Positions 1 through 64,000 of a stretch of 64,000 nt of DNA are shown in pieces (position 1 is the stretch's first letter; each line of letters begins with the position of its first letter). Below the pieces are notes generated by a model. It searched no databases and was not told where the DNA came from. It saw only the letters and a list, made by a program, of their open reading frames with translations. The DNA is from Erythrobacter sp. KY5 (GTDB lineage: Bacteria; Pseudomonadota; Alphaproteobacteria; Sphingomonadales; Sphingomonadaceae): NCBI RefSeq assembly GCF_003264115.1, contig NZ_CP021912.1:1471001-1535000 (forward strand), written 5' to 3'. The translations under genes and the position numbers were made by a program.

Positions 1-2
1 TC

Positions 3-1568
3 GAAGGCCAGCCGCTGCTTGAATTGATCGCCGGCGACACGTGGGAAAGCGGCAAGTTCGCGCCAAGCCTACATGAACTCGCCGACAAGCTGCGCAACAA
101 GGAGAATTTCTCCAACCTGATCGTGCAGGTTTCGATCAAGGGCGAGGAACGGTGGTGGGAATTGTCGGGCACGCCCATGCGCGACGACCGAGGCAAATTT
201 ACGGGCTTTCGCGGCGTTGGCTCGGACGTCACTGCGCAACGCGAGTCGAGCGAGAAGATCGCCTACCTTGCGCGCTATGACACGCTCACGTCCTTGCCAA
301 ACCGCCTGATGCTCACCGAAGCGCTGAGCGATGCGCTTGACTACGCAAATCAGTGGCGCACGCGTTGTGCGTTGCTGATGGTGGATCTGGATCGCTTCAA
401 GGCGGTGAACGATTCCCTCGGCCATATCACTGGTGACAAGATGCTCGCGCAGGTTTCTGCCCGGCTCGAGGCTCTGATGAGCGAAAACGCCATGGTCGGA
501 CGACTGGGTGGAGACGAATTTGCGGTCGTCATTCGCGACGCGAGCGATCTCGACTTCATGCGTCAACTCGCGCTGCGCATCATCCAATCTCTGTCGGAAC
601 CTTACCAGGTCGACAATCACACGCTCTACGTCGGTGCCAGCGTGGGCTCCGCCATCGGTCCGCGCGACGGCAAGACCGTCGAAGAAATCATGCGCAATGC
701 CGACCTTGCGCTCTATCGCGCAAAGGATGTCGGCGGCGGCGAGCACTGCCGGTTCGAGCCCGTGCTTCACGCATCCGCCGAAGAGCGCCGCCAGCTTGAA
801 TCAAGCCTGCGCAAGGCGCTCGGCCTCGACGAATTCGTGCTTCACTATCAACCGGTGGTCGATGCTCGCAGCGAAAACATCGTGAGCTTCGAAGCGCTGG
901 TGCGGTGGAATTCCAGCGAACATGGCTTCGTGAGCCCCGGCAAGTTCATCCCACTGGCAGAAGACACTCGCCTCATCGTTCCGATCGGCAAGTGGGTGCT
1001 TCGTCAGGCCTGTTTTGAAGCGCGCAACTGGCCCGACCACGTGAAGGTCAATGTCAACGTATCGCCCGAGCAGTTGCTCGAACCCGATTTCCATCAGGAA
1101 GTCGTCGACGCTCTCGCGGCAAGCGGCCTGCGTCCAGAACGGCTGGAAATCGAAGTTACCGAGAGCATCTTCCTGCGCGATGCCAGCATTGCGCGCAACG
1201 CGCTGGAACAGGCGATGGCGCTGGGCTGCTCGATTGCGCTCGATGATTTCGGGACTGGCTATTCGTCGCTCGGCTATCTGCGCAAGCTGCGCTTCTCGAC
1301 GATCAAGGTCGACCGGACCTTCGTCCAGGGCGCCGCCCAGGGTGCGAATGAGAGCCTTGCCATCATCAACGCGGTGGTCGCGATGGCCAAGAGCCTTGAA
1401 ATGACCACGACCGCAGAAGGCGTCGAGGATGCAGAGCAGGCCGAATTGATCCGCAACCTTGGCTGCGACAAGATCCAGGGTTTCTACTTTGGTCGCCCGA
1501 TGTCGCGTGAAGAGGCGCTACGCCTCTTCTCGGTCAAGAAGGAACGCAATGCGCGACTGAGAGCCTGA
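3..1568 (+). CDS. PAS-GGDEF-EAL cyclic-di-GMP signalling protein, 3' part
   Basis: The reading frame is open to the window edge, so the true start and any further N-terminal sensor lie outside; the internal TTG at 24 is not a convincing start. What remains reads as the end of a PAS/PAC sensor (about residues 1-80), a diguanylate cyclase domain with an intact LGGDEF signature, and a complete EAL phosphodiesterase domain with EALVRW, the DDFGTGYSS loop, KVDRTF and AEGVE. Both catalytic signatures look intact, so by family knowledge it could both make and break cyclic-di-GMP. The usual RxxD inhibitory site five residues before GGDEF is absent (SENA occupies it), which suggests weak product inhibition. 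It converges on purQ with only 35 bases between. Function confidence is high; which activity dominates cannot be read from sequence. Confidence 0.93.
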   Translation, partial: EGQPLLELIAGDTWESGKFAPSLHELADKLRNKENFSNLIVQVSIKGEERWWELSGTPMRDDRGKFTGFRGVGSDVTAQRESSEKIAYLARYDTLTSLPNRLMLTEALSDALDYANQWRTRCALLMVDLDRFKAVNDSLGHITGDKMLAQVSARLEALMSENAMVGRLGGDEFAVVIRDASDLDFMRQLALRIIQSLSEPYQVDNHTLYVGASVGSAIGPRDGKTVEEIMRNADLALYRAKDVGGGEHCRFEPVLHASAEERRQLESSLRKALGLDEFVLHYQPVVDARSENIVSFEALVRWNSSEHGFVSPGKFIPLAEDTRLIVPIGKWVLRQACFEARNWPDHVKVNVNVSPEQLLEPDFHQEVVDALAASGLRPERLEIEVTESIFLRDASIARNALEQAMALGCSIALDDFGTGYSSLGYLRKLRFSTIKVDRTFVQGAAQGANESLAIINAVVAMAKSLEMTTTAEGVEDAEQAELIRNLGCDKIQGFYFGRPMSREEALRLFSVKKERNARLRA

Positions 1569-1603
1569 CGGATTTCGCCGACTGCGCAGCGCGCTGAACG
1601 TCT

Positions 1604-2293
1604 TTACGCGCTGATGAGGCTGTCGATCAGATTGCTGAAGATCCTGCGCCCGTCACTGCCGCCCATTGAAGCATGTGCAGCAGGCTCCATCGCGCGTTCA
1701 GGGTGCGGCATCATGCCAAGCACTCTGCCATTGGCGCTAAGAACGCCGGCGATATCGCGGCGAGAGCCGTTGGGATTGTCGGTGTAGCGAAAGGCAATGC
1801 GGTCCTCGGCCTCCAGCGCGTCAAGCGTCGCTTCATCGGCGAAGTAATTGCCATCGTGATGTGCGACCGGCACGCGCAGCCGCTCACCGGGCTTGAAGCC
1901 GGAGGTGAACGGCGAGGCGGTGTTTGCCACTTCAAGTTCGACTGTCTTGCAGACAAAGCGCTGCGCCGCATTGCGCATCAGCGCGCCGGGCAACAGGCCG
2001 CTTTCGGTCAGCACCTGAAAGCCGTTGCACACACCAAGCACAGGGACGCCGCGCTCCGCTGCTGCGACGACCGCTTTCAGGATGGGGCTCTTGGCCGCCA
2101 TTGCGCCTGAGCGCAGATAGTCGCCATAGGAAAAGCCACCCGGAAGCGCGATCAGGTCGAGGCGGTCGGGCAATTCTGCATCGCCGTGCCAGACGCGAAG
2201 CGCCTCCTCGCCCGATACGTCCTTGAGCGCCACGGCCATGTCGCGGTCGCAATTCGATCCGGGAAATGTGATTACCGCTGCGCGCAATGCCAT
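1604..2293 (-). CDS. purQ: Phosphoribosylformylglycinamidine synthase, glutaminase subunit PurQ
   Basis: Glutaminase subunit of the multi-protein FGAM synthase, supplying ammonia for step four of de novo purine synthesis in the cytoplasm. The protein opens with [14 protein letters not shown], has the class I amidotransferase nucleophile loop GVCNGFQ, and ends with HPERAMEP supplying the catalytic His and Glu. I start it at MALRAAV (229 residues) rather than 26 codons upstream, because this ATG overlaps the purS stop as TGATG (one shared base), a normal coupling arrangement, and gives the family-typical length. It is the second gene of a purS-purQ pair; the large subunit PurL is not in the window. 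Confidence 0.97.
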
Positions 2294-2544
2294 CAGGCTG
2301 GCTCCCCGGCAGGCGTGAGCTTCTCGATGGCGAAGTTTTCGATCACCATGTTGGCCAACAGTTTCTCGCACATCCGGTTCAACGCCTCGTCGCTGGTATC
2401 ATCCGCGACTTCCAGTTCGATCATGCGACCGATGCGCACATCCTCGACACCGTCGAAGCCAAGGCTTTCAAGCGAGTGATGGACGGCGCGGCCCTGCGGA
2501 TCGAGCACGCCGGGCTTGAGGCGAACGAGGATGCGAACTTTCAT
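2293..2544 (-). CDS. purS: Phosphoribosylformylglycinamidine synthase subunit PurS
   Basis: An 83-residue small subunit that bridges PurQ and PurL in the FGAM synthase complex of purine synthesis. It opens with [18 protein letters not shown], the standard PurS beginning, and contains the [14 protein letters not shown] segment. The open frame runs 35 codons further upstream without similarity to the family, so I choose the ATG at 2544. Its stop overlaps the purQ start by one base, so translation of the two is probably coupled. Confidence 0.97.
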
Positions 2545-2845
2545 GAATGAGTGTCCCGAGATTGATTGGCGTTGCGCTGCGATGCCTATAGCGCCTGCGA
2601 GCGCTGGCGCAACAAACTGAACAGCGACAATCACCCGACCGGGCACCAAAGACTGGGCGCAGTTGCGAAGTCTCGGTCAAAAGCCTGTCACAAACTGTAA
2701 CCCAGTCGCAACAATCGCCTCCAGAACCGCCGCAAACGCCCGGATTTGCGCTGTGCAACGCGGCTGACATCTCGCTCGAATCGGCCAAATCTGTAAGGGC
2801 AAGCCTCGTTAATCCTCCCAAGCCACGCAAACATGAGGCTCAATC
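2545..2845. other. Divergent intergenic region between purS and the TonB receptor
   Basis: About 300 bases without a gene, holding the promoters of two divergent transcripts. The only structure I can point to is a pair of inverted GTTGCGC/GCGCAAC arms at 2571-2577 and 2607-2613, which could pair across a 29-base loop just upstream of purS. I see no convincing riboswitch or small open frame. Confidence 0.5.
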
Positions 2846-5080
2846 ATGTCCACCCATATCTGCAATGCGCGCACATTCTGGGCGTGTTCTACCGCTATCT
2901 CGGCAGCAGCCATGCTCGCCGCCGCACCTGCCGCCGCGCAGGATAACGAAACCGATGAGGGTGCATCTGAAGGCCAGCTCGGCTCGATCATCGTCACCGC
3001 CAACCGCCGCGAGGAAAACCTTCAGGACGTCGCGATCTCGGCTGACGTTCTCGGGCAAGAGCGGATCGACAACATCTTTGCGTCGGCCGCAGACACGACT
3101 GCGCTGGCAGGAACCGTTCCCGGCCTCAACGTCGAAAGCTCGAACGGACGCGTCGCACCGCGCTTCTACATTCGCGGCCTCGGAAACACCGATTTTGACC
3201 TTGCGGCATCGCAGCCGGTTTCGGTCATCATGGACGACATCGTCCTTGAGAACGTGACGCTCAAGAGTTTCCCGATTTTCGACGTGGAGCGGATCGAAGT
3301 CCTTCGCGGGCCGCAGGGCACGCTGTTCGGCCGCAACACCCCGGCTGGCATCGTCAAGATCGACACCGTCAAGCCGAGCACGACCGACACCAGCGTCAAC
3401 GTCGGCCTTTCGGGCGGTTCGTTCGGCACGATCACCGGTCAGGCTGCCGTTGGCGCACCGATCATCGACGACACGCTTGGTGTCCGTGTCTCCACCCAGC
3501 TCCAGCGTCGCAGCGACTGGATCGACAACGGCTTTACCGGCGAGGAAAACGTCCTTGGCGGTTACACCGATTTCGCGATCCGTGGTCAGCTCCTGCTGAC
3601 ACCGGATGAAGCCAACCGTTTCTCGATGCTGGCATCGGTACAGTTCCGCGATCTCGACGGCAGTTCGACCTTCTTCCGCGCCAACGCCATCGACGTGGGC
3701 GACAACGACCTGCGTGACGATTTCGACCGTCAAACCGTGTTCTACGATGGTGGTGGCGGCAACGAGGCCAATTACCAGCAGTTCGGCGCGTCGCTGAAGA
3801 TGGATTACGAGTTCGACGGTGCTACGTTGACTTCGATCACCGGCTATTACGAAAGCGACGGATCGAGCCGTGGCGACGTCGATGGCGGCAACCTCGTTAC
3901 CGGCCCGGGCTTCATTCCGTTCCCGTCGGACACGCAGGATTCGATCGATCTGCAGCAGTACACGCAGGAAATCCGTCTCGCCTCGAATGGCGACGGCCCG
4001 CTTAGCTGGCAGGTCGGCGGCTTCTATTTCGACAGCGACTTCGACGTGACCACGGTTGGCTTCACCTTCCCGCCGCCGGTCACCGTCAACCACACAAACG
4101 AAGCATGGGCTGTCTTTGGCCAGCTTTCATATCAGCTGACCGAGATGCTGCGCGTCACCGGCGGCCTTCGCTACACCGATGACGAGAAGGACTTCTTCGT
4201 CGTTTCGGGCGCTGCTCCGCAGCCGGTTTCGGTTCAGGATGACAACATCGACTGGGACATCAGCCTGTTCGCTGACCTGTCGGACGACACCAGCATCTAT
4301 GGCCGCGTCGCGAATGCGTTCCGCGCTCCGACCATTCAGGGCCGTGACGTTGCCTTCTTCAACCCGCCGAGCACCGCCGGGAGCGAAGACATCACCAGCT
4401 TCGAAGTCGGCTTCAAGAGCGAGCTTGCTGACCGCCGCGTCCGCATCAACGGCGCGGTGTTCTACTACACCGTCAACGATCCGCAGTTCACTGCGGTCGG
4501 CGGCGCGGGCAACCTTGTTCAGCTGATCAACGCAAACGAAGGCGAGGCTTACGGCTTCGAACTCGACACCGCGTTCCAGATCACGCCTGACTTCGTCGTC
4601 ACTCTGGGCGTTGCGTACAACGACACCGAGATTCAGGACCCGAACCTCGAAGTCGGCACCTGCGCACAGTGCACCGTCACCGACCCGACCCGCACGATTC
4701 CGGGCGCATTTGGCCCGGTGACATTCGCGAACGTGGACGGGAACCCGTTCCCCAACGCGCCTGAATGGAGCGGCGACTTCACCGCCGAATACACGCTGCC
4801 CGTCGGTGCGAATGACGAATTCTTCGTCTTCACCGACTGGGTGGTCCTCGGCGAGACGAACTTCCTGCTCTACGAAAGCCTCGAATTCAACGCCGACAGC
4901 CGCATCGAAGGCGGTCTTCGCATCGGCTATCGCGGTAATGGCGGCGAATACGAAGTCTCGGCCTTTGCGCGTAACATCACCAACGAGGTGAACGTTCTGG
5001 GCGTGGTCGATTTCAACAACAACACCGCATTCGTGAACGAACCGCGCGTGTTTGGGGTTGCAGTCAACTTCAACTACTAA
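2846..5080 (+). CDS. TonB-dependent outer-membrane receptor
   Basis: A 744-residue outer-membrane active transporter. It has a signal peptide ending near AAPAAAQ (about residues 1-32), a TonB-box-like segment (GSIIVTANRREENLQDV, about 46-62), a plug domain containing RIEVLRGPQGTLFGRNTP, and a long beta-barrel that ends in an aromatic residue (VNFNY), as expected for Bam-dependent assembly. The RREExLQDV pattern is typical of the large sphingomonad receptor family whose ligands are mostly unknown (siderophores, plant compounds, sugars). The substrate cannot be inferred here, since no partner gene is adjacent. It stands alone with its own strong terminator. Confidence 0.95.
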   Translation: MSTHICNARTFWACSTAISAAAMLAAAPAAAQDNETDEGASEGQLGSIIVTANRREENLQDVAISADVLGQERIDNIFASAADTTALAGTVPGLNVESSNGRVAPRFYIRGLGNTDFDLAASQPVSVIMDDIVLENVTLKSFPIFDVERIEVLRGPQGTLFGRNTPAGIVKIDTVKPSTTDTSVNVGLSGGSFGTITGQAAVGAPIIDDTLGVRVSTQLQRRSDWIDNGFTGEENVLGGYTDFAIRGQLLLTPDEANRFSMLASVQFRDLDGSSTFFRANAIDVGDNDLRDDFDRQTVFYDGGGGNEANYQQFGASLKMDYEFDGATLTSITGYYESDGSSRGDVDGGNLVTGPGFIPFPSDTQDSIDLQQYTQEIRLASNGDGPLSWQVGGFYFDSDFDVTTVGFTFPPPVTVNHTNEAWAVFGQLSYQLTEMLRVTGGLRYTDDEKDFFVVSGAAPQPVSVQDDNIDWDISLFADLSDDTSIYGRVANAFRAPTIQGRDVAFFNPPSTAGSEDITSFEVGFKSELADRRVRINGAVFYYTVNDPQFTAVGGAGNLVQLINANEGEAYGFELDTAFQITPDFVVTLGVAYNDTEIQDPNLEVGTCAQCTVTDPTRTIPGAFGPVTFANVDGNPFPNAPEWSGDFTAEYTLPVGANDEFFVFTDWVVLGETNFLLYESLEFNADSRIEGGLRIGYRGNGGEYEVSAFARNITNEVNVLGVVDFNNNTAFVNEPRVFGVAVNFNY

Positions 5081-5140
5081 GTATCAGATTGAACTGGGTC
5101 CGGTTGCTCACTTCGGGAGGCAATCGGAACTGAAACAAGG

Positions 5141-5174
5141 AGAACCGGCAGGAGGCGACCTGCCGGTTCTTTTT
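5141..5174 (+). terminator. Intrinsic terminator of the TonB receptor gene
   Basis: A perfect 12-bp inverted repeat (AGAACCGGCAGG, 6-base loop, CCTGCCGGTTCT at 5141-5170) is followed by TTTTGTTT. It lies 60 bases after the receptor stop and just before the convergent protease stop. The T tract supports termination of the plus-strand transcript. Confidence 0.9.
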
Positions 5175-5187
5175 GTTTGTGAGCGGT

Positions 5188-8115
5188 TCAGCGCTGGATC
5201 ACGCGGGCGGGCGGGGCCTGCCGCATCGTGCTGAGGTCAACAGGTGGGCGCGTGATGCCAGTCACTTTCGGCAGAACGAGAAATTCCACCGCATCCTCTG
5301 GCGAGAGGTACTGCGCAGCGGCGGTCTGCAAGTCCTCAGCCGTCACCGCTTTCAGCAATTCGGGGCTCTCGAACCAGCGGCCCAGCCTGTCGGCCTGGCT
5401 TTGCGCGCGGTCCGCCAGGTTCATCCAGCCACCCAGGCTCTTGAGCGCATTGTCGTAAGCCTCAAGCATGGGCTTTCGCGCCCGTTCGATCAGGTCGGGG
5501 TCGATCCTGCCTTCGCGGAAATCTGAAAGAAGTTCGCGAAACACGCCGCGTACGGTTTCGAGCTCGCTCGCCCCGACCGGTGCGAACAGGGTGAAGGTGC
5601 CATAGCCGGGATAGACGTTGCTTGTGAAACTTGTGGCCTGCGTCGAATAGGCCTGCCCCAGATCTTCACGCAGTCGGTCTGTAAGCGCGATCCGCATTGC
5701 CCGTGCAAGCAACTGAAGCTCGATTGTTTCGGTATGGTCGCTGTCGTCGCGCGTGGGCCAGATCATGCGCACCCATGCCTGATCCTCTTCGCCGCTATGG
5801 CGCACGACCTTCTCGCCGCGGTCCTCGGTAAAGGTTCGGGTCCGCGCAGCCTCGCGCGGTTGGAAGTCGATTTCGCGAGGGGGCAGGGCGCCAAGCGTCG
5901 ATGCGACGCTCGCAATGGCGGCATCTTCGTCGATATCGCCGACCAGCGCGACTTCGATTGCGCCGTTTTCGAACCGGTCTGAGATCACGTTTGCCAGCTG
6001 GTCATAGTCCTTGGCGAAAAACGCCTCGCGGCTTTGCAGACTGAAGCGCGGGTCGCCATCCGACAGGATTTTTCCGCTGACCTCTCCATAAGCGCTTGCC
6101 GGGGTCGATCCCATCGCATCGAAGAAGTTGTCGATGTTCCGCCTGAACTGGTCGATGCCTTCCGGGCGGTAGCCGGGGTCTGTGATTCCCGCGGCGACCA
6201 GCTGCAACTGCAATTCAAGGTCGCGCGGCGTCGTCCCGCCTGCAAAGCTGAAAGTATCCGAGCCTGCCGCGACGTTGAGCCTGACGCTGCGCCCGGCAAG
6301 GATGGTCTGCAATTCATCGCGGCTGTGCTGCCCAAGGCCGCCAAGAGGGAGCGAGGTGACCAGATAGGTCGCAAGCGGGTCTTCACGCGTGTTCAGCAGG
6401 CTCCCCCCGTCGAGCAGCACGCGAAAGCTCACCCGATCCTCGCGGATATCGGTCTGTTTGATCGTCAGGCGCACGCCATTGTCAAAGGTGACGTAACGAA
6501 AGCCGAAACGATCATCGCGCGTGTCCGACACGATAGTTCCGGGCTCGCCAAAGTCGGTGTATGCGAACTGCGCAGAGCCCGTGTCGGCAGGCGCCGCAAT
6601 CGGCAGGGCCATCGCTTCGACAAATGCCGCGCGCAGCGCCGCTTCGCCGCCTTCTGGCGCGGTTCGTCCCTGAAACCGGATGAGCGGATCGTCGATCGGC
6701 AAAAGGTCTGCCTTGAGTAAGGCGAAAACGTCTTCCGGAGTTATCCCTTCAACGGTCTGGTTGAACCGGACGAGCGCGTCCTCGGGTAAGGTCGGGACGA
6801 CGTCGTCGGCGACAAGCCTGAGTGCCGAGCCCACGAAAAAGCCATTCGCCCGCGTTTCAGCGCCAGCGACCTGGTTCTCAATCGCGGTGCGGCCATTGGC
6901 GACCTGTTCGTCGACCTCGGCCTGTGTGAAGCCGTAGGCCAGCGCCTGATTGACCTCGCGCACGGCAGCGAGCAGGCCGTCGCGCCATTGGCCGTTTTCG
7001 GTCGAGATCGTGATAGAGTTTGTGCGCGCGTCCTCAAATATCTCGCCCATGCTGAACCGCGCGCCGGAGAAGGGTGCATCCTCCTGCCGTGTAAGGCGCG
7101 ACAGACGCCTCGCAATGATGTTCATCCCGATGGAGCGCAGCAAATTCTCGCGCCGCGTGGCCAGCGTGTCGGGTCGGTCAATCCACGGGCCAAGCGCGGT
7201 GATGGTAACCGATTCCGAAAGCGCAGGGTCGATGTAGATATCGGTTTCACCGCGACGTGTGATGTCGACCGGTCCGGCCTCCGGCTCGACCGGTGCGGGT
7301 GCGGGGGCCCAGTCGGAGAAACGCTCCCGGATAGCGGCTTCCATCACTTCGACCGGGAAGTCCCCGACAATCACCAGAACGGTGTTGCTGGGCGTGTAGG
7401 TGCGCTCGTACAGGCTCCTCAATTGCGCTGCGCTCGCGTTTTCGAGCGCCTCCAGGGTGCCGATGGGCAGGCGTTCGATGAAACGCGCGCCCGGCGCCAC
7501 GAACTCAAGGCCGTCCTCGCGCGCTTTTTGGGCGAAATTGCGCCTGTCGCGTCTCTCTGAAAGGACGACGCCGCGCTCGCGCTCAACCGCATCTTCGGCG
7601 ATGGTCAGTTCGCTTGCTGTCTCACGCATCAGCATCAAAGCAGTGCCCAGCAGATCCTCGTCATTGCGAGGCAGGTTGAGCATGTAGGTGATCGCGTCGA
7701 AGCCGGTCGACGCATTCGTATCTGCGCCAAACGCAAGCCCCTCGCGTTCGAGCAGCGCGATCATCTCGCCCTCGGGAATGCCCTTCGATCCGTTGAAGGC
7801 CATGTGCTCAAGATAATGCGAAAGCCCGCGCTCGGCTTCGTTTTCAGCCAGCGAGCCGGAATCGATCCTCATGCGCACCATCGCGGTTCCCTCTGGCGTC
7901 GCATTTTCGCGCAAGATGTAGCGCATGCCATTTTCGAGCACCCCAAAGGTGTAGCCCGGATCGACCGGGATATCGCTCTGTTCAAAATACCATGTCGGCT
8001 CCCCCGAGTATTCCACTGAGGGGGCAGCATCCTGCGCGGCAAGAGTGCTGGTGAGAGCGATGTTGGGAAGGGCAAGCAGGAGGCCGGCAGCGAAAGCGCG
8101 CGTCGGAAAATTCAT
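5188..8115 (-). CDS. Secreted M16 (pitrilysin/insulinase family) zinc metalloprotease
   Basis: A 975-residue periplasmic peptidase of the PqqL-like two-lobed M16 type. A signal peptide (to about residue 27) is followed by the inverted zinc motif HYLEH (His100, Glu103, His104) and the acidic third-ligand region VERERGVVLSE about 76 residues later. The second, inactive-type lobe occupies the C-terminal half and contains the QAYSTQATSFTS segment seen in full-length homologues. Such enzymes degrade medium-length peptides. It follows the caspase-like gene by 51 bases on the same strand, so the two are probably co-transcribed. Substrate unknown. Confidence 0.92.
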   Translation of the reverse strand: MNFPTRAFAAGLLLALPNIALTSTLAAQDAAPSVEYSGEPTWYFEQSDIPVDPGYTFGVLENGMRYILRENATPEGTAMVRMRIDSGSLAENEAERGLSHYLEHMAFNGSKGIPEGEMIALLEREGLAFGADTNASTGFDAITYMLNLPRNDEDLLGTALMLMRETASELTIAEDAVERERGVVLSERRDRRNFAQKAREDGLEFVAPGARFIERLPIGTLEALENASAAQLRSLYERTYTPSNTVLVIVGDFPVEVMEAAIRERFSDWAPAPAPVEPEAGPVDITRRGETDIYIDPALSESVTITALGPWIDRPDTLATRRENLLRSIGMNIIARRLSRLTRQEDAPFSGARFSMGEIFEDARTNSITISTENGQWRDGLLAAVREVNQALAYGFTQAEVDEQVANGRTAIENQVAGAETRANGFFVGSALRLVADDVVPTLPEDALVRFNQTVEGITPEDVFALLKADLLPIDDPLIRFQGRTAPEGGEAALRAAFVEAMALPIAAPADTGSAQFAYTDFGEPGTIVSDTRDDRFGFRYVTFDNGVRLTIKQTDIREDRVSFRVLLDGGSLLNTREDPLATYLVTSLPLGGLGQHSRDELQTILAGRSVRLNVAAGSDTFSFAGGTTPRDLELQLQLVAAGITDPGYRPEGIDQFRRNIDNFFDAMGSTPASAYGEVSGKILSDGDPRFSLQSREAFFAKDYDQLANVISDRFENGAIEVALVGDIDEDAAIASVASTLGALPPREIDFQPREAARTRTFTEDRGEKVVRHSGEEDQAWVRMIWPTRDDSDHTETIELQLLARAMRIALTDRLREDLGQAYSTQATSFTSNVYPGYGTFTLFAPVGASELETVRGVFRELLSDFREGRIDPDLIERARKPMLEAYDNALKSLGGWMNLADRAQSQADRLGRWFESPELLKAVTAEDLQTAAAQYLSPEDAVEFLVLPKVTGITRPPVDLSTMRQAPPARVIQR

Positions 8116-8166
8116 AAGCGGGGAAGTGTCCTAAAGTCTCATGGATAAATCGGAAGGTCGCCGCGC

Positions 8167-9624
8167 CTACCCGGCGGTGTCGCGGGCGAGTGCATCGGGA
8201 TCGTCCAGCGCTTCGCGGATCAACACGAAATTGACAGGGAAGGGGAAGGTGGCGACGCGAACGTCGAGGTTGCCATCATCGCGAAGGGTCATGACGGTGT
8301 CGCCGTTCAAAAGGATATCGCGACTAAGATATTCGCCGTTCTCGCCCTTGCGCACGTTGATCGCCACGACTTGTTCGGGCTCCACGCGGAAAAGCAGCGC
8401 ATGGTTCCAGCCATCGACCGCAAAGGCGCGGCCACGCTCTATCCTGAGGCGTTTGTCGTTGGTGGAAATGCGCCAGACCCCGTCAATCGCGAGCGGCGCG
8501 CCGAGGTCCACCGCATAGCGATCAGGCAGCGCCGCGCCGAGCGATATGATCCACGGTTTCTCGCTCTCGATCTCGCCTCCGGTGGCTGTCGGGTCCAGCA
8601 ATTGCGCAATATTGGCCTCGGCAAAACGGGCGTAAGCGCCATCCGGGAATTGTTCTTTGTAGGCGCGGTAGGATTGCACCGTGTCGGTGCGCGCAGCGGA
8701 TAGCCATGCCTGCTCGTCCAATGCGGCGGTGTCGGTGCTTTCGATGCCCCGCGTGGAGGAGAGCGCGTCGGTGGCATCAGCGAAATTCACCAGCGGCGCG
8801 GTGTTTGCTCCTGGCGCCTCGTCTTCGGAATAGAGCCCGGTCAGCCACGCCATCTGTGTGTCGGGCCCCTCGACAAGGAATAGCGGCCTGCCGGTCATCG
8901 ACGCGGAGATGAAAGGCCGCTGTTCGCCATCGGTCGCGGCCAGCACATCGTCTCGCACCATTCCGCCGAGCAATTGCACCGGCAATCCGGGCTGCACGAT
9001 CCGGCGTGCCAGCGCGAGCGCAAAGGGCGAGTTGCCGCCAGCCCCGTCGAACGCGAAATTGCCCGGCGCGGCGGCATAGATCACCAGCATGTCGTCGACC
9101 TCAAGCGGGGCAAGGCCGCGTGAGACGCTGCGATTGTCGTCGGTCCAGCGCACGGCGAAGGGGTTGTTGCGGCACGCATCGAGTACCGCGATCCTGAGCT
9201 TGGCGCCCTCGATCGTGTCGAGGACCCTGCCAAACTCGACCGCTTCGAACGGCAGGTCCTTTTCGGCGTTGAGAGCCGCATCGACGGGGAGCAACCAGTT
9301 GGTGCCTTTGCTCTCGACCCCATGCCCTGCGTAATAGACCAGAGCCGTCTGCGCTCCGTCAGCCTTCTGGCGAAAGGTGCGAAGCTGGTTCATGAATTCA
9401 GGGCGCGCGACGTTCGAGGCAAGCTCAACCGTGTCGAACCCCGCCTCGCGCAGTGCCCCGGCGATCAACCCGGCATCACGTCCGGGATTGGCAAGCTGCG
9501 AGGTGTGTTCGTAATCCGAATTGGCGATGACAAGCGCGACTTTCTGCGCGCTCGCGGCGGCAGGCAGTGCGAGCAGGAATGCGGCCCAAGCAAATGTCAG
9601 TAATGGATGCGCCCATCTCCCCAT
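8167..9624 (-). CDS. Secreted caspase-like (peptidase C14) protein
   Basis: A 485-residue protein with a signal peptide (to about residue 26, ASAQ) and an N-terminal caspase-like fold. The catalytic dyad is visible as YYAGHG (His101) and DACRNNP (Cys151), the normal order for bacterial caspase homologues. The C-terminal third (after about residue 330) is a separate domain I do not recognise, with a short helical segment (AARTDTVQSYRAYKEQFPDG) that resembles the linker in other exported caspase-like proteins. It sits between purC (79 bases upstream) and the M16 protease (51 bases downstream). Its substrate is unknown, and a role with the neighbouring protease is inference from gene order only. 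Confidence 0.9.
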   Translation of the reverse strand: MGRWAHPLLTFAWAAFLLALPAAASAQKVALVIANSDYEHTSQLANPGRDAGLIAGALREAGFDTVELASNVARPEFMNQLRTFRQKADGAQTALVYYAGHGVESKGTNWLLPVDAALNAEKDLPFEAVEFGRVLDTIEGAKLRIAVLDACRNNPFAVRWTDDNRSVSRGLAPLEVDDMLVIYAAAPGNFAFDGAGGNSPFALALARRIVQPGLPVQLLGGMVRDDVLAATDGEQRPFISASMTGRPLFLVEGPDTQMAWLTGLYSEDEAPGANTAPLVNFADATDALSSTRGIESTDTAALDEQAWLSAARTDTVQSYRAYKEQFPDGAYARFAEANIAQLLDPTATGGEIESEKPWIISLGAALPDRYAVDLGAPLAIDGVWRISTNDKRLRIERGRAFAVDGWNHALLFRVEPEQVVAINVRKGENGEYLSRDILLNGDTVMTLRDDGNLDVRVATFPFPVNFVLIREALDDPDALARDTAG

Positions 9625-9703
9625 GCAGGTGAGAATACGCGCTCTTCAGATCAGGTCCAGTCTAATCGGGTCGCAGGTCCGCAAGGGCCCACATCCACCG
9701 CCA

Positions 9704-10507
9704 CTACTTCTTGACAGGAGGCGTTCCGCGCAGGCGCGAGCGGTGGCTGGAAAGGTCGAACACTTCGCCCGGACCGTTGTCTTCCTGTTGCAGGAGGCCG
9801 AGACGGCGAGCGACCTCGCGATAGGCTTCTTCTTCACCGCCAAGATCGCGGCGGAAGCGGTCCTTGTCGAGCTTTTCGCCGCTCGCCATGTCCCACAAAC
9901 GGCAGCCATCCGGGCTGATTTCATCGGCAAGGATCACGCGGCTGTAATCGCCATCGTAAAGCCGGCCAAACTCCAGTTTGAAGTCGACAAGGCGAATGTC
10001 GATTGCTGCGAACATTCCGCACAGGAAATCGTTGATACGGATCGCCATCGAGGAAATGTCGTGCATCTCCTCGTTCGAAGCCCAGTTGAAACAGGCGATA
10101 TGCTCTTCGGCGACCAGCGGATCGCCCAGCGAATCGTCCTTGTAGTAATACTCGATCAGCGTGTGCGGCAGCGGTTCGCCTTCCTCGATGCCGAGGCGCT
10201 TCGAAATCGAGCCCGCCGCAACATTGCGCAAGACCACTTCGATCGGAATGATCTCGACCTGCCGCACCAATTGTTCGCGCATGTTGAGGCGGCGGATGAA
10301 GTGCGTCGGGATGCCGATATGCGAAAGGCGCGTGAAAACATGCTCGCTGATGCGATTGTTGATCACGCCCTTGCCGTTGATCGTGCCTTTTTTCTCGGCA
10401 TTGAAGGCGGTTGCGTCATCCTTGAAATACTGGATGAGCGTGCCCGGTTCTGGACCCTCATAAAGGATCTTGGCCTTGCCTTCGTAGATTTTGGAGCGGC
10501 GGGACAT
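9704..10507 (-). CDS. purC: SAICAR synthetase (phosphoribosylaminoimidazole-succinocarboxamide synthase)
   Basis: A 267-residue cytoplasmic enzyme that joins CAIR and aspartate with ATP in purine synthesis. It opens with [14 protein letters not shown], and also shows [11 protein letters not shown], the [14 protein letters not shown] segment, and DFKLEFGR, all hallmarks of the family. The frame continues 24 codons upstream, but that extension runs into the tRNA-Phe gene, so the start is [10 protein letters not shown] at 10507. It lies 27 bases downstream of the tRNA and may share its transcript. Confidence 0.97.
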
Positions 10508-10534
10508 CGACAGAAATTCCCCTTTTGCTGCGAA

Positions 10535-10609
10535 TGGTGCCCGGGGGCGGAATCGAACCACCGACACGCGGATTTTCAATCCGCTGCTCTACCCCTGAGC
10601 TACCCGGGC
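10535..10609 (-). tRNA. tRNA-Phe (GAA)
   Basis: Read on the minus strand the cloverleaf is complete: a 7-bp acceptor stem GCCCGGG/CCCGGGC, D stem GCTC/GAGC, anticodon stem GCGGA/TCCGC with loop TTGAAAA (anticodon GAA), variable GTGTC, T stem GGTGG/CCGCC with loop TTCGATT, discriminator A, and an encoded CCA (10535-10537). It is immediately upstream of purC in the same direction. Confidence 0.98.
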
Positions 10610-10732
10610 ATTCGCTGCGGCGACGAGGACGTTAGCGCATTTACGCTGCCCCGGCGAGCCAATGAGAGCGGCGCTATGGCGAAGCTGGCGGACCTTGGCA
10701 AGAGGGAAAAGGGAGCTAGTCGCCCCTTTTTC

Positions 10733-10954
10733 CTAATCCTGTGTATCCCAGTCACGTGATGCGGCGGTTTCCGGATCGACCGGCTCGCCGGGAACCGAAT
10801 ATCCATCGCCAAACCAACGCGCGAGATCGCGATCCTTGCAGCGCTCTGAGCAGAAGGGCGTGAACGGATTCTCCTGTGCGCTACCGCTTTGCTGCTTGAG
10901 CGCGTGGTCGCGCGGTTTCTTGCAGATCGGGCAGGGCTTGCTGGTTCTCGTCAT
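10733..10954 (-). CDS. yacG: Zinc-binding protein YacG (DNA gyrase inhibitor family)
   Basis: A 73-residue protein with the four-cysteine zinc knuckle of YacG: CPIC (Cys8, Cys11) and CSERC (Cys35, Cys39), followed by the [16 protein letters not shown] tail. In E. coli the homologue binds the GyrB C-terminal region and inhibits gyrase. The start at 10954 overlaps the upstream RNase stop as ATGA, so it is the last gene of the infA-maf-RNase-yacG operon. The much longer open frame upstream is a shadow of the RNase gene. Confidence 0.94.
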
Positions 10955-11952
10955 GTGCTGACGACTTGGGCATGAGGCGCTTCGAGCGCAAGGCCGGGAT
11001 CGGTCTCGATCTGCAAGGGGCGGCCTGTGCGGCGCTCCACGTCTGTGATCCAGTCGTCCTTGATCTTGGCCTTGAGCGCAGGGTGGATGCGCAGCAATGT
11101 GATACCCGCGCCCGTGGCGCGTTCTGCCACGCGTATCGCATAACGCGCGCATAAGGCGGTGCGCGACGCCGCGAAACGGTGGAGGAGCGAGGGACCTTCA
11201 AGCCGCGCGACGATCTGCACGAAGCCAAATCCGTTCATAGAGGTGCGCTCATGCGACCAGTTGGCGAGCGCTTGTTCGAGCGCTTCGTCAACCGCACGGC
11301 GATCCGCTTTCGCCTCCAGAGTGGGAAAGTCGATGCCGATATTCCCGCCAATATCGAACCAGCGCAGCGCCTTGGCGATGGCTGGCACAGCGGCGAGCGC
11401 AAGGTCGCGGGGTGCAAGGTCGCCATCGATGTCGATGACCGTCATGGCCGGGGTCACGCTGCACAGGATTTCACCGCCTGTAAATGCGATTGTGCCCGAA
11501 GATGCCGAGTGCCACACCTCTTCCCAGTCGCCCATCTCGAACTGGCTTACGCTGTCGCCGAGGACGAAGAGGTCCTTGGTCCGCGGTTCCTCCGCAGCGG
11601 TTTGTGCATCGTCAAAGGGCTGGCTGCCGACCATGAAGCAGCGACCCTGCGCGCGCTTGAGCCGACCGCGTTCCGCGATGGGAGCGCGGGTGATGCGTAC
11701 TCCGATCTGAACGCCCTCGGTCGCTTCGGGCGGCAACTGGTCGACCAGCACTTCCTGCCCGGTTTCGAGCGTTGCGGTGCCTCGCTTTCTGCCTGCCGCC
11801 TTGGAAGTCAGCTTTGCGAAAAGCCTGTTGCCGGCGCTGATTTCGCCCGGCCATCTCAGCTTGGCTGCGACGATCTCGCCATTCTCGATCAGCAGCGCAC
11901 GGGTTTCGCCGATCCCGTGCTCCACAAGCCAATTGGTCCCGGTATCAACCAA
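10951..11952 (-). CDS. Ribonuclease E/G family protein, short form
   Basis: A 333-residue member of the RNase E/G family, much shorter than RNase E or RNase G. The catalytic aspartate pair typical of the family is visible in TVIDIDGD and GIDFPTLE. The N-terminal region ([18 protein letters not shown]) resembles the degenerate S1-like start of these short proteins, and the C-terminal zinc-link and scaffold parts of RNase E are missing. The start is probably the TTG at 11952, overlapping the maf stop by 8 bases; no in-frame ATG exists before the conserved region. It is co-transcribed with infA and maf. A second, full-length RNase E presumably exists elsewhere. Confidence 0.87.
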
Positions 11953-12517
11953 TCTGGAAACCCGCCGCTTTCAGCAGCGCCCGTGTTTCATAAAGCGGCA
12001 GGCCCATCACGCCCGAATGGCTCCCGCGCATCCACTGGATCAGCGCCTCGGCCTGACCCTGGATCGCGTAGCCGCCTGCCTTGCCGCGCCATTCGCCGCT
12101 GGCAATATAGCTCGCGATTTCCTCGTCGGAGAGGTTCTTGAAGCGAACGATATTCTCATTCAGCCGTTCGCGCAGCGACCCGTCGGGTGAGCGAAGGACC
12201 ACGCTGGAAAGCACCACGTGCCGCCTGCCTGAAAGCAGCTTCAGGCAATCGCGCGCTTCGCCTTCGTCCTCGGTCTTGGGGAGGATGCGGCGCCCTGCGG
12301 CGACCACGGTATCGCCAGCCAGAACATGTCCCTGTGCCGCCACGGCAAACGCCTTTTCGCGGCCCATGCGAAGCGCATAGTCGCGTGGCCGCTCATTCTT
12401 CAGCGGCGTCTCGTCGATATCGGCAGGTGTGACCGCATCGGGCGTCACGCCCAGACGCGCCAGAAGGTCGCGCCGTCGCGGCGAGGCCGATGCGAGAGTG
12501 AGGTGGAGCGCGCCCAT
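11945..12517 (-). CDS. maf: Maf-family nucleoside triphosphate pyrophosphatase
   Basis: A 190-residue house-cleaning enzyme that hydrolyses non-canonical or modified nucleoside triphosphates to monophosphates. It begins with LTLASASPRRRDLL, followed by AGDTVV with the catalytic acidic residue, and GEWRGKAGGYAIQG, all Maf signatures. It is 12 bases downstream of infA and overlaps the RNase gene, in the order infA-maf-rng-yacG that is common in alphaproteobacteria. YhdE-type and YceF-type specificity cannot be told apart safely by eye. Confidence 0.95.
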   Translation of the reverse strand: MGALHLTLASASPRRRDLLARLGVTPDAVTPADIDETPLKNERPRDYALRMGREKAFAVAAQGHVLAGDTVVAAGRRILPKTEDEGEARDCLKLLSGRRHVVLSSVVLRSPDGSLRERLNENIVRFKNLSDEEIASYIASGEWRGKAGGYAIQGQAEALIQWMRGSHSGVMGLPLYETRALLKAAGFQIG

Positions 12518-12529
12518 CAGCGCGGCCGC

Positions 12530-12775
12530 TTACTGAGGTCCGGGACCGCCGCGGCCCGGCATGAAGCGATAGGTGATGCGCGCCTTGGTGAGGTCATACG
12601 GCGTCAGTTCGCAAAGCACTTCGTCACCCACAAGCACGCGGATGCGGTTCTTGCGCATCTTGCCCGCCGTGTGACCCAGCACTTCATGGCCGTTTTCAAG
12701 CTCTACCCGGAACATCGCATTGGGCAGCAGCTCGACGACGCGCCCGCGCATTTCGAGAAGTTCTTCCTTGGCCAT
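12530..12775 (-). CDS. infA: Translation initiation factor IF-1
   Basis: An 81-residue S1-fold protein that occupies the ribosomal A site during initiation. [36 protein letters not shown] and [11 protein letters not shown] are textbook IF-1. The family is usually about 72 residues; this one has an extra Gly/Pro-rich tail, [11 protein letters not shown]. The long in-frame extension upstream has no similarity to IF-1, so I start at the ATG at 12775. First gene of the operon with maf, the RNase and yacG. Confidence 0.98.
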
Positions 12776-13019
12776 GTAATTCCTTGCGTTTCTGATTGTC
12801 GGCGAAAGGTCGTTCGCCGTGCAGTTGGTCGTTCTGCGCGGGCCATTTAGCGATGGAAGCACGAAAAGGGAAGAGCGAGGCGTTACCGGGCGGTCACACG
12901 CGCGCGGGCGCACGGGGCGGTTTGTTGCATCCAGACGGACCTTTCTTGCGTTGCTCGCGTTGCACTTTGATACAATTCAGCCGCTTGCCGCTCGCAAGAA
13001 TCCGCTCAAAAGGGCCTCG

Positions 13020-16000
13020 ATGATCCTCACTCCCCTATCCCGCACCGCCCTTCTGGCGGGGGTAAGCTCTGTAGCATTTGCAGCCGCCCCGCTTTCGGCT
13101 CAGGACACGAGTACCGAAGAGCAGGCCCCTTCCGCTGAGGAGCAAGCGGGCTCACCCGATCAACGCGAACGTCAATCGGGTGAGGAGTTTGGTACCGGAT
13201 CGGGCGAGATCATCGTCTCCGGCAACCGCCTTCGTGGACAGCTTGACGTCGAACAGGCGCCGCTGCTTGAGCTTGATACCGAGGCCATTGCTGCCGAGGG
13301 CGTGACCTCGATTGCCGACCTCATCACGCAGATCACCAACCAGACCGGTTCGGCGCGTGGCAGAGGCGATGGCGGTCGGCCCGTCATTCTCATCAACGGT
13401 ATCCGCGTCGGCTCTTTTCGCGAGTTTGCAAACTATCCTCCCGAGGCGCTTGAGCGGGTCGAGGTCTTCCCCGAAGAGACCGCACAGCGTTTTGGTTTTC
13501 CGCCTGATCGCCGGGTTATCAACCTGATCCTCAAGGACAATTACCGAAACGCAGAGGTGGAGTTCGAATTCGAAGGCCCCACGCGCGGCGGATATTACCA
13601 GCGCGAGCAGGAGCTGGGTTTCCTCCAGATCGCCGATGGCGCGCGGATCAATTTCAACTTTGAGGCATCGGACAATTCGCTCCTGACCGAAGACGAGCGG
13701 GACATCATCCAGACGCCGGGTTCGACGTCCGACGTGGCGGGCGATCCCGATCAGGCCGAATTTCGCAGCCTCGTCGCCGATGCGCGCGGGCTTCAGGCCA
13801 ATGTCAGCTATGCCAAAGCGCTGATCGACAGCGGTATCTCGCTTTCGGCCAACGCAAATTACAACCGCAGCGATCGCCGCTCTTTGCGCGGTCTGAACAC
13901 GGTTACGCTGACCGATGCGGACGGTAACAGCGCGCTGCGCACCTTCGGAGCGGAAAACCCGCTCGAACAGATCACGTCGAGCGACAGCGCCTCGATTTCC
14001 GGCTCGCTCAACAAACCTGTTCGCGCTTTTCAGCTGACCACCACTTTCGATGCAAACCTTTCGGAAACGACGCAGGACATCGATCAACGCTTCGATGTTT
14101 CTGGGCTTCAGGCCGACGCGCTTGCCGGGACTCTGGCACTCGACGGCGCTTTGCCGACGAGCGCCGATGCCGGGTTCGACACTGCATTCACACGCTCTAT
14201 CTCGGGCGAGACGCTGACGACCCTGCGCGGTCCCATCGCCAACTTGCCGGGCGGAGAGCTTCTGGCGACATTCGATGGGGGAGGGAACTGGCAAAGGATC
14301 GAAAGCGAAGACACGCGCTCGCTGAACGATATCGGCCTGACCCGCCGCGTGCTCACAACCGGTGCCAATTTCGTGGTTCCGATCACGAGCCGCCGGAACG
14401 GGTTCGCGGATGCACTTGGTAGCTTTACCCTGAACGCGCAGATCGGGATCGACGATATCTCCGATTTCGGCACGTTGGGAGATTACACTCTCGGCCTGAC
14501 CTGGGCGCCGTTCGACAATCTCGACCTTTCCGCGACCTATATTGTGCGCGAAGTCGCACCGGGTCTGGGCGCGCTGGGTAATCCTCAGGTCGTCAACCTG
14601 AATACGCCCGTCTTCGATTTCACCAATGGCGAAACCGTGCTTGCGACCGTCATCACGGGCGGCAACCCGGACTTGCTCGCCGAAACACAGCGTGACTGGA
14701 AGTTCGCGGCCAACTGGGAGCTTCCATTCTGGTCAGGCACGCGCTTTACGGTTGAATACATTCGCAACCGTTCGGATGACGTGATCGCAGGCTTCCCGCA
14801 GATCACGCCTGAGATAGAGGCGGCGTTTCCGGGCCGCGTCATCCGCGATGGCGGTGGGCAGATTGTTTCGGTCGACCGCCGTGCGGTAACCTTTGCCGAG
14901 ACGCGCGCGGATCGCTTGCAATTCAGCCTGTTTTTCCGGGGTAGCATAGGCGCTGGTGAGCAGCGCGGTGGGCCTCCCGGTGGTGGAGGCGGACCGCAGC
15001 GTGGGCGTCCGCCGCAGGCTTCGGGTTTAGGCTCCGGCGGACCGCCCCAAGGCGCTCGCGGTCCCGGTAATGGTGGCGGACCGCCCAGCGCGGAGCAGCG
15101 CGAGGCCTTCATGCAATTCCGGGAACGGATCTGCGCCGATGATGGTCTCGAAGTGCTGACCCGGCTTGCCGATGCTGTTGCCAATGGGGAGGACCCTTCC
15201 ACGATCGTTCCCGGTTTCGATGCACAGCGTTTTGCGCGCCTGCTCGACCGTGTGCGCGGCGAAGACGGCGAGATCGATCCTGAGCGACTTGCGCAGGCCC
15301 GCACCCGGATTTGCAGTTTCGACCCGGCGAGCATGGGGCCAGGGGCAAGCAGCGGGAGCGGCGAGGGCGGATCTCCGGGCGCGCCGGGTGGTGGACGCCG
15401 CGAAGGCTTTGCTGCCTTCCGCGCGATCGCCTGTGCGCAAGATGGTGCCGAACGGATCAAGGACCTGATCGCCCGCATTGACGCAGGCGAGGACGTCTCG
15501 GATGAGCTACCCGGTTTCGATCCGGCCATGGCAGGGCCGATGCTCGACCGGTTGCGCGATGAAGATGGGAACATCTCCGACGAACGCATTGCGCAGCTTC
15601 GCGGTCGTTTTTGCCAGGGCGGTGAAGGCGGACAAGGAGGCGGTCAGGGCGCGAGTGCAGGAGGCGGCGGTCCTCCGGGCGGCTTCAATCCGCTTGCGCG
15701 CCGCAGTTTCCAGGGTTTCCGCTATTTTGTGTCGCTCAACCACACGATTGAGCTGGAAAACGAGATCCTGATCGCGCCGGGCCTTGCGCCGCTGGATCAG
15801 CTCGATGGTCAGGGAACGGGCGCGTTTGGACTACCGCGTCATTCATCGCGGCTTGAGGCGGGCATCTTCGGCTCTGGCGTAGGGATGCGGCTCTCGGGGC
15901 GTTACACCGGATCAACCCGGCTTGACGGTACGGGCCAGCCGGGGTCGGCCGACCTGTTCTTCGGCGATCTCGCAACCTTCGACCTGCGCGTTTTTGCGAA

Positions 16001-16190
16001 TATCGACGAGGTGTTCAAAAGCGAAAGTGAGGTGCTGAAGAACCTGCGCATATCCCTGCGCGCCGACAACGTCTTCGATGCTCAGCGGCAGGTGATCGAC
16101 AGCAACGGCGAGACGCCGATCAACTTCCAACCCTTCCTGATCGACCCTGTGGGCCGATTTGTCGGCGTCGACATCCGAAAGCTGTTTTAA
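13020..16190 (+). CDS. TonB-dependent receptor-like outer-membrane protein with inserted repeat domains
   Basis: A 1056-residue outer-membrane protein. The ATG at 13020 begins a clear signal peptide ending in AAPLSAQ; the frame upstream lacks a sensible start. A plug domain follows (GRPVILINGIRVGSFREF, ALERVEVFPEETAQRFGFP), then a beta-barrel ending VDIRKLF. Between about residues 640 and 900, a large Gly/Pro-rich segment interrupts the barrel and carries two 71-residue repeats (695-765 and 795-865), each with a Cys near the start and one at the end. The barrel resumes with FRYFVSLNHTIELENEI. The plug lacks the canonical VLRGPQG motif, so this is a divergent receptor family seen in sphingomonads. 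Ligand unknown; the gene stands alone. Confidence 0.88.
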   Translation: MILTPLSRTALLAGVSSVAFAAAPLSAQDTSTEEQAPSAEEQAGSPDQRERQSGEEFGTGSGEIIVSGNRLRGQLDVEQAPLLELDTEAIAAEGVTSIADLITQITNQTGSARGRGDGGRPVILINGIRVGSFREFANYPPEALERVEVFPEETAQRFGFPPDRRVINLILKDNYRNAEVEFEFEGPTRGGYYQREQELGFLQIADGARINFNFEASDNSLLTEDERDIIQTPGSTSDVAGDPDQAEFRSLVADARGLQANVSYAKALIDSGISLSANANYNRSDRRSLRGLNTVTLTDADGNSALRTFGAENPLEQITSSDSASISGSLNKPVRAFQLTTTFDANLSETTQDIDQRFDVSGLQADALAGTLALDGALPTSADAGFDTAFTRSISGETLTTLRGPIANLPGGELLATFDGGGNWQRIESEDTRSLNDIGLTRRVLTTGANFVVPITSRRNGFADALGSFTLNAQIGIDDISDFGTLGDYTLGLTWAPFDNLDLSATYIVREVAPGLGALGNPQVVNLNTPVFDFTNGETVLATVITGGNPDLLAETQRDWKFAANWELPFWSGTRFTVEYIRNRSDDVIAGFPQITPEIEAAFPGRVIRDGGGQIVSVDRRAVTFAETRADRLQFSLFFRGSIGAGEQRGGPPGGGGGPQRGRPPQASGLGSGGPPQGARGPGNGGGPPSAEQREAFMQFRERICADDGLEVLTRLADAVANGEDPSTIVPGFDAQRFARLLDRVRGEDGEIDPERLAQARTRICSFDPASMGPGASSGSGEGGSPGAPGGGRREGFAAFRAIACAQDGAERIKDLIARIDAGEDVSDELPGFDPAMAGPMLDRLRDEDGNISDERIAQLRGRFCQGGEGGQGGGQGASAGGGGPPGGFNPLARRSFQGFRYFVSLNHTIELENEILIAPGLAPLDQLDGQGTGAFGLPRHSSRLEAGIFGSGVGMRLSGRYTGSTRLDGTGQPGSADLFFGDLATFDLRVFANIDEVFKSESEVLKNLRISLRADNVFDAQRQVIDSNGETPINFQPFLIDPVGRFVGVDIRKLF
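15102..15314 (+). repeat. Repeat 1 of a 71-residue duplicated domain inside the receptor gene
   Basis: Encodes residues 695-765 of the receptor. It matches the copy at 15402-15614 over its full 71 residues without gaps, with about 33 identical positions counted by eye. Shared landmarks are F-x2-F-R, Cys at position 11, ANGED/DAGED, PGFD, LLDR/MLDR, EDG-x-I, ER-x-AQ and a closing Cys at position 71. Confidence 0.85.
15402..15614 (+). repeat. Repeat 2 of a 71-residue duplicated domain inside the receptor gene
   Basis: Encodes residues 795-865. It is separated from repeat 1 by a Gly/Ser/Pro-rich linker and followed by another Gly-rich linker (GGEGGQGGGQGASAGGGG) before the barrel resumes. Cysteines stand at positions 11 and 71, as in repeat 1, so each copy could close its own disulphide. 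Confidence 0.85.
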
Positions 16191-16215
16191 TCCCGAAGCG
16201 AAGCGAGCCTCGCGC

Positions 16216-17028
16216 TTAGTTCACGCTCAGCTTCGGGAACAGCCAGCGCTGGAAAAGCGAGGGCGAAAAGGGCTGCCATCCGCCTTCATTTTGCGAGAGC
16301 CGGTCCGCCAGCGCGACCATCACCGACGGGTTCACTCCAAGGCCGAGATGGCTTGCGTGGACCACGATGTTCTCACTCGGGTGATCGCCTTCTTCCTGCA
16401 CGCTCGCGCGCCAGTGGACCACGCCATCGGTCTTGGTCAGGATCGAAGTCGTCGGGACAGGCGGGGCGATGTGAAGCTCGTCGAACTTGCCTCTCTGGAT
16501 GACCTTGGGCTGCGTCCCGTTAAGCAGTTCGAACAGCCGCTTGGCCGAAGAATGGCCGCGATCGTTGGAAAGCGGGCTGCCGAGGCTCGCGACGAGGCGC
16601 ACCTTTTCGGGATGAAGCTTGGCAAGTTCACGCGCAAGCACACCGCCGAGGCTCCACCCGATCAGCGACACCTTGCGACCTGAAGTCTTGAAGAGCCGCG
16701 TCAGCTGGTTCTCCATCTTCATGACCGTCGCTTCGTTGACGCGCACGTTGCGGCCCGATTCCCACCCATGTGCATCGTAATTGAGATCGGTGAACAGGCG
16801 GCGCATCGGCACGGTCGAACGGTTCGAGGCCATGAAGCCGGGCAGGAACATCACTGAATGCCCATCGCCGCGTGGCAGCATCCGCATGGCGGGGAGCGCG
16901 GCATAGAAGGCGGCGAATTCGCCCATCGCGCGCCCTTCGGTCAGGGTCCAGAGCCGGTTGGGCGGCTGCGCTGTCCGTAGCTGCGGAGCTCCGGCAAACC
17001 CGGATTGGCTGGGGGCGATGCTCGCCAT
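16216..17028 (-). CDS. Alpha/beta hydrolase (lipase-like)
   Basis: A 270-residue serine hydrolase without a signal peptide. The nucleophile elbow is GWSLGG (Ser126), with the acid likely Asp201 in TKTDGVVHW and the His227 in HASHLGLG, giving a complete triad. The fold and the HGWESGRNV segment resemble PGAP1-like/class 2 lipases that act on acyl esters. It lies 86 bases downstream of the wax ester synthase gene on the same strand, so a role in storage-lipid turnover is plausible but inferred from context only. Confidence 0.85.
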   Translation of the reverse strand: MASIAPSQSGFAGAPQLRTAQPPNRLWTLTEGRAMGEFAAFYAALPAMRMLPRGDGHSVMFLPGFMASNRSTVPMRRLFTDLNYDAHGWESGRNVRVNEATVMKMENQLTRLFKTSGRKVSLIGWSLGGVLARELAKLHPEKVRLVASLGSPLSNDRGHSSAKRLFELLNGTQPKVIQRGKFDELHIAPPVPTTSILTKTDGVVHWRASVQEEGDHPSENIVVHASHLGLGVNPSVMVALADRLSQNEGGWQPFSPSLFQRWLFPKLSVN

Positions 17029-17114
17029 ATGTTTTCTCCTGCTTGTGCGCCCGTTATGGTCTTATGCGGTACGCACTTGTTATTGTTATGATCCCGCGAA
17101 AACTTGGGTAGTCT

Positions 17115-18725
17115 CTATTTGGCCGGTTTGCTCTCGATCTTCTTTGTCGTGGGCTTGGGTTTGCGCTTCGCCGTCTTGGCGGTCGAAGTGGTTGCCGCCT
17201 TTTTGGCTGGCGCCTTCTTCGCCGGGGCGGCGCGCGTTGTCTTCTTGGCTGCGGGCTTTGCTGCCGTTTTGCGGGCGGGGGCCTTTGCCTTCGGACCCGC
17301 GTCCAGCGCCTTTGCCGCGGCCAGCATCTCATCGAAGCTGTCCTGAATGCACTGCGAGTAGAATTCCGGATCGGGCAGGATGTCGCGGCAGGCGGTGAAG
17401 CTGATATAGGCCTCATCGACATAGGATTGCACGACATGCGCAAGGCCAAGCCCGTCGGTCAGGCAGATGAGCGAGAGCGCCATGCTCTCCATCCGGGCGC
17501 CGCTCGAATAGATGTGAACGGGCGGACCGGGAACATTCGTGACCACCGTGTTGAACGGCATCGCCACCTTGTGAGCGAGGCTAACCCGGCTGAACAATTG
17601 CGCGCCCAGTGCCATGTAGAGCAGCGGATTGACCTTGCTCACTTCGGTCATGGTGCGCGCGCCCAATGCGTTGGTCATCGCCTTGGAATTGCTGGTCTGC
17701 TTGAAAACGTATTCGAGCCGTTCCTTAGGGTCGGCAATATGCGATCCGAGCGGCGCGATCATGGCTGCGACCTGGTTGCCCATGTCGCCTTTCTCATCGG
17801 TAGAGCGCACCGAAATCGGTGCCATCGCGGTCATTGTCGACTTGGGCAGATCGTTCTTGGCAGTAAGATATTTGTTGAGCGCACCGCCCACGACAGCGAG
17901 CGCAACGTCGTTGACTTTGGCCTCCGGCAGCAGAGCGCGGATCGACTTGAACTCGCCAAGGTCAAAAGTGCGCCCTTCGATTACGCGGTGCGGTGAAATG
18001 CTCTTGTTGAAGCGGGTGCGCGGCGGGACGATGTCGCTCGTCAGCTTGAAATCGCGCGAAACCAAACCCTTGATCGCGCTCGCAACGCCCGGAACCGCCT
18101 GCGCTGCAACCTGGGCCTGCTTGAGCGGGTTGAGCAGCGCGTTGAAATAGCTCTTGCCCAGCAGTTCGACCGGGCCGGGGATTTTTTCCGGCTTCCAGTC
18201 GTCGGGCTTGTTCGGGGGCGTTGTTGTGGGCGTTGTCGTATGCGTTGCCTCCATCAGGTCGATCCCGCTCATCCCGTCGATCGCGGCGTGATGGACCTTT
18301 GTGACGAAAGCGAAGCAACCCTCGGGATAGCCGCGAACATTGTCGAGCCCTTCGACCACGGTAAACTCCCATGGCGGACGGCTGAGATCGAGCGGGCGGG
18401 CGTGGATGCGCGCGGCCTGAATGCACAATTGCCGCCAGTCGCCCGGCTTGGGCAGGGCGACGTGACGGACGTGGTATTCAAGATCGAAATTGGGATCCTC
18501 GACCCAATAGGGATAATCAAGGTCGAACGGCACGCGGACCAGACGCTGGCGCATGGTGGTGGACAGCTGCAGCCGGTTCTCGATGAAATTCAGGATATCC
18601 TTGAAGCGGACAAAGCCGCCGGGCGCGGTTTCCGGATTGTAGATGAGGACGCTGCCGATGTGCATCGGCGAATTCGGTGATTCCATCGCGACGAACGATG
18701 AATCCATGCCCTGCAATTGACGCAA
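17115..18725 (-). CDS. Wax ester synthase / diacylglycerol acyltransferase with Lys/Ala-rich tail
   Basis: A 536-residue member of the bacterial WS/DGAT family, which esterifies acyl-CoA to fatty alcohol or diacylglycerol for storage lipid. The catalytic HHAAIDG (His145, His146, Asp150) is present, as are the N-terminal RQLQGMDSSF and PLDLSRPPWE motifs and the PGP/GPPVHIYSSG region. I keep the TTG start at 18725 because it preserves the conserved RQLxGMD opening; the next ATG would start within it. Residues 479-536 form a tail of about 58 residues made almost only of Lys, Ala, Pro and Thr (AAKK, APAKK repeats), like histone H1 or PhaF-type DNA-binding tails; this is not part of the family core. 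Confidence 0.93.
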   Translation of the reverse strand: MRQLQGMDSSFVAMESPNSPMHIGSVLIYNPETAPGGFVRFKDILNFIENRLQLSTTMRQRLVRVPFDLDYPYWVEDPNFDLEYHVRHVALPKPGDWRQLCIQAARIHARPLDLSRPPWEFTVVEGLDNVRGYPEGCFAFVTKVHHAAIDGMSGIDLMEATHTTTPTTTPPNKPDDWKPEKIPGPVELLGKSYFNALLNPLKQAQVAAQAVPGVASAIKGLVSRDFKLTSDIVPPRTRFNKSISPHRVIEGRTFDLGEFKSIRALLPEAKVNDVALAVVGGALNKYLTAKNDLPKSTMTAMAPISVRSTDEKGDMGNQVAAMIAPLGSHIADPKERLEYVFKQTSNSKAMTNALGARTMTEVSKVNPLLYMALGAQLFSRVSLAHKVAMPFNTVVTNVPGPPVHIYSSGARMESMALSLICLTDGLGLAHVVQSYVDEAYISFTACRDILPDPEFYSQCIQDSFDEMLAAAKALDAGPKAKAPARKTAAKPAAKKTTRAAPAKKAPAKKAATTSTAKTAKRKPKPTTKKIESKPAK

Positions 18726-18913
18726 GCTGCCTCTCCATCTCCTCGCACGAAGTTGGCGAGGGCTGTCCCATCCGGCCCGTTATCGAGCTCTTTGACGATT
18801 GGTAGGCACGTTTCATCTGCGTGACAACCTTACGCGCCCGTGAAGTGGCGCACTTGTCACAATCTGTGAAATTTTATTGCGTTGCTGCTCGATGCCGAAG
18901 TTGACGCCAGCGC

Positions 18914-20092
18914 TCAGGCCAAAGCGTCGCCTGCGGCCACGCCGCTCGCCCAGGCCCACTGGAAGTTGTAGCCGCCAAGCCACCCGGTCACATCGACCGC
19001 TTCCCCGATCGCATAAAGGCCGGGGACTTTCTTTGCCTCCATCGTCTTGCTCGACAATTCGGAGGTCGAGATGCCGCCGATGGTGACTTCCGCCTTGGCG
19101 AAGCCCTCGGTTCCGCTCGGGGTAAAGCGCCAGTCTGCCAGCTGTTCGCCCGCCTTGCGCAGTTCCTTGTCCGAGACATTGCCAAGCTCGCGCTCAATCC
19201 CGATCCGGTCCGCCAGCGCATCGGCGAGCCTGTCGGGCAGGTGTTCGCGAAGCACGCTTTTCACGCTTGCGCGCGGGCGGTCGCGTTTGAGTTCGATCAG
19301 CCATTCACCATCGGCTTGCGGGACGAATGTGATCCCGACCTCCTCGCCATGGCGCCAATAGGATGAGATTTGCAGGATGGCCGGGCCCGACAGCCCATTA
19401 TGCGTGAACAGCGCCGCTTCATCGAAGACCGTCTTGCCCGCGCGAGCCCGCACAGGCGCGGAGACGCCGGACAGCTCGCGAAACAGGACATCGTCGCCGC
19501 CCAGCGTGAGCGGGACGAGAGCGGGGCGCGGCTCGACCACCTTGAGGCCGAACTGGCGGGCGAGGTCGTAGGCAAAACCGGTTGCGCCCATTTTCGGGAT
19601 GGAAGGGCCACCGGTCGCAATGACCAGGGCGGGGGCTGCGTAGTTTTCGCCCGATGCTGATACAGCGAAATCTTCACTGTCCTTCACAACCGCGCTCACA
19701 TCGGCGTTGCATATGACGTCGACGCTTTCGGGACATTCATCGAGCAACATCTGCACGATCTGCTTGGCCGATCCGTCGCAAAACAGCTGGCCCAGCGTCT
19801 TTTCGTGCCACGCAATACCGTGGGCGTCGACAAGGTCGATGAAGTCCTGGGGCGTGTAGCGCGCCAGCGCAGATTTGGCGAAATGCGGATTGGCAGACAG
19901 GTAATTCGCAGGCCCGGCGTCGATATTGGTAAAATTGCAGCGCCCGCCGCCCGAAATCAGGATCTTCTTTCCGGGCCGGTCAGCCTTTTCGAGGACCGCC
20001 ACGCGCTTGCCGGATTGGCCCGCTCTTGCAGCGCACATCAGGCCAGCGGCGCCGGCTCCAAGGATTATGACGTCGTAATGCTTCACCGCCAC
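18914..20092 (-). CDS. NAD(P)/FAD-dependent oxidoreductase, YhiN/HI0933 family
   Basis: A flavoprotein of about 392 residues. The Rossmann start YDVIILGAGAAGLMCAARAG binds FAD; ISGGGRCNFTN is the family hallmark; the C-terminus VTGWLGGYNFQWAWASGVAAG is the second FAD-contacting motif. The biochemical role of the family is poorly defined; it is distantly related to BaiN bile-acid reductases. The start is uncertain: the frame opens with a TTG at 20122, but the GTG codons at 20092 and 20086 lie just before the conserved KHYDVII, so I take 20092. It ends 188 bases upstream of the DGAT gene, so may or may not share its transcript. Confidence 0.9.
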   Translation of the reverse strand: MAVKHYDVIILGAGAAGLMCAARAGQSGKRVAVLEKADRPGKKILISGGGRCNFTNIDAGPANYLSANPHFAKSALARYTPQDFIDLVDAHGIAWHEKTLGQLFCDGSAKQIVQMLLDECPESVDVICNADVSAVVKDSEDFAVSASGENYAAPALVIATGGPSIPKMGATGFAYDLARQFGLKVVEPRPALVPLTLGGDDVLFRELSGVSAPVRARAGKTVFDEAALFTHNGLSGPAILQISSYWRHGEEVGITFVPQADGEWLIELKRDRPRASVKSVLREHLPDRLADALADRIGIERELGNVSDKELRKAGEQLADWRFTPSGTEGFAKAEVTIGGISTSELSSKTMEAKKVPGLYAIGEAVDVTGWLGGYNFQWAWASGVAAGDALA

Positions 20093-20150
20093 GCCCGTAG
20101 GCGCGTGCGGGGCGCTTGCCAATCGCCGTTAGAGGATAAAGGCGCCAAAC

Positions 20151-20193
20151 GAGGGGAAGCCGACACACCGGGGTTTGGTGCCGACCTCCCCTC
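20151..20193 (-). terminator. Possible terminator downstream of the peroxidase gene
   Basis: Inverted arms GAGGGGA (20151-20157) and TCCCCTC (20187-20193) flank a GC-rich loop that contains further partial pairing. It lies shortly after the peroxidase stop on the minus strand but lacks a good T tract, so it is a weak call. Confidence 0.35.
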
Positions 20194-20207
20194 TCCCGGG
20201 ACAAGTG

Positions 20208-21656
20208 TCAGACCGCGGGAAGCGCGGGCTGAGCAACCGTGACAAGCTTGCCGAGAGTGTTCCACTCCTCGCGCGGGGACCAATTGCGGTTCGCGCCGAG
20301 ATAGGAGTGGTCGTCAAGCTCAAGCAGTCCGATGATGACTTCGGCTACGATCGTCGCACCTACGGGGCCGAGCGCTTCGCCTTCCTTGTCGCTGCCATTC
20401 GCCTCTGCGCGGCCAATCACTTCGGCTTCAGCAAGGAGGTAGAGCCAAAGCGGGATGCCGTCCGCGCCCAGGTCGCCGTTCACGTCCGCTACCTTCTTGA
20501 CCACTTTCTTGATCGTCGCCTCGTCGCAACCGATGGCCTCTGCAATCTTCTCGCCGCCGGGAAGGAGGAAGGTGTTGCCGCGCAGCAGGTTGCGCGTCGC
20601 GAGCGAGTTTTCGGCAGGGGGCGCAATGAAGGGTAGGGCAAGCAGGTCGCCTGCAAGCTTTGTATCGAGCTTTTGCGCGCGTTCGACCGAGCGGTTTTCA
20701 GGCGTGAACAGCAATTCGTGCCAGTCGACCACCGCCCTGGGATCGCCCACCGCATCAAAGCCCTGACCCAGCAGCGCCCCGAACAGCTCAAGCGCGCTCT
20801 CGCCCTTGCGGGTCTGGACCTTCATCGGGATCATCGAGTGGCCGAAGCGATAGGCGGCGACCGAAAACTCGATCGGGATGAAAGGAGCGGGGCCGCAATA
20901 ATGCTTGCGACCGCAGCCAAGGATCCGCTCAACAACCGGAACGCCGCACATAGCTGTCAGGAAGTCGTTCACCAGCGCCCACTGGTAATGCCACGTGGTC
21001 TGTTGCCGGGCGATTTCATAAAGGTCGTGGCCCTCAAGACCCGTTTCGCCATGAAGCGTGTCGGCTACGTGATTGTGGAACCGGGTGATCGCCAGTTGGA
21101 TCTGGCTGATGATCCGGTTCTCGTCATTGCGCGGGTCGCCGATGATCGCGCGGCCATTGGGAGCGCGCAGCAAATCGTGCTCGGCAAGGCCTGCCTGACC
21201 CGGATTGTCGGCCCCGGTGAGCAGCTTCACGCCGCCAAAGGTGCCGCCATTCTCGTAAAGGTAAGGCTGCGCCTCGGGACCAAGCCCGTAGATGCAATCG
21301 AGGTCGAGCGTCGGCGTGCGCACATTGGCGATCTCGCCCGGATTGTCGACGACGGTGTCGAAGGTGGTGCTCGCATCAAGCGTGATGTCATGATCGACGA
21401 ACTGTCCGAAAAAGATCATGCCGACCGGCACGGTGTCGGTGCGATCGTTCTTCGCGCCGCCATCCATTGGGCCGCCTTTTGCGCCGATGGCAGATAGAAT
21501 TGCGGGATTGGTGTAGGCCGGGCTGAGATGCGGGAACATCCGACCGAACCGGTCGTCGCGCTGACCGCCTTCGTTTTCGTGGCCGTACTTTTTCACGCTG
21601 CAATAGGGGGTGAGCCCCTCCAGCGGTTTCATTCCATGATGGTCGCGGTCAGCCAT
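20208..21656 (-). CDS. Animal-type haem peroxidase (peroxidase-cyclooxygenase superfamily)
   Basis: A 482-residue haem peroxidase of the animal type. The distal helix GQFVDHDITLD gives distal His89; GDPRNDEN and TRFHNHVAD are family motifs; the proximal His is His273 in AAYRFGHSMIP. There is no signal peptide, so it should stay in the cytoplasm or leave by another route, unlike eukaryotic relatives. Bacterial homologues have been linked to oxidised halides or to fatty-acid oxygenation; the substrate here is unknown. It is transcribed alone, divergently from uvrC across a 221-base AT-rich intergenic stretch. Confidence 0.92.
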   Translation of the reverse strand: MADRDHHGMKPLEGLTPYCSVKKYGHENEGGQRDDRFGRMFPHLSPAYTNPAILSAIGAKGGPMDGGAKNDRTDTVPVGMIFFGQFVDHDITLDASTTFDTVVDNPGEIANVRTPTLDLDCIYGLGPEAQPYLYENGGTFGGVKLLTGADNPGQAGLAEHDLLRAPNGRAIIGDPRNDENRIISQIQLAITRFHNHVADTLHGETGLEGHDLYEIARQQTTWHYQWALVNDFLTAMCGVPVVERILGCGRKHYCGPAPFIPIEFSVAAYRFGHSMIPMKVQTRKGESALELFGALLGQGFDAVGDPRAVVDWHELLFTPENRSVERAQKLDTKLAGDLLALPFIAPPAENSLATRNLLRGNTFLLPGGEKIAEAIGCDEATIKKVVKKVADVNGDLGADGIPLWLYLLAEAEVIGRAEANGSDKEGEALGPVGATIVAEVIIGLLELDDHSYLGANRNWSPREEWNTLGKLVTVAQPALPAV

Positions 21657-21877
21657 TATTTGCCCCCTTGTTAGTTAAACAGTAGGCAACCCGTTAGCTT
21701 TTTTATATATCGACTCGACTATCTCTTCTTCATGCTACTGTGATTGTATTGATCCGACATTCGGAACAGTGTGCGCTTTACTGTGCTTTAACTGCGGTGA
21801 ATTACCTTTTCGAAGGGTCCGGGGAAGTGCGAAGGCGCGTCTTCCATCCCCTGCCAAAGCCTACTATCTGTGCGCCC

Positions 21878-23839
21878 ATGTCCAAGACCAAGGCTGGATC
21901 TCCCCACGACCCGCGCGGGGCCGGGCGCTTCGATGAAGCTCGCGCGGCCTCCACCGTCGCGCGCGCCCAGCCCAATCTCGAGGCCGGGGTCGAGGCAATC
22001 CGCGAGACGGTGAAGACGCTGAAGCCGGTGCCGGGAGTGTACCGAATGTGTGACGCGCGCGGTGACGTGCTTTATGTCGGCAAGGCGCGCAGCCTGAAGG
22101 CGCGGGTCGCGAATTACACGCAGATCAATGGGCTGACCACGCGGCTGATGCGGATGGTTTCGCAGTGCCGCAGCATGGAGATCGTCACCACCAATTCAGA
22201 AGCCGAGGCGCTGCTCCTGGAAGCGCAATTGATCAAGCGCTTTCGCCCTCCGTTCAACGTGCTGCTGCGCGACGACAAGAGCTTCCCCTTCATTCTGCTG
22301 CGCGCCGATCACGAATTTCCGCGCATCCACAAACATCGCGGGGCAAGGCGCGCCAAGGGCAATTACTACGGCCCGTTCGCAAGCGCGGGGAGCGTCAATA
22401 CGACGCTGAACGCGCTTCAGAAACTGTTCCTGCTGCGAAGCTGCACCGACAGCTTCTTCAGCAACCGCGACCGCCCGTGCCTGCTCTATCAGATCAAGAG
22501 GTGCTCTGCCCCGTGTGTCGGACGGATCAGCGGGGATGATTATGACGCGCTGGTCGGGCAGGCGAAGGATTTCCTCGCGGGGAAGTCTTCGCAGGTCCAG
22601 GCCGACCTCGAAAAGCAGATGGCGAAGGCCGCCGAAGAGCTCGACTTCGAAACCGCAGCGATCCTGCGCGACAGGCTGCGCGCGGCGACTTTCATTCAAG
22701 GATCGCAGGCCATCAATGCCAAGGCCGTTGGCGATGCCGATGTCTTCGCGCTCGCGGCCAAGGGTGGCCAGATCTGCGTGCAGGCCTTCTTTATTCGCGG
22801 CGGACAGAATTGGGGGCATCGCGCATTCTTCCCCAGCCATATCAAGGACGTTGAGGAAGATCAGGTCCTCGCGAACGTCATGCTGCAATTCTACGAAGAG
22901 GTGCCCCCGCCGCCCATGGTGCTGGTCGACCGCGACCTGCCCGAAGGCGAGTTGATGGAAGCCGCTCTTACCGAGCTTGCCGACAAGAAGGTCCAGATAT
23001 CCATCCCGCAACGCGGCGACCGGCGCAAGCTGATGGCGCAGGCGAGCCGCAATGCCGTGGACGCTCTCGACCGGCGGCTGGCGGAGACCGGGACCAAGGC
23101 CAAGGTCAACCGCGAGCTTGCCGAATTCCTTGAGCTGGGCGAGCCGCCTGAGCGGATCGAAGTTTACGATAACAGCCACATTCAGGGCGCGAAGGCTGTG
23201 GGCGCGATGGTGGTCGCCAGCCCCGAAGGCTTCGAGAAATCGCAATATCGCAAGTTCAACATCCGCGAGGCGCAGACCAATGACGATTTCAGCATGATGC
23301 GCGAAGTGATGCGACGCCGCTTCCGCAACCTTGCCGAAAATCCCGATGGAGAAAGCGGCAAGAAGAACAGCCACGAGACCATCTGGCCAGACCTCGTCCT
23401 GATCGACGGGGGCAAAGGGCAGGTTTCATCGGTGATGGAGGTGCTTGGGGAACTGGGCATCGCGGACGAAGTGGCGGTCGTCGGTATCGCCAAGGGCCCG
23501 CATCACGGGCGCGAGGGGCGCGAAGTGTTTCACTTCCCCGATGGCCGCGAAAAGACCCTGCCGACCAATTCGCCGGTCCTGTTCTACGCGCAGCGCCTGC
23601 GCGACGAAGTGCACCGCTATGTCATCGGCGCGCACCGTGCAAAGCGGTCCAAGGCGATCACGGCCAGCCCGCTCGACGAAATTCCCGGTATCGGCCCGGC
23701 AAGGAAGCGCGCGCTGCTTCTCCATTTCGGGACGGCGTCGAAAGTGCGCGCAGCCGCGCTCGAAGACCTGCAACGCGCACTCGGCGTCAGCGATGCGGTC
23801 GCGCGCAAGATCTACGATTTCTATCACGCGGGGGGATAG
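21878..23839 (+). CDS. uvrC: UvrABC excision nuclease subunit C
   Basis: A 653-residue nuclease that makes both incisions in nucleotide excision repair after UvrA/UvrB damage recognition. Domain order: GIY-YIG endonuclease (PGVYRMCDARGDVLYVGKAR, about residues 52-71), the Cys-rich CTDSFFSNRDRPCLLYQIKRC region, a UVR motif binding UvrB (EELDFETAAILRDRLRA), an RNase H-like domain (PERIEVYDNSHIQG, LVLIDGGKGQ), and C-terminal helix-hairpin-helix (IPGIGPARKRALLLHFG). The frame begins 46 codons upstream, but that part is unlike UvrC, so I start at MSKTKAGSPHD. No LexA box of the GTTC-N7-GTTC kind is evident upstream. Confidence 0.97.
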   Translation: MSKTKAGSPHDPRGAGRFDEARAASTVARAQPNLEAGVEAIRETVKTLKPVPGVYRMCDARGDVLYVGKARSLKARVANYTQINGLTTRLMRMVSQCRSMEIVTTNSEAEALLLEAQLIKRFRPPFNVLLRDDKSFPFILLRADHEFPRIHKHRGARRAKGNYYGPFASAGSVNTTLNALQKLFLLRSCTDSFFSNRDRPCLLYQIKRCSAPCVGRISGDDYDALVGQAKDFLAGKSSQVQADLEKQMAKAAEELDFETAAILRDRLRAATFIQGSQAINAKAVGDADVFALAAKGGQICVQAFFIRGGQNWGHRAFFPSHIKDVEEDQVLANVMLQFYEEVPPPPMVLVDRDLPEGELMEAALTELADKKVQISIPQRGDRRKLMAQASRNAVDALDRRLAETGTKAKVNRELAEFLELGEPPERIEVYDNSHIQGAKAVGAMVVASPEGFEKSQYRKFNIREAQTNDDFSMMREVMRRRFRNLAENPDGESGKKNSHETIWPDLVLIDGGKGQVSSVMEVLGELGIADEVAVVGIAKGPHHGREGREVFHFPDGREKTLPTNSPVLFYAQRLRDEVHRYVIGAHRAKRSKAITASPLDEIPGIGPARKRALLLHFGTASKVRAAALEDLQRALGVSDAVARKIYDFYHAGG

Positions 23840-24155
23840 GGTCTGGCCTGAGACTAGGCGAAGGGACCGCGTGTCGCTCCGCGGCCCCTTCTAACCAATC
23901 GCGCAGGCAGCGATGTGCCCGTGCTTTGATCCCCCAAGGCGGACAGTGTGCTACTGTGACCAGCCCGCGTAAACCGCGAATGCGGGTGCCTTGCTCAAGC
24001 GATTGAATCGAAGTGGAATCGAAAGCGATACGGCTCAGCGGAGTTGTAACTTTCGTATGCGGAGCCAATCGAACATTGCGCGACTCGCGCGTCCGCAGGG
24101 GAGCCGATGGCTGCTTAGGCATGATTTCTCGGACGAATGGCGCTAGGGGTGGTGG
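23840..24155. other. Intergenic stretch between uvrC and the DUF6445 gene
   Basis: About 316 bases without a supported gene. A GC-rich hairpin (AAGGGACCGCG at 23861-23871 with CGCGGCCCCTT at 23880-23890, one mismatch) may end the uvrC transcript although no T tract follows. Two GANTC methylation sites lie 11 bases apart at 24005 and 24016. A promoter for the downstream gene must lie here but I cannot place it. Confidence 0.5.
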
Positions 24156-24839
24156 ATGCAATTGCCTGAAGCCAGGGTCACGGTCGAAACGATCGGCGAA
24201 GAGCGCGAGCCGCTTGTCATCATCGACAACTTCACAGGCCAGCCAGAGCGCCTGCGCGATCTGGGATATCGCTCGCAATACTATCCCGCCGGGGTCGATT
24301 ATCCGGGGCGGCGTGCGCCCGCCGACCCATCCTATCTCGATATCAGGCGCGACCTTATGATGCAGGTCATGACGCGCGTCTTCGGCCTGTCGCGTTCGAT
24401 CCAGTGCGAGGTCGCCGCATTCTCCATCGTGAGCCTCGCCCCGCACGACCTAAACGCTCGCCAAAGCATTCCGCATCACGATCATTCCGATCCGGGTCGG
24501 GTGGCTTTGATGCACTATCTGGACGCGCCTGAGAGCGGCGGCACCGCATTTTACCGCCACCGCCGCACCGGTTTTGAGAGGATCACCCCTGAACGCGAAG
24601 CCGCCTATGCAGCCGCACTTGAAGAAGACGACCGCGAATTTGGACCGGTCGAACCGGGATACCCGGCAGGCGACAGCGAGCGTTTCGAACAGATCGGCGC
24701 GGTAGAGGCGCAGGTGGACAGGGTCGCGCTTTATCGCGGGCGATGCTTGCATTCCGGCATCATTCCGAACCCTGACGCGCTGAGCGATGATCCGCGTAAA
24801 GGGCGGCTGACAGTCAATATGTTCCTTTACGGAACCTGA
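24156..24839 (+). CDS. DUF6445 family protein, putative 2-oxoglutarate/Fe(II) oxygenase fold
   Basis: A 227-residue protein I assign to the DUF6445 family by its overall pattern (opening IIDNFTGQPERLRDLG, then YYPGxRAPxxxxYL). It has the layout of a prolyl-hydroxylase-like Fe(II)/2-oxoglutarate enzyme: a possible H-x-D in IPHHDH (His107, Asp109), a glycine-rich strand SGGTAFYRHRRTG, a distal His199 in LYRGRCLHSG, and a basic residue in RKGRLTVN that could bind the co-substrate. No substrate is known to me. It is preceded by a purine-rich ribosome site and stands alone, converging on the stress-protein gene. Confidence 0.75.
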   Translation: MQLPEARVTVETIGEEREPLVIIDNFTGQPERLRDLGYRSQYYPAGVDYPGRRAPADPSYLDIRRDLMMQVMTRVFGLSRSIQCEVAAFSIVSLAPHDLNARQSIPHHDHSDPGRVALMHYLDAPESGGTAFYRHRRTGFERITPEREAAYAAALEEDDREFGPVEPGYPAGDSERFEQIGAVEAQVDRVALYRGRCLHSGIIPNPDALSDDPRKGRLTVNMFLYGT

Positions 24840-24855
24840 CCCCAGCCGCCCTCGC

Positions 24856-25674
24856 TTAGCGGCCGAGCAGAATGGGGGTCTGCGGCTCGCTCAGCATCCG
24901 GCGGGTCACCCCGCCGAGCAGCATTTCGGCAAGGCGCGAGTGGCCATAAGCGCCCATCACGATCATTCCGCAATCGCGCATCTGGGCTGCCGAAAACAGG
25001 GTGTCGGCAATCTTCGCATCGCCTTTGGGAATGGAGATGACCTCGGCCTCGATACCGTGGCGGCTGAGATAGATTGCGGCCTCGGTCGGGGGGAAATCGT
25101 AGAAGCTTTTCTCGTTCTTCTCGGCAACGCAGGCGATGTACACCTGAGAAGACTTTGCAAGAATTGGCAGCGCCATGCGAAGCGCGGTTGCCGCTTCGGG
25201 CGATCCGTTCCACCCGATCAGAACCGGGGCGGTGACTTCGAATTTCTTGGTATCGCCCGGCACCACAAGGACGGGGACGGGCGCATGAATGGCGAGCTGG
25301 CCGACCATCGACGAAGGGCCGCGCGAGCCTTCCTCGCCAACGTCGTGCGGGCCGACGATGATGATGTCATGCAGCGCGGATTGTTCAAGCAGGCGTTGTT
25401 CGGCCATGCCGTAGAGAAAGCGCCATTCCCAAGCGACGTCTTCGTTGGCGAGGTCGGTTTCGATCTCGCGGCGCAGTTCCTCGGCGGCTTCCTTGATGCG
25501 CGGCATCGCGGCGGCCATGGCCGAACCGTAAAAGTCGCCCGGCGCAAACACCTCGTAACTGACCGCCTGAAGGCAGGTGATATGTCCGCCCGAAGCGCGG
25601 GCAAGGTCCAGGGCAACCTGAAGGCGGGCTTCCATGCAACGATCGCCATCGACGTGAAGAAGAATGGATTTCAT
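24856..25674 (-). CDS. Tandem universal stress protein (UspA family)
   Basis: A 272-residue cytoplasmic protein made of two Usp domains. The first (about 1-150) begins MKSILLHVDGDRCMEARLQ and ends APVPVLVVPG; the second (about 155-272) has the nucleotide-binding signature G-x2-G-x9-G in GAYGHSRLAEMLLGGVTR and ends TPILLG. I start at the ATG at 25674, since the 18 codons upstream are dissimilar. A perfect FNR/FixK-type box lies about 54-67 bases upstream, so oxygen-limited induction is likely. It diverges from the carotenoid oxygenase gene. Confidence 0.93.
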   Translation of the reverse strand: MKSILLHVDGDRCMEARLQVALDLARASGGHITCLQAVSYEVFAPGDFYGSAMAAAMPRIKEAAEELRREIETDLANEDVAWEWRFLYGMAEQRLLEQSALHDIIIVGPHDVGEEGSRGPSSMVGQLAIHAPVPVLVVPGDTKKFEVTAPVLIGWNGSPEAATALRMALPILAKSSQVYIACVAEKNEKSFYDFPPTEAAIYLSRHGIEAEVISIPKGDAKIADTLFSAAQMRDCGMIVMGAYGHSRLAEMLLGGVTRRMLSEPQTPILLGR

Positions 25675-25727
25675 GTTTCGTCTCCCAGTGTTGAATTGCA
25701 TTGTGAGCGGGAACGCGGACGCGGGCA

Positions 25728-25741
25728 TTGATCCAAATCAA
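25728..25741. promoter_or_regulatory. FNR/FixK-type binding site (TTGAT-N4-ATCAA)
   Basis: TTGATCCAAATCAA is an exact match to the symmetrical FNR/Anr/FixK consensus. Its centre is about 60 bases upstream of the stress-protein ATG; a start point near 25693 would put it at -41.5, the class II activator position, with CACAAT (25705-25700, minus strand) as a -10. It lies also 69 bases upstream of the divergent carotenoid oxygenase start, so could affect both. Confidence 0.8.
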
Positions 25742-25809
25742 ATTTCGCGAGATTGCTTTGGCGAAGGTCATGGATCGCGCTAGGATAGCGGGCGAAGAGG
25801 GAGACGCCC

Positions 25810-27426
25810 GTGACGATCACACGCCATCCGCCGGTCAGGACCAGCCTTGAGCCGTCGAACCACCCTTATCTGTCAGGGCCGTGGACGCCGTGCCACGAAG
25901 AGGTGGACGTCGACGAACTTGAGGTGATCGAGGGGGTGATCCCCGGTGATATTGACGGCATCTACCTGCGCAACACGGAAAACCCTGTTCACCAGCCGCT
26001 TGGCCGCCATCACCCCTTCGATGGCGATGCGATGGTGCATCAGGTCAGCATTTCAGGTGGACGCGCGAGCTACCGCAACCGTTTCATCCGCACCCATTGC
26101 TTCACCGAGGAGCAGATCGCGGGCAAGGCGCTTTGGGGCGGGCTGATGGACCCCCACGGCACAAGCGCACGGCCGGGATATGGCGCGCATGAGGGGCTCA
26201 AAGACACAGGTTCGACCGATATCATCGTCCATGCGGGCACGGCCTATGCGACCTTCTACCAATGCGGGGAGGCGTGGATGCTCGACCCCGTCACGCTCGC
26301 CAACAAGGGCAAGGCGCCGTGGGGACCGATAGACGGTGTATCGGCCCATCCCAAGGTCGACGAAGCGACCGGTGAGATGATGTTCTTCAATTATTCCAAA
26401 TACGCGCCCTACATGCATTACGGCGTCGTCGACCGGGAAGGGAACCTTGCGCATTACGTGCCGATCCCGCTGCCCGGACCGCGCCTGCCGCATGACATGG
26501 CGATCACGAAGAACTGGTCGATCCTGAACGACATGCCGTTGTATTGGGATGTGAACTTGCTGGAGCGCAAGATCCACGCGGCGCGCATTCACGAGGGCGT
26601 GCCGACGCGTTTCGCGCTGATCCCGCGTCACGGCCAGCCGGAGGACATTCGCTGGTTCGAAGCCTCGCCCACCTATGTGCTGCACTGGACCAACGCTTGG
26701 GAGGCCAAGAACGAAAACGGCGACGACGAGGTCGTTCTCGAAGGCTATTATCAGGACAAGCCCATGCCCGACCCGATCGAGGAAGCGGGCGAATACAGCC
26801 ACATGATGGCATACGTGGACGAGCACAGCTTCCAAAGCCGCCTCCACCGCTGGCGCTTCAACCTCAAGACCGGCGAAACCACTGAAGAGCGCCTGTCGGA
26901 CCGCATCGTCGAATTCGGAATGATCAATCCCGACTACCTCATGCAAAAGAGCCGATATGTCTGGTCGACGACAACGCGGCCCGGCTGGTTCCTGTTCAAC
27001 GGATATGTCCGCCACGATACGCAGACGGGCGAGGAGCAGGTCTATCAGCTGCCCGATGGCGTCTATGCGAGCGAAAGCCCGATGGTGCCGAGGAAAGGGG
27101 CGGCATCGTCCTCAAGTAGCGGAGCGGTAGGACAACCAGGATCGTCCTCAAGTAGCGAAGCGGTAGGACAACCAGGATCGTCCTCAAGTAGCGGAGCGGT
27201 AGGACAACAAAAACGCGAGGACGACGGATACCTCGTCACTTTCCTGATCGACGAGAACACCGGCACGTCTCAGCTTGCGATCCTCGATGCCTCCGACATC
27301 ACCAAGGGACCGATCTGCCGCGCCGCATTGCCGCACAAGATTTCGAGCGGGGTGCACACCTGCTGGGTCGAGCACAGCCAGCTTGCCGCAGACGCCGCTT
27401 TCCGGCGCGCGTCTGAGGCGGCCTAG
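25810..27426 (+). CDS. Carotenoid cleavage dioxygenase family protein with repeat insertion
   Basis: A 538-residue Fe(II) enzyme of the carotenoid/stilbene oxygenase family. The four iron-binding histidines can be placed: His180 (GVSAHPK), His228 (LPHDMA), His292 (VLHWTN) and His516 (GVHTCW). HPFDGDAMVH near the N-terminus and SEPxMVP are also family motifs. The start is GTG at 25810 behind GAGGGAG. Just after SESPMVPRKG, residues 432-467 are three copies of SSSSSGAVGQPG, encoded by a 36-bp DNA repeat, inside a loop where relatives have nothing similar to my knowledge; the frame is kept and the downstream iron ligand follows. Substrate not predictable (apocarotenoid or lignostilbene-like). 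Confidence 0.9.
   Translation: MTITRHPPVRTSLEPSNHPYLSGPWTPCHEEVDVDELEVIEGVIPGDIDGIYLRNTENPVHQPLGRHHPFDGDAMVHQVSISGGRASYRNRFIRTHCFTEEQIAGKALWGGLMDPHGTSARPGYGAHEGLKDTGSTDIIVHAGTAYATFYQCGEAWMLDPVTLANKGKAPWGPIDGVSAHPKVDEATGEMMFFNYSKYAPYMHYGVVDREGNLAHYVPIPLPGPRLPHDMAITKNWSILNDMPLYWDVNLLERKIHAARIHEGVPTRFALIPRHGQPEDIRWFEASPTYVLHWTNAWEAKNENGDDEVVLEGYYQDKPMPDPIEEAGEYSHMMAYVDEHSFQSRLHRWRFNLKTGETTEERLSDRIVEFGMINPDYLMQKSRYVWSTTTRPGWFLFNGYVRHDTQTGEEQVYQLPDGVYASESPMVPRKGAASSSSSGAVGQPGSSSSSEAVGQPGSSSSSGAVGQQKREDDGYLVTFLIDENTGTSQLAILDASDITKGPICRAALPHKISSGVHTCWVEHSQLAADAAFRRASEAA
27105..27208. repeat. Three in-frame copies of a 36-bp repeat within the carotenoid oxygenase gene
   Basis: Units start at 27105, 27141 and 27177 with exact 36-base spacing. 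Units 1 and 2 differ at one base (GCGGAGCGG versus GCGAAGCGG); unit 3 matches until AGGACAAC. Each unit contains inverted GTCCT...AGGAC arms, giving it a small interspersed-palindrome look. Since 36 is a multiple of three the reading frame is preserved. Confidence 0.95.
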
Positions 27427-27538
27427 CGAAATCCGGCTCTTTAAATCTGTCTTGAAACCACTAGGTGTTTCGCGAGTTTAGACTACGAGCCCGAATTCAC
27501 GAACCAAGCACACTCGAACCAAAGAGGGACCTGTACTC

Positions 27539-28153
27539 ATGGCATTCAAACTGATCGACCTTCCTTACGCTGACACCGCGCTCGATCCGGCGGTCTCGGC
27601 TGAGACCCTCTCCTATCACCATGGCAAGCACCATCAGGCCTATATCGACAAGACCAACGACGCGATCGAAGGCACCGATCACGCCGACAAGTCGCTCGAA
27701 GAGATCATCGCAGCCGCACGCGGAAGCGACCAGGGCCTGTTCAACAATTCCGCGCAGAGCTGGAACCACGGTTTCTACTGGCATTCAATGGCGGGTGAGG
27801 AAACCGATCCGTCGGATGAATTGAAGACCATGATCGAAAGCACTTTCGGTTCGGTCGACAAGCTGAAGGACGAACTCAAATCGCGCGGCGCTGGCCATTT
27901 CGCAAGCGGCTGGGTGTGGCTCGCGGAAAAGAACGGCGGCCTCACCATCGAGGAAACCCACGATGGCGATACGCTTGCCGATCAGGACGGCGTCAACCCG
28001 CTGCTGACGATCGACGTGTGGGAGCACGCCTACTACCTCGACCACCAGAACAAGCGCCCCGCTTATCTCGACGCCGTTACCGGTTCGAAGATCAACTGGG
28101 CCTTCGCCAGCGAGAACCTCGCGCGCGGGTCGACCTGGACTTACCCGAAGTAA
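27539..28153 (+). CDS. sodB: Superoxide dismutase, iron type
   Basis: A 204-residue cytoplasmic enzyme that converts superoxide to peroxide and oxygen. Metal ligands are His27 (SYHHGKHH), His77 (WNHGFYWHSM), Asp159 and His163 (DVWEHAYYLD). The Gln in SAQSWNH, which hydrogen-bonds the metal-bound water from this side, is typical of the Fe type rather than Mn. Length and start (MAFKLIDLPY behind an AGAGGGAC-like site) are standard. It has its own strong terminator. Confidence 0.97.
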   Translation: MAFKLIDLPYADTALDPAVSAETLSYHHGKHHQAYIDKTNDAIEGTDHADKSLEEIIAAARGSDQGLFNNSAQSWNHGFYWHSMAGEETDPSDELKTMIESTFGSVDKLKDELKSRGAGHFASGWVWLAEKNGGLTIEETHDGDTLADQDGVNPLLTIDVWEHAYYLDHQNKRPAYLDAVTGSKINWAFASENLARGSTWTYPK

Positions 28154-28176
28154 AAGCTTCGGTAGACGAACACTGG

Positions 28177-28215
28177 AAAAGCCCGGTCTGCGCATCGTCG
28201 CAGGCCGGGCTTTTT
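28177..28215 (+). terminator. Intrinsic terminator of sodB
   Basis: AAAAGCCCGGTCTGCG (28177-28192) pairs with CGCAGGCCGGGCTTTT (28199-28214) with one G-T pair and is followed by TC after a run of five T. It lies 24 bases after the sodB stop and immediately before the convergent tesB stop; because of the A and T runs it may work in both directions. Confidence 0.93.
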
Positions 28216-28220
28216 CGCAT

Positions 28221-29138
28221 TCACCCCTTCGACTTGCGCCGCCGCATCATTCCTTCTTGCGCGACGCTTGCGACCAGATCGCCGGCGCGGTTGAAGATGC
28301 GCCCGCGATTGAAGCCGCGCCCGCCGCCCGACCACGGGCTGTCTGTGGCATAGAGAAGCCATTCATCGGCGCGTGCCTCACGGTGGAACCAGATCGTATG
28401 GTCAAGGCTCGCACCTACCAGCTCGCCGCGCATCCACGAAAGGCCATGTGGTAGCGCGCTCGTGCCAAGCAGCGTGTAGTCGCTCGCATAAGCGATCACT
28501 GCGCGGTGAAGCGCAGGATCGTCGGGCAGGGGAGCCGCCGTCTTGAACCAGCTATGCGCATGCGGAGCCTTGGGCTGGGAGTTCATCCAGTGCAGCTTAT
28601 CGGTTGTGCGCATCTCGATCGGGCGAGGGCGCAGCATCAGGGCGCGCTGGGTATCGGACAGCTTGTCGCCCATCTTGTCCGCCATCGCGCGGCGCATCTC
28701 CATGTCGGACTTGAGCTCGTCAGGATCAGCGACGTCAGGCATCGGGGAATTCTCGTGAGCGAGGCCTTCCTCGGGTACCTGAAAGCTCGCGGTGAGGTTG
28801 AGGATCGGGCTGGGCGCGCCGTCCTCGCTCTCCTGGCTGGCGACCACGCGGCGGTTGGCAAAGGATCGGCCTTCAAAGTCGCGCTCGATCCGGTATTCTA
28901 TCGGCAACCCCTCGCGACCGCCGCGCAGGAAATAGGCGTGGAGCGAATGGGCGACCTTGCCGTCGGAAACGCTCGCCTGCGCCGCCTGAAGCGCCTGCGC
29001 GACCACCTGACCTCCGAATACACGGCCAACGCCGCCCTTCTGCGGGGAGCCGAGATAGATGTCGGAGGCGCGTTTCTCGACGGTGAGGAGGTCGACGAGA
29101 CCGGCGACAAGCTTTGCGGGATCGGAGCTATCGGTCAT
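28221..29138 (-). CDS. tesB: Acyl-CoA thioesterase II
   Basis: A 305-residue double-hotdog thioesterase that releases free fatty acids from acyl-CoA. GRVFGGQVVAQAL, HSLHAYFLRGG and the second hotdog with ASDYTLLGT (catalytic Asp) and ASVAQEGMMR (catalytic Gln) match TesB. It is the last gene of an apparent operon after the FemAB-like and JmjC-like genes, 60 bases downstream of the latter. Confidence 0.95.
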   Translation of the reverse strand: MTDSSDPAKLVAGLVDLLTVEKRASDIYLGSPQKGGVGRVFGGQVVAQALQAAQASVSDGKVAHSLHAYFLRGGREGLPIEYRIERDFEGRSFANRRVVASQESEDGAPSPILNLTASFQVPEEGLAHENSPMPDVADPDELKSDMEMRRAMADKMGDKLSDTQRALMLRPRPIEMRTTDKLHWMNSQPKAPHAHSWFKTAAPLPDDPALHRAVIAYASDYTLLGTSALPHGLSWMRGELVGASLDHTIWFHREARADEWLLYATDSPWSGGGRGFNRGRIFNRAGDLVASVAQEGMMRRRKSKG

Positions 29139-29198
29139 GGCGCCCGCATTGCGATGGCCTTACGCAAACGTCAAGCAGGCTTAGATCGGCCCGTCGCG

Positions 29199-30080
29199 TC
29201 AGGTGAGGCCAAGCTTGCGAAGCGCCCGGAAGGCGTAGGCCTTGGCCCTGTTGCTCGCAGGCCAGCGACCGGGAGGCGCAGGCGAAAAGCCGCGCTGGCG
29301 CAGCAGGTGGTTGAGCCCGCGCGCGTCGCTTTCGGCATAGCTCCATTCGCTGCGCCATGTGATCGAGAGCGAGATCGAGCTTTGCGGCCCGTTCTGGACG
29401 AAATGCGGTGCCATGACGGGTACGTAAACGGCCTCTCCCGGACCGATGGCAAAGCGGAGTGCGCCCTCCATCAGATCATCGCTCCAATGAAGCTCGCGCG
29501 GGCCGCCCGAATGGTAGCTTTCATGCGTCTCGTCAGGGGCAAAGCGGGTGTCACCCGCCGGAAACTGCGTCATCACTTTCGAACCCCGGATCTGGAGCAG
29601 GATGTTGTGCTCCGGGTCGAAGTGATAGGGCGTGACGGCGTTCGGACTGGAGATGAAGATAAAGCCCTGCGGTGTCAGCATCGCACCGGTCTTCGCCTCG
29701 ATCTCCGGGCGGATCTCGTCAAGCAGGTTCAGCAGCAGCTCGTTATAGGCAGGGTTCTGTTCGATGTTCTTGAGCACCGCCCAGCTGTTAGACCTGGCGA
29801 TCTCGACAATGGTTTCAGCGATGGAAAGCCCGTTCGAACCCGGCTTGCCGTCAACGCCAATCGGCAGGTCGCCGCGATTGTACTCGACGCTGGTTTCGGG
29901 AAGCGCCTCGGCCAGCTCGGCAAGCGCTTCAAGGTCGAGCAAGGGGTGGTCGCCGAAACCGTGCCTGAGCGTGTGCGGGATTTCGGGATAGCTCGATGCG
30001 AAAGTGTGCCGCGCCATCGCATCGAAGGTCTCGAGCGATGCGGCGCGCACTTTGAGCCACTTCTCTTGAGGGGCGTTCAT
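29199..30080 (-). CDS. Cupin-like/JmjC-type Fe(II) oxygenase-like protein
   Basis: A 293-residue protein with a JmjC-like double-stranded beta-helix. The metal triad can be read as His153 and Asp155 in TPYHFDPEHN and His226 in VMAPHFVQNG; LQIRGSKVMTQFP and FAIGPGEAVYVP form the intervening strands. Such proteins may hydroxylate amino-acid side chains with 2-oxoglutarate; the target is unknown. Its ATG overlaps the stop of the FemAB-like gene as ATGA, so the two are translationally linked. Confidence 0.85.
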   Translation of the reverse strand: MNAPQEKWLKVRAASLETFDAMARHTFASSYPEIPHTLRHGFGDHPLLDLEALAELAEALPETSVEYNRGDLPIGVDGKPGSNGLSIAETIVEIARSNSWAVLKNIEQNPAYNELLLNLLDEIRPEIEAKTGAMLTPQGFIFISSPNAVTPYHFDPEHNILLQIRGSKVMTQFPAGDTRFAPDETHESYHSGGPRELHWSDDLMEGALRFAIGPGEAVYVPVMAPHFVQNGPQSSISLSITWRSEWSYAESDARGLNHLLRQRGFSPAPPGRWPASNRAKAYAFRALRKLGLT

Positions 30081-31240
30081 GTCTTGTCCTTTGCGCGGGT
30101 CTCATAAACCATCAGCGCCCGGAAAACCGCGCGGCGGAGGGGGCCGCCAATCGCGATGTTGCGGCTGATGATGCGGCGCTTCTCGCGCCAGATGCGTTCA
30201 ATCATTGAGTGGCCGGGGGCAGCACAGCTATCGGCCCATGCGATGTCCTTGCGGTCGAGCAGATCGAGGTTCTCGACTTGCAGCAGCAGGCCGGGCGAAA
30301 AGCGCGAATACGCCTCGTCGAAGGCGGTCTTGAAGCTGAAGACGCCGGGCGGTGTGACGAAATTCGCCAGCATGGCAATCGGTTTGCCATCGAGGCGCAG
30401 CGCAAGCCGTTCGAGCCTGCCTGCGCTCGCAGCGCCTGCCAGCGCATCGGCAAACAGGGCGCGGGTTCGCTGCGCATTCGCAAGGGCGGAGCCGCGCTCG
30501 CCCTTCCAACCGGCGGCCTCTAGCGCGAGAAACTCGGCGATCCAGCTCTCAAGCCCTTCGGCGTGGGCGTGACGCTCGAAGGTGAGCGAGCCTTCCTCGG
30601 CCAGACGCTTGCGCTGACGGCGCAGTTCCTTGCGCTTCTTGGCGCTCATCGCCTGTTCGAAATAGGCCTCGGCTCCAAGGTCGGAGCACAGCATGGCGCG
30701 CGATGCCTGATCGACTGTCACGGCGGGGCGCCCGGTCTCGGCCAACACGGCATCCAACGCCTTCGCGGTGCGGCTGTCGGCAGGAAGCTCTGGCAGGTGC
30801 AGGAAAAGCGAGTGACCCGGTGCATTGTCGAGCCGCTCCAGAACCGCTTTCCAGAAAGCATGTTCATACCCGCGCGCGACCAGCGGGCCAGAGCAAAAGG
30901 CATTGTCGTGCAGCCACGCGGCATGATGGGGAACCGGGTAGCCGTAATAGCGCGGCGGACGGGTAAGCGGCATCAGGCCGACAAGGCGACCGGCATCGAA
31001 ATGGGCAGCGATCGCCGGCGAATTGCCGGTTGCGAAGTGAGCGAGCGAGGGCAATGCAAACCACGGTTCGAAAAAGGGGTTGGGTTCGCCAGCCTCGCTG
31101 CACAAAGCGTCCCACGCGGCGCCGAAATCGGGAGAGGCGCTTTCGGCCGCGGACACCAGACGCACGCCATGCCCGCCGCGTCGATAGCAGCTGTCATCGG
31201 GCCGCGCGTCGGCCAGTTTTGGCGTGCCTGCCAAGTCCAT
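30077..31240 (-). CDS. FemAB/CelD-like GNAT family acyl-transferase
   Basis: A 387-residue soluble protein of the GNAT superfamily branch (Acetyltransf_6) that includes FemAB-like and BcsL/CelD-like enzymes. The C-terminal half carries the recognisable core: SAKKRKELRRQRKRLAEEG, LEAAGWKGERGSAL, and FSFKTAFDEAYSRFSPG. Members transfer acyl or aminoacyl groups to polysaccharide, lipid or peptide acceptors. It heads the operon with the JmjC-like oxygenase and tesB; the tight ATGA overlap with the oxygenase hints at a common substrate, which is inference. Confidence 0.82.
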   Translation of the reverse strand: MDLAGTPKLADARPDDSCYRRGGHGVRLVSAAESASPDFGAAWDALCSEAGEPNPFFEPWFALPSLAHFATGNSPAIAAHFDAGRLVGLMPLTRPPRYYGYPVPHHAAWLHDNAFCSGPLVARGYEHAFWKAVLERLDNAPGHSLFLHLPELPADSRTAKALDAVLAETGRPAVTVDQASRAMLCSDLGAEAYFEQAMSAKKRKELRRQRKRLAEEGSLTFERHAHAEGLESWIAEFLALEAAGWKGERGSALANAQRTRALFADALAGAASAGRLERLALRLDGKPIAMLANFVTPPGVFSFKTAFDEAYSRFSPGLLLQVENLDLLDRKDIAWADSCAAPGHSMIERIWREKRRIISRNIAIGGPLRRAVFRALMVYETRAKDKT

Positions 31241-31384
31241 TCAATTAACCCTAACCCTGCGCCTTCATCGCCGCATTGCAGGCAAGTATAGGGGTTTAGC
31301 CTTAAGAAAGCCTTGGGTTTCGTGCGGGATATACCCCCTCGACCCGAAACGGCACACAGCTCTGGCAAAGTGCAAACAGGCAAG

Positions 31385-31418
31385 AAAAAACCCCGCCCGG
31401 ACGCGTCCGGACGGGGTT
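31385..31418 (-). terminator. Intrinsic terminator of hppA
   Basis: On the minus strand AACCCCGTCCGGA, loop CGCG, TCCGGGCGGGGTT (31418-31389, one G-T pair) is followed by TTTT (31388-31385). It begins 26 bases after the hppA stop. Confidence 0.93.
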
Positions 31419-31443
31419 GATGATGGTTGGTCGAAAGGAACGC

Positions 31444-33567
31444 TTAATGCGCGCCGCCTGCCAGTGCCGCGAGCAGAAGCAGCGCGACGATGTTGGTGAT
31501 CTTGATCATCGGGTTCACGGCCGGGCCTGCGGTGTCCTTGTAAGGGTCACCAACCGTGTCGCCCGTCACCGCGGCCTTGTGAGCCTCAGAGCCCTTGCCG
31601 CCGTGATTGCCGTCTTCGATGTACTTCTTCGCATTGTCCCACGCGCCGCCACCGGCGGTCATGGAAAGCGCGACGAACAGGCCGCCCACAATCACGCCAA
31701 GAAGCAATGCACCCAGCGCCGCAAAGGCGTTGTCCTGACCTGCAAGGCCAAGGATCACGAAGTAGACCACGATCGGCGCAAGCACCGGAAGCAGCGACGG
31801 GATGATCATCTCCTTGATCGCCGCCTTGGTCACAAGGTCGACCGTGCGGGCATAGTTGGGACGGCTCGTGCCTTCCATGATGCCCGGATCGGCAGCGAAC
31901 TGCTCGCGCACGTCCTTCACCACGTCGCCAGCTGCCCGGCCCACTGCGGTCATGCCCATCGCACCGAACAGGTACGGCAGAAGCGCGCCGAGCAGCAGCC
32001 CGACGATGACGTATGGGTTCTCAAGACCGAAATCGACGTTGGCTTCCGGGAAGAACTCCCGAAGGTCGGCGGTGTAGGCGGCAAACAGCACGAGCGCTGC
32101 AAGACCTGCCGAACCGATGGCGTAACCCTTGGTCACGGCCTTGGTCGTGTTGCCGACCGCGTCGAGAAGGTCGGTCTTCTCACGAACGCTTTCGTCGAGG
32201 CCCGCCATTTCGGCGATGCCGCCAGCATTGTCGGTGACCGGACCGTAAGCGTCGAGCGCGACGACCATACCGGCAAGTGCCAGCATCGCGGTTGCGCCGT
32301 AGGCGAGGCCGATCAGCCCGGCGAGCTGATACGCACCGATAATCGCCGCGATGATGACGATTGTCGGCAGAGCGGTCGATTCAAGGCTGATGGCAAGACC
32401 CTGGATCACGTTGGTGCCGTGGCCCGTTTCCGAAGCCTTGGCGATCGAGCGGACCGGACGGAAGTTCGTGCCGGTGTAATACTCGGTGATCCAGATGATG
32501 ATCCCGGTCAGCGCAAGACCGATCAGCGAGCAATAGAACAGGTCCATGCCGTTGAAATCGACGCCGCCCGGACCTCTGCCAATGACGGTGGTCATATCGC
32601 TACCGAAGGTCGACAGCGCATATTGCGTGACCAGATAGATCAGCGGGATTGCGAGGACAGCGGTGACGATGAAGCCCTTGTACATCGCGCCCATGACATT
32701 CGTGCCGTTGCCGAGACGAACGAAGTACGTGCCGATGATCGAGGTCACGATGCACGCGCCGCCGATAAGAAGCGGAAGCGTCATCAGCGTGAGCAGGTTC
32801 TCGCCAAGCTGGCTTGCGAACAGCAGCGCGGTCAGAACCATGGTCGCACCGACCGTCACGACGTAAGTTTCGAACAGGTCAGCGGCCATGCCTGCGCAGT
32901 CGCCCACATTGTCGCCCACGTTATCAGCGATGGTGGCGGGGTTGCGCGGATCATCCTCCGGGATCGAGGCTTCGACCTTGCCGACAAGGTCAGCGCCCAC
33001 GTCAGCGGCCTTGGTAAAGATACCGCCGCCCAGACGCGCGAAGATCGAGATCAGCGATGCGCCAAAGGCGAGGCCGACGAGCCCGTCGATAACGACGCGG
33101 CTGTTTGCATCGAGCCCCATCGGGCCAACGAGCACGGCAAAGAACACCGCGATGGCGAGCAGCGCGAGGCCTGCCACCAGCATACCGGTGATGGCGCCTG
33201 CGCGAAATGCGATGGTCAGACCTTCCTGAAGACCGGTCTCTGCCGCCGCTGCGGTGCGAACATTCGAACGCACCGAGATGTTCATCCCGATATAGCCCGC
33301 CACACCGGAAAGGACCGCGCCAACGACGAACCCGACCGCCGGAACGATGCCGAGGAAAAACCCGACAAGCGCGGCGGCAACGACGCCGACGATGCCGATG
33401 GTGGTGTACTGGCGGTTGAGATAGGCCTGCGCGCCTTCCTGGATAGCGCCTGCGATCTCCTGCATCTTTGCATTGCCGGCGCTGGCTCCCAGCACCTGGC
33501 GGCTTGTGACTATGCCATAGACGATGGCAAGCAAGCCTAACCCGATTGAAATGTATATAAGGTCCAC
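31444..33567 (-). CDS. hppA: Membrane-bound proton-translocating pyrophosphatase, K+-independent type
   Basis: A 707-residue polytopic (about 16 helices) inner-membrane pump that couples pyrophosphate hydrolysis to H+ export. Substrate-binding acidic motifs are present: [19 protein letters not shown] and [17 protein letters not shown]. The stretch [10 protein letters not shown] carries the Lys and Thr that mark the K+-independent subfamily (Ala is found there in K+-dependent pumps). The start is the GTG at 33567 behind GAGGGG; the 33 upstream codons are not membrane-like and not conserved. It is transcribed after thiL but 158 bases separate them, so it may have its own promoter. Confidence 0.97.
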
Positions 33568-33725
33568 GAAGTATCCCCTCTCAAAGCGTGGAAAGCGCGT
33601 CTGGGTGTTTCCCATTGACGCGAGGCCGGTGAGTGTAAGCGCAAGTGTCAAGCGCGCAAGGCGCAAAGCGAGCGTTTGGACAGCGTTTCGTCGCTTTTAT
33701 GGGGGCAAATCCGCGATTGCGAGCG

Positions 33726-34583
33726 TCAGCCGTGCTGGTATCCCAGCCCTTCTGCATTCACGAGCGGTTCTCCATCGACCACCAGCGGTGCAAAGCCGCG
33801 CGGCGAGACGGTGCCGATCCGGGTTGCGGGCACGGGCAGGTCTATCGCGTCGGGGGCCGTGAAGAGCAATTCGTAATCGTCGCCCCAGCGCAGGCAGTCT
33901 TCGCGCCGGGTCTCGTCAGCGACCGGCACGTCGGTGCTTTCGATGCCGAGCGTGACCTCGCTCGCCTCGGCAATGCGGAAGGCGTCGAGCAGCAGCCCGT
34001 CGGATATGTCCATCATCGCGGTCACATGAGGAGCGAGCGCCCTACCTTCTGCAAGCAGCGGGGTGGGGCGGTTGAAGGCGTCTTCGTGATCGACTTCCCC
34101 TTCGAAACCCAGCATCGCGCGGCCGAGCGTCCCGGTGACGAACAGGCCGTCCCCGATCTGTGCTCCCTTGCGCCACGGCACGGGTGAGTGCGTCGCGCGT
34201 CCTATCGCTGTCATCGAAAAAGTGCTCGCCCCGGTGACGGCGACTGTATCACCGCCCAGGATCGAGACATTGAAAGCCGCAAGACCGGCACGAAGACCTT
34301 CGAGGAAGCGGCGATCGTTCCCGCCCAGCGAATGCCCCAGCAGAACGCCGATCGGGTCAGCGCCCTTGGACGCGAGGTCGGACAGGTTGATGGCGAGCAG
34401 CTTCCACGCGACATCGGCAAGGTCCGCTTCGGGGCGGAAATGTGTTCCCTCGGCCATCAGGTCGTGATTGATGATCAGCGTTTCATTGCCGAATTCTACA
34501 ACGGCGCAATCATCTGTAAGCCCGCGCGCTCCGGGGTGGAGCGGCAAGGTGCGCAGGGCGCTGAGGAATTCGGCCTCGGACAT
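33726..34583 (-). CDS. thiL: Thiamine-monophosphate kinase
   Basis: A 285-residue ATP-dependent kinase making thiamine diphosphate, the last step of thiamine cofactor synthesis. It belongs to the PurM-like fold: LTDDCAVVEF, NHDLMAEGTHF, INLSDLASKGADPIG, ILGGDTVAV, and MMDISDGLLLD with metal-binding aspartates. It is slightly shorter than the E. coli enzyme. The gene follows nusB by 59 bases, an order seen widely in proteobacteria. Confidence 0.95.
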   Translation of the reverse strand: MSEAEFLSALRTLPLHPGARGLTDDCAVVEFGNETLIINHDLMAEGTHFRPEADLADVAWKLLAINLSDLASKGADPIGVLLGHSLGGNDRRFLEGLRAGLAAFNVSILGGDTVAVTGASTFSMTAIGRATHSPVPWRKGAQIGDGLFVTGTLGRAMLGFEGEVDHEDAFNRPTPLLAEGRALAPHVTAMMDISDGLLLDAFRIAEASEVTLGIESTDVPVADETRREDCLRWGDDYELLFTAPDAIDLPVPATRIGTVSPRGFAPLVVDGEPLVNAEGLGYQHG

Positions 34584-34642
34584 GGCCCCTAGCTAGGCGC
34601 TTGCGCGAGCGTTGTCGAAGCTCACTTGCCGATAAGGGTGGA

Positions 34643-35110
34643 TTAGTCGCGCGCTTCTTTCGCGATCGCGTCCAGAATGCCGTTCACGAACTTGGCTTCC
34701 CTGTCATCGAAGAAAGCCTTTGCAACATCGACATATTCGGTGATCGCACTGGCCCTTGGCACATCGGCGCGTGCGATGATTTCGTATGTTCCGGCGCGCA
34801 AAATCTGGAGCATGGTCTTGTCCAGACGAAGCAGGGTCCAGCCCTGTGCAAGACGAGCGGTCAGGATCTGGTCTATCTCTTCGCGCCGTGCATCGACGCC
34901 GCGCACGATGTCGTCGAAAAACTCGACTTCGGCATCGGCATAGACTTCGCCTTCGTGGTCTTCGTCATCGACTTCGCGACCAAGGCGGTGCTGGTGAAAT
35001 TCGTCGAGCAGCTTGTTCAGCGCCGTGCCTTCCATCTGCTGCTGATACAGCGCCTGGACGGCGGCGAGGCGCGCGGTCGAGCGGGCCTGTGATCGGGCGG
35101 GAGTGTTCAT
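34643..35110 (-). CDS. nusB: Transcription antitermination factor NusB
   Basis: A 155-residue all-helical RNA-binding protein that with NusE binds boxA in rRNA leaders. RSTARLAAVQALYQQQM, LRAGTYEIIARADVP, ITEYVDVAKAFFDDREAKFVNGILD are characteristic. The acidic segment (VDDEDHEGEVYADAE) is common in sphingomonad versions. The start at 35110 (MNTPARSQ) is chosen over one 18 codons upstream. The phased repeat array lies 147-238 bases upstream. Confidence 0.96.
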   Translation of the reverse strand: MNTPARSQARSTARLAAVQALYQQQMEGTALNKLLDEFHQHRLGREVDDEDHEGEVYADAEVEFFDDIVRGVDARREEIDQILTARLAQGWTLLRLDKTMLQILRAGTYEIIARADVPRASAITEYVDVAKAFFDDREAKFVNGILDAIAKEARD

Positions 35111-35256
35111 CGGGGCAGGTGTTCCATGGATTGGTTCTTCAGGCGTCGCGCCTTGCCTGGGCAAGTTTTCCTACTCGCAGCGAGCGCGGTAATGCGAAGG
35201 GATGGGCGCGCGTTCTCATCCCGAAATTTCAACGTCGTCAAGATTTCCCGGCGCAG

Positions 35257-35348
35257 GTGACACTTTTGCGCGAAAAGGTGACACTTCGCCGCGCCAGAGT
35301 GACGCTTTCGGGGCCAGGGTGACGCTTTTGACGCCGACAGTGACACAA
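35257..35348. repeat. Five phased GTGACRCTT elements, iteron-like array
   Basis: GTGACACTT at 35257 and 35278, GTGACGCTT at 35299 and 35319, and GTGACACAA at 35340: spacing 21, 21, 20 and 21 bases, about two helical turns, so all copies face the same side of the DNA. The array sits in the 307-base gap between hisD and nusB, in which I find no gene. The 20-base step breaks the reading frame, so this is not a coding heptad repeat. Confidence 0.9.
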
Positions 35349-35417
35349 GAGCCGGTTTTGCCTCTGGACCGTGTAACATCCGGTCCACTTCTCGCAGCGA
35401 ATCGGGCGCGGACACCC

Positions 35418-36710
35418 TCATTTGAGGCGCAGTTCGACCGACTTGGCGTGTGCGGGCAACCCTTCCGCATGGGCGAGGGCCGCAGCGGCGGGACCGATGC
35501 TGGCAAGGGAAGCATTGTCGAGCGAAATGAAGCTCGTTCGCTTCATGAAGTCGAGCACGGAAAGCCCGCTCGAAAAACGCGCCCGGCGACCTGTCGGCAG
35601 CACGTGATTGGGACCAGCGACGTAATCGCCCACGGCTTCGGGCGTGAGCCTGCCGAGGAACACGCTGCCCGCGTGACGGGTCTTGGCCATCACCGCTTCG
35701 GGATCGTCGATTGCCAGCTGAAGGTGCTCGGAAGCGAGAGCGTTGATGAGTGCGGGCGCTTCCTCGGGGATGTCGTTGACGACGATGATCACGCCATGTT
35801 CGTCCCAGCTGGTGCGCGCAGTCTTGCCGGTTGCAAGCTGGCTGATCTGAAGGTCGATGCAATCCTCGACCATCGCGGCGAAGCCCGCATCGTCGGTGAT
35901 GAGGATCGACTGCGAGGTCGGGTCATGCTCTGCCTGGCTGAGCAGGTCGGCGGCGGTGACGTCCGGCTCGTTCTTGCCATCGGCGACAACGAGGATCTCG
36001 CTCGGTCCCGCAACCATGTCGATGCCAACCACGCCGTAAAGCTGGCGCTTGGCTTCCGCGACATAGGCATTGCCGGGGCCGGTGATGACGTCGACCGGCG
36101 CGATCCGGTCGGTGCCGTAGGCGAGCGCTGCGACCGCCTGCGCCCCGCCAACGCGCCACATCTCGTCGACGCCCGCAATGTGCGCGGCGGCGAGGACGAG
36201 CGGGTTCGATTGACCCTTTGGCGTGGGGGTTACGACCACCACACGCTCTACCCCGGCAACGCGCGCGGGGATCGCGTTCATCAGCAGCGAAGACGGATAG
36301 GCCGCGCGCCCGCCAGGTACGTAAAGACCGGCTGCATCGACCGCGCGCCACGTCGCGCCAAGGCGCACGCCGGTGTCGTCGGTGTAGTCGCGGTTCTCAG
36401 GGAGCTGCGCCTCGTGGTAGGCGCGAATGCGCTTGGCCGCGAGGTCGAGCGCATCGCGAAGCTCGGGCTCGAGTTCCTCGTAAGCATCGGCAAAACGCTC
36501 CTTCGTAACCAGCCAATCCGCATCGTCGATAAGCGAGTAGCCATCGAAACGCTGGGTGTAGTCAATCAGAGCCTTGTCGCCCGATCCCTTCACCGTGCGA
36601 AGGATGTCCTGCACCACACCGCTGACATCGCTGTCGGCTTCGCGGCGGGCGTGGACGATGCGCTTGAACTTGACCGCGAAATCGGGGTCCATGGTCGAAA
36701 GCAACTGCAT
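35418..36710 (-). CDS. hisD: Histidinol dehydrogenase
   Basis: A 430-residue Zn enzyme doing the two final NAD-dependent oxidations of histidine synthesis. GATWRAVDAAGLYVPGGRAAYPSS, the VDVITGPGNAYVAEAKR segment, GPSEILVVAD and the C-terminal FSSGLSVLDFMKRTSF are diagnostic. Its ATG shares one base with the hisG stop (TAATG), indicating coupled translation in a hisG-hisD pair. Other his genes are not in the window. Confidence 0.97.
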   Translation of the reverse strand: MQLLSTMDPDFAVKFKRIVHARREADSDVSGVVQDILRTVKGSGDKALIDYTQRFDGYSLIDDADWLVTKERFADAYEELEPELRDALDLAAKRIRAYHEAQLPENRDYTDDTGVRLGATWRAVDAAGLYVPGGRAAYPSSLLMNAIPARVAGVERVVVVTPTPKGQSNPLVLAAAHIAGVDEMWRVGGAQAVAALAYGTDRIAPVDVITGPGNAYVAEAKRQLYGVVGIDMVAGPSEILVVADGKNEPDVTAADLLSQAEHDPTSQSILITDDAGFAAMVEDCIDLQISQLATGKTARTSWDEHGVIIVVNDIPEEAPALINALASEHLQLAIDDPEAVMAKTRHAGSVFLGRLTPEAVGDYVAGPNHVLPTGRRARFSSGLSVLDFMKRTSFISLDNASLASIGPAAAALAHAEGLPAHAKSVELRLK

Positions 36711-37411
36711 TACGCGGCGTCCTTGTCTGCGCTACCGCTAACCCGCGCTTCGGCATCGGCGCGAAAGGCTGCGACCAGTTCGCCGACGCGCGGGTCGGTC
36801 TTGAGCGCAGCGCGGTTGACGATGAGGCGCGCGGTGATGTCGATGATGCGGCTCGTCTCAACAAGGCCGTTCATCTTGAGCGTCGTTCCGGTCGACACAA
36901 GGTCAACGATCTGGCGCGCAAGGCCGAGCGAAGGGGCAAGCTCCATCGCGCCGTTGAGCTTAACGCACTCGGCCTGGATACCCTGCCGCTCAAAGTGGCG
37001 GCGGGTGAGGCTTGGGTACTTGGTCGCAACCCGCAAATGGCTGGCGCCGGCATGATCGTCCTCGTCCCCGGCAAGCCGTGCGACAGACAAGCGACAGTGG
37101 CCGATATCGAGGTCGACCGGCGCGTAAAGGTCGTCATAATCGAACTCCTCGACCACGTCAGAGCCAACGATGCCTACCTGTGCGGCACCGTGCGCAACGA
37201 ATGTCGCCACGTCGAACGCCCGCACGCGGATCAGCCGCATGTCTTCGCGGGTCGTGCCGAACGAAAGCGAGCGGTTGGCCTTGTCGTGAAAGCCATCCTC
37301 GGGCACCACGCCAGCGCGCGCCATGACGGGCAGCGCTTCGTCGAGGATGCGGCCCTTGGGCACGGCGAAGGTGAGTTGGTCGCCAGCGGGGGATGAGAGG
37401 TCGGTTGTCAT
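36710..37411 (-). CDS. hisG: ATP phosphoribosyltransferase, short form
   Basis: A 233-residue catalytic subunit for the first step of histidine synthesis. [63 protein letters not shown] and [16 protein letters not shown] are typical. The C-terminal regulatory domain of the long form is absent, so a HisZ partner should exist elsewhere in the genome. I start at MTTDLSSP (37411), 13 codons inside the open frame. Confidence 0.96.
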
Positions 37412-37478
37412 TTCGCGGCGGGACTTAGGCACTGGGCACCCAAAGGGCAATACAAACCAAGGTGGAGATTAAAGCGGC

Positions 37479-38591
37479 ATGACTGACAGCGGAAAGGTCG
37501 GAAGTGACTACAGAGCGGTCATGGCGATAGAAGATCTTGGCGCCGCAATCGAATGGCAGGCCGAACACGCCGAGATCAACGATGCACCGTGTACCGCACG
37601 CGTGATCCGCGCCCTGACCAAGGTCGCTGCGGGCGAGACCGCGACAGGGCGCCGAATTGCTGGCTGGCACGGACTCACGCTCAAGGATGCAATGCCCCTG
37701 AGAATTGCGGGCGGGCTGCACCATCTGGTCCTGAGCGGCGAGGACGATCGGCTGGCCCGCGTTTACAGTGGCCAGATCGCCGACCAAGGACAGGTTGACC
37801 GGCTGGTGTGCGAGTTGGTCGAGACCTATGATCACCGCTTGCTTCCATGGCTTGACGGGCCGCCTCAGACCAACGAGGCGGGTCGATCAGCGAGCATCAC
37901 GGCAGGGTTATTGTGGCTCGCGCAGCGTGTGGCTCCGCGCTTCGAACTGTTCGAATTGGGCGCAAGCGCTGGGGTAAACACCATGCTTGATCGCTACCGA
38001 TTCCGGCTGGGTGACACCGAGGTTGGACCCGCAGATTCGCCCATGCGGATCGAACCAGAATGGCGCGGTGGGGCCGGCTCGCCTCCCAACGCACCTGACG
38101 AATTCAAGATCGTGTCGGTTCGTGGATGCGACGTCGCGCCGATCAATCTCGCGGACGAGGCAAGCGCGCTGCGCCTCAAGAGCTATGTCTGGCCTGACGC
38201 TCCTGCTCGCATGGCCCGCATTGACGCCGCGATTGAACTTGCAAGCCAAGACCCGCCGCAAATTGTTCGGCAGGATGCAGGCGAATTCGTCGCCGATATG
38301 CTTAGCGAGCCTCAAGCCGAGGGCACAACGCGGGCGATGTTCCACTCGATCATGTGGCAATACATGCCCGCCGAAACGCAAGAAGCGATCACGCTGATGG
38401 TTGAACGCGAAGGGACAAAAGCTTCAGCCGAAAAGCCACTCGCATGGATCAGCCTCGAAACCGATCCCGCGACCTTCCGGCATGAATTGAAGGTGAGATA
38501 CTGGAACGGCGGCGAGAGCGACGGAGAGACCACGCTTCTCAGCCATGCGCACCCTCACGGAGCATGGGTTGAATGGGCTGGCAGCGCATAA
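37479..38591 (+). CDS. DUF2332 family protein
   Basis: A 370-residue cytoplasmic protein of the DUF2332 family, recognised by the general pattern LFELGASAGVNTMLDRYRF together with WPDAPARMARIDAAIE and FHSIMWQYMPAE. The first motif looks like a methyltransferase-type glycine loop, but activity has not been shown to my knowledge. It diverges from hisG (67 bases) and its stop is immediately followed by a perfect palindrome in front of the next gene. An internal start at MAIEDL is possible. Confidence 0.8.
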   Translation: MTDSGKVGSDYRAVMAIEDLGAAIEWQAEHAEINDAPCTARVIRALTKVAAGETATGRRIAGWHGLTLKDAMPLRIAGGLHHLVLSGEDDRLARVYSGQIADQGQVDRLVCELVETYDHRLLPWLDGPPQTNEAGRSASITAGLLWLAQRVAPRFELFELGASAGVNTMLDRYRFRLGDTEVGPADSPMRIEPEWRGGAGSPPNAPDEFKIVSVRGCDVAPINLADEASALRLKSYVWPDAPARMARIDAAIELASQDPPQIVRQDAGEFVADMLSEPQAEGTTRAMFHSIMWQYMPAETQEAITLMVEREGTKASAEKPLAWISLETDPATFRHELKVRYWNGGESDGETTLLSHAHPHGAWVEWAGSA

Positions 38592-38592
38592 G

Positions 38593-38607
38593 GTTGCAAA
38601 TTGCAAC
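38593..38607. promoter_or_regulatory. 15-bp palindrome, candidate operator
   Basis: GTTGCAAATTGCAAC is a perfect inverted repeat (7-bp arms, 1-base centre), one base after the DUF2332 stop and 21 bases before the ATG of the Coq4-like gene. Its size and symmetry fit a dimeric helix-turn-helix regulator; no T tract follows, so it is unlikely to be a terminator. Confidence 0.55.
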
Positions 38608-38628
38608 TAACATTGGTATGCATTGGGC

Positions 38629-39084
38629 ATGAGAGAGAAGCTTCCCTATTCCGATCTAACCCTTGCGGAGGCGCTCGTCGCTTTCCGCCAGCATCATGGT
38701 CTCGATTTGAAGTACGCCGACATGCGGGAAGGCGCGAAGGCGCACTTTGAGAGGTACGACATGGTGCATGTCCTCTTTGGCCTCGACACCAGCATTCGCC
38801 AAGAAGCGCAAGCCGATGGCTGGACACTGTTCGGGACAGATATCTCGCTGCGAGACGTTCGCGACTTTATGGATCTCCCCGAAGAGAAGCAACTGATCAA
38901 AGAGGTGGGTTGGGCCACGATCGCAAAAGGTTACCTGCGTGCGATCACCGATTATCCGGTCATCGCTTGGAAATCGCGCAAGCTTCGCCGGAAGTGGAGA
39001 TGGCCCGACAACGCCGACTATCGCAGCTGGACGGTCGCGCGCATCCGCCGTGAATTTGGGATCGAGCGCGCTCTCGCGGCCTGA
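38629..39084 (+). CDS. Small protein, possibly Coq4-related
   Basis: A 151-residue soluble protein. The segment ERYDMVHVLFGLDTSIRQEAQADGWTL resembles the HDxxHVLxG helix of the ubiquinone-biosynthesis protein Coq4, but the first His/Asp pair is replaced, so metal binding may be lost and the link is tentative. No signal peptide or membrane helix. I start at the ATG at 38629; a TTG two codons earlier is less likely. A palindrome just upstream suggests separate regulation from the DUF2332 gene before it. Confidence 0.5.
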   Translation: MREKLPYSDLTLAEALVAFRQHHGLDLKYADMREGAKAHFERYDMVHVLFGLDTSIRQEAQADGWTLFGTDISLRDVRDFMDLPEEKQLIKEVGWATIAKGYLRAITDYPVIAWKSRKLRRKWRWPDNADYRSWTVARIRREFGIERALAA

Positions 39085-39090
39085 TCCGCC

Positions 39091-39318
39091 TCAGTCTTCG
39101 TCGCTCCAGCGGAACTGGAACTCGAGTTCATGGTCGCTGCCGCTTTGCTCGTGCTCGATTGAGAATTCGGTTCCGGCCGGAATGTAGAGCCGCTCGCCCG
39201 CTACCTGAATCTCGAACGCCTTGTTCTCTTTCAAGGCTTTGACCAGGCGCTCGAGCTTTTGGATGTTCTGTTCGGTCGTGTAGGTTTTGGTGACGTCGCG
39301 GCCTTCTTCGGTGCTCAT
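39091..39318 (-). CDS. Amphi-Trp domain protein
   Basis: A 75-residue protein with the amphi-Trp domain pattern: an N-terminal helix, the strand FEIQVAGERLYIPAG, and the alternating C-terminal strand HELEFQFRWSDED. Function of the family is unknown. It is the last gene after the epoxide hydrolase-like gene (43-base gap) on the same strand and converges on the Coq4-like gene. Confidence 0.85.
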   Translation of the reverse strand: MSTEEGRDVTKTYTTEQNIQKLERLVKALKENKAFEIQVAGERLYIPAGTEFSIEHEQSGSDHELEFQFRWSDED

Positions 39319-39361
39319 TAAAAACGGTCCTTTGGTTTGATGATGTGCGTGACTTAGGCGC

Positions 39362-40258
39362 TCAAGATTGCAGGAAGGTTTCCATCGCCTCGATCATCGC
39401 CTCGGGCGCCTCCCACGTCACGAAATGGCCGCAGCCATGCACCGGCACGATGGTGAGCGGGTCGATGATCTCCTCCAGCCCTTCGAGGTTTTCGGCCGGC
39501 AAGGCGAGGTCGTCCATTGCCCAGACGACCAGAGTCGGGATCGTGAGTTTGGGCAGTGTGGGAGGCGAATAGTCGGCGGGCAATTCGAACGGCTCGTCCA
39601 TCGTCGGCACCTGCATGGCGCTCGCGCGGTAATAGTTGATCATGCCGAAGCACGCATCGCGGTCTTCCCATTCGTGCAGCATGCGCTGGCGCTCTTCGAC
39701 CGGCATTTCGCCGGGGCGGTCCCAGTTCACTTCCTGCTTGAGTATCCCGGTGATCCCGTGCTCGCGGATAAGTTCGTCATTTGCCGGATCGCGAAAGCCG
39801 CGAATGTATTGGCTGGATTCGCGCTGGCCGGGATGGGTGTAGAGCAGCTTCTGGAAGATCGCCGGATGAGGGGCATTGGCGATGATTGCGCGGGTGACCC
39901 GCGTGTTCTGTCCGGCAAGCGCCACGCCCCAGGCCACAGCTCCGCCCCAGTCGTGCCCGACGATAGTGAATGTCTCGACCCCCAGCGCATCCGCCAGCAG
40001 AAAGACATCGCCGATGAGCTTGTCGGGCGAGTAATTCTCGACGCCCTGCGGTTTGGAAGAACCCGCATAGCCGCGCTGGTCGGGCGCGATGCAGCGATAC
40101 TGCTTTGAGAAATGCGCGATCTGGTGGCGCCACGTGCGGTGGTTTTCGGGAAAGCCATGGAGGAAGACGAGGACAGGCGCATCGCGCGGCCCTTCGTCGA
40201 CCACGTCGAGTTCGATCCCGTTGGCGAGCGTGACGCACGTCTGCTCCATGCCGCTCAT
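39362..40258 (-). CDS. Alpha/beta hydrolase, epoxide hydrolase-like
   Basis: A 298-residue hydrolase with the oxyanion HGFPE motif and an aspartate nucleophile in VGHDWGG (Asp103), which separates epoxide hydrolases and dehalogenases from serine esterases. The catalytic His is in HGCGHFVTWEAPE. APDQRGYAGSSKP and the cap-domain tyrosines also fit soluble epoxide hydrolases. Its ATG overlaps the SDR stop (ATGA). Substrate unknown. Confidence 0.88.
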   Translation of the reverse strand: MSGMEQTCVTLANGIELDVVDEGPRDAPVLVFLHGFPENHRTWRHQIAHFSKQYRCIAPDQRGYAGSSKPQGVENYSPDKLIGDVFLLADALGVETFTIVGHDWGGAVAWGVALAGQNTRVTRAIIANAPHPAIFQKLLYTHPGQRESSQYIRGFRDPANDELIREHGITGILKQEVNWDRPGEMPVEERQRMLHEWEDRDACFGMINYYRASAMQVPTMDEPFELPADYSPPTLPKLTIPTLVVWAMDDLALPAENLEGLEEIIDPLTIVPVHGCGHFVTWEAPEAMIEAMETFLQS

Positions 40259-41067
40259 TCGGTTTCCTCCATCCGCTCCATGTAACCGCCTGCGACCATG
40301 CCGGCGATCTGGTCGAACAGCGCATCGGGTGTGCGCCGCATCTCGCCCATCTGTTGTTCCATGCCTTCGGCGACGATAATCTCGCGTTCGCCCGCGGCGA
40401 TCCCATCGAGCATGGTCTTAGCGGCGTCTGGTGCAGGGATGCCCTCATCGATCACCTTGTCCGAAACGCCTCGCTTGCTGCCATCGCCCTTGAGGGCATT
40501 GCGCGAAACATTGGTCGCGACCGAGCCGGGATAGATCACGTGGACGCTAACTCCGGTTTGCGACAGCTCTCCGCGAAGTGCATCGCCATAGCCGGCAAGC
40601 CCGAACTTCACCGCGCTGTAGGCGGTGCGCATCGGCACGCCGACCTTGCCTGCGATCGAGGAGATGAAAGCGAGCGCGCCAGAGCCGCGCTCGACCATGT
40701 GCCCGATCAGTCCTTGCGCGAAGGCGATCTGTGCGGTGAGGTCGATGTCGATGATGTCGCGATAGACCTGCATGTCGGTCTTGAGAGCGCGGCTGCGCTG
40801 GGAAACGCCGGCATTGGCAATCGCGATATCGACGCCGCCTTTCCACGCGATGGCTTTAGCGGTTGCCTCTGCAAGGGCCGCGTCATCGCGCACGTCAAAG
40901 GGGAGGATCAGGGTCTCGCCGCAATCCTTCGCCACCTCGGCCAACCTTGCCTCGTCGCGGCCCGACAGCACGAGATGAGCGCCACGCGATGACAAATCGC
41001 TCGCGAGCGCCGCTCCGATGCCCGATGACGCGCCCGTAACCCAGGCGACCTTACCGGTGTAGTCCAT
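40255..41067 (-). CDS. Short-chain dehydrogenase/reductase
   Basis: A 270-residue classical SDR. TGASSGIG binds NAD(P), NANAG-type motif reads IANAG, and the catalytic set is Ser136/Ser137, Tyr150 and Lys154 (YSAVK). The C-terminal third is long and ends in an amphipathic helix. I start at the ATG at 41067 rather than the TTG before it; a GGGAGGGG ribosome site precedes. It sits between pirin (24-base gap) and the epoxide hydrolase-like gene (4-base overlap). Confidence 0.9.
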   Translation of the reverse strand: MDYTGKVAWVTGASSGIGAALASDLSSRGAHLVLSGRDEARLAEVAKDCGETLILPFDVRDDAALAEATAKAIAWKGGVDIAIANAGVSQRSRALKTDMQVYRDIIDIDLTAQIAFAQGLIGHMVERGSGALAFISSIAGKVGVPMRTAYSAVKFGLAGYGDALRGELSQTGVSVHVIYPGSVATNVSRNALKGDGSKRGVSDKVIDEGIPAPDAAKTMLDGIAAGEREIIVAEGMEQQMGEMRRTPDALFDQIAGMVAGGYMERMEETE

Positions 41068-41091
41068 CAATTCCCCTCCCGATGTCTCTCT

Positions 41092-41982
41092 CTATGGATA
41101 GCTGACGGTCTTGGGCACGTCCGGCAAGGGGATAAACTCCCCTTCGTCATCCGGTACCTTGCCGAAGCGCCCTTCGCGCCAATCGTCTTTGGCCTGATTG
41201 ATTCGCTCGCGATCGGAACTGACGAAGTTCCACCAGACGTGGCGGCGCGTGGTGAATGCCTCGCCGCCCAGCAGCATAACCCGGCCACCGCTTTCGCTCG
41301 AAAGCGTCATCGTTTCGCCGGGCTTCAATACGGCCAACTCATAAGGCGTGAGCGTACAGTTCCCGATAGTTGCCTCGCCGCCGACCAGCATGACCGCGCG
41401 TTCGTCGGCTTCGGAATCGATCGGGATCGAGCCGTTCGGGCCAAGCAATATCTCGGAGTAAATCGTGTCCGCATGGGTCGTGGTCGCCGCGCGCTGTCCC
41501 CAAAGCTCGCCCATGATGACGCAGGCGGTTACGCCCTTGTCTTCAATCTTCGGCAAATCGCTGACCGCTTCGAAGGCAGGGTCGATCTCCTCCTTGCCAT
41601 CGGGCAGAGCCAACCAGGTTTGCATCCCGTAGAGCATGGGCCCTTTGCTACGCTCATCCTCGGGGGAACGCTCGGAATGGGCTATGCCGCGACCGGCGGT
41701 CATCAAATTGACGGTGCCGGGACGGATTGTCGAAAAGGTGCCCAGCGTATCGCGGTGGTCGATCGCACCTTGGAACAGCCATGTTACGGTTGCGAGGTTG
41801 ATATGCGGGTGAGGGCGCACGTCCATGCCTGTGCCGATATCGAGCTGACCGGGACCGAATTCGTCAACGAAAATGAAGGGACCGACCATCTGCCTCGCCT
41901 TCGAAGGCAGAACGCGGCGCACTTCAAACTGGCCAAGGTCATGTGTTGTGGGAGTCACGATCTGGGTGATGAGGTCAGTCAT
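41092..41982 (-). CDS. Pirin family protein
   Basis: A 296-residue bicupin. The N-terminal cupin carries the pirin metal motif RPHPHINLATVTWLFQGAIDHRDTLG followed by AGRGIAHSE; the second cupin lies at about 190-270. Some bacterial pirins act as quercetin dioxygenases or enzyme regulators; the function here is unknown. Start ATG overlaps the NUDIX stop by four bases (ATGA). Confidence 0.92.
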   Translation of the reverse strand: MTDLITQIVTPTTHDLGQFEVRRVLPSKARQMVGPFIFVDEFGPGQLDIGTGMDVRPHPHINLATVTWLFQGAIDHRDTLGTFSTIRPGTVNLMTAGRGIAHSERSPEDERSKGPMLYGMQTWLALPDGKEEIDPAFEAVSDLPKIEDKGVTACVIMGELWGQRAATTTHADTIYSEILLGPNGSIPIDSEADERAVMLVGGEATIGNCTLTPYELAVLKPGETMTLSSESGGRVMLLGGEAFTTRRHVWWNFVSSDRERINQAKDDWREGRFGKVPDDEGEFIPLPDVPKTVSYP

Positions 41983-42437
41983 CGCATTTCCCTATTCTGC
42001 ATAATGATTTGCGCGAGCGTTTCGGGAAAGACGGCTTCTGGCCAATCGCCGAGTTCTGCAAGCTCGAACCAGCGATGCCGTGTCATGACACGCTGTTCGA
42101 GAGCGGTGTGGCCTTGCGTTGAAATCTGCGTGCTGGAGACGCGGATCACGAAATAGCGCTCATCAGCCTGAATCGGTTCACCTTCGACCGTAATGAATTC
42201 AGGAGTGGTGCGCGCGACCTGCTGGCCCGGATCGGCTACGATACCGGTTTCCTCAAGCAGTTCTCGCCGTGCAGCCTCTTCGAAGCTTTCGTGCGGCTCG
42301 CATTCCCCGCCCGCTGTCACCCAGAAAGGTGGTCTGTCGGCAAGACTAAAGCGGAACAAGAGAACGCGCTGCACATCGTCGAGCACGATGATCCGCGCCG
42401 CGCGCCGAACGCGTTTGGTGTTCCCAAATTCGTTCAT
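41979..42437 (-). CDS. NUDIX hydrolase
   Basis: A 152-residue pyrophosphohydrolase with a perfect Nudix box: G-x5-E-x7-REUxEExGU in GGECEPHESFEEAARRELLEETGI (quoted in part; Glu pair in RELLEETG). The start at MNEFGNTKRV (42437) puts it 10 bases after bolA; the 41 codons before it are a shadow of bolA. Substrate class cannot be told from sequence. Confidence 0.92.
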   Translation of the reverse strand: MNEFGNTKRVRRAARIIVLDDVQRVLLFRFSLADRPPFWVTAGGECEPHESFEEAARRELLEETGIVADPGQQVARTTPEFITVEGEPIQADERYFVIRVSSTQISTQGHTALEQRVMTRHRWFELAELGDWPEAVFPETLAQIIMQNREMR

Positions 42438-42447
42438 CGCTGAGCTG

Positions 42448-42720
42448 TTACCCGGTGGGCGCGCTGGCTTTGATCGCAACCGCGTGGACGCGTTCGCCCA
42501 CAATGTCGCCGAGTGCTTCGATGACTGAACGCTGCCTTGCGAGGCGTGACATGTCACCAAAGGCGGGCGCTTCGATCACGACGGTAAAGTGCGATTCGCC
42601 TGAACCGTTATCACCAGCGTGACCCGAATGTTGGGCGCTGTCATTGATGATCTCAAGCTGCGTTGGCTCGAAAGCTTTGGTCAGCAACTCACGCATTTCT
42701 TCCGCTACTGTCCCGCTCAT
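42448..42720 (-). CDS. bolA: BolA family protein
   Basis: A 90-residue BolA-fold protein; family members bind monothiol glutaredoxin Fe-S clusters. EEMRELLTKAFEPTQLEIINDSAQHSGHAG, FTVVIEAPAF and LARQRSVIEALGD, HAVAIKA are characteristic. The ATG at 42720 has a GGTGAG-type site; a longer form from 42780 is possible but not conserved. It heads a six-gene operon (bolA-nudix-pirin-SDR-epoxide hydrolase-amphi-Trp) and diverges from the J-domain gene. Confidence 0.93.
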   Translation of the reverse strand: MSGTVAEEMRELLTKAFEPTQLEIINDSAQHSGHAGDNGSGESHFTVVIEAPAFGDMSRLARQRSVIEALGDIVGERVHAVAIKASAPTG

Positions 42721-42792
42721 CTCACCACTTTCCTTCTTTGCAACATTGGCCAGCTTGGAATTTGGCATCTTAATCGCCATTCTCAAGGGTTC

Positions 42793-43386
42793 ATGTCTCA
42801 GACGCGATTTCATGGACGGTTCGAAACCGATGAGAGGGTGTGCGAACACCCGACGTGCCGCGAGCCGGGGGAGTTCCGTGCGCCGGGATATCGTCCCAAC
42901 GGATTTGACGGGCCGGGCGAGTGGCGCTGGTTCTGCCTTGATCATGTGCGCGAGTTTAACGCCGGGTATGACTGGTTCGAAGGAATGAGCGCAGAGGAAA
43001 TCATTTCGGCCCAGTCGCCTGCCAGCGGCTGGCGAACCGAAAGCCCCAGTTTTGGCGCGCGCGCCGCGGTTGACGGTATGCCGCGCTGGGCTGACTTCGA
43101 CGACCCGCTCGACGCGATTTCGGCCCGCGCAAACGGCATTCGCAGCCGCGCTCAACGCGAAGCGACGATGGCAATGGACGGGCGCTTTTCGAAGGACGAA
43201 GCCGAAGCGCTCGAGACGATGGGCCTGGGTTCGAACACAGACCGCCGCCGCCTGCGCCGCCGATATTCCGAGCTGGTGCGCCGCTACCACCCCGACCGCA
43301 ATGGCGGGGATCGCAGCCACGAAGCGCGGCTCGGCAAGGTGGTCGAGGCCTACCAGCTGTTGAGGAAAAGCACGGCCATTGCGTGA
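42793..43386 (+). CDS. J-domain protein with N-terminal zinc-finger-like segment
   Basis: A 197-residue protein with a C-terminal J domain (about 137-197) including the HPD tripeptide at 166-168 (RRYHPDRNGG), which stimulates a DnaK-type chaperone. The N-terminal half contains CEHPTC and FCLDH, a possible metal site. Start at MSQTRFHG (42793). In many alphaproteobacteria a gene of this kind lies next to bolA and cobS, as here, with the MpaB-like gene inserted between. Confidence 0.9.
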   Translation: MSQTRFHGRFETDERVCEHPTCREPGEFRAPGYRPNGFDGPGEWRWFCLDHVREFNAGYDWFEGMSAEEIISAQSPASGWRTESPSFGARAAVDGMPRWADFDDPLDAISARANGIRSRAQREATMAMDGRFSKDEAEALETMGLGSNTDRRRLRRRYSELVRRYHPDRNGGDRSHEARLGKVVEAYQLLRKSTAIA

Positions 43387-43441
43387 GCCGGCCTGCGAAT
43401 GAGCCCGCCCGACCTCTCTTTGCTCACTGAAGAGGCAAAGA

Positions 43442-44293
43442 TCAGTTCTGGCGAAACGCCCAGCGCAGCGTCCGGCCCATGCCCCAGGTCGCCGCGCGGG
43501 CTGGCAGGGCAGTCAGGACCGGCCGCTGAAGGTTCAGCATGGATCGCGCAAAAGGCGGAAGCATGGCCACCGCTTCTGCGCCAAGCAAGGTCTGCAAGGC
43601 GGGCGGCGTGTTCTTTGGACGCTGATTGAGGACCAGCTGCGCAATCTCGCGGGCCTGTGGCGTTGCCCGCAGGTCGCCGCGAAGTTCGCGAAAAAGCGCA
43701 TCCGCCTCGCGCCGGGTCTCTGGCACCGGGTCTGCGCCAAGAGCGCGGGCGATGACTGCGATCTGGCGATAATATTCATCCTGCTGGGCACCGGGCATGT
43801 CGGGTCGAACATGGCGCAGATAGCCTGCGAGAAAACTCTGCGCTTCGGTTACGTGAACCCAGGCGAGCGTGCGCGGATTGGTCGCCTCGTAGCGGCTTCC
43901 ATCCGGCAGCGTGCCGCCAACTTTCGCGTGTATGCGATTGACGCGGTCTATGGCTTTCATCGCATCATCACGGTGCCCGAAGGTCGTTACCGCGATGAAC
44001 CGGGCGGTCCTCTGCAAGCGCCCGTGCATGTCCTCGCGAAAGTTGGAATGGTCGAGCACGCCTTGCAGCGCATGCGGGTGAAGCATTTGCAACAACAGCG
44101 CGCGAATTCCGCCGGTCATCATGCCGACGATATCGGCATGCACCATGCGGATCGGCGTATCCTTCTCGAACAGCGCGTCGTCAGATGGCGGGACCGGCTT
44201 TTGTCGGCTGGAAGAATCGTTGAAGGTGCTACGAACCTGCTCGACCAGTTTGAGGCGAAAGCGTTCAATCGGGATGTCGAGCGGGGAGGGCAT
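43442..44293 (-). CDS. Oxygenase MpaB-like (DUF2236) protein
   Basis: A 283-residue protein of the DUF2236 family. The typical features are an N-terminal ADIVGMMTGGIRALLLQMLHPHALQGVLDHS helix region, the FGHRDDAMKAIDRVNRIHAKVGG segment, and NPRTLAWVHVTEAQSFL with the conserved His. Fungal MpaB oxidatively cleaves a terpenoid chain, and latex-clearing protein is distantly related with haem bound to the His; activity here is unproven. It is oppositely oriented between the J-domain gene and cobS. Confidence 0.85.
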   Translation of the reverse strand: MPSPLDIPIERFRLKLVEQVRSTFNDSSSRQKPVPPSDDALFEKDTPIRMVHADIVGMMTGGIRALLLQMLHPHALQGVLDHSNFREDMHGRLQRTARFIAVTTFGHRDDAMKAIDRVNRIHAKVGGTLPDGSRYEATNPRTLAWVHVTEAQSFLAGYLRHVRPDMPGAQQDEYYRQIAVIARALGADPVPETRREADALFRELRGDLRATPQAREIAQLVLNQRPKNTPPALQTLLGAEAVAMLPPFARSMLNLQRPVLTALPARAATWGMGRTLRWAFRQN

Positions 44294-44465
44294 GGGAGCT
44301 ATCTAATCACCCTGATCGGATTTTTCGAGAAGCGCGACACTTAATTCAAGCGGGGGCACATGAGGAAAATTCGCGTGCCACATCAAGCCTGGCCGAGAAT
44401 GTCAGGTCTAGATTTGAAACCGATACTTGCCCGCGCGGCGCTTGGCCTTTAACGGTCCGGTCGAA

Positions 44466-45455
44466 ATGAACTCACACTCCTCCGAAGAATTCGCTGGCAA
44501 GAGCGCCATTCCCTCCGAACCCGACTCGACGGTCGACGTGCGCGACACGTTCGGCATCGATGTCGACTGGCAGGTTCCGGCCTTCAGCGCGAATGATGAG
44601 CATGTGCCGGAGCTCGACGAGAGCTATGTATTCGACCCGGATACGACCCTCGCGATTCTCGCAGGTTTTGCTCACAATCGCCGTGTGATGGTGCAGGGCT
44701 ATCACGGAACGGGTAAATCCACCCATATCGAGCAGGTTGCCGCGCGCCTGAACTGGCCGAGCATCCGCGTGAACCTTGATGCGCATATCAGCCGTATCGA
44801 TCTGGTGGGCCGCGATGCGATCGTCCTGAAAGACGGCTTGCAGGTTACCGAGTTCAAGGAGGGCATTCTTCCTTGGGCGCTTCAGCACCCGGTCGCGCTG
44901 ACCTTTGACGAATACGATGCGGGCCGCCCTGACGTCATGTTCGTGATCCAGCGTGTGCTCGAATTCGATGGCAGGCTGACACTGCTTGACCAGAACCGTG
45001 TGATTACGCCCAACCCCTATTTCCGCCTGTTCGCGACCACCAACACGGTAGGCCTAGGCGACACCAGCGGCCTTTATCACGGCACTCAGGCGATCAACCA
45101 GGCGCAGATGGACCGCTGGAACATCGTGGTAGCGCTGAACTATCTGCCGGCAGAGACCGAGCAGAAGATCGTCAAATCGAAGACGCCCGAATCCGACGAC
45201 GCGCTTATCGCTGACATGGTCAAGGTCGCAGAGCTCACCCGTCAGGGCTTCATGAGCGGCGACATTTCGACCGTCATGAGCCCGCGCACCGTGATCACAT
45301 GGGCGCAGAACGCCGCGATTTTCAATTCTGTCGGCTTTGCCTTCCGCCTGTCGTTCCTGAACAAGTGCGACGAGGCCGAGCGCACGTTGGTAAGCGAATA
45401 CTATCAGCGCGTGTTCAACGAAGATCTGCCGGAAGGTGCAGCGAAGGGCGTATAA
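44466..45455 (+). CDS. cobS: CobS-type AAA+ ATPase (cobaltochelatase subunit)
   Basis: A 329-residue AAA+ ATPase. Walker A is GYHGTGKST (78-86), Walker [10 protein letters not shown], and [29 protein letters not shown] is nearly diagnostic for CobS. In aerobic cobalamin synthesis CobS and CobT drive cobalt insertion by CobN; in organisms without that pathway CobS-CobT pairs have been kept for unknown chelatase-like roles. Neither cobT nor cobN is adjacent here: the next gene is a penicillin-binding protein, 45 bases on. I start at MNSHSSEE. Confidence 0.92.
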
Positions 45456-45500
45456 GGCCCACTTGCGCAAAGCTGTGTTAGGCTGTTAATACAGTTCACC

Positions 45501-47636
45501 ATGGCGCTTTTCGAACGATTCTGGAAACGGTCAGGCAATCGAGATCCCCAGCGCGGGGATGCAGGCTACTACGCGCTTTACGAATCGCAGCGTCCTCTCG
45601 ACATCGATGATGAAGCGCCTCGACTTCGAGCGGCGGGTTCACCCGATTTCGCAGCCTGGGACGACCGTCTTTCGAGCATCGATGGCCACGTCGCTCGCGA
45701 AGAACGCAGGCGGCTTCCGTTCTGGACGAAGGATTACTGGCGCGCGCGTCGCAAGCGCTGGTGGGGCGTTCGCATTGTCGCAGCGATTTTCGCGGTGCTC
45801 ATTGTCCTGTTCGCATGGCTTGCAATCACCGCACCTCTTTCAAAGAGCCTAGAACCCATTGCTGCACCTCAGGTAACGCTGCTCGCCAGCGACGGGACAC
45901 CCATTGCGCGCAGCGGTGCGATGGTGGCGGAGCCGGTTGAGGTTGCAGACCTCCCCCCGCACGTGGTGCAGGCTTTCCTCGCGATTGAAGACCGGCGGTT
46001 CTATTCTCATTGGGGGATCGACCCGCGCGGCATCGCGCGCGCTGCTTGGACCGGGCGCGGCGGTGGGAGCACGATCACGCAGCAACTCGCCAAGTTCACC
46101 TTCCTCACGCCTGAGCAAAGCCTGTCGCGCAAAGCGCGCGAGGCGCTGATCGCACTGTGGCTGGAAGGATGGCTGACCAAGGACGAGATCCTGTCGCGCT
46201 ATCTTTCGAACGCCTATTTTGGAGACAACCAGTACGGGCTTCGCGCCGCATCGCTCCATTACTTCTATCGACAACCGGAAAACCTGCTGCCCCAGCAGGC
46301 GGCGATGCTCGCAGGGCTGCTTCAGGCGCCGTCGCGCTACGCGCCCTCCCATCATTATGACCGAGCGAAAGCGCGGATGGATCTGGTGGTGGGCGCGATG
46401 GTCGAGGAAGGGTATCTCACCGCGGCGCAGGCCGCATCGTTGTCTGATCCCAAGCTCGACTTGCGAACAACGAACGACCTGCCCACCGGGACTTATTTTG
46501 CAGACTGGGCCCTGCCTCTCGCGCGTGAGGGCATGGAAGCTGGGTACGAACGGCAGGTGATTGAAACCACGCTCGATGCGCAATTGCAGGCGCTGGCAGG
46601 CCGGGTTGTCAGCCGTGCAGGGCTTGGCGATGCTCAGGTCGCACTGGTCGCCATGCGCCCGTCGGGTGAAGTGGTCGCAATGGTTGGCGGCAAGGATTAT
46701 GCGCAAAGTCCGTTCAATCGCGCAACGCAGGCACGACGCCAGCCAGGGTCGACCTTCAAGCTGTTTGTTTATCTCGCCGCGCTGGAAGCTGGCTGGTCGC
46801 CAGAGGACAGGATCGCCAACACCGCCATCGAAGCGGGCTCCTACCGGCCCAAAAACGCGCGCGAGCGCTATTCGGAGACCATCACGTTGGAAGATGCCTT
46901 TGCCTCGTCCAGCAATGTCGCAGCGGTTCGGCTGTTCAATGAGGTCGGCAGTGAGCGAGTGATCAGCACGGCGCGTTCGCTCGGCGTCACGTCGAAACTG
47001 CCTGAGGGCGATCCAAGCCTGGCGCTTGGCACCTCGAGCATGACTTTGCTCGAACTGACGACCGCCTATGCCGGGGTGGCTGCCAATCGGTTCCCGGTCA
47101 GGGCCCGTGCGTTCGAGCAAGAGGAACAGGGCTGGTGGGAATGGCTCACCACTCCGATCGACAGCGCTTCGGACCGAACACACGAGGATATCGAGCGCAT
47201 GCTGCGCGCGGCAATCAACCGGGGGACGGGTGAGGCTGCGGAGCTGCCCATCGCGAATTATGGCAAAACCGGGACCACTCAGAATTACCGGGATGCCCTG
47301 TTCGTTGGTTATGCGGGAGACCTGGTTGTCGGCGTATGGGTCGGTAATGACGACAATTCGCCGCTCGATCGCGTGACCGGGGGCGGGCTCCCAGCGCGCA
47401 TCTGGAAGGACTTCATGCGCGGCGCTCTCAACCTGCCGGCACCGCGGCCAAGCGCCTCGCCCGACCCTGAAGGTCCGGTGCAGCCCTTCGATATCGGAGA
47501 AGGTGAGGAAATCCCGCTGGGTGAAGATGGCACGGTTCTGCGGTTCGAAGAGGACGGGGTCGTCCTCTCACAGGATGGCGTGCCGGTTGAGATTCGAATT
47601 GACGAAAACGGCTTCAACATCGACCCGATAGACTAG
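45501..47636 (+). CDS. Class A penicillin-binding protein (PBP1A-like)
   Basis: A 711-residue bifunctional peptidoglycan synthase. A basic cytoplasmic segment with one membrane helix (about 90-111) is followed by the GT51 glycosyltransferase with catalytic Glu163 in AIEDRRFYSHWGIDPRG and GGSTITQQLAK, and a transpeptidase domain with SxxK (Ser417, Lys420 in PGSTFK), SxN (SSN at 470-472) and KTG (589-591). The C-terminal acidic tail (IGEGEEIPLGEDG) is unusual but low-complexity. Stop codons of this gene and the convergent thioesterase overlap in CTAG. Confidence 0.95.
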   Translation: MALFERFWKRSGNRDPQRGDAGYYALYESQRPLDIDDEAPRLRAAGSPDFAAWDDRLSSIDGHVAREERRRLPFWTKDYWRARRKRWWGVRIVAAIFAVLIVLFAWLAITAPLSKSLEPIAAPQVTLLASDGTPIARSGAMVAEPVEVADLPPHVVQAFLAIEDRRFYSHWGIDPRGIARAAWTGRGGGSTITQQLAKFTFLTPEQSLSRKAREALIALWLEGWLTKDEILSRYLSNAYFGDNQYGLRAASLHYFYRQPENLLPQQAAMLAGLLQAPSRYAPSHHYDRAKARMDLVVGAMVEEGYLTAAQAASLSDPKLDLRTTNDLPTGTYFADWALPLAREGMEAGYERQVIETTLDAQLQALAGRVVSRAGLGDAQVALVAMRPSGEVVAMVGGKDYAQSPFNRATQARRQPGSTFKLFVYLAALEAGWSPEDRIANTAIEAGSYRPKNARERYSETITLEDAFASSSNVAAVRLFNEVGSERVISTARSLGVTSKLPEGDPSLALGTSSMTLLELTTAYAGVAANRFPVRARAFEQEEQGWWEWLTTPIDSASDRTHEDIERMLRAAINRGTGEAAELPIANYGKTGTTQNYRDALFVGYAGDLVVGVWVGNDDNSPLDRVTGGGLPARIWKDFMRGALNLPAPRPSASPDPEGPVQPFDIGEGEEIPLGEDGTVLRFEEDGVVLSQDGVPVEIRIDENGFNIDPID

Positions 47637-48037
47637 CCGGTCCCTGTTTCCGCCATCAGTATATTCATGACAGCGCTAGCAATCGGGCGGTCGCGATCGT
47701 CCTGCCATACCTCGACCGTCAAGTTGGCGTTTCGCCGACCGATCCGTGTGATGCGCCCCTTCGCGAAACTCGCCTGCGACTTACCGGCAGACAGGTACTG
47801 AACGGTGATATTGACCGGCTTCAGCTGTGCATCCCGGCCATCCTCCTGAAGCCGTGCGCGGAGCGCAGCGTAGCCGGCATTCTCCAGCAATCCTGCGGTC
47901 GCACCCCCGTGATAATGAGCAGGACGCCCTTCGACTGACGAACCGAAATCCACCGTCAGAACCGGAACGCCGTCTTCCATTGCGTGGAGTCTGATCCCGA
48001 GTGCGTTGGCATATGCAGGCAGTTCCATGTCACTCAT
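47633..48037 (-). CDS. PaaI-type hotdog thioesterase (second of pair)
   Basis: A 134-residue single-hotdog protein. EGRPAHYHGGATAGLLENAGYAAL and PVNITVQYLSAGKSQ follow the PaaI/YbgC-like pattern (acyl-CoA or phenylacetyl-CoA hydrolysis), with the active-site HGG. The start at MSDMELP overlaps the previous gene by 8 bases; MELP at 48028 is an alternative. It is co-transcribed with a paralogue-like thioesterase. Confidence 0.83.
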   Translation of the reverse strand: MSDMELPAYANALGIRLHAMEDGVPVLTVDFGSSVEGRPAHYHGGATAGLLENAGYAALRARLQEDGRDAQLKPVNITVQYLSAGKSQASFAKGRITRIGRRNANLTVEVWQDDRDRPIASAVMNILMAETGTG

Positions 48038-48542
48038 CGCCAGTCCCCGCTTCGCTGGCTTCACCTTGGCCGGTCACGATCTTGCGTGACCGGGGGTCCT
48101 TGCTCAGCGTCATGAAAACGCCTGCCATTGTCGCAAGCTGATCGTTGGCGTCGCCGTCGTGAGCGAACCCCCGAACAAAAGCGGCAGAGCGGGTGATGCG
48201 ATGGCATTCGACGCGCCCCCAGATCGCACTGCGTTCTCGCGAGGCGCGCTGGTAATCCACTCTCAGATCAAGCGTTGCAATGGGCATGAAAGCGCCTTTG
48301 GTCGTCCAGATTGCCATCCCGCTGGCCATGTCCATCAAGCTGATGACGGGACCAGATGCGAGCACCGCGCGGTCCGGTTCGCCGATCAGGTCCTCTCGCC
48401 AAGGCAGCTTGAGTTCGACCCAGTTGTCGCCGTGGGCGCTGTATTCTAGGCCCAGCCAGCCCGAATGACCATGCTGGAAAAACATCTTCCCCGCAGCCTC
48501 GACGTCGAAGCCTTGCGTCGGAGTCCGGCTTCTTTCGCTCAT
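48030..48542 (-). CDS. PaaI-type hotdog thioesterase (first of pair)
   Basis: A 170-residue hotdog protein with GHSGWLGLEYSAHGDNWVELKLPWREDLIGE, ASGPVISLMDMASGMAIW and a strand LDLRVDYQRASRE. The pair of adjacent, distantly similar hotdog genes could form a hetero-oligomer, which is inference. It diverges from the peptide cassette; 131 bases separate their start codons. Confidence 0.83.
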   Translation of the reverse strand: MSERSRTPTQGFDVEAAGKMFFQHGHSGWLGLEYSAHGDNWVELKLPWREDLIGEPDRAVLASGPVISLMDMASGMAIWTTKGAFMPIATLDLRVDYQRASRERSAIWGRVECHRITRSAAFVRGFAHDGDANDQLATMAGVFMTLSKDPRSRKIVTGQGEASEAGTGDE

Positions 48543-48574
48543 TTCCGCAAGTTTCTTTGAAATTTACTAATCAT

Positions 48575-48580
48575 TACAAT
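48575..48580 (+). promoter_or_regulatory. Possible -10 element for the peptide cassette
   Basis: TACAAT (five of six to TATAAT) lies in the AT-rich divergent region, about 94 bases before the peptide ATG. The -35 at the right distance (TTTCTT, 48552-48557) is poor, so this is only a suggestion. Confidence 0.3.
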
Positions 48581-48673
48581 CCTTTAATTTCACGCACCGG
48601 GAGTTTTCTTGCAGCCATCCATGTGCATCGGCGCTTCTCGCCCGGTGCGGGATCAGTAGCAAGGAGAAGTAAA

Positions 48674-48838
48674 ATGCCAAAGATCGAGCTGGCCAGTATT
48701 CCTGGCCTCGAAACAGCACAGGCGCTGTACGGAGCGGTCAGCGACAAGGTCGCGACCTACGACGATTCGATCATTTCACTCATGGTCTATGTCTACGATG
48801 TAGCGCCCCCGCCACCACCGCCGCCCGGCATCTTTTGA
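48674..48838 (+). CDS. 54-residue peptide with heptaproline-GIF C-terminus, putative modified-peptide precursor
   Basis: A small gene with a strong ribosome site (AAGGAG, 7 bases before ATG). The peptide begins MPKIELASIPGLETA, runs through an amphipathic leader-like part (QALYGAVSDKVATYDDS), then a hydrophobic SLMVYVYDV, and ends in seven prolines and GIF. It has no cysteine and no signal peptide. Seven consecutive prolines would stall ribosomes without EF-P, so the tail is probably selected for. It lies 22 bases ahead of two cupin-like genes on the same strand. I do not recognise the family; the layout (short acidic leader, odd C-terminal core, downstream oxygenase-like genes) suggests a ribosomally made peptide that is modified, but this is inference. 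The frame upstream of 48674 is a shadow. Confidence 0.7.
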   Translation: MPKIELASIPGLETAQALYGAVSDKVATYDDSIISLMVYVYDVAPPPPPPPGIF

Positions 48839-48860
48839 TCGCTACGGGATGGCTGAGTAG

Positions 48861-49817
48861 ATGATTGTTCATCCTGCCATAGCAAAGCTGCGGAGCGATC
48901 ACGCTTTGCAGCTTTGCGCCCGTGCCGAGATGACGTCGGCTCATGATGCCTGGCTTCAGCGCAGCGATGTTCGCGCTGTTGATCGCGACATCCGCAGCTA
49001 TTCCGAGGGACAGGCCTTGGAGGCATTACCGACGCTTGGCGGATTGATCGGCGACCTTGCGCGAGGAAAGGCGTTTGCGCATGGAATGATCGATCAGTTC
49101 GTCCCGGCATTGCGCAGCCAATCGCTCGGAGAAGTTCCTTTGCGGCATACTTCGACAGCCGGCTTTGCGCGAATGCAGCTGATGAAGCAGGGCGGGGTGG
49201 TGCTATCGCTTTGCGTGTACGAACCGGCAACGGCGAACCGCCAAGCCAACTGGGCCCAGTTTGCCGATTGCGAGCTGTGCGAACTGGTTTTGGCCGGTTC
49301 GGCGACTGGCCGGATGCACAGGATCGTTCACAACGGGTTGGGGCAAGGCGGCATCCGTTCAACAGACCTGAACGTGGGCGAGGGCAGTTTTCTTGCGCCA
49401 AAGCCTCGCGTCGAAGCGCGGCAATTCGAAGTGGTGCACCGTTCTTTGCTGGTGCTTCAGTTGACCCGCACGCGCCCCAATCCCCGCGCAACTCGCGAGC
49501 TGCGCCTAAGCGATGGCGCGCTGGTACGGGAGGTAAGCGCGGATCGGCGGGCGAGCGAGAAGATGATGGCGCTAGGTGTCCTGGGGGCGCTCGGCATGGA
49601 TCGCACAATCGATCCGATCACGGCATTTGCTCGCGATCTTGATCAGGACAAGCACGCGCGATGGGAAGCGGCGCGTCAGTTGCTGGCGCTGGATGGCGAG
49701 GCTGGCTGGCTGGTTCTCAATGAAATTGCACACAGACCTGAAGATCCTCTCGCCCAGCCTTCAAGATCGCTGATGGCCCAATTGCGCGAACAGCACGAAA
49801 TCCCGGAGGCACAGTGA
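48861..49817 (+). CDS. Uncharacterised cupin-like protein with helical C-terminal domain
   Basis: A 318-residue protein of no family I can name. The N-terminal 80 residues are helical (HPAIAKLRSDHALQLCARAEM). The middle (about 95-205) looks like a cupin or cupin-derived barrel: strands VVLSLCVYE, CELCELVLAGSATGRMHRIVHNG, the turn VGEGSFL and the strand SLLVLQLTR; His153 and His193 could be metal ligands, but the canonical cupin motifs are incomplete. After residue 225 a helical, HEAT-like segment follows (ASEKMMALGVLGALG, ARWEAARQLLALDGEAGW). It begins 22 bases after the peptide gene and its stop overlaps the next ATG (TGATG), so all three genes are probably one transcript. Confidence 0.65.
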   Translation: MIVHPAIAKLRSDHALQLCARAEMTSAHDAWLQRSDVRAVDRDIRSYSEGQALEALPTLGGLIGDLARGKAFAHGMIDQFVPALRSQSLGEVPLRHTSTAGFARMQLMKQGGVVLSLCVYEPATANRQANWAQFADCELCELVLAGSATGRMHRIVHNGLGQGGIRSTDLNVGEGSFLAPKPRVEARQFEVVHRSLLVLQLTRTRPNPRATRELRLSDGALVREVSADRRASEKMMALGVLGALGMDRTIDPITAFARDLDQDKHARWEAARQLLALDGEAGWLVLNEIAHRPEDPLAQPSRSLMAQLREQHEIPEAQ

Positions 49818-50704
49818 TGCCGCTGCTTTTTGATCTTGGCGAAGATGCCCCCTGTTCTCTTGCCGAAGCGGTCGAGGCTCTCGCCGCGATAGATTTCGAC
49901 CCTCGGGATGAAGGTGCGACGCTTGAAGCTGCTCGCTGGCTTAGGAGATTGAGCAGCAACCGCGAGTTCCTCGCAGACGTCCTTCTGGACCGCCTTGCCG
50001 GGCGGACTTTGGGTGAGATCGAAAGCGGGTACGGCCCGCAGGCTGTCGTACTTTCCCCGTTACGAGGGAGCATGTTTCTGCGCGCCAATATCTGGCCTGC
50101 CGAAAGCGATCTGAGCTTTCAGAACTCCGGCGCGAAGACGTTCGTCTACGGAGTGCCGCACGACCACAATTTCTCGTTTCTGACGACAGGATATCTCGGC
50201 CCCGGCTATCGAAGCGATTACTTCGAATACGATTATGACAAGGTTCGCGGCGTGCCCGGCGAAGAAGCGGGCCTGCGCTTCATCGAACGCAGCGCTCTCC
50301 ATGAGGGCAAGACCATACTTTACCGCGCACACACCGATGTGCACTCGCAATTGCCGCCCGAAAGCCTCTCGGTCTCGCTCAATGTCATGCATGTCGACCC
50401 GGCACAGTGCTGGCACGATCAATATGGCTTTGAACTCGAAAGTGGGACGATCACGCGCGTGCTCAGCCCCAACGCGACCGAGGTATTCCTGCGCACCGCC
50501 GTGGCGAGCGGATCTGAAATCGCGCTGGATTATGCTGAGTGGATAGGCCGCACCCATCCAAGCGACAGGTTGCGGCTTGCCAGCTTTGAGGCGCGCAGCG
50601 GCATTTCCTGCAATCGGCACGCGCTGTGGGCAGAGGCGGAACGCTCAGGGAGCCTTATGGTCTCGGCTGTCGCCAAACAGAAGCGCCAGGCAATCGAGGC
50701 TTAA
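49817..50704 (+). CDS. Uncharacterised cupin protein with thiol-dioxygenase-like histidine pattern
   Basis: A 295-residue protein. I start at the ATG at 49817 (GGAGG 7 bases upstream) rather than the GTG before it. A helical N-terminal part (about 1-75) is followed by a cupin-like core with PHDHNFSFLTTGYLGPG (His115, His117), FEYDYD (Glu137), then LYRAHTDVHSQLPPESLSVSLNVM (His172, His176). This H-x-H ... H-followed-by-ESxSVSLN arrangement resembles cysteine dioxygenase-type cupins, where three histidines hold Fe(II). Nothing in it looks like a transposase or a phage protein. It is the third gene of the peptide cassette; its stop overlaps the convergent ruvX stop within TTAA. Enzymatic activity is inferred only. 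Confidence 0.65.
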   Translation: MPLLFDLGEDAPCSLAEAVEALAAIDFDPRDEGATLEAARWLRRLSSNREFLADVLLDRLAGRTLGEIESGYGPQAVVLSPLRGSMFLRANIWPAESDLSFQNSGAKTFVYGVPHDHNFSFLTTGYLGPGYRSDYFEYDYDKVRGVPGEEAGLRFIERSALHEGKTILYRAHTDVHSQLPPESLSVSLNVMHVDPAQCWHDQYGFELESGTITRVLSPNATEVFLRTAVASGSEIALDYAEWIGRTHPSDRLRLASFEARSGISCNRHALWAEAERSGSLMVSAVAKQKRQAIEA

Positions 50705-51171
50705 AGGACACCTCCGGCCAGACGATCAATCGCGCCCTGCAGAATTACGGCAGCCGCATGGCTGTCGATTGCTTCGGCGCGTTTCCTGCGGCTCATATCC
50801 TGCCCGATCATCGCGGCCTCGGCGCTTTGCGTGGACCAGCGTTCATCCCAGAGGAGGAGCGGGAGCGCAAATGCGTCTTGCGCATTGCGAGCAAAGGCAC
50901 GGCTTGCCTGAGCGCGGGGACCCTCGCTTCCATCCATGTTGCGTGGGAGGCCTAGGACGATCCCTTTGACCTCACGTTCGGCAATAAGGGCGCCAATCCG
51001 CTCGCGATCCTTGCCCCATTTGCTTCGGCCAAGGGTTTTGCCATTGGTCGCAAAGCGCCATCCCGCGTCGCAGAAGGCGGTGCCGATCGTCTTGGTGCCA
51101 AGGTCGAGCCCAAGAAGAACGCCGCCATCGGGCAGTGCCTGGCCGAACTCGGCTGCGTCCTCGGTAATCAG
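50701..51171 (-). CDS. ruvX: Holliday junction resolvase-like protein RuvX (YqgF), non-canonical start
   Basis: A 156-residue RNase H-fold nuclease acting in 16S rRNA processing or Holliday junction resolution. LLGLDLGTKTIGTAFCD carries the first catalytic Asp, LGLPRNMDGSEGPRA and LWDERWST (second acidic) follow, and DSHAAAVILQG ends with the third Asp. No ATG, GTG or TTG occurs in frame between the upstream TGA and the first strand. The best start is CTG at 51171: it overlaps the DUF3089 stop as CTGA, exactly where ATGA would be expected, with GGGTGA upstream. An ATT at 51168 is the alternative. A naive start at the internal ATG (50937) would delete the first catalytic residue. Confidence 0.88.
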   Translation of the reverse strand: MITEDAAEFGQALPDGGVLLGLDLGTKTIGTAFCDAGWRFATNGKTLGRSKWGKDRERIGALIAEREVKGIVLGLPRNMDGSEGPRAQASRAFARNAQDAFALPLLLWDERWSTQSAEAAMIGQDMSRRKRAEAIDSHAAAVILQGAIDRLAGGVL

Positions 51172-52376
51172 TTTGCGTCACCCGATGCGCGCGCGAAGGC
51201 ACCTGCACGCCTTGCGACATCGGCCTTGGTGTTGGCCCAGAACAGCGGGATGTCGTAGACATGATAGTTGTTCCCGGGCAGCACATAGGACCCCATTTTG
51301 GGCGGGTCGCCGATGAGCAGTAATCCGCGATCATCGCAGCGTGCAGGAACTGCGCCTGCCACAAGCTCGCCGGTCGAGATGGAATCGTCGGGAACAAGTG
51401 TGCCGAGATTCGCGCTTGCCTGCGCGCTTCCACCGAACGTCCCGGTGATCGGATTGGTGCAAAGGATCTGGCTGTCACCGCGCGGCTGACCATCGAAGCC
51501 GGTCGAATTGGCGTAAGTCTCCATGACAGCGGACGGGTCCGCTGGTTCGGCAAAGCTCGACCATGACAGGATGCAACCTGTCTGGGCGGGCGTGGCGCAG
51601 GCAGCAAAGCCGAGCGATGGAACGTCGCGTTCGACCGAAATCGGCCATCCAATCGCATAGGCCGCCACGAGGCGTCGGCTGACATCAGAGCCGTTCACCT
51701 CTTCACGCAGCAGGCGCAGAAGATGCAACGCGCCCTGGCTGTGCCCCGCCAGAACGATCGGGATATCGTCGTCGATTGACGAGAGGAAATAGCGATAAGC
51801 CTCAAGCACGTCGGCGTAAGCGGCGTCGATGGCCTGCTCGCCCTCTGGCGCGTCAGTGAGGAATGAACCCATGGTCGCCTGGCGGTATCGCGGTGCCCAG
51901 ATTTCGTCGGCTGCGTTGAACGGACTTGCCATGCCGCGCACATAGATGCGTGCGACGCGTTCGGCCTCTTCGTCGCCAATCGGCGCGTTCCAGTTGTCAC
52001 GGCTGAGATAGCTGGTCGGGTGGATGAAGAAGACGGCGAAATCGGGCACGTCGCCGCTCGTACCAAGTTCGCTAGATTCAGGGTCCACGGGACGCGACCC
52101 GGCGGCCTGGCGCGCGGTCAATTCCTCAGGACGCGCGGTTGCCTCCGCCAAAGCCGGCTGCCAGCGGGCTGGATCGTTTACGCCGATGCCGGGACGCGAA
52201 TACCAAAGGGCGGGGTCCTGATAGGCGTTGGCTTCCAGCGGCTGTGTCGGAGTGAAGTCAGCGCTTGGGACGAGCGCGAATTCGGCAAGTTCGTCCTGAA
52301 ACATCTCGTAGCCGATACGCAGCCCGAGAAATAGGACGATCACCACCGCCACGAAATAGAGGAATTTCCTTGCCAT
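51168..52376 (-). CDS. DUF3089 alpha/beta hydrolase-like membrane-anchored protein
   Basis: A 402-residue protein with an uncleaved N-terminal membrane helix (KFLYFVAVVIVLFLGLRIG) and a periplasmic alpha/beta-hydrolase domain of the DUF3089 family: FFIHPTSYLSRDNWNAP, APRYRQA, and a serine elbow AGHSQGA (Ser213). Two or more Cys in the C-terminal half (CATPAQTGC) could form a disulphide. Substrate unknown. Member of the pyrE-to-ruvX run, 20 bases after lepB. Confidence 0.88.
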   Translation of the reverse strand: MARKFLYFVAVVIVLFLGLRIGYEMFQDELAEFALVPSADFTPTQPLEANAYQDPALWYSRPGIGVNDPARWQPALAEATARPEELTARQAAGSRPVDPESSELGTSGDVPDFAVFFIHPTSYLSRDNWNAPIGDEEAERVARIYVRGMASPFNAADEIWAPRYRQATMGSFLTDAPEGEQAIDAAYADVLEAYRYFLSSIDDDIPIVLAGHSQGALHLLRLLREEVNGSDVSRRLVAAYAIGWPISVERDVPSLGFAACATPAQTGCILSWSSFAEPADPSAVMETYANSTGFDGQPRGDSQILCTNPITGTFGGSAQASANLGTLVPDDSISTGELVAGAVPARCDDRGLLLIGDPPKMGSYVLPGNNYHVYDIPLFWANTKADVARRAGAFARASGDAN

Positions 52377-52396
52377 TGGCGTCCTTGCCCCTTGGG

Positions 52397-53374
52397 TTAT
52401 TCAGCCACTTCGCGAGCGCGTTCGCCATCTTCGGCGAGCGCCGGGCGCAGCGTAGTCCATGCGCGCTCGCCCCGCATCGCAGAGAACCACGTCAACGGGT
52501 TCCACGTCGCAGAGCCGTCGAGAGAGAAGGTGATGAATTCAGCGCGACCTCCGATATTTTCGAGCGGAATGCCGCCCCCAAGTCCGCGTGCCTGAGCAGG
52601 TGCTCGGCTGTCTGCGCTTTCATCACGGTTATCGCCCATTACGAAAACATGGCCCTCGGGAACCGCATAGGGACCGAAATTGTCGAGATCATTAGCGCCC
52701 GAACGCGTGCGACTCTGGTCGACATGATCAATGATCAGATATGTCGCACCGTTCGGCAGAGTTTCACGGTAAGTAGGCGGTTCGAAGAACTGCTCGCCGC
52801 TCTCGCTGCGCACGCGGTAAGGTTCGAAAGCGGTTAGGCAGGGGCCGTTCTCGCACATCAATTCCGGTTCAAACGGAATGCGCACCGGTGGAACCACTTC
52901 GCGTTTTACCGGCGTGCCATTCAGGATCACGCGACCGTCACGCACTTCGACCGTATCGCCGGGCAGGGCGATCACGCGCTTGATGTAATCCTCGTCGCGT
53001 GTCGGGTGCACGGGTATGACGATGTCGCCATATTCGGGCGTCGAGCCGAATATGCGCCAATCGCCGCGCGGAAGCAGGTGAAAGCTCGCTGAAGCCCAGG
53101 ACCAGCCATAGGGATACTTGCTCACCACCAGGCGGTCACCGACATGCAGGCTCGGCATCATCGAGGTCGACGGAATGTAAAAGGGCTTGGCGACGAGGCT
53201 GTGGAACGCGAGCACTGCAAACAGCATCAGCGCAAGGCCGCGCAATTCGGCGAACCAATCGACCTTGTCGTTTTCTTCCTCTTTTTTCTGCGCGAGCTGT
53301 TGCTTCAGCTCGACATGGGGATGCACGTCTGCCTTCTGGTCCGTGTCGGAAGCGGGCGTATTGGTCTGGCTCAA
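52397..53374 (-). CDS. lepB: Signal peptidase I
   Basis: A 325-residue inner-membrane serine protease that removes Sec and Tat signal peptides on the periplasmic side. One membrane helix (about 44-62) precedes the Ser/Lys dyad: Ser71 in IPSTSMMPSL and Lys132 in YIKRVIALPGD; GDNRDESADSR is the box E motif. The N-terminal 38 residues are charged and cytoplasmic. A long periplasmic insert contains CENGPC, a likely disulphide. It lies between acpS (24 bases) and DUF3089 (20 bases). Confidence 0.96.
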   Translation of the reverse strand: MSQTNTPASDTDQKADVHPHVELKQQLAQKKEEENDKVDWFAELRGLALMLFAVLAFHSLVAKPFYIPSTSMMPSLHVGDRLVVSKYPYGWSWASASFHLLPRGDWRIFGSTPEYGDIVIPVHPTRDEDYIKRVIALPGDTVEVRDGRVILNGTPVKREVVPPVRIPFEPELMCENGPCLTAFEPYRVRSESGEQFFEPPTYRETLPNGATYLIIDHVDQSRTRSGANDLDNFGPYAVPEGHVFVMGDNRDESADSRAPAQARGLGGGIPLENIGGRAEFITFSLDGSATWNPLTWFSAMRGERAWTTLRPALAEDGERAREVAE

Positions 53375-53398
53375 AGTCGGTGTTCGTTTCTTTTCGGA

Positions 53399-53803
53399 TC
53401 AGCTTTTGGGCAAAGCTTCGATGATGACGAAGCACTGCGCCCATGGATGATCGTCCGTGAGGGTGAGATGAATGTGCGCCTCATGGCCCGGTGGCGTCAA
53501 TTCTTCAAGCCGCTTCGCAGCCCCGCCGGTGAGCGCCAGCGTCGGCGCGCCGGACGGAGCGTTCACCACGCCGATATCCTTCATGAAGACACCGCGCCTG
53601 AAACCTGTACCAACCGCTTTGCTGAATGCCTCCTTGGCGGCAAAGCGTTTCGCATAGGTTCCAGCGATCGTGTAGGGGCGCTTGCGAGCCTTGGCGCGTT
53701 CTACCTCTGTAAAGACGCGATTTTCAAACCGCTCCCCGTAGCGGGCGAGCGAATTGCCAATGCGTTCGATGTTGCACAGGTCTGAACCCAGGCCGATGAT
53801 CAT
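53399..53803 (-). CDS. acpS: Holo-acyl-carrier-protein synthase
   Basis: A 134-residue phosphopantetheinyl transferase that activates acyl carrier protein. [14 protein letters not shown] with the metal Asp, [27 protein letters not shown] and [13 protein letters not shown] are AcpS signatures. It follows the small membrane protein gene by 3 bases and precedes lepB; the pdxJ-acpS-lepB order is widespread in proteobacteria. Confidence 0.96.
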
Positions 53804-53806
53804 AGG

Positions 53807-54088
53807 TTATAGAGCCCTAGAAAAGCTGAGGACGAGCAAGGCGAGACCGATGATGTGAATCATGACCTGCGCCTTGAAGATCGGGTGGGCGAAATCGCCA
53901 TTCGCGAACTTGAGCGCTCCGACGAATCCGAAAATCTGCAAGGCGACCCATCCAATCGCAAAGGGGCGAAGTACCCCGGTATTCAGCGCAAAGCCGAGGA
54001 AGCCAATCGCGATCAGGAACAGGAGCGCTGCAAGACCGGCCCAAAGTTTCTGCGCCGGGGCAAGGGTGGGAAGGTCCGGTTCGCTCAT
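53807..54088 (-). CDS. Small inner-membrane protein of unknown function
   Basis: A 93-residue protein with three predicted membrane helices (LWAGLAALLFLIAIGFLGFAL; FAIGWVALQIFGFVGAL; VMIHIIGLALLVLSFS). No family recognised. Its ATG overlaps the pdxJ stop by four bases (ATGA) and acpS starts 3 bases after its stop, so it is firmly within the operon. Confidence 0.75.
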   Translation of the reverse strand: MSEPDLPTLAPAQKLWAGLAALLFLIAIGFLGFALNTGVLRPFAIGWVALQIFGFVGALKFANGDFAHPIFKAQVMIHIIGLALLVLSFSRAL

Positions 54089-54828
54089 CCGCGTGCCTCG
54101 TCCATCAGTTCGCGCATCCGGCGGATCGCTGGTTCGAGCCCAGAAAAGATCGCTTCACCGATCAAATAATGCCCGATATTGAGTTCGGCGATCTGCGGGA
54201 TGGCGGCGATCGGCTGGACATTATCATAAGTCAGCCCGTGGCCGGCATGCGGTTCGATCCCGTTCTTGGCGGCCAGCGCCGCCATGTCGGTGATTCGGTG
54301 CAACTCCTTTGCGGTGCGTTCGCTGTCGCCATCAAGAATGGCGTGCGCATATTCACCGGTGTGGAACTCGACTACAGGCACGCCCAATTGCAAAGCAGCA
54401 TCGAGCTGGCGCTCGTCCGCTTCGATGAACAGTGACACGCGGATGCCGTGGTCCTTCAATCGGTACACAATCGGCGTAAGCGTGTTGTGCAGTCCTGCTG
54501 CGTCAAGGCCGCCCTCGGTCGTGCGCTCCTCGCGTTTTTCCGGAACGATACAAGCTGCATGCGGTTTGTGGCGCAGCGCGATCTCGAGCATTTCCTCGGT
54601 CGCTGCCATCTCAAGGTTCAGCGGAAGGTCGGTCGCGTCCTGAATGCGAGCAAGGTCTTCGTCCCGGATATGCCGGCGATCTTCGCGCAGGTGAGCCGTT
54701 ATCCCATCGCCGCCAACCTCGGCGACGATCTGTGCAGCTCGAACAGGGTCAGGATGATCACCTCCGCGCGCATTACGGATGGTCGCGACGTGGTCGATAT
54801 TGACGCCGAGGCGGAGAGGGTTGGTCAT
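54085..54828 (-). CDS. pdxJ: Pyridoxine 5'-phosphate synthase
   Basis: A 247-residue TIM-barrel enzyme that condenses 1-deoxyxylulose 5-phosphate with an aminoacetone phosphate to give pyridoxine 5'-phosphate (vitamin B6, DXP-dependent route). LGVNIDHVATIRNARGG, GITAHLREDRRHI, VPEKREERTTEGGL and HAGHGLTYDN are diagnostic and include the catalytic His and Glu residues. It follows pyrE by 9 bases. Confidence 0.97.
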   Translation of the reverse strand: MTNPLRLGVNIDHVATIRNARGGDHPDPVRAAQIVAEVGGDGITAHLREDRRHIRDEDLARIQDATDLPLNLEMAATEEMLEIALRHKPHAACIVPEKREERTTEGGLDAAGLHNTLTPIVYRLKDHGIRVSLFIEADERQLDAALQLGVPVVEFHTGEYAHAILDGDSERTAKELHRITDMAALAAKNGIEPHAGHGLTYDNVQPIAAIPQIAELNIGHYLIGEAIFSGLEPAIRRMRELMDEARG

Positions 54829-54837
54829 TGGCGCTGT

Positions 54838-55443
54838 TTATTCCTTGCGGCTTCCCGGTTTCGTGACAGCTACGCGGGCAAGCTCTTCCGGGATTTCATC
54901 TTCTGCGTAAGTCGGGAAATCGAACGCTGCGAGAGGATAGAAGGGCACGCCCAAATCGACCGAGCCCATCGAGCGGTCGATAAGCGAGCATTCGGCAATC
55001 ACCTCGCCGCCTTCCTTGCCCACTGCCGCGATTGCCTCGCGGCTGGAAAGTCCGGTGGTCACGACATCTTCAACCATCAAGACCTTGGCGCCCGGTTCCA
55101 ACGCGAATCCCCGGCGCAGATGAAAGACGCCATCGGGCCGCTCGAGAAAGAGGGCGTCTTTCCTGAGCACGCGCGCAACTTCATGGCCGATGATGATCCC
55201 GCCCATTGCCGGTGAAACCACGACGTCGACTTGTGCAATGACGTCATCCGGTATGGCGTTGACTACAGCCTGAGCCAGACGTCCGGCGCGGTGCGGGTTC
55301 ATCAGCACGCGCGCGCATTGCAGGTAGTGACCGCTATGACGGCCTGACGAAAGTTTGAAGTGCCCTTCGAGAAGCGCGCCAGAGTTGCGAAACTCGGCAA
55401 GAACATCGTCCAGGGTCGAAGGAATGGTCTCGTTTGAAGTCAT
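54838..55443 (-). CDS. pyrE: Orotate phosphoribosyltransferase
   Basis: A 201-residue enzyme that makes orotidine monophosphate from orotate and PRPP in pyrimidine synthesis. The PRPP-binding loop is VLMVEDVVTTGLS; GHFKLSSGRHSGHYLQ and VVVSPAMGGIIIGHEVARVL are typical. It is the first gene of the run pyrE-pdxJ-membrane protein-acpS-lepB-DUF3089-ruvX and diverges from the cox operon. Confidence 0.96.
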   Translation of the reverse strand: MTSNETIPSTLDDVLAEFRNSGALLEGHFKLSSGRHSGHYLQCARVLMNPHRAGRLAQAVVNAIPDDVIAQVDVVVSPAMGGIIIGHEVARVLRKDALFLERPDGVFHLRRGFALEPGAKVLMVEDVVTTGLSSREAIAAVGKEGGEVIAECSLIDRSMGSVDLGVPFYPLAAFDFPTYAEDEIPEELARVAVTKPGSRKE

Positions 55444-55503
55444 GGCAGGTGCAGTTTCGAAGCTCTTGTTAACTGGGATCGAAGGGATGTTGCGGAGGCT
55501 GAT

Positions 55504-55532
55504 TGCGCCAACAACATGTGGGAGTGCATAAT
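55504..55532 (+). promoter_or_regulatory. Possible promoter of the cytochrome oxidase operon
   Basis: CATAAT (55527-55532, five of six to the -10 consensus) lies 17 bases after TTGCGC (55504-55509), a weak -35. The predicted leader to coxB would be about 150 bases. I see no FNR-type box here. Confidence 0.35.
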
Positions 55533-55689
55533 TTTCTCCCTAGAAGCGCTTGAGGCACTGGGCAAGCGCGGCTAAGGGGAACCCGAAGATGGCTGGAATG
55601 CCATCGACGCGCGGGGCGTTCAGTGCTTTTGACAAAGACACGAAACAGCCCGCACATGGGATAAATTTTTGAACCGATTAGGCATGATT

Positions 55690-56787
55690 ATGGGTCACGC
55701 ACTCGACCGCATGAAGTTTGGAATTGTCGCTCTTATGGCAGCGGTGATGGCATTCGGCCTCGCTTTTGCTGCTCCGCAGGCGATCGCGCAGGACGCATCG
55801 GGCACCGATGTTGGTGGCGGCGCTGCTGGCGCGGCTGCCGATGCTGACGCGGCGGCTGCTGCGGCTGACGCATTCGAAGGCGGTGTCGAAGCGCCGACCG
55901 GCGAAGTGAACGCTGCTTTTGCAGGTGGATACGCGCCCATGGCCCCGACCGAAGGCAAGGGCATGCCGACTTCCTATCAGGAAGACGCTCTCAAGAGCAT
56001 GACCTTCCAGGATCAGTACACCGCTGATGGTGCCTATGCGCTTGGGATGCACGATTACATTTTGATGCCGGTCATCACGGTGATCAGCCTGTTCGTGCTT
56101 TTCCTGCTGCTTTACGCGGTGGTGAAGTTCCGCCGCGGCGCCAACCCGGTCGCTTCGAAGACGACTCACAACACGATGATCGAGGTCGTCTGGACGATCG
56201 TTCCGGTCATCATCCTCGTTATCATCGCTGTCCCATCGATCACGCTGCTCGCGCGCCAGTATGAGACCCCGCCTGAAGAGGCGATCACTATCAAAGCTGT
56301 CGGATACCAGTGGTATTGGGGTTACGAATATCCCGACCACGACGTCGAAGTGATTTCGAACATGCTCGAAGCCGACGAGGCTCTGAGCCGTGGTGAGCCT
56401 TACCAGCTCGCAGTGGACAACCGCATGGTTGTTCCCGCCGGAGTGCCGCTGCGCATCCAGACCACTGCCGCAGACGTAATTCATGCATTCGCAGTGCCTT
56501 CGCTCTGGTTCAAACAGGACGCAGTTCCCGGTCGCCTCAACGAGCGCATGCTCGTAATCGAAGAGCCGGGCGTCTATTACGGCCAGTGCTCTGAGCTTTG
56601 CGGTTCGCGCCACGGCTATATGCCGATCACTGTCGAAGCGCTTCCGATGGAGCAATTCGAAGCCTGGGTTGTAGAGCAGGGTGGCAGCATTCCGGGTTCG
56701 GCCGAACTCGAAGACAACAACGATCCGATTGAAACGGGCGACGAATCGCCTGAAGCAGCGGATCCGGAAGAAGCTGCCGACGCGTAA
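55690..56787 (+). CDS. coxB: Cytochrome c oxidase subunit II
   Basis: A 365-residue subunit that receives electrons from cytochrome c at its CuA centre. A signal/anchor segment (FGIVALMAAVMAFGLAFAAPQAIAQ), an Ala/Gly/Asp-rich linker, two membrane helices (about 125-150 and 165-190), and a periplasmic cupredoxin domain with QWYWGYEYPDHD and the CuA motif CSELCGSRHGYM (C-x3-C-x3-H-x2-M). The start is ambiguous: ATG 55690 has the best-placed AGG, with ATG 55684 and TTG 55669 as alternatives. First gene of the cox operon. Confidence 0.95.
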   Translation: MGHALDRMKFGIVALMAAVMAFGLAFAAPQAIAQDASGTDVGGGAAGAAADADAAAAAADAFEGGVEAPTGEVNAAFAGGYAPMAPTEGKGMPTSYQEDALKSMTFQDQYTADGAYALGMHDYILMPVITVISLFVLFLLLYAVVKFRRGANPVASKTTHNTMIEVVWTIVPVIILVIIAVPSITLLARQYETPPEEAITIKAVGYQWYWGYEYPDHDVEVISNMLEADEALSRGEPYQLAVDNRMVVPAGVPLRIQTTAADVIHAFAVPSLWFKQDAVPGRLNERMLVIEEPGVYYGQCSELCGSRHGYMPITVEALPMEQFEAWVVEQGGSIPGSAELEDNNDPIETGDESPEAADPEEAADA

Positions 56788-56847
56788 TTCGCGCCAGACA
56801 GCCGACTAGAAACGACGATTAAAGTACGAACGCGAGAGACCAAACAG

Positions 56848-58575
56848 ATGGCCACAACCGCAGACGATTTCGCACCAGGCGCCGGCGCTCACGCAGGTCA
56901 CGGTGGAGACCATGATCACGATCATGCGGACCACAAGCCGGGCTTTTTTGCCCGCTGGTTCATGTCGACCAACCACAAGGATATTGGTTCGCTCTACCTG
57001 ATCTTCGCGATTATCGCGGGCGTCATCGGTGGCGCGATTTCGGGCATCATGCGTGTCGAGCTCGCCGAGCCTGGCATTCAGTACCTCCAGTGGTGGGCCC
57101 AGTTCATGGGCGGCGCGAATGACATCAACACCGCGCTCCACATGTGGAACGTGTTTATCACCGCGCACGGTCTTATCATGGTGTTCTTCATGGTCATGCC
57201 GGCCATGATCGGTGGTTTTGGTAACTGGTTCGTCCCGCTCATGATCGGTGCGCCTGACATGGCGTTCCCGCGCATGAACAACGTATCGTTCTGGTTGACC
57301 GTTGCCGGTTTCTTCAGCCTCCTCTTCTCACTCTTCGTTCCCGGCGGCTCGGGTCCGGGTGCGGGTGTTGGCTGGACCGTTTACGCGCCGCTTTCGACCA
57401 CCGGTTCGCCGGGTCCTGCGGTCGACTTCGCGATCTTCTCGCTGCACCTTGCGGGCGCTGGCTCGATCCTTGGCGCGACCAACTTCATCACGACCATCTT
57501 CAACATGCGCGCGCCGGGCATGACCCTGCACAAGATGCCGCTGTTCGTGTGGTCGGTGCTGGTCACTGCATTCCTGCTGCTGCTCGCGCTTCCGGTGCTT
57601 GCTGCCGCGATCACCATGCTGCTGACCGACCGTAACTTCGGCACGACCTTCTTCGATCCTGCCGGTGGCGGTGACCCAGTTCTTTATCAGCACCTGTTCT
57701 GGTTCTTTGGTCACCCGGAAGTGTACATCATGATCCTGCCGGGCTTCGGCATGATTTCGCAGATCGTTGCGACCTTCAGCCGCAAGCCGGTCTTCGGCTA
57801 CCTCGGCATGGCTTACGCCATGGTCGCTATCGGCGTCGTCGGCTTCATCGTGTGGGCGCACCACATGTATACGGTTGGCCTCGACGTAAACACGAAGATG
57901 TACTTCACTGCCGCAACGATGGTGATCGCCGTTCCGACGGGTGTGAAGATCTTCAGCTGGATCGCGACGATGTGGGGCGGCAGCCTCGAATTCAAGTCGC
58001 CGATGGTCTGGTCGCTGGGCTTCATCTTCCTGTTCACCGTCGGCGGTGTGACCGGTGTTGTGCTCGCCAATGGCGGCATCGACGACAACCTTCACGACAC
58101 CTACTATGTGGTTGCTCACTTCCACTACGTGCTGTCGATGGGTGCCGTGTTCTCGATGTTCGCAGGCTTCTATTACTGGTTCCCGAAGATGAGCGGCCGG
58201 ATGCACTCCGAACTGCTCAGCCACATCCACTTCTGGACCTTCTTCGTCGGCGTGAACGTGATCTTCTTCCCGCAGCACTTCCTCGGAATGCAGGGCATGC
58301 CGCGTCGCTATCCCGACTACGCAGAAGCCTACACGTTCTGGCACGAGATCAGCACTTACGGCTACTACATCATGGCCGGTTCGATGATCTTCTTCTTCGT
58401 CAACATCGCTTACGCGCTGATGGCTGGTAAAAAGGCCGAGGGTAATCCATGGGGCGAAGGCGCGACCACGCTTGAGTGGACCCTGCCGAGCCCGCCGCCG
58501 TACCACCAGTTCGAAACCCTTCCCGTGATCGAGGACCATCACGATTACCACGATCACCGTCCGGCAACGGCCTGA
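56848..58575 (+). CDS. coxA: Cytochrome c oxidase subunit I
   Basis: A 575-residue, 12-helix haem-copper core of an aa3-type oxidase. The low-spin haem ligand lies in [13 protein letters not shown], CuB ligands in [17 protein letters not shown] and WAHHMYTVG, and the haem a3/a pair in [12 protein letters not shown]; the Tyr in HPEVY marks the A-type cross-linked active site. The N-terminus is His/Asp-rich ([15 protein letters not shown]), as is the C-terminus (EDHHDYHDH), perhaps a copper-handling feature. Confidence 0.98.
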
Positions 58576-58662
58576 GGTTGAGGGTTGCCTGCGCAGGTGG
58601 GCGAACAGACAAGAAAAGGAGGGGGCGCGCCGCAAGGTGCGCTCTCTCTCACAGATACGACA

Positions 58663-59631
58663 ATGAACCAGACCGCTGACATCATTCCTGGCGAAAACGC
58701 GACACGCGCGGTTGCTGCAAAGCTGCCGACCGAATGGCGCGACTTCTTCACGCTGACCAAGCCGCGGGTCATGACGCTGGTGATCTTCACCGCGATCTGC
58801 GGGCTTTTGGCTGCGCCCGGTTCCATCCATCCGGTGCTTGGTTTCACCGCTGTACTCGCGATTGCGATGGGTGCAGGCGGGTCTGCGGCTCTCAACCACT
58901 GGTGGGAAGCCGACCTCGACGCGGGGATGAAGCGCACCGCTAACCGCCCGCTCCCCGGAGGCCGCATGCGCCGCGAGGATGCGCGCGACTTCGGCATTTT
59001 CCTTTCGGCAGTGTCCGTCTTCGTCATGGGTGTTGCGATAGGATGGCTTGCCGCTGGACTGCTGTTCGCGGCCATCATTTACTACGCAGTCATCTACACG
59101 ATGTGGCTCAAGCCGCGCACGCCGCAGAATATCGTCATTGGTGGCGGCTCGGGCGCGTTTCCTCCGCTGATCGGATGGGTTGCAGTCACCGGCGAACTCA
59201 CCGCAATGCCGATCCTGCTGTTCGCGATCATCTTCATGTGGACGCCGCCGCACTTCTGGGCGCTCGCGCTCTTCGTGAAGACGGATTACGCAAATGTCGG
59301 CATTCCGATGATGCCGGTGGTTAAGGGCGAGCGACACACTCGCCACCAGATCCTTGCCTACACCGTTCTGCTCGCCCCGGTTGCGGTCGCTCCGTGGCTG
59401 ATCGGCGGGACGAGCTGGATTTACGGTTCGTTCGCCGTCGCGCTTTCAATCCTGTTTTTCGCGCTCGCCTGGCCTGTCGGGGTTCGCGATCGTCAGGAAG
59501 GCGAGGACATGAAGCCGGAAATACGGCTGTTCAAATTCTCAATCTACTACCTCTTCAACCTGTTCGCAGCGTTGGTTGCTGATCGCGTGCTTGAGAACAA
59601 TGGGATCATCGGCGCAGGGATGCTCGCATGA
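58663..59631 (+). CDS. ctaB: Protohaem IX farnesyltransferase
   Basis: A 322-residue polytopic prenyltransferase of the UbiA superfamily that makes haem O from haem B, needed for haem A of this oxidase. The first prenyl-phosphate motif is seen in [21 protein letters not shown] and the second around [20 protein letters not shown]. Start at MNQTADII (58663). Its stop overlaps the next small gene by four bases. Confidence 0.96.
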
Positions 59632-59753
59632 CGCCTGACGAAGAAACCGAATTCAAGCGCCGCCAGAAGGCACGCAACTACGTGGTCGGCGGAACGCTCC
59701 TGTTCTTCGCCGTGCTGTTCTACGCCATCACCATGGTCCGGATCGGCGACTGA
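59628..59753 (+). CDS. CoxF-like small membrane protein of the oxidase operon
   Basis: A 41-residue protein missed by length cut-offs: [19 protein letters not shown] followed by one membrane helix ([17 protein letters not shown]) and RIGD. Its ATG overlaps the ctaB stop (ATGA) and ctaG begins 3 bases after its stop. Position between ctaB and ctaG, size and the charged-then-single-helix layout match the CoxF-type genes of alphaproteobacterial oxidase operons. Role unknown, probably assembly. Confidence 0.85.
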
Positions 59754-59756
59754 TCG

Positions 59757-60353
59757 ATGGCGAGCGCTCCCCTTCACGACGATACCGCGCGCAAGAACCT
59801 GCGCACCGGCATCCTCGCGATGCTGGGCGCGCTGGCAATGCTCGGCATGGGCTATGCGGCTGTACCGCTCTACGACCTGTTCTGCCGTGTCACTGGGTTC
59901 GGCGGGACCACGCAAGTGGCGAGCGAAGCAGACGCCAACCGCGCAGCCTCGATGGGCCTTGGCCGCGAAATCTCGATCCGCTTCGATGCCTCGATGGCGC
60001 GCGACGTGCCTTGGGAGTTCAAGCCGACCCAGTCGACCGACACCGTTCGCATCGGCCAGCGCGACATGGCCACCTACACTGCTCGCAACCTGTCGGACGA
60101 ACCGATCACCGGCACCGCGACCTTCAATGTCGAACCCGCACAGGCGGGCGCTTACTTCAACAAGATCCAGTGCTTCTGCTTTACCGAGCAGACGCTCGCA
60201 CCGGGGCAGGAAGTCACCATGCCGGTGCTCTATTACGTCGATCCGGCGATCCTCGAAGACGACGTGATCGCCGACGTTGAACAGATTACCTTGAGTTACA
60301 CTTTTCACCGCGCGAAAGAGCCCGTATCGAGTGCTCTTGACCACTCGCAATAA
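59757..60353 (+). CDS. ctaG: Cytochrome c oxidase assembly protein CtaG (Cox11 family)
   Basis: A 198-residue copper chaperone that loads CuB of subunit I. One N-terminal membrane helix (ILAMLGALAMLGMGYAAVPLYDLFC) is followed by a periplasmic Ig-like domain with the copper-binding NKIQCFCFTEQ motif. The LFCRVTGFGGTTQ segment also matches Cox11. Confidence 0.96.
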   Translation: MASAPLHDDTARKNLRTGILAMLGALAMLGMGYAAVPLYDLFCRVTGFGGTTQVASEADANRAASMGLGREISIRFDASMARDVPWEFKPTQSTDTVRIGQRDMATYTARNLSDEPITGTATFNVEPAQAGAYFNKIQCFCFTEQTLAPGQEVTMPVLYYVDPAILEDDVIADVEQITLSYTFHRAKEPVSSALDHSQ

Positions 60354-60386
60354 GTCACACGCATCCTAGGGACGGGAACGACCATT

Positions 60387-61256
60387 ATGGCTGGCAACGT
60401 AAACCACGACTATCACATTCTTGAGCCCGATATCTGGCCGCTGGTCGGCTCGATCTCGGCTCTCAGCTTCACCAGCGGAATGGTGCTCAATTTCTACCCT
60501 GACCTGTTCGGTTCGGTCGGTTCAATCGTGATGTATCTCGGTCTCGCCGGCCTGATTGCGACCTTCTTCATGTGGTTCAAGAACATCGTGGTCGAGGCAG
60601 AGCGCGGTGATCACACCCCGGTCGTGCAGCTGCACATGCGCTACGGCATGATCCTGTTCATCGCTTCCGAAGTCATGTTCTTCGTCGGCTGGTTCTGGAG
60701 CTTCTTCGACTTCGCGCTGTTCCCGACCGCGCTCGAATATGACCCATCGGCTGACACCACGCGCAGCCTCTTCGGCGAAGAAGGCGCGATCGCGCAGTTC
60801 ATCCCGGCGAACATGGAAGTGCTCGACCCGTTCAGCCTTCCGCTGCTAAACACCCTGATCCTGCTGTGCTCGGGTACCACCGTTACCTGGGCGCACCACG
60901 CTCTGATCCACGGTGATCGCGAAGGTCTCAAGCAGGGCCTCTGGGCGACTGTTGCTCTCGGCATCCTGTTCAGCTTCATCCAGGCTTACGAGTACAGCGT
61001 TGCTCCGTTCGGCTTTGGCGGCAACACCTACTCCTCAGCCTTCTATATGGCGACCGGCTTCCACGGCTTCCACGTTCTGATCGGAACGATCTTCCTCGCG
61101 GTTTGCCTGTTCCGCGCCTACAAGGGCCACTTCACCCCGCGCCAGCACTTCGGTTTCGAAGCGGCTGCGTGGTACTGGCACTTCGTTGACGTGGTGTGGC
61201 TGTTCCTCTTCATCGTCGTCTACATCTGGGGCGGCTGGGGCGCTGAATACCATTGA
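60387..61256 (+). CDS. coxC: Cytochrome c oxidase subunit III
   Basis: A 289-residue, seven-helix subunit that stabilises the active site against turnover inactivation. HDYHILEPDIWPLVGSISAL, RYGMILFIASEVMFFVGWFWSFF with the lipid-pocket Glu, and the C-terminal HFVDVVWLFLFIVVYIWGGWG are standard. Its stop overlaps the next ATG (TGATG); a terminator-like hairpin lies 30 bases downstream. Confidence 0.97.
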   Translation: MAGNVNHDYHILEPDIWPLVGSISALSFTSGMVLNFYPDLFGSVGSIVMYLGLAGLIATFFMWFKNIVVEAERGDHTPVVQLHMRYGMILFIASEVMFFVGWFWSFFDFALFPTALEYDPSADTTRSLFGEEGAIAQFIPANMEVLDPFSLPLLNTLILLCSGTTVTWAHHALIHGDREGLKQGLWATVALGILFSFIQAYEYSVAPFGFGGNTYSSAFYMATGFHGFHVLIGTIFLAVCLFRAYKGHFTPRQHFGFEAAAWYWHFVDVVWLFLFIVVYIWGGWGAEYH

Positions 61257-61636
61257 TGAGCGGGGCCAATGGCCCTGACCAAGCCAAAGGGCAGTCCGGG
61301 ATAGTCCGGGCTGCCCTTTTGGGTTTATGTCCCCGATGCGGAGAACGTAGCTTGTTCGAAGCGCCTGCACGTGTCGCGCTGATCTGTTCACATTGCCAGC
61401 TTGATCTGGGAGCGCTCGAACGCGGTGGCCGGTTCGCAGGCGTGCTGACGGCGCTGATTGCGATCATCCTCATCATGATCGCTTATGGCATAGAGGCGAC
61501 CCTGCGACCGCCGCTCTGGCTTCAGGCGCTTGTATGGGCACCGCTTACGGTCGGCGTCGTCATCTACGCGCTGCGCTTTTTCAAGACGACGCTCCTCTAC
61601 GCATCCTATGAGAACCTGAAGGACGCAGGCGAATGA
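61256..61636 (+). CDS. DUF983 family membrane protein
   Basis: A 126-residue protein with two CxxC pairs (GLCPRCGERSLF and ICSHCQLDLG), a probable zinc ribbon, and two membrane helices (LTALIAIILIMIAYGI and LVWAPLTVGVVIYAL). DUF983 genes commonly lie between coxC and SURF1 in alphaproteobacteria. I start at the ATG at 61256, coupled to coxC; a TTG just before LGLCPRCG (about 61319) is possible if the overlapping hairpin really terminates. Function unknown. Confidence 0.88.
   Translation: MSGANGPDQAKGQSGIVRAALLGLCPRCGERSLFEAPARVALICSHCQLDLGALERGGRFAGVLTALIAIILIMIAYGIEATLRPPLWLQALVWAPLTVGVVIYALRFFKTTLLYASYENLKDAGE
61286..61323 (+). terminator. Terminator-like hairpin within the 5' end of the DUF983 gene
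   Basis: AAAGGGCAG (61286-61294) pairs with CTGCCCTTT (61311-61319) and is followed by TGGG TTT. The loop holds a direct repeat TCCGGG. It lies 30 bases after the coxC stop but within the DUF983 frame as annotated, so it may act as an attenuator between the core subunits and downstream genes. Confidence 0.5.
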
Positions 61637-62205
61637 GTTCGCGAATTCCGATCATCCCGACGATCCTTGTCCTGGCGGCCGCTGCCACCATGGTCGCGCT
61701 CGGCGTCTGGCAGCTTGGCCGGGCGGACGAGAAGTCGGCGCTGATCGCGAGCTACTCCGCAGCCTCCGACATGGCTGGTGAAGTCGACTTCCCCGATGAA
61801 GGCGATGCCGAAGACGCCTGGTTCCGACGCAGCTCCGTCAATTGCGACCGAGTGGTTGGCATCGATCCGGTTGCGGGCACTGCCGAAAACGGGGCGAAAG
61901 GCTGGGCGATGCGGGTAACTTGTGCGGGGGATATCCCCGGGAGGCCGGTAACGGTCGACCTGGGCTTCACCCGCGATCTCGCCATGCCCGAATGGAGCGG
62001 CGGCGAGGTCAGCGGCATCATCGCGCCAGGTCCGCGACTGGTCGCCGATCCTCCTGCGGCCGGTCTCGCACCGCTTGCCAAACCCGATCCGGGCGATCTT
62101 CCCAACAACCACCTCGCTTATGCAGGCCAGTGGTTCTTTTTCGCATTGACGGCGCTGGTGATTTATTTCCTTGCTCTCAAGTCGCGCAGGGCCAGGCGGG
62201 ACTGA
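61633..62205 (+). CDS. SURF1-type cytochrome oxidase assembly protein
   Basis: A 190-residue protein with two terminal membrane helices (PIIPTILVLAAAATMVALGVWQLGRADEK and YAGQWFFFALTALVIYFLAL) flanking a periplasmic domain, the SURF1 architecture. LGVWQLGRA-x-EK and the C-terminal N-x-HLAYAGQWFFFA are hallmarks. It is shorter than usual (often 220 or more), with a reduced central domain. SURF1 helps haem A insertion into subunit I. Starts by ATGA overlap with DUF983. Confidence 0.92.
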   Translation: MSSRIPIIPTILVLAAAATMVALGVWQLGRADEKSALIASYSAASDMAGEVDFPDEGDAEDAWFRRSSVNCDRVVGIDPVAGTAENGAKGWAMRVTCAGDIPGRPVTVDLGFTRDLAMPEWSGGEVSGIIAPGPRLVADPPAAGLAPLAKPDPGDLPNNHLAYAGQWFFFALTALVIYFLALKSRRARRD

Positions 62206-62278
62206 AAGCCTCTTTGGGGGAAGGGCAATATTGCGTTTCTTGCCCCGGCACTGGCACCCGGCTATTCGCGGTCGCACA

Positions 62279-63685
62279 ATGGACTACATCTCCACCAGAG
62301 GCTCTGCGCCCACACTCGATTTCGAAGGGGCCACGCTCGCCGGGCTCGCGTCCGATGGCGGACTGTACCTGCCGCGTGAATGGCCGCGCCTGAGCATGGA
62401 AGAGATCCGCGAGCTGCGCGGTCTGTCCTATTCGCAGCTCGCCGCCCGGATCATGCGACCTTTCGTCGAGGGCTCGTTGACCGATGATGAGCTCGATAGT
62501 CTTTGCGAAACTGTCTACGGCGATTTCGGCCATGCGGCGGTGGCCCCGCTGGTGCAGATGGACGAGACACATTGGCTGCTCGAGCTTTTCCACGGACCGA
62601 CGCTGGCTTTCAAAGACGTCGCGCTGCAAATGCTCGGGCACCTGTTCGAAACGTTTCTGGCCCGCCGGGACGAGCGCCTGACCATCGTCGGAGCGACCAG
62701 CGGCGACACCGGCTCTGCCGCAATCAACGCGGTGGCTGGCCGCGACCGGGTCGAGATCTTCATGCTCCACCCCTCGGGCCGCGTGTCCGACGTCCAGCGC
62801 CGCCAGATGACTACGGTGCGCGCGCCCAATGTCCATAACCTCGCGATCGAAGGCAGCTTCGACGATGCGCAGCGCCATGTGAAACGCATGTTTGCAGATG
62901 AGAGCGTGACCGGGACCCTCAATCTGGGCGCAGTCAATTCGATCAATTGGGCGCGATTGATGGCTCAGGTGGTTTATTATTTTTACTCTGCCCTTCAGCT
63001 CGGAGGGCCCGATCGCAAGGTCGCTTTTAGTGTACCGACAGGCAATTTCGGTGACGTGTTTGCAGGCTATGTCGCGGCGCAGATGGGACTTCCGATTGAG
63101 CGGCTGATCGTTGCGACCAATGTTAACGATATCCTCCATCGCGCGCTGACCAATGGTGACTATTCGGCAGGCGAAACCACCGCGACGATTACGCCCTCTA
63201 TGGACATTCAGGTCAGCTCGAATTTTGAGCGCTTGCTGTTCGATGCAGGCGGCCGCGATGGCGCTTCGATGGCGGAGCAGATGGCGGGTTTCGACGCTTC
63301 GAAAGCGATGCAGCTGACCAACGCTCAGCGCGACGGCGCATCCGCCTTGTTTTCAAGCGCGCGTGCAGATCAGGAGCAAACCGCAAGGGCCCTTCAATGG
63401 GCTTATCGCAATGCGGGGCAGGTCATCGATCCGCATACCGGCGTCGGTCTTCACGCTGCGCAGGTTGTCGAAGGGATCGGGCCTGGAACGCCCATTGTAA
63501 CGCTTGCGACCGCGCACCCGGCCAAGTTCCGCGATGCAGTCGAGCGCGCCGTCGGCGTTCGCCCGTCGCTTCCCGCGCGCGTTGGCGATCTCTTCGGGCG
63601 CGAAGAGGTGTTCTCCGAGCTTGGCGGTGACTACGAAGCCTCGCGCGATTTCGTGCTTCAGACAGCGACCCCGTCTGCCGGCTGA
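62279..63685 (+). CDS. thrC: Threonine synthase
   Basis: A 468-residue PLP enzyme that converts O-phosphohomoserine to threonine. MDYISTRGSAPTLDFEGATLAGLASDGGLYLP, FHGPTLAFKDVALQMLG with the PLP-binding Lys, GATSGDTGSAAI, and LNLGAVNSINWARLMAQ are diagnostic of the fungal/gram-negative type. The start at 62279 is inside a longer open frame shadowed by SURF1. Its stop overlaps the next ATG (TGATG). Confidence 0.97.
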   Translation: MDYISTRGSAPTLDFEGATLAGLASDGGLYLPREWPRLSMEEIRELRGLSYSQLAARIMRPFVEGSLTDDELDSLCETVYGDFGHAAVAPLVQMDETHWLLELFHGPTLAFKDVALQMLGHLFETFLARRDERLTIVGATSGDTGSAAINAVAGRDRVEIFMLHPSGRVSDVQRRQMTTVRAPNVHNLAIEGSFDDAQRHVKRMFADESVTGTLNLGAVNSINWARLMAQVVYYFYSALQLGGPDRKVAFSVPTGNFGDVFAGYVAAQMGLPIERLIVATNVNDILHRALTNGDYSAGETTATITPSMDIQVSSNFERLLFDAGGRDGASMAEQMAGFDASKAMQLTNAQRDGASALFSSARADQEQTARALQWAYRNAGQVIDPHTGVGLHAAQVVEGIGPGTPIVTLATAHPAKFRDAVERAVGVRPSLPARVGDLFGREEVFSELGGDYEASRDFVLQTATPSAG

Positions 63686-64000
63686 TGGCAAAGCTCGTCC
63701 AGCAACCGGTGGTGATGGAATGCGATGGGTGGGACGCTTACCGCCTCCTCGACAGCGGGGCAGGGCGCAAGTGGGAGGCGTTTGGTCCTTTCACCTTCAT
63801 CCGTCCCGAGCCGCAGGCCATGTGGCGACCGCGCCATGATGACTGGCGCGCGGATGGCGAATTCGTGCCCGGCTCGGACGAAGATGGCGGCGGTCGCTGG
63901 AACCTGACGCCGGAAGTGCCCGATGGATGGGATCTGGCATGGAACGACGTCCGCTTCCGTGCGCAGCCGACGCCCTTTCGCCATCTCCAGTTTTTCCCGG
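63685..64000 (+). CDS. SAM-dependent rRNA methyltransferase-like protein, N-terminal fragment
   Basis: The first 105 codons of a gene cut by the window end. The ATG overlaps the thrC stop. The sequence (WDAYRLLDSGAGRKWEAFGPFTFIRPEPQAMW, FVPGSDEDGGGRW, and the closing FRHLQFFP) matches the N-terminal part of class I methyltransferases of the RlmI/RlmK-like type, in which FRHLxFFPEQ leads into the SAM-binding domain. That domain lies outside, so specificity cannot be judged. Confidence 0.8.
   Translation, partial: MAKLVQQPVVMECDGWDAYRLLDSGAGRKWEAFGPFTFIRPEPQAMWRPRHDDWRADGEFVPGSDEDGGGRWNLTPEVPDGWDLAWNDVRFRAQPTPFRHLQFFP

Follow-up and report, generated by a model that had tools for sequence, protein, structure and literature searches.

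The window, meaning the whole 64,000-nucleotide stretch of DNA analysed, comes from an Erythrobacter-type genome with a single-contig chromosome of 3.31 Mb. Reading of the sequence and its open reading frames identified three genes, at 48674-50704 on the forward strand, in a tight operon. These encode a 54-residue peptide and two larger proteins, P2 and P3 (Table 1). The sequence upstream of the 54-residue open reading frame is AGCAAGGAGAAGTAAA. The peptide has no cysteine and ends with APPPPPPPGIF, which contains seven prolines. A gap of 22 bases separates the peptide gene from that of P2, and the P2 and P3 genes are joined by a TGATG overlap. An earlier prediction, made from the DNA letters and their translations (hereafter the original prediction), had described the 54-residue gene, strong AAGGAG site, seven prolines plus GIF, 22-base gap, TGATG overlap, and lengths of both proteins. 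All of these counts were correct. It also proposed that the polyproline end is the core of a modified ribosomal peptide, oxidised by one or both of two cupin-like proteins.

Table 1. Cassette features, and nearby genes mentioned in the text, with their positions in the window
Feature	Position	Strand	Basis
Ribosome-binding site AAGGAG, ahead of peptide start	48661..48666	+	sequence
Precursor-like peptide gene, 54 aa (P0001)	48674..48838	+	sequence, conservation, pN/pS, leader-only profile
Peptide parts: residues 1-29 leader-like; 30-42 a hydrophobic V/I/Y segment; 43-54 a variable polyproline tail			
P2, 318 aa, predicted CDO-fold pseudo-cupin without conserved metal motif; C-terminal helical, HEAT-like domain	48861..49817	+	
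P3, 295 aa, predicted CDO-fold cupin, H115-x-H117...H176; C-terminal helical domain; likely oxygenase	49817..50704	+	
Hotdog thioesterase (4HBT), divergent to cassette	47633-48064	-	
Hotdog thioesterase (4HBT), divergent to cassette	48030-48542	-	
MpaB/Lcp-type (rubber oxygenase) catalytic domain protein, adjoining cobS	43442-44293	-	

Occurrence and linkage of the three genes

We surveyed 199 genomes sampled from the host's family. P3 was detected in 74 genomes and P2 in 71, every one of which is P3-positive. A profile of the peptide matched 61 genomes; 60 also have P3 and the other (G018) holds a relic. Fisher tests in this sample, which ignore shared ancestry, gave p values of 5e-51 and 5e-36. 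Among the 54 loci first collected, 52 contain peptide, P2 and P3 together and in the same order. Note that the window is counted twice in this number, as L001 and L002. Since the three genes are together in 52 of 54 loci, we conclude that their grouping is not due to chance. The peptide is real, conserved and linked to both proteins, which supports the original prediction.

Some loci are irregular. The contig edge falls inside P3 in L017 and L052; for L017 (genome G180), the missing peptide and P2 genes turned up at the opposite end of the contig. The P2 frame is open in part only in L023 and L051. Three P3-positive genomes gave no P2 match. In G124 and G155, a divergent protein occupies the place of P2. 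The third, G191 (L072), has a decaying cassette, with P2 in pieces and a P3 match spanning residues 180-295 only. Fourteen P3-positive genomes were not matched by the close peptide profile, and these have candidate peptides at the same place. The relic in G018 (L135) lies between thioesterase and ruvX; its leader is unrecognised, and P2 and P3 are absent.

Ten cassette-negative relatives were hand-picked from 86 genomes with a thioesterase match but no P3, leaving out G018, which stood near the top of that list. In nine, the thioesterase is directly beside ruvX, and both peptide and P3 are absent. In the tenth (L131), ruvX is not nearby. Two of the ten gave P2 matches at chance level (E 0.12 and 0.32). 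Hence, on the evidence of these empty sites, the cassette looks to have been gained or lost as a whole unit. The thioesterase pair itself is beside the cassette in 22 of 23 genome-contig loci and 22 of 50 further scanned loci, with 13 of the latter 22 having no ruvX match. We kept the thioesterases out of the system because the thioesterase query, which matches 145 of the 199 genomes, also matches 86 P3-negative genomes, although the weaker matches may be other thioesterases.

Outside the host's family, the cassette is rare. A sample of the class contained it in 5 of 385 genomes, one of them beyond the family, and a sample of the phylum in 10 of 299, one of them beyond the class. An extra match of 41 residues (E 8.8e-4), obtained with the diverse profile in the class search, was taken as chance. 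Separately, in G162 (L136 and L103), about 39 kb of inserted DNA splits P2, and P3 is still open. The peptide and start of P2 are at 1746390-1747316 of this genome, the end of P2 is found from 1786226, and a tail-fibre-like open reading frame (by eye) is on the far side of the insert, which is perhaps a prophage. Second, divergent cassette copies are present at L074 (G027) and L076 (G087), adjoining a yidC-like gene (by eye).

Anatomy of the peptide

Across 155 pairs of peptide genes, pN/pS was 0.33 for residues 1-29, 0.20 for residues 30-42 and 0.55 for the tail, with pS between 0.61 and 0.67, which is near saturation. From these ratios, the peptide gene looks translated and is under purifying selection. 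The consensus of 50 peptides is MxLPKIDLxSLPGLETAxGLFGSxSxxxAxxDDRIVxIMVYVYDTxPPxxxx. In distant peptides, the N-terminal motif is kept and the remainder is replaced; examples are MKKKIDIAAIPELNTSVGMHGSVRQQEVGGPLCLGVVVAVLLAL (L078), MGLPAIDIDALPLLDTAVGLFGSLVSESASSGPSVFEIAVTIALIIHD (L071) and MTLQDIPEFPELVGNYGTMASEGANMLAGDDIWIIIAIYVFEHN (L112).

Note that the peptides of distant loci were first chosen with a hydropathy filter, which biases statements about hydrophobicity. The leader-only search, and its control, are unaffected. Here, a profile of the first 24 residues, trained on other loci, was compared with 14,540 stop-to-stop segments from 51 loci. Ranks 1-34 were the peptide open reading frames of 34 different loci. 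Rank 35 was a chance match, and the peptides of further loci ranked lower, among chance matches. All but one of the 34 are inside the set distance window; L072 falls outside because its P3 is truncated. Every one of the 34 continues into a variable, V/I-rich segment. Similarly, all have a 9-residue window with a mean hydropathy of at least 2.1 after the leader, compared with 4.4% among 20,000 C-terminal stretches drawn at random with matched lengths. Since the leader can be recovered alone, and the remainder is variable and V/I-rich, the peptides have a leader-plus-core anatomy.

RiPPs have a short precursor with a conserved leader and a separable core, and the leader-only profile found this arrangement in 34 of 51 loci. 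A further hallmark, stable linkage of the precursor gene to genes for modifying enzymes, was apparent in the genome survey. Its anatomy leads us to regard the cassette as RiPP-like and not as a proven RiPP. Counting against this reading, conservation in the Erythrobacter peptides is stronger in the core than in the leader, an unusual pattern where a RiPP is diversifying.

The original prediction placed the core at PPPPPPPGIF. However, PPPP is found in just 11 of 99 family peptides and pN/pS is highest in the tail. Because the tail is local, and shows the weakest conservation in the peptide, the assignment fails. As a check, the original prediction had proposed testing whether this ending and the two cupin genes co-occur. 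The peptide does co-occur with them, and a polyproline tail is seen in only a minority of peptides. In 81 of the 99 peptides, Tyr occurs among the final 25 residues. We found no core residue fixed across the whole family among the peptides compared and, hence, the target residue cannot be named, another point against the RiPP-like reading. Cysteine is present in 10 of the 99, mostly directly after a GG-like site, and absent from 89, including that of the window. The earlier exclusion of a thiol substrate therefore holds for the window peptide but not throughout the family.

In nine loci (L073, L075, L078, L079, L081, L083, L107, L108 and L110), EVGG or EVAG precedes the hydrophobic core. In L073, L075, L078, L079, L083, L107, L108 and L110, the motif is followed by two residues, a cysteine and then the hydrophobic core, which points to a subfamily that is matured at another site and may use thiol chemistry. 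Candidate precursors with divergent leaders are found at L067, L068 and L074; a precursor was looked for at L066 and none was recognised. These four loci also count against the RiPP-like reading. A transmembrane peptide is unlikely by eye, because the hydrophobic stretch in the peptide of the window spans only some 9-12 residues. The window peptide matched no Pfam, NCBIfam or PHROGs family. Hence, mining based on known RiPP enzymes could overlook such cassettes.

Predicted folds of P2 and P3

Both P3 and P2 were below every Pfam and NCBIfam cut-off. The nearest named match to P3 is from Erythrobacter sp. NAP1 (83% identical), whose cassette, at L032, closely resembles that of the window. As the original prediction had it, both proteins are cupin-like: each was modelled as a cupin with a thiol-dioxygenase (CDO) fold. 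For each, the best structural matches, in an alignment of Foldseek's top 1000 chains, were thiol dioxygenases. Searches of PDB sequences with P3, using phmmer and hmmsearch, found no cupin. The CDO_I model did not match P3 (P0003), or 35 relatives, at E<=1; two genuine CDO_I proteins, used as a control, were matched. Weak Pfam matches among 36 P3 proteins were to HEAT_2 (8 of 36, best E 0.00091).

A thiol-dioxygenase-like pattern of four histidines had been predicted for P3. All four (H115, H117, H172 and H176) are present in the window protein. The motif formed by H115, H117 and H176 is kept in every aligned P3 row (48/48 and 36/36), but H172 is found in only 28 of 36 diverse homologues. Since H172 is not conserved, the likely metal ligands of P3 are H115, H117 and H176.

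P2 is a remote paralogue of P3, according to comparison of diverse profiles; profiles of close P3 and close P2 proteins did not match. It does not have the three-His motif. A point against the scheme proposed below is that HxH occurs somewhere in 6 of 46 and 10 of 36 P2 rows, but never in a conserved column pair. P2 is unlikely to be a second enzyme, because the conserved His pair and HxH...H motif are absent. The suggestion that both cupins might be catalytic is unsupported. Similarly, of the folds and metal sites expected in both proteins, the folds were modelled for each and the three-His motif is present in the P3 sequence only.

Thiol dioxygenases (cysteine dioxygenase PF05995, 3-mercaptopropionate dioxygenase and ADO/plant cysteine oxidases) share their cupin fold with P2 and P3, and the HxH...H motif with P3. 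However, P3 has an extra C-terminal HEAT-like helical domain and no CDO_I match. The cassette also differs in having a peptide gene, a metal-less paralogue and a putative substrate that is mostly Cys-free. The CDO catalytic triad is Ser-His-Tyr. Alignment to two CDO_I proteins with hhalign put S187-x-N189-x-M191 of P3 over S-x-H-x-Y, with a probability of only 4%; in this weak alignment, triad residues appear replaced. Asn and Met at the triad His and Tyr, if so aligned, would fit an enzyme that does something other than oxidise thiols. An assignment of R89 as the counterpart of CDO Arg60, from residue spacing, was unsupported by residue alignment. We class P3, from its model and sequence, as a predicted CDO-fold protein and not as a thiol dioxygenase.

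Proposed mechanism and alternatives

We propose that the genes form a minimal RiPP-like cassette, in which P3 oxidises the peptide core with the pseudo-enzyme P2 as its partner (probability roughly 0.6). The N-terminal half of the precursor (consensus IDLxSLPGLETAxGLFGS) would be a recognition leader, and the variable, V/I-rich and often Tyr-containing C-terminal half would be the core. P2, having no metal ligands, would most likely bind the leader and present the core to P3. The helical parts of P2 and P3 may also hold the precursor. P3 would then oxidise the core with O2, using a single metal ion bound by the three His. Which metal this would be, the kind of oxidation, any removal of the leader, and the fate of the product are conditional parts of the scheme, as are the peptide being the substrate of P3 and the role given to P2.

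The alternative that survives best, though we consider it unlikely, is that the system is not a RiPP. Instead, P2 and P3 would form a complex for oxidising a small molecule, and the peptide would be its small subunit, structural or regulatory, whose hydrophobic C-terminal strand docks into one of the two proteins. Strong conservation of the Erythrobacter core segment (pN/pS 0.20) fits this. So does the fold of P3, since CDO-type enzymes normally use small thiols. Conversely, the N-terminal half of the peptide is recognisable and the C-terminal half changes by lineage, where a docked C-terminus needs the reverse.

Evidence on export and proteolysis bears on both readings. The window cassette has no dedicated protease or exporter, as originally noted, except that a signal peptidase is 1.7 kb away on the opposite strand. 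Such genes are usual, though not universal, in RiPP clusters; their absence here counts against the RiPP-like reading and favours a subunit. The window genome has two C39-peptidase matches, both unlinked to the cassette. In a set of 30 cassette genomes chosen to span diversity, a C39 peptidase was matched in 16 and was absent from the other 14, which again counts against a RiPP; C39 export as a general step can be set aside for the same reason. The C39 gene adjoins the cassette only in G155, with neighbours of other loci viewed by eye. At this locus (L068), a C39-peptidase ABC exporter and HlyD are beside the cassette, so the claim that no exporter is adjacent does not extend there. The placing of the G155 peptide beside this exporter argues against a mere subunit; the leader of this peptide is bacteriocin-like by eye.

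An exported, bacteriocin-like product, cut at a GG-type site by a C39 exporter after modification, is less probable still. The nine loci with EVGG or EVAG ahead of the hydrophobic core, and the exporter and HlyD genes of L068, favour this reading, and L068 possibly belongs to the C39 double-glycine class. However, three genomes with EVGG peptides, G084 (L073), G186 (L078 and L079) and G074 (L110), are among the 14 that are C39-free, and the window peptide, having no GG and only unlinked C39 genes, is outside the class. Finally, it is very improbable that P3 is a true thiol dioxygenase acting on peptide Cys, with Cys-free peptides being degenerate: the fold and the cysteines after GG-like sites agree, but the great majority of peptides are Cys-free, those of Erythrobacter type are under purifying selection, and the weak profile alignment puts N189 and M191 at the triad His and Tyr.

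Returning to the RiPP-like cassette, a ribosomal peptide with a modifying enzyme is a known kind of system, and the CDO-fold enzyme pair looks to be undescribed. A search by title and start of abstract, covering part of the literature outside bioRxiv, found no published description of such a peptide/twin-cupin system. To our knowledge, peptide oxidation without Cys by a three-His enzyme is not known for the CDO fold, and we know of no enzyme/pseudo-enzyme pair of this fold. Tentatively, and at slightly below even odds, the cassette may represent a new RiPP class, defined by a CDO-fold pair: a three-His oxygenase for Cys-free, V/I/Tyr-rich peptides and a metal-less paralogue that binds the substrate. 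If P3 does modify the peptide, the thiol-dioxygenase fold would gain a Cys-independent, peptide-oxidising branch, and the pseudo-enzyme partner would be a new way of holding a leader. The cassette comprises only three genes and occurs in 74 of the 199 family genomes, so reconstitution in E. coli is feasible.

Two known systems have related logic. Crocagin biosynthesis uses the precursor CgnA, the homologous peptide-binding proteins CgnB and CgnE, and the dioxygenase CgnC; no iron binding was seen when the authors tested CgnE, CgnB and CgnE resemble aminopeptidases, and a protease and predicted transport proteins are further members of the cluster (PMC10070186). The short precursor and single oxygenase are shared with our cassette, and the homologous partner pair, with one member iron-free when tested, is similar in logic. 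However, in crocagin the homology is between the two aminopeptidase-like partners; in our cassette it is between partner and enzyme, both modelled as cupins. A crocagin-type core has a Tyr-Trp C-terminus, which none of the 99 peptides has. Given the models and this ending, we do not count the cassette as crocagin-type. The biphenomycin-type pbs cluster has a cupin-like hydroxylase, PbsQ, related to a JmjC-domain protein; its main enzyme is the MNIO PbsC, with the RRE protein PbsD as partner, and it also holds a B12-radical SAM protein and an arginase (PMC12257519). It resembles our cassette in having a cupin hydroxylase for a ribosomal peptide and an enzyme paired with a partner protein. The JmjC-related PbsQ, MNIO main enzyme, RRE partner, B12-radical SAM protein and arginase all set it apart, and the two systems are not the same.
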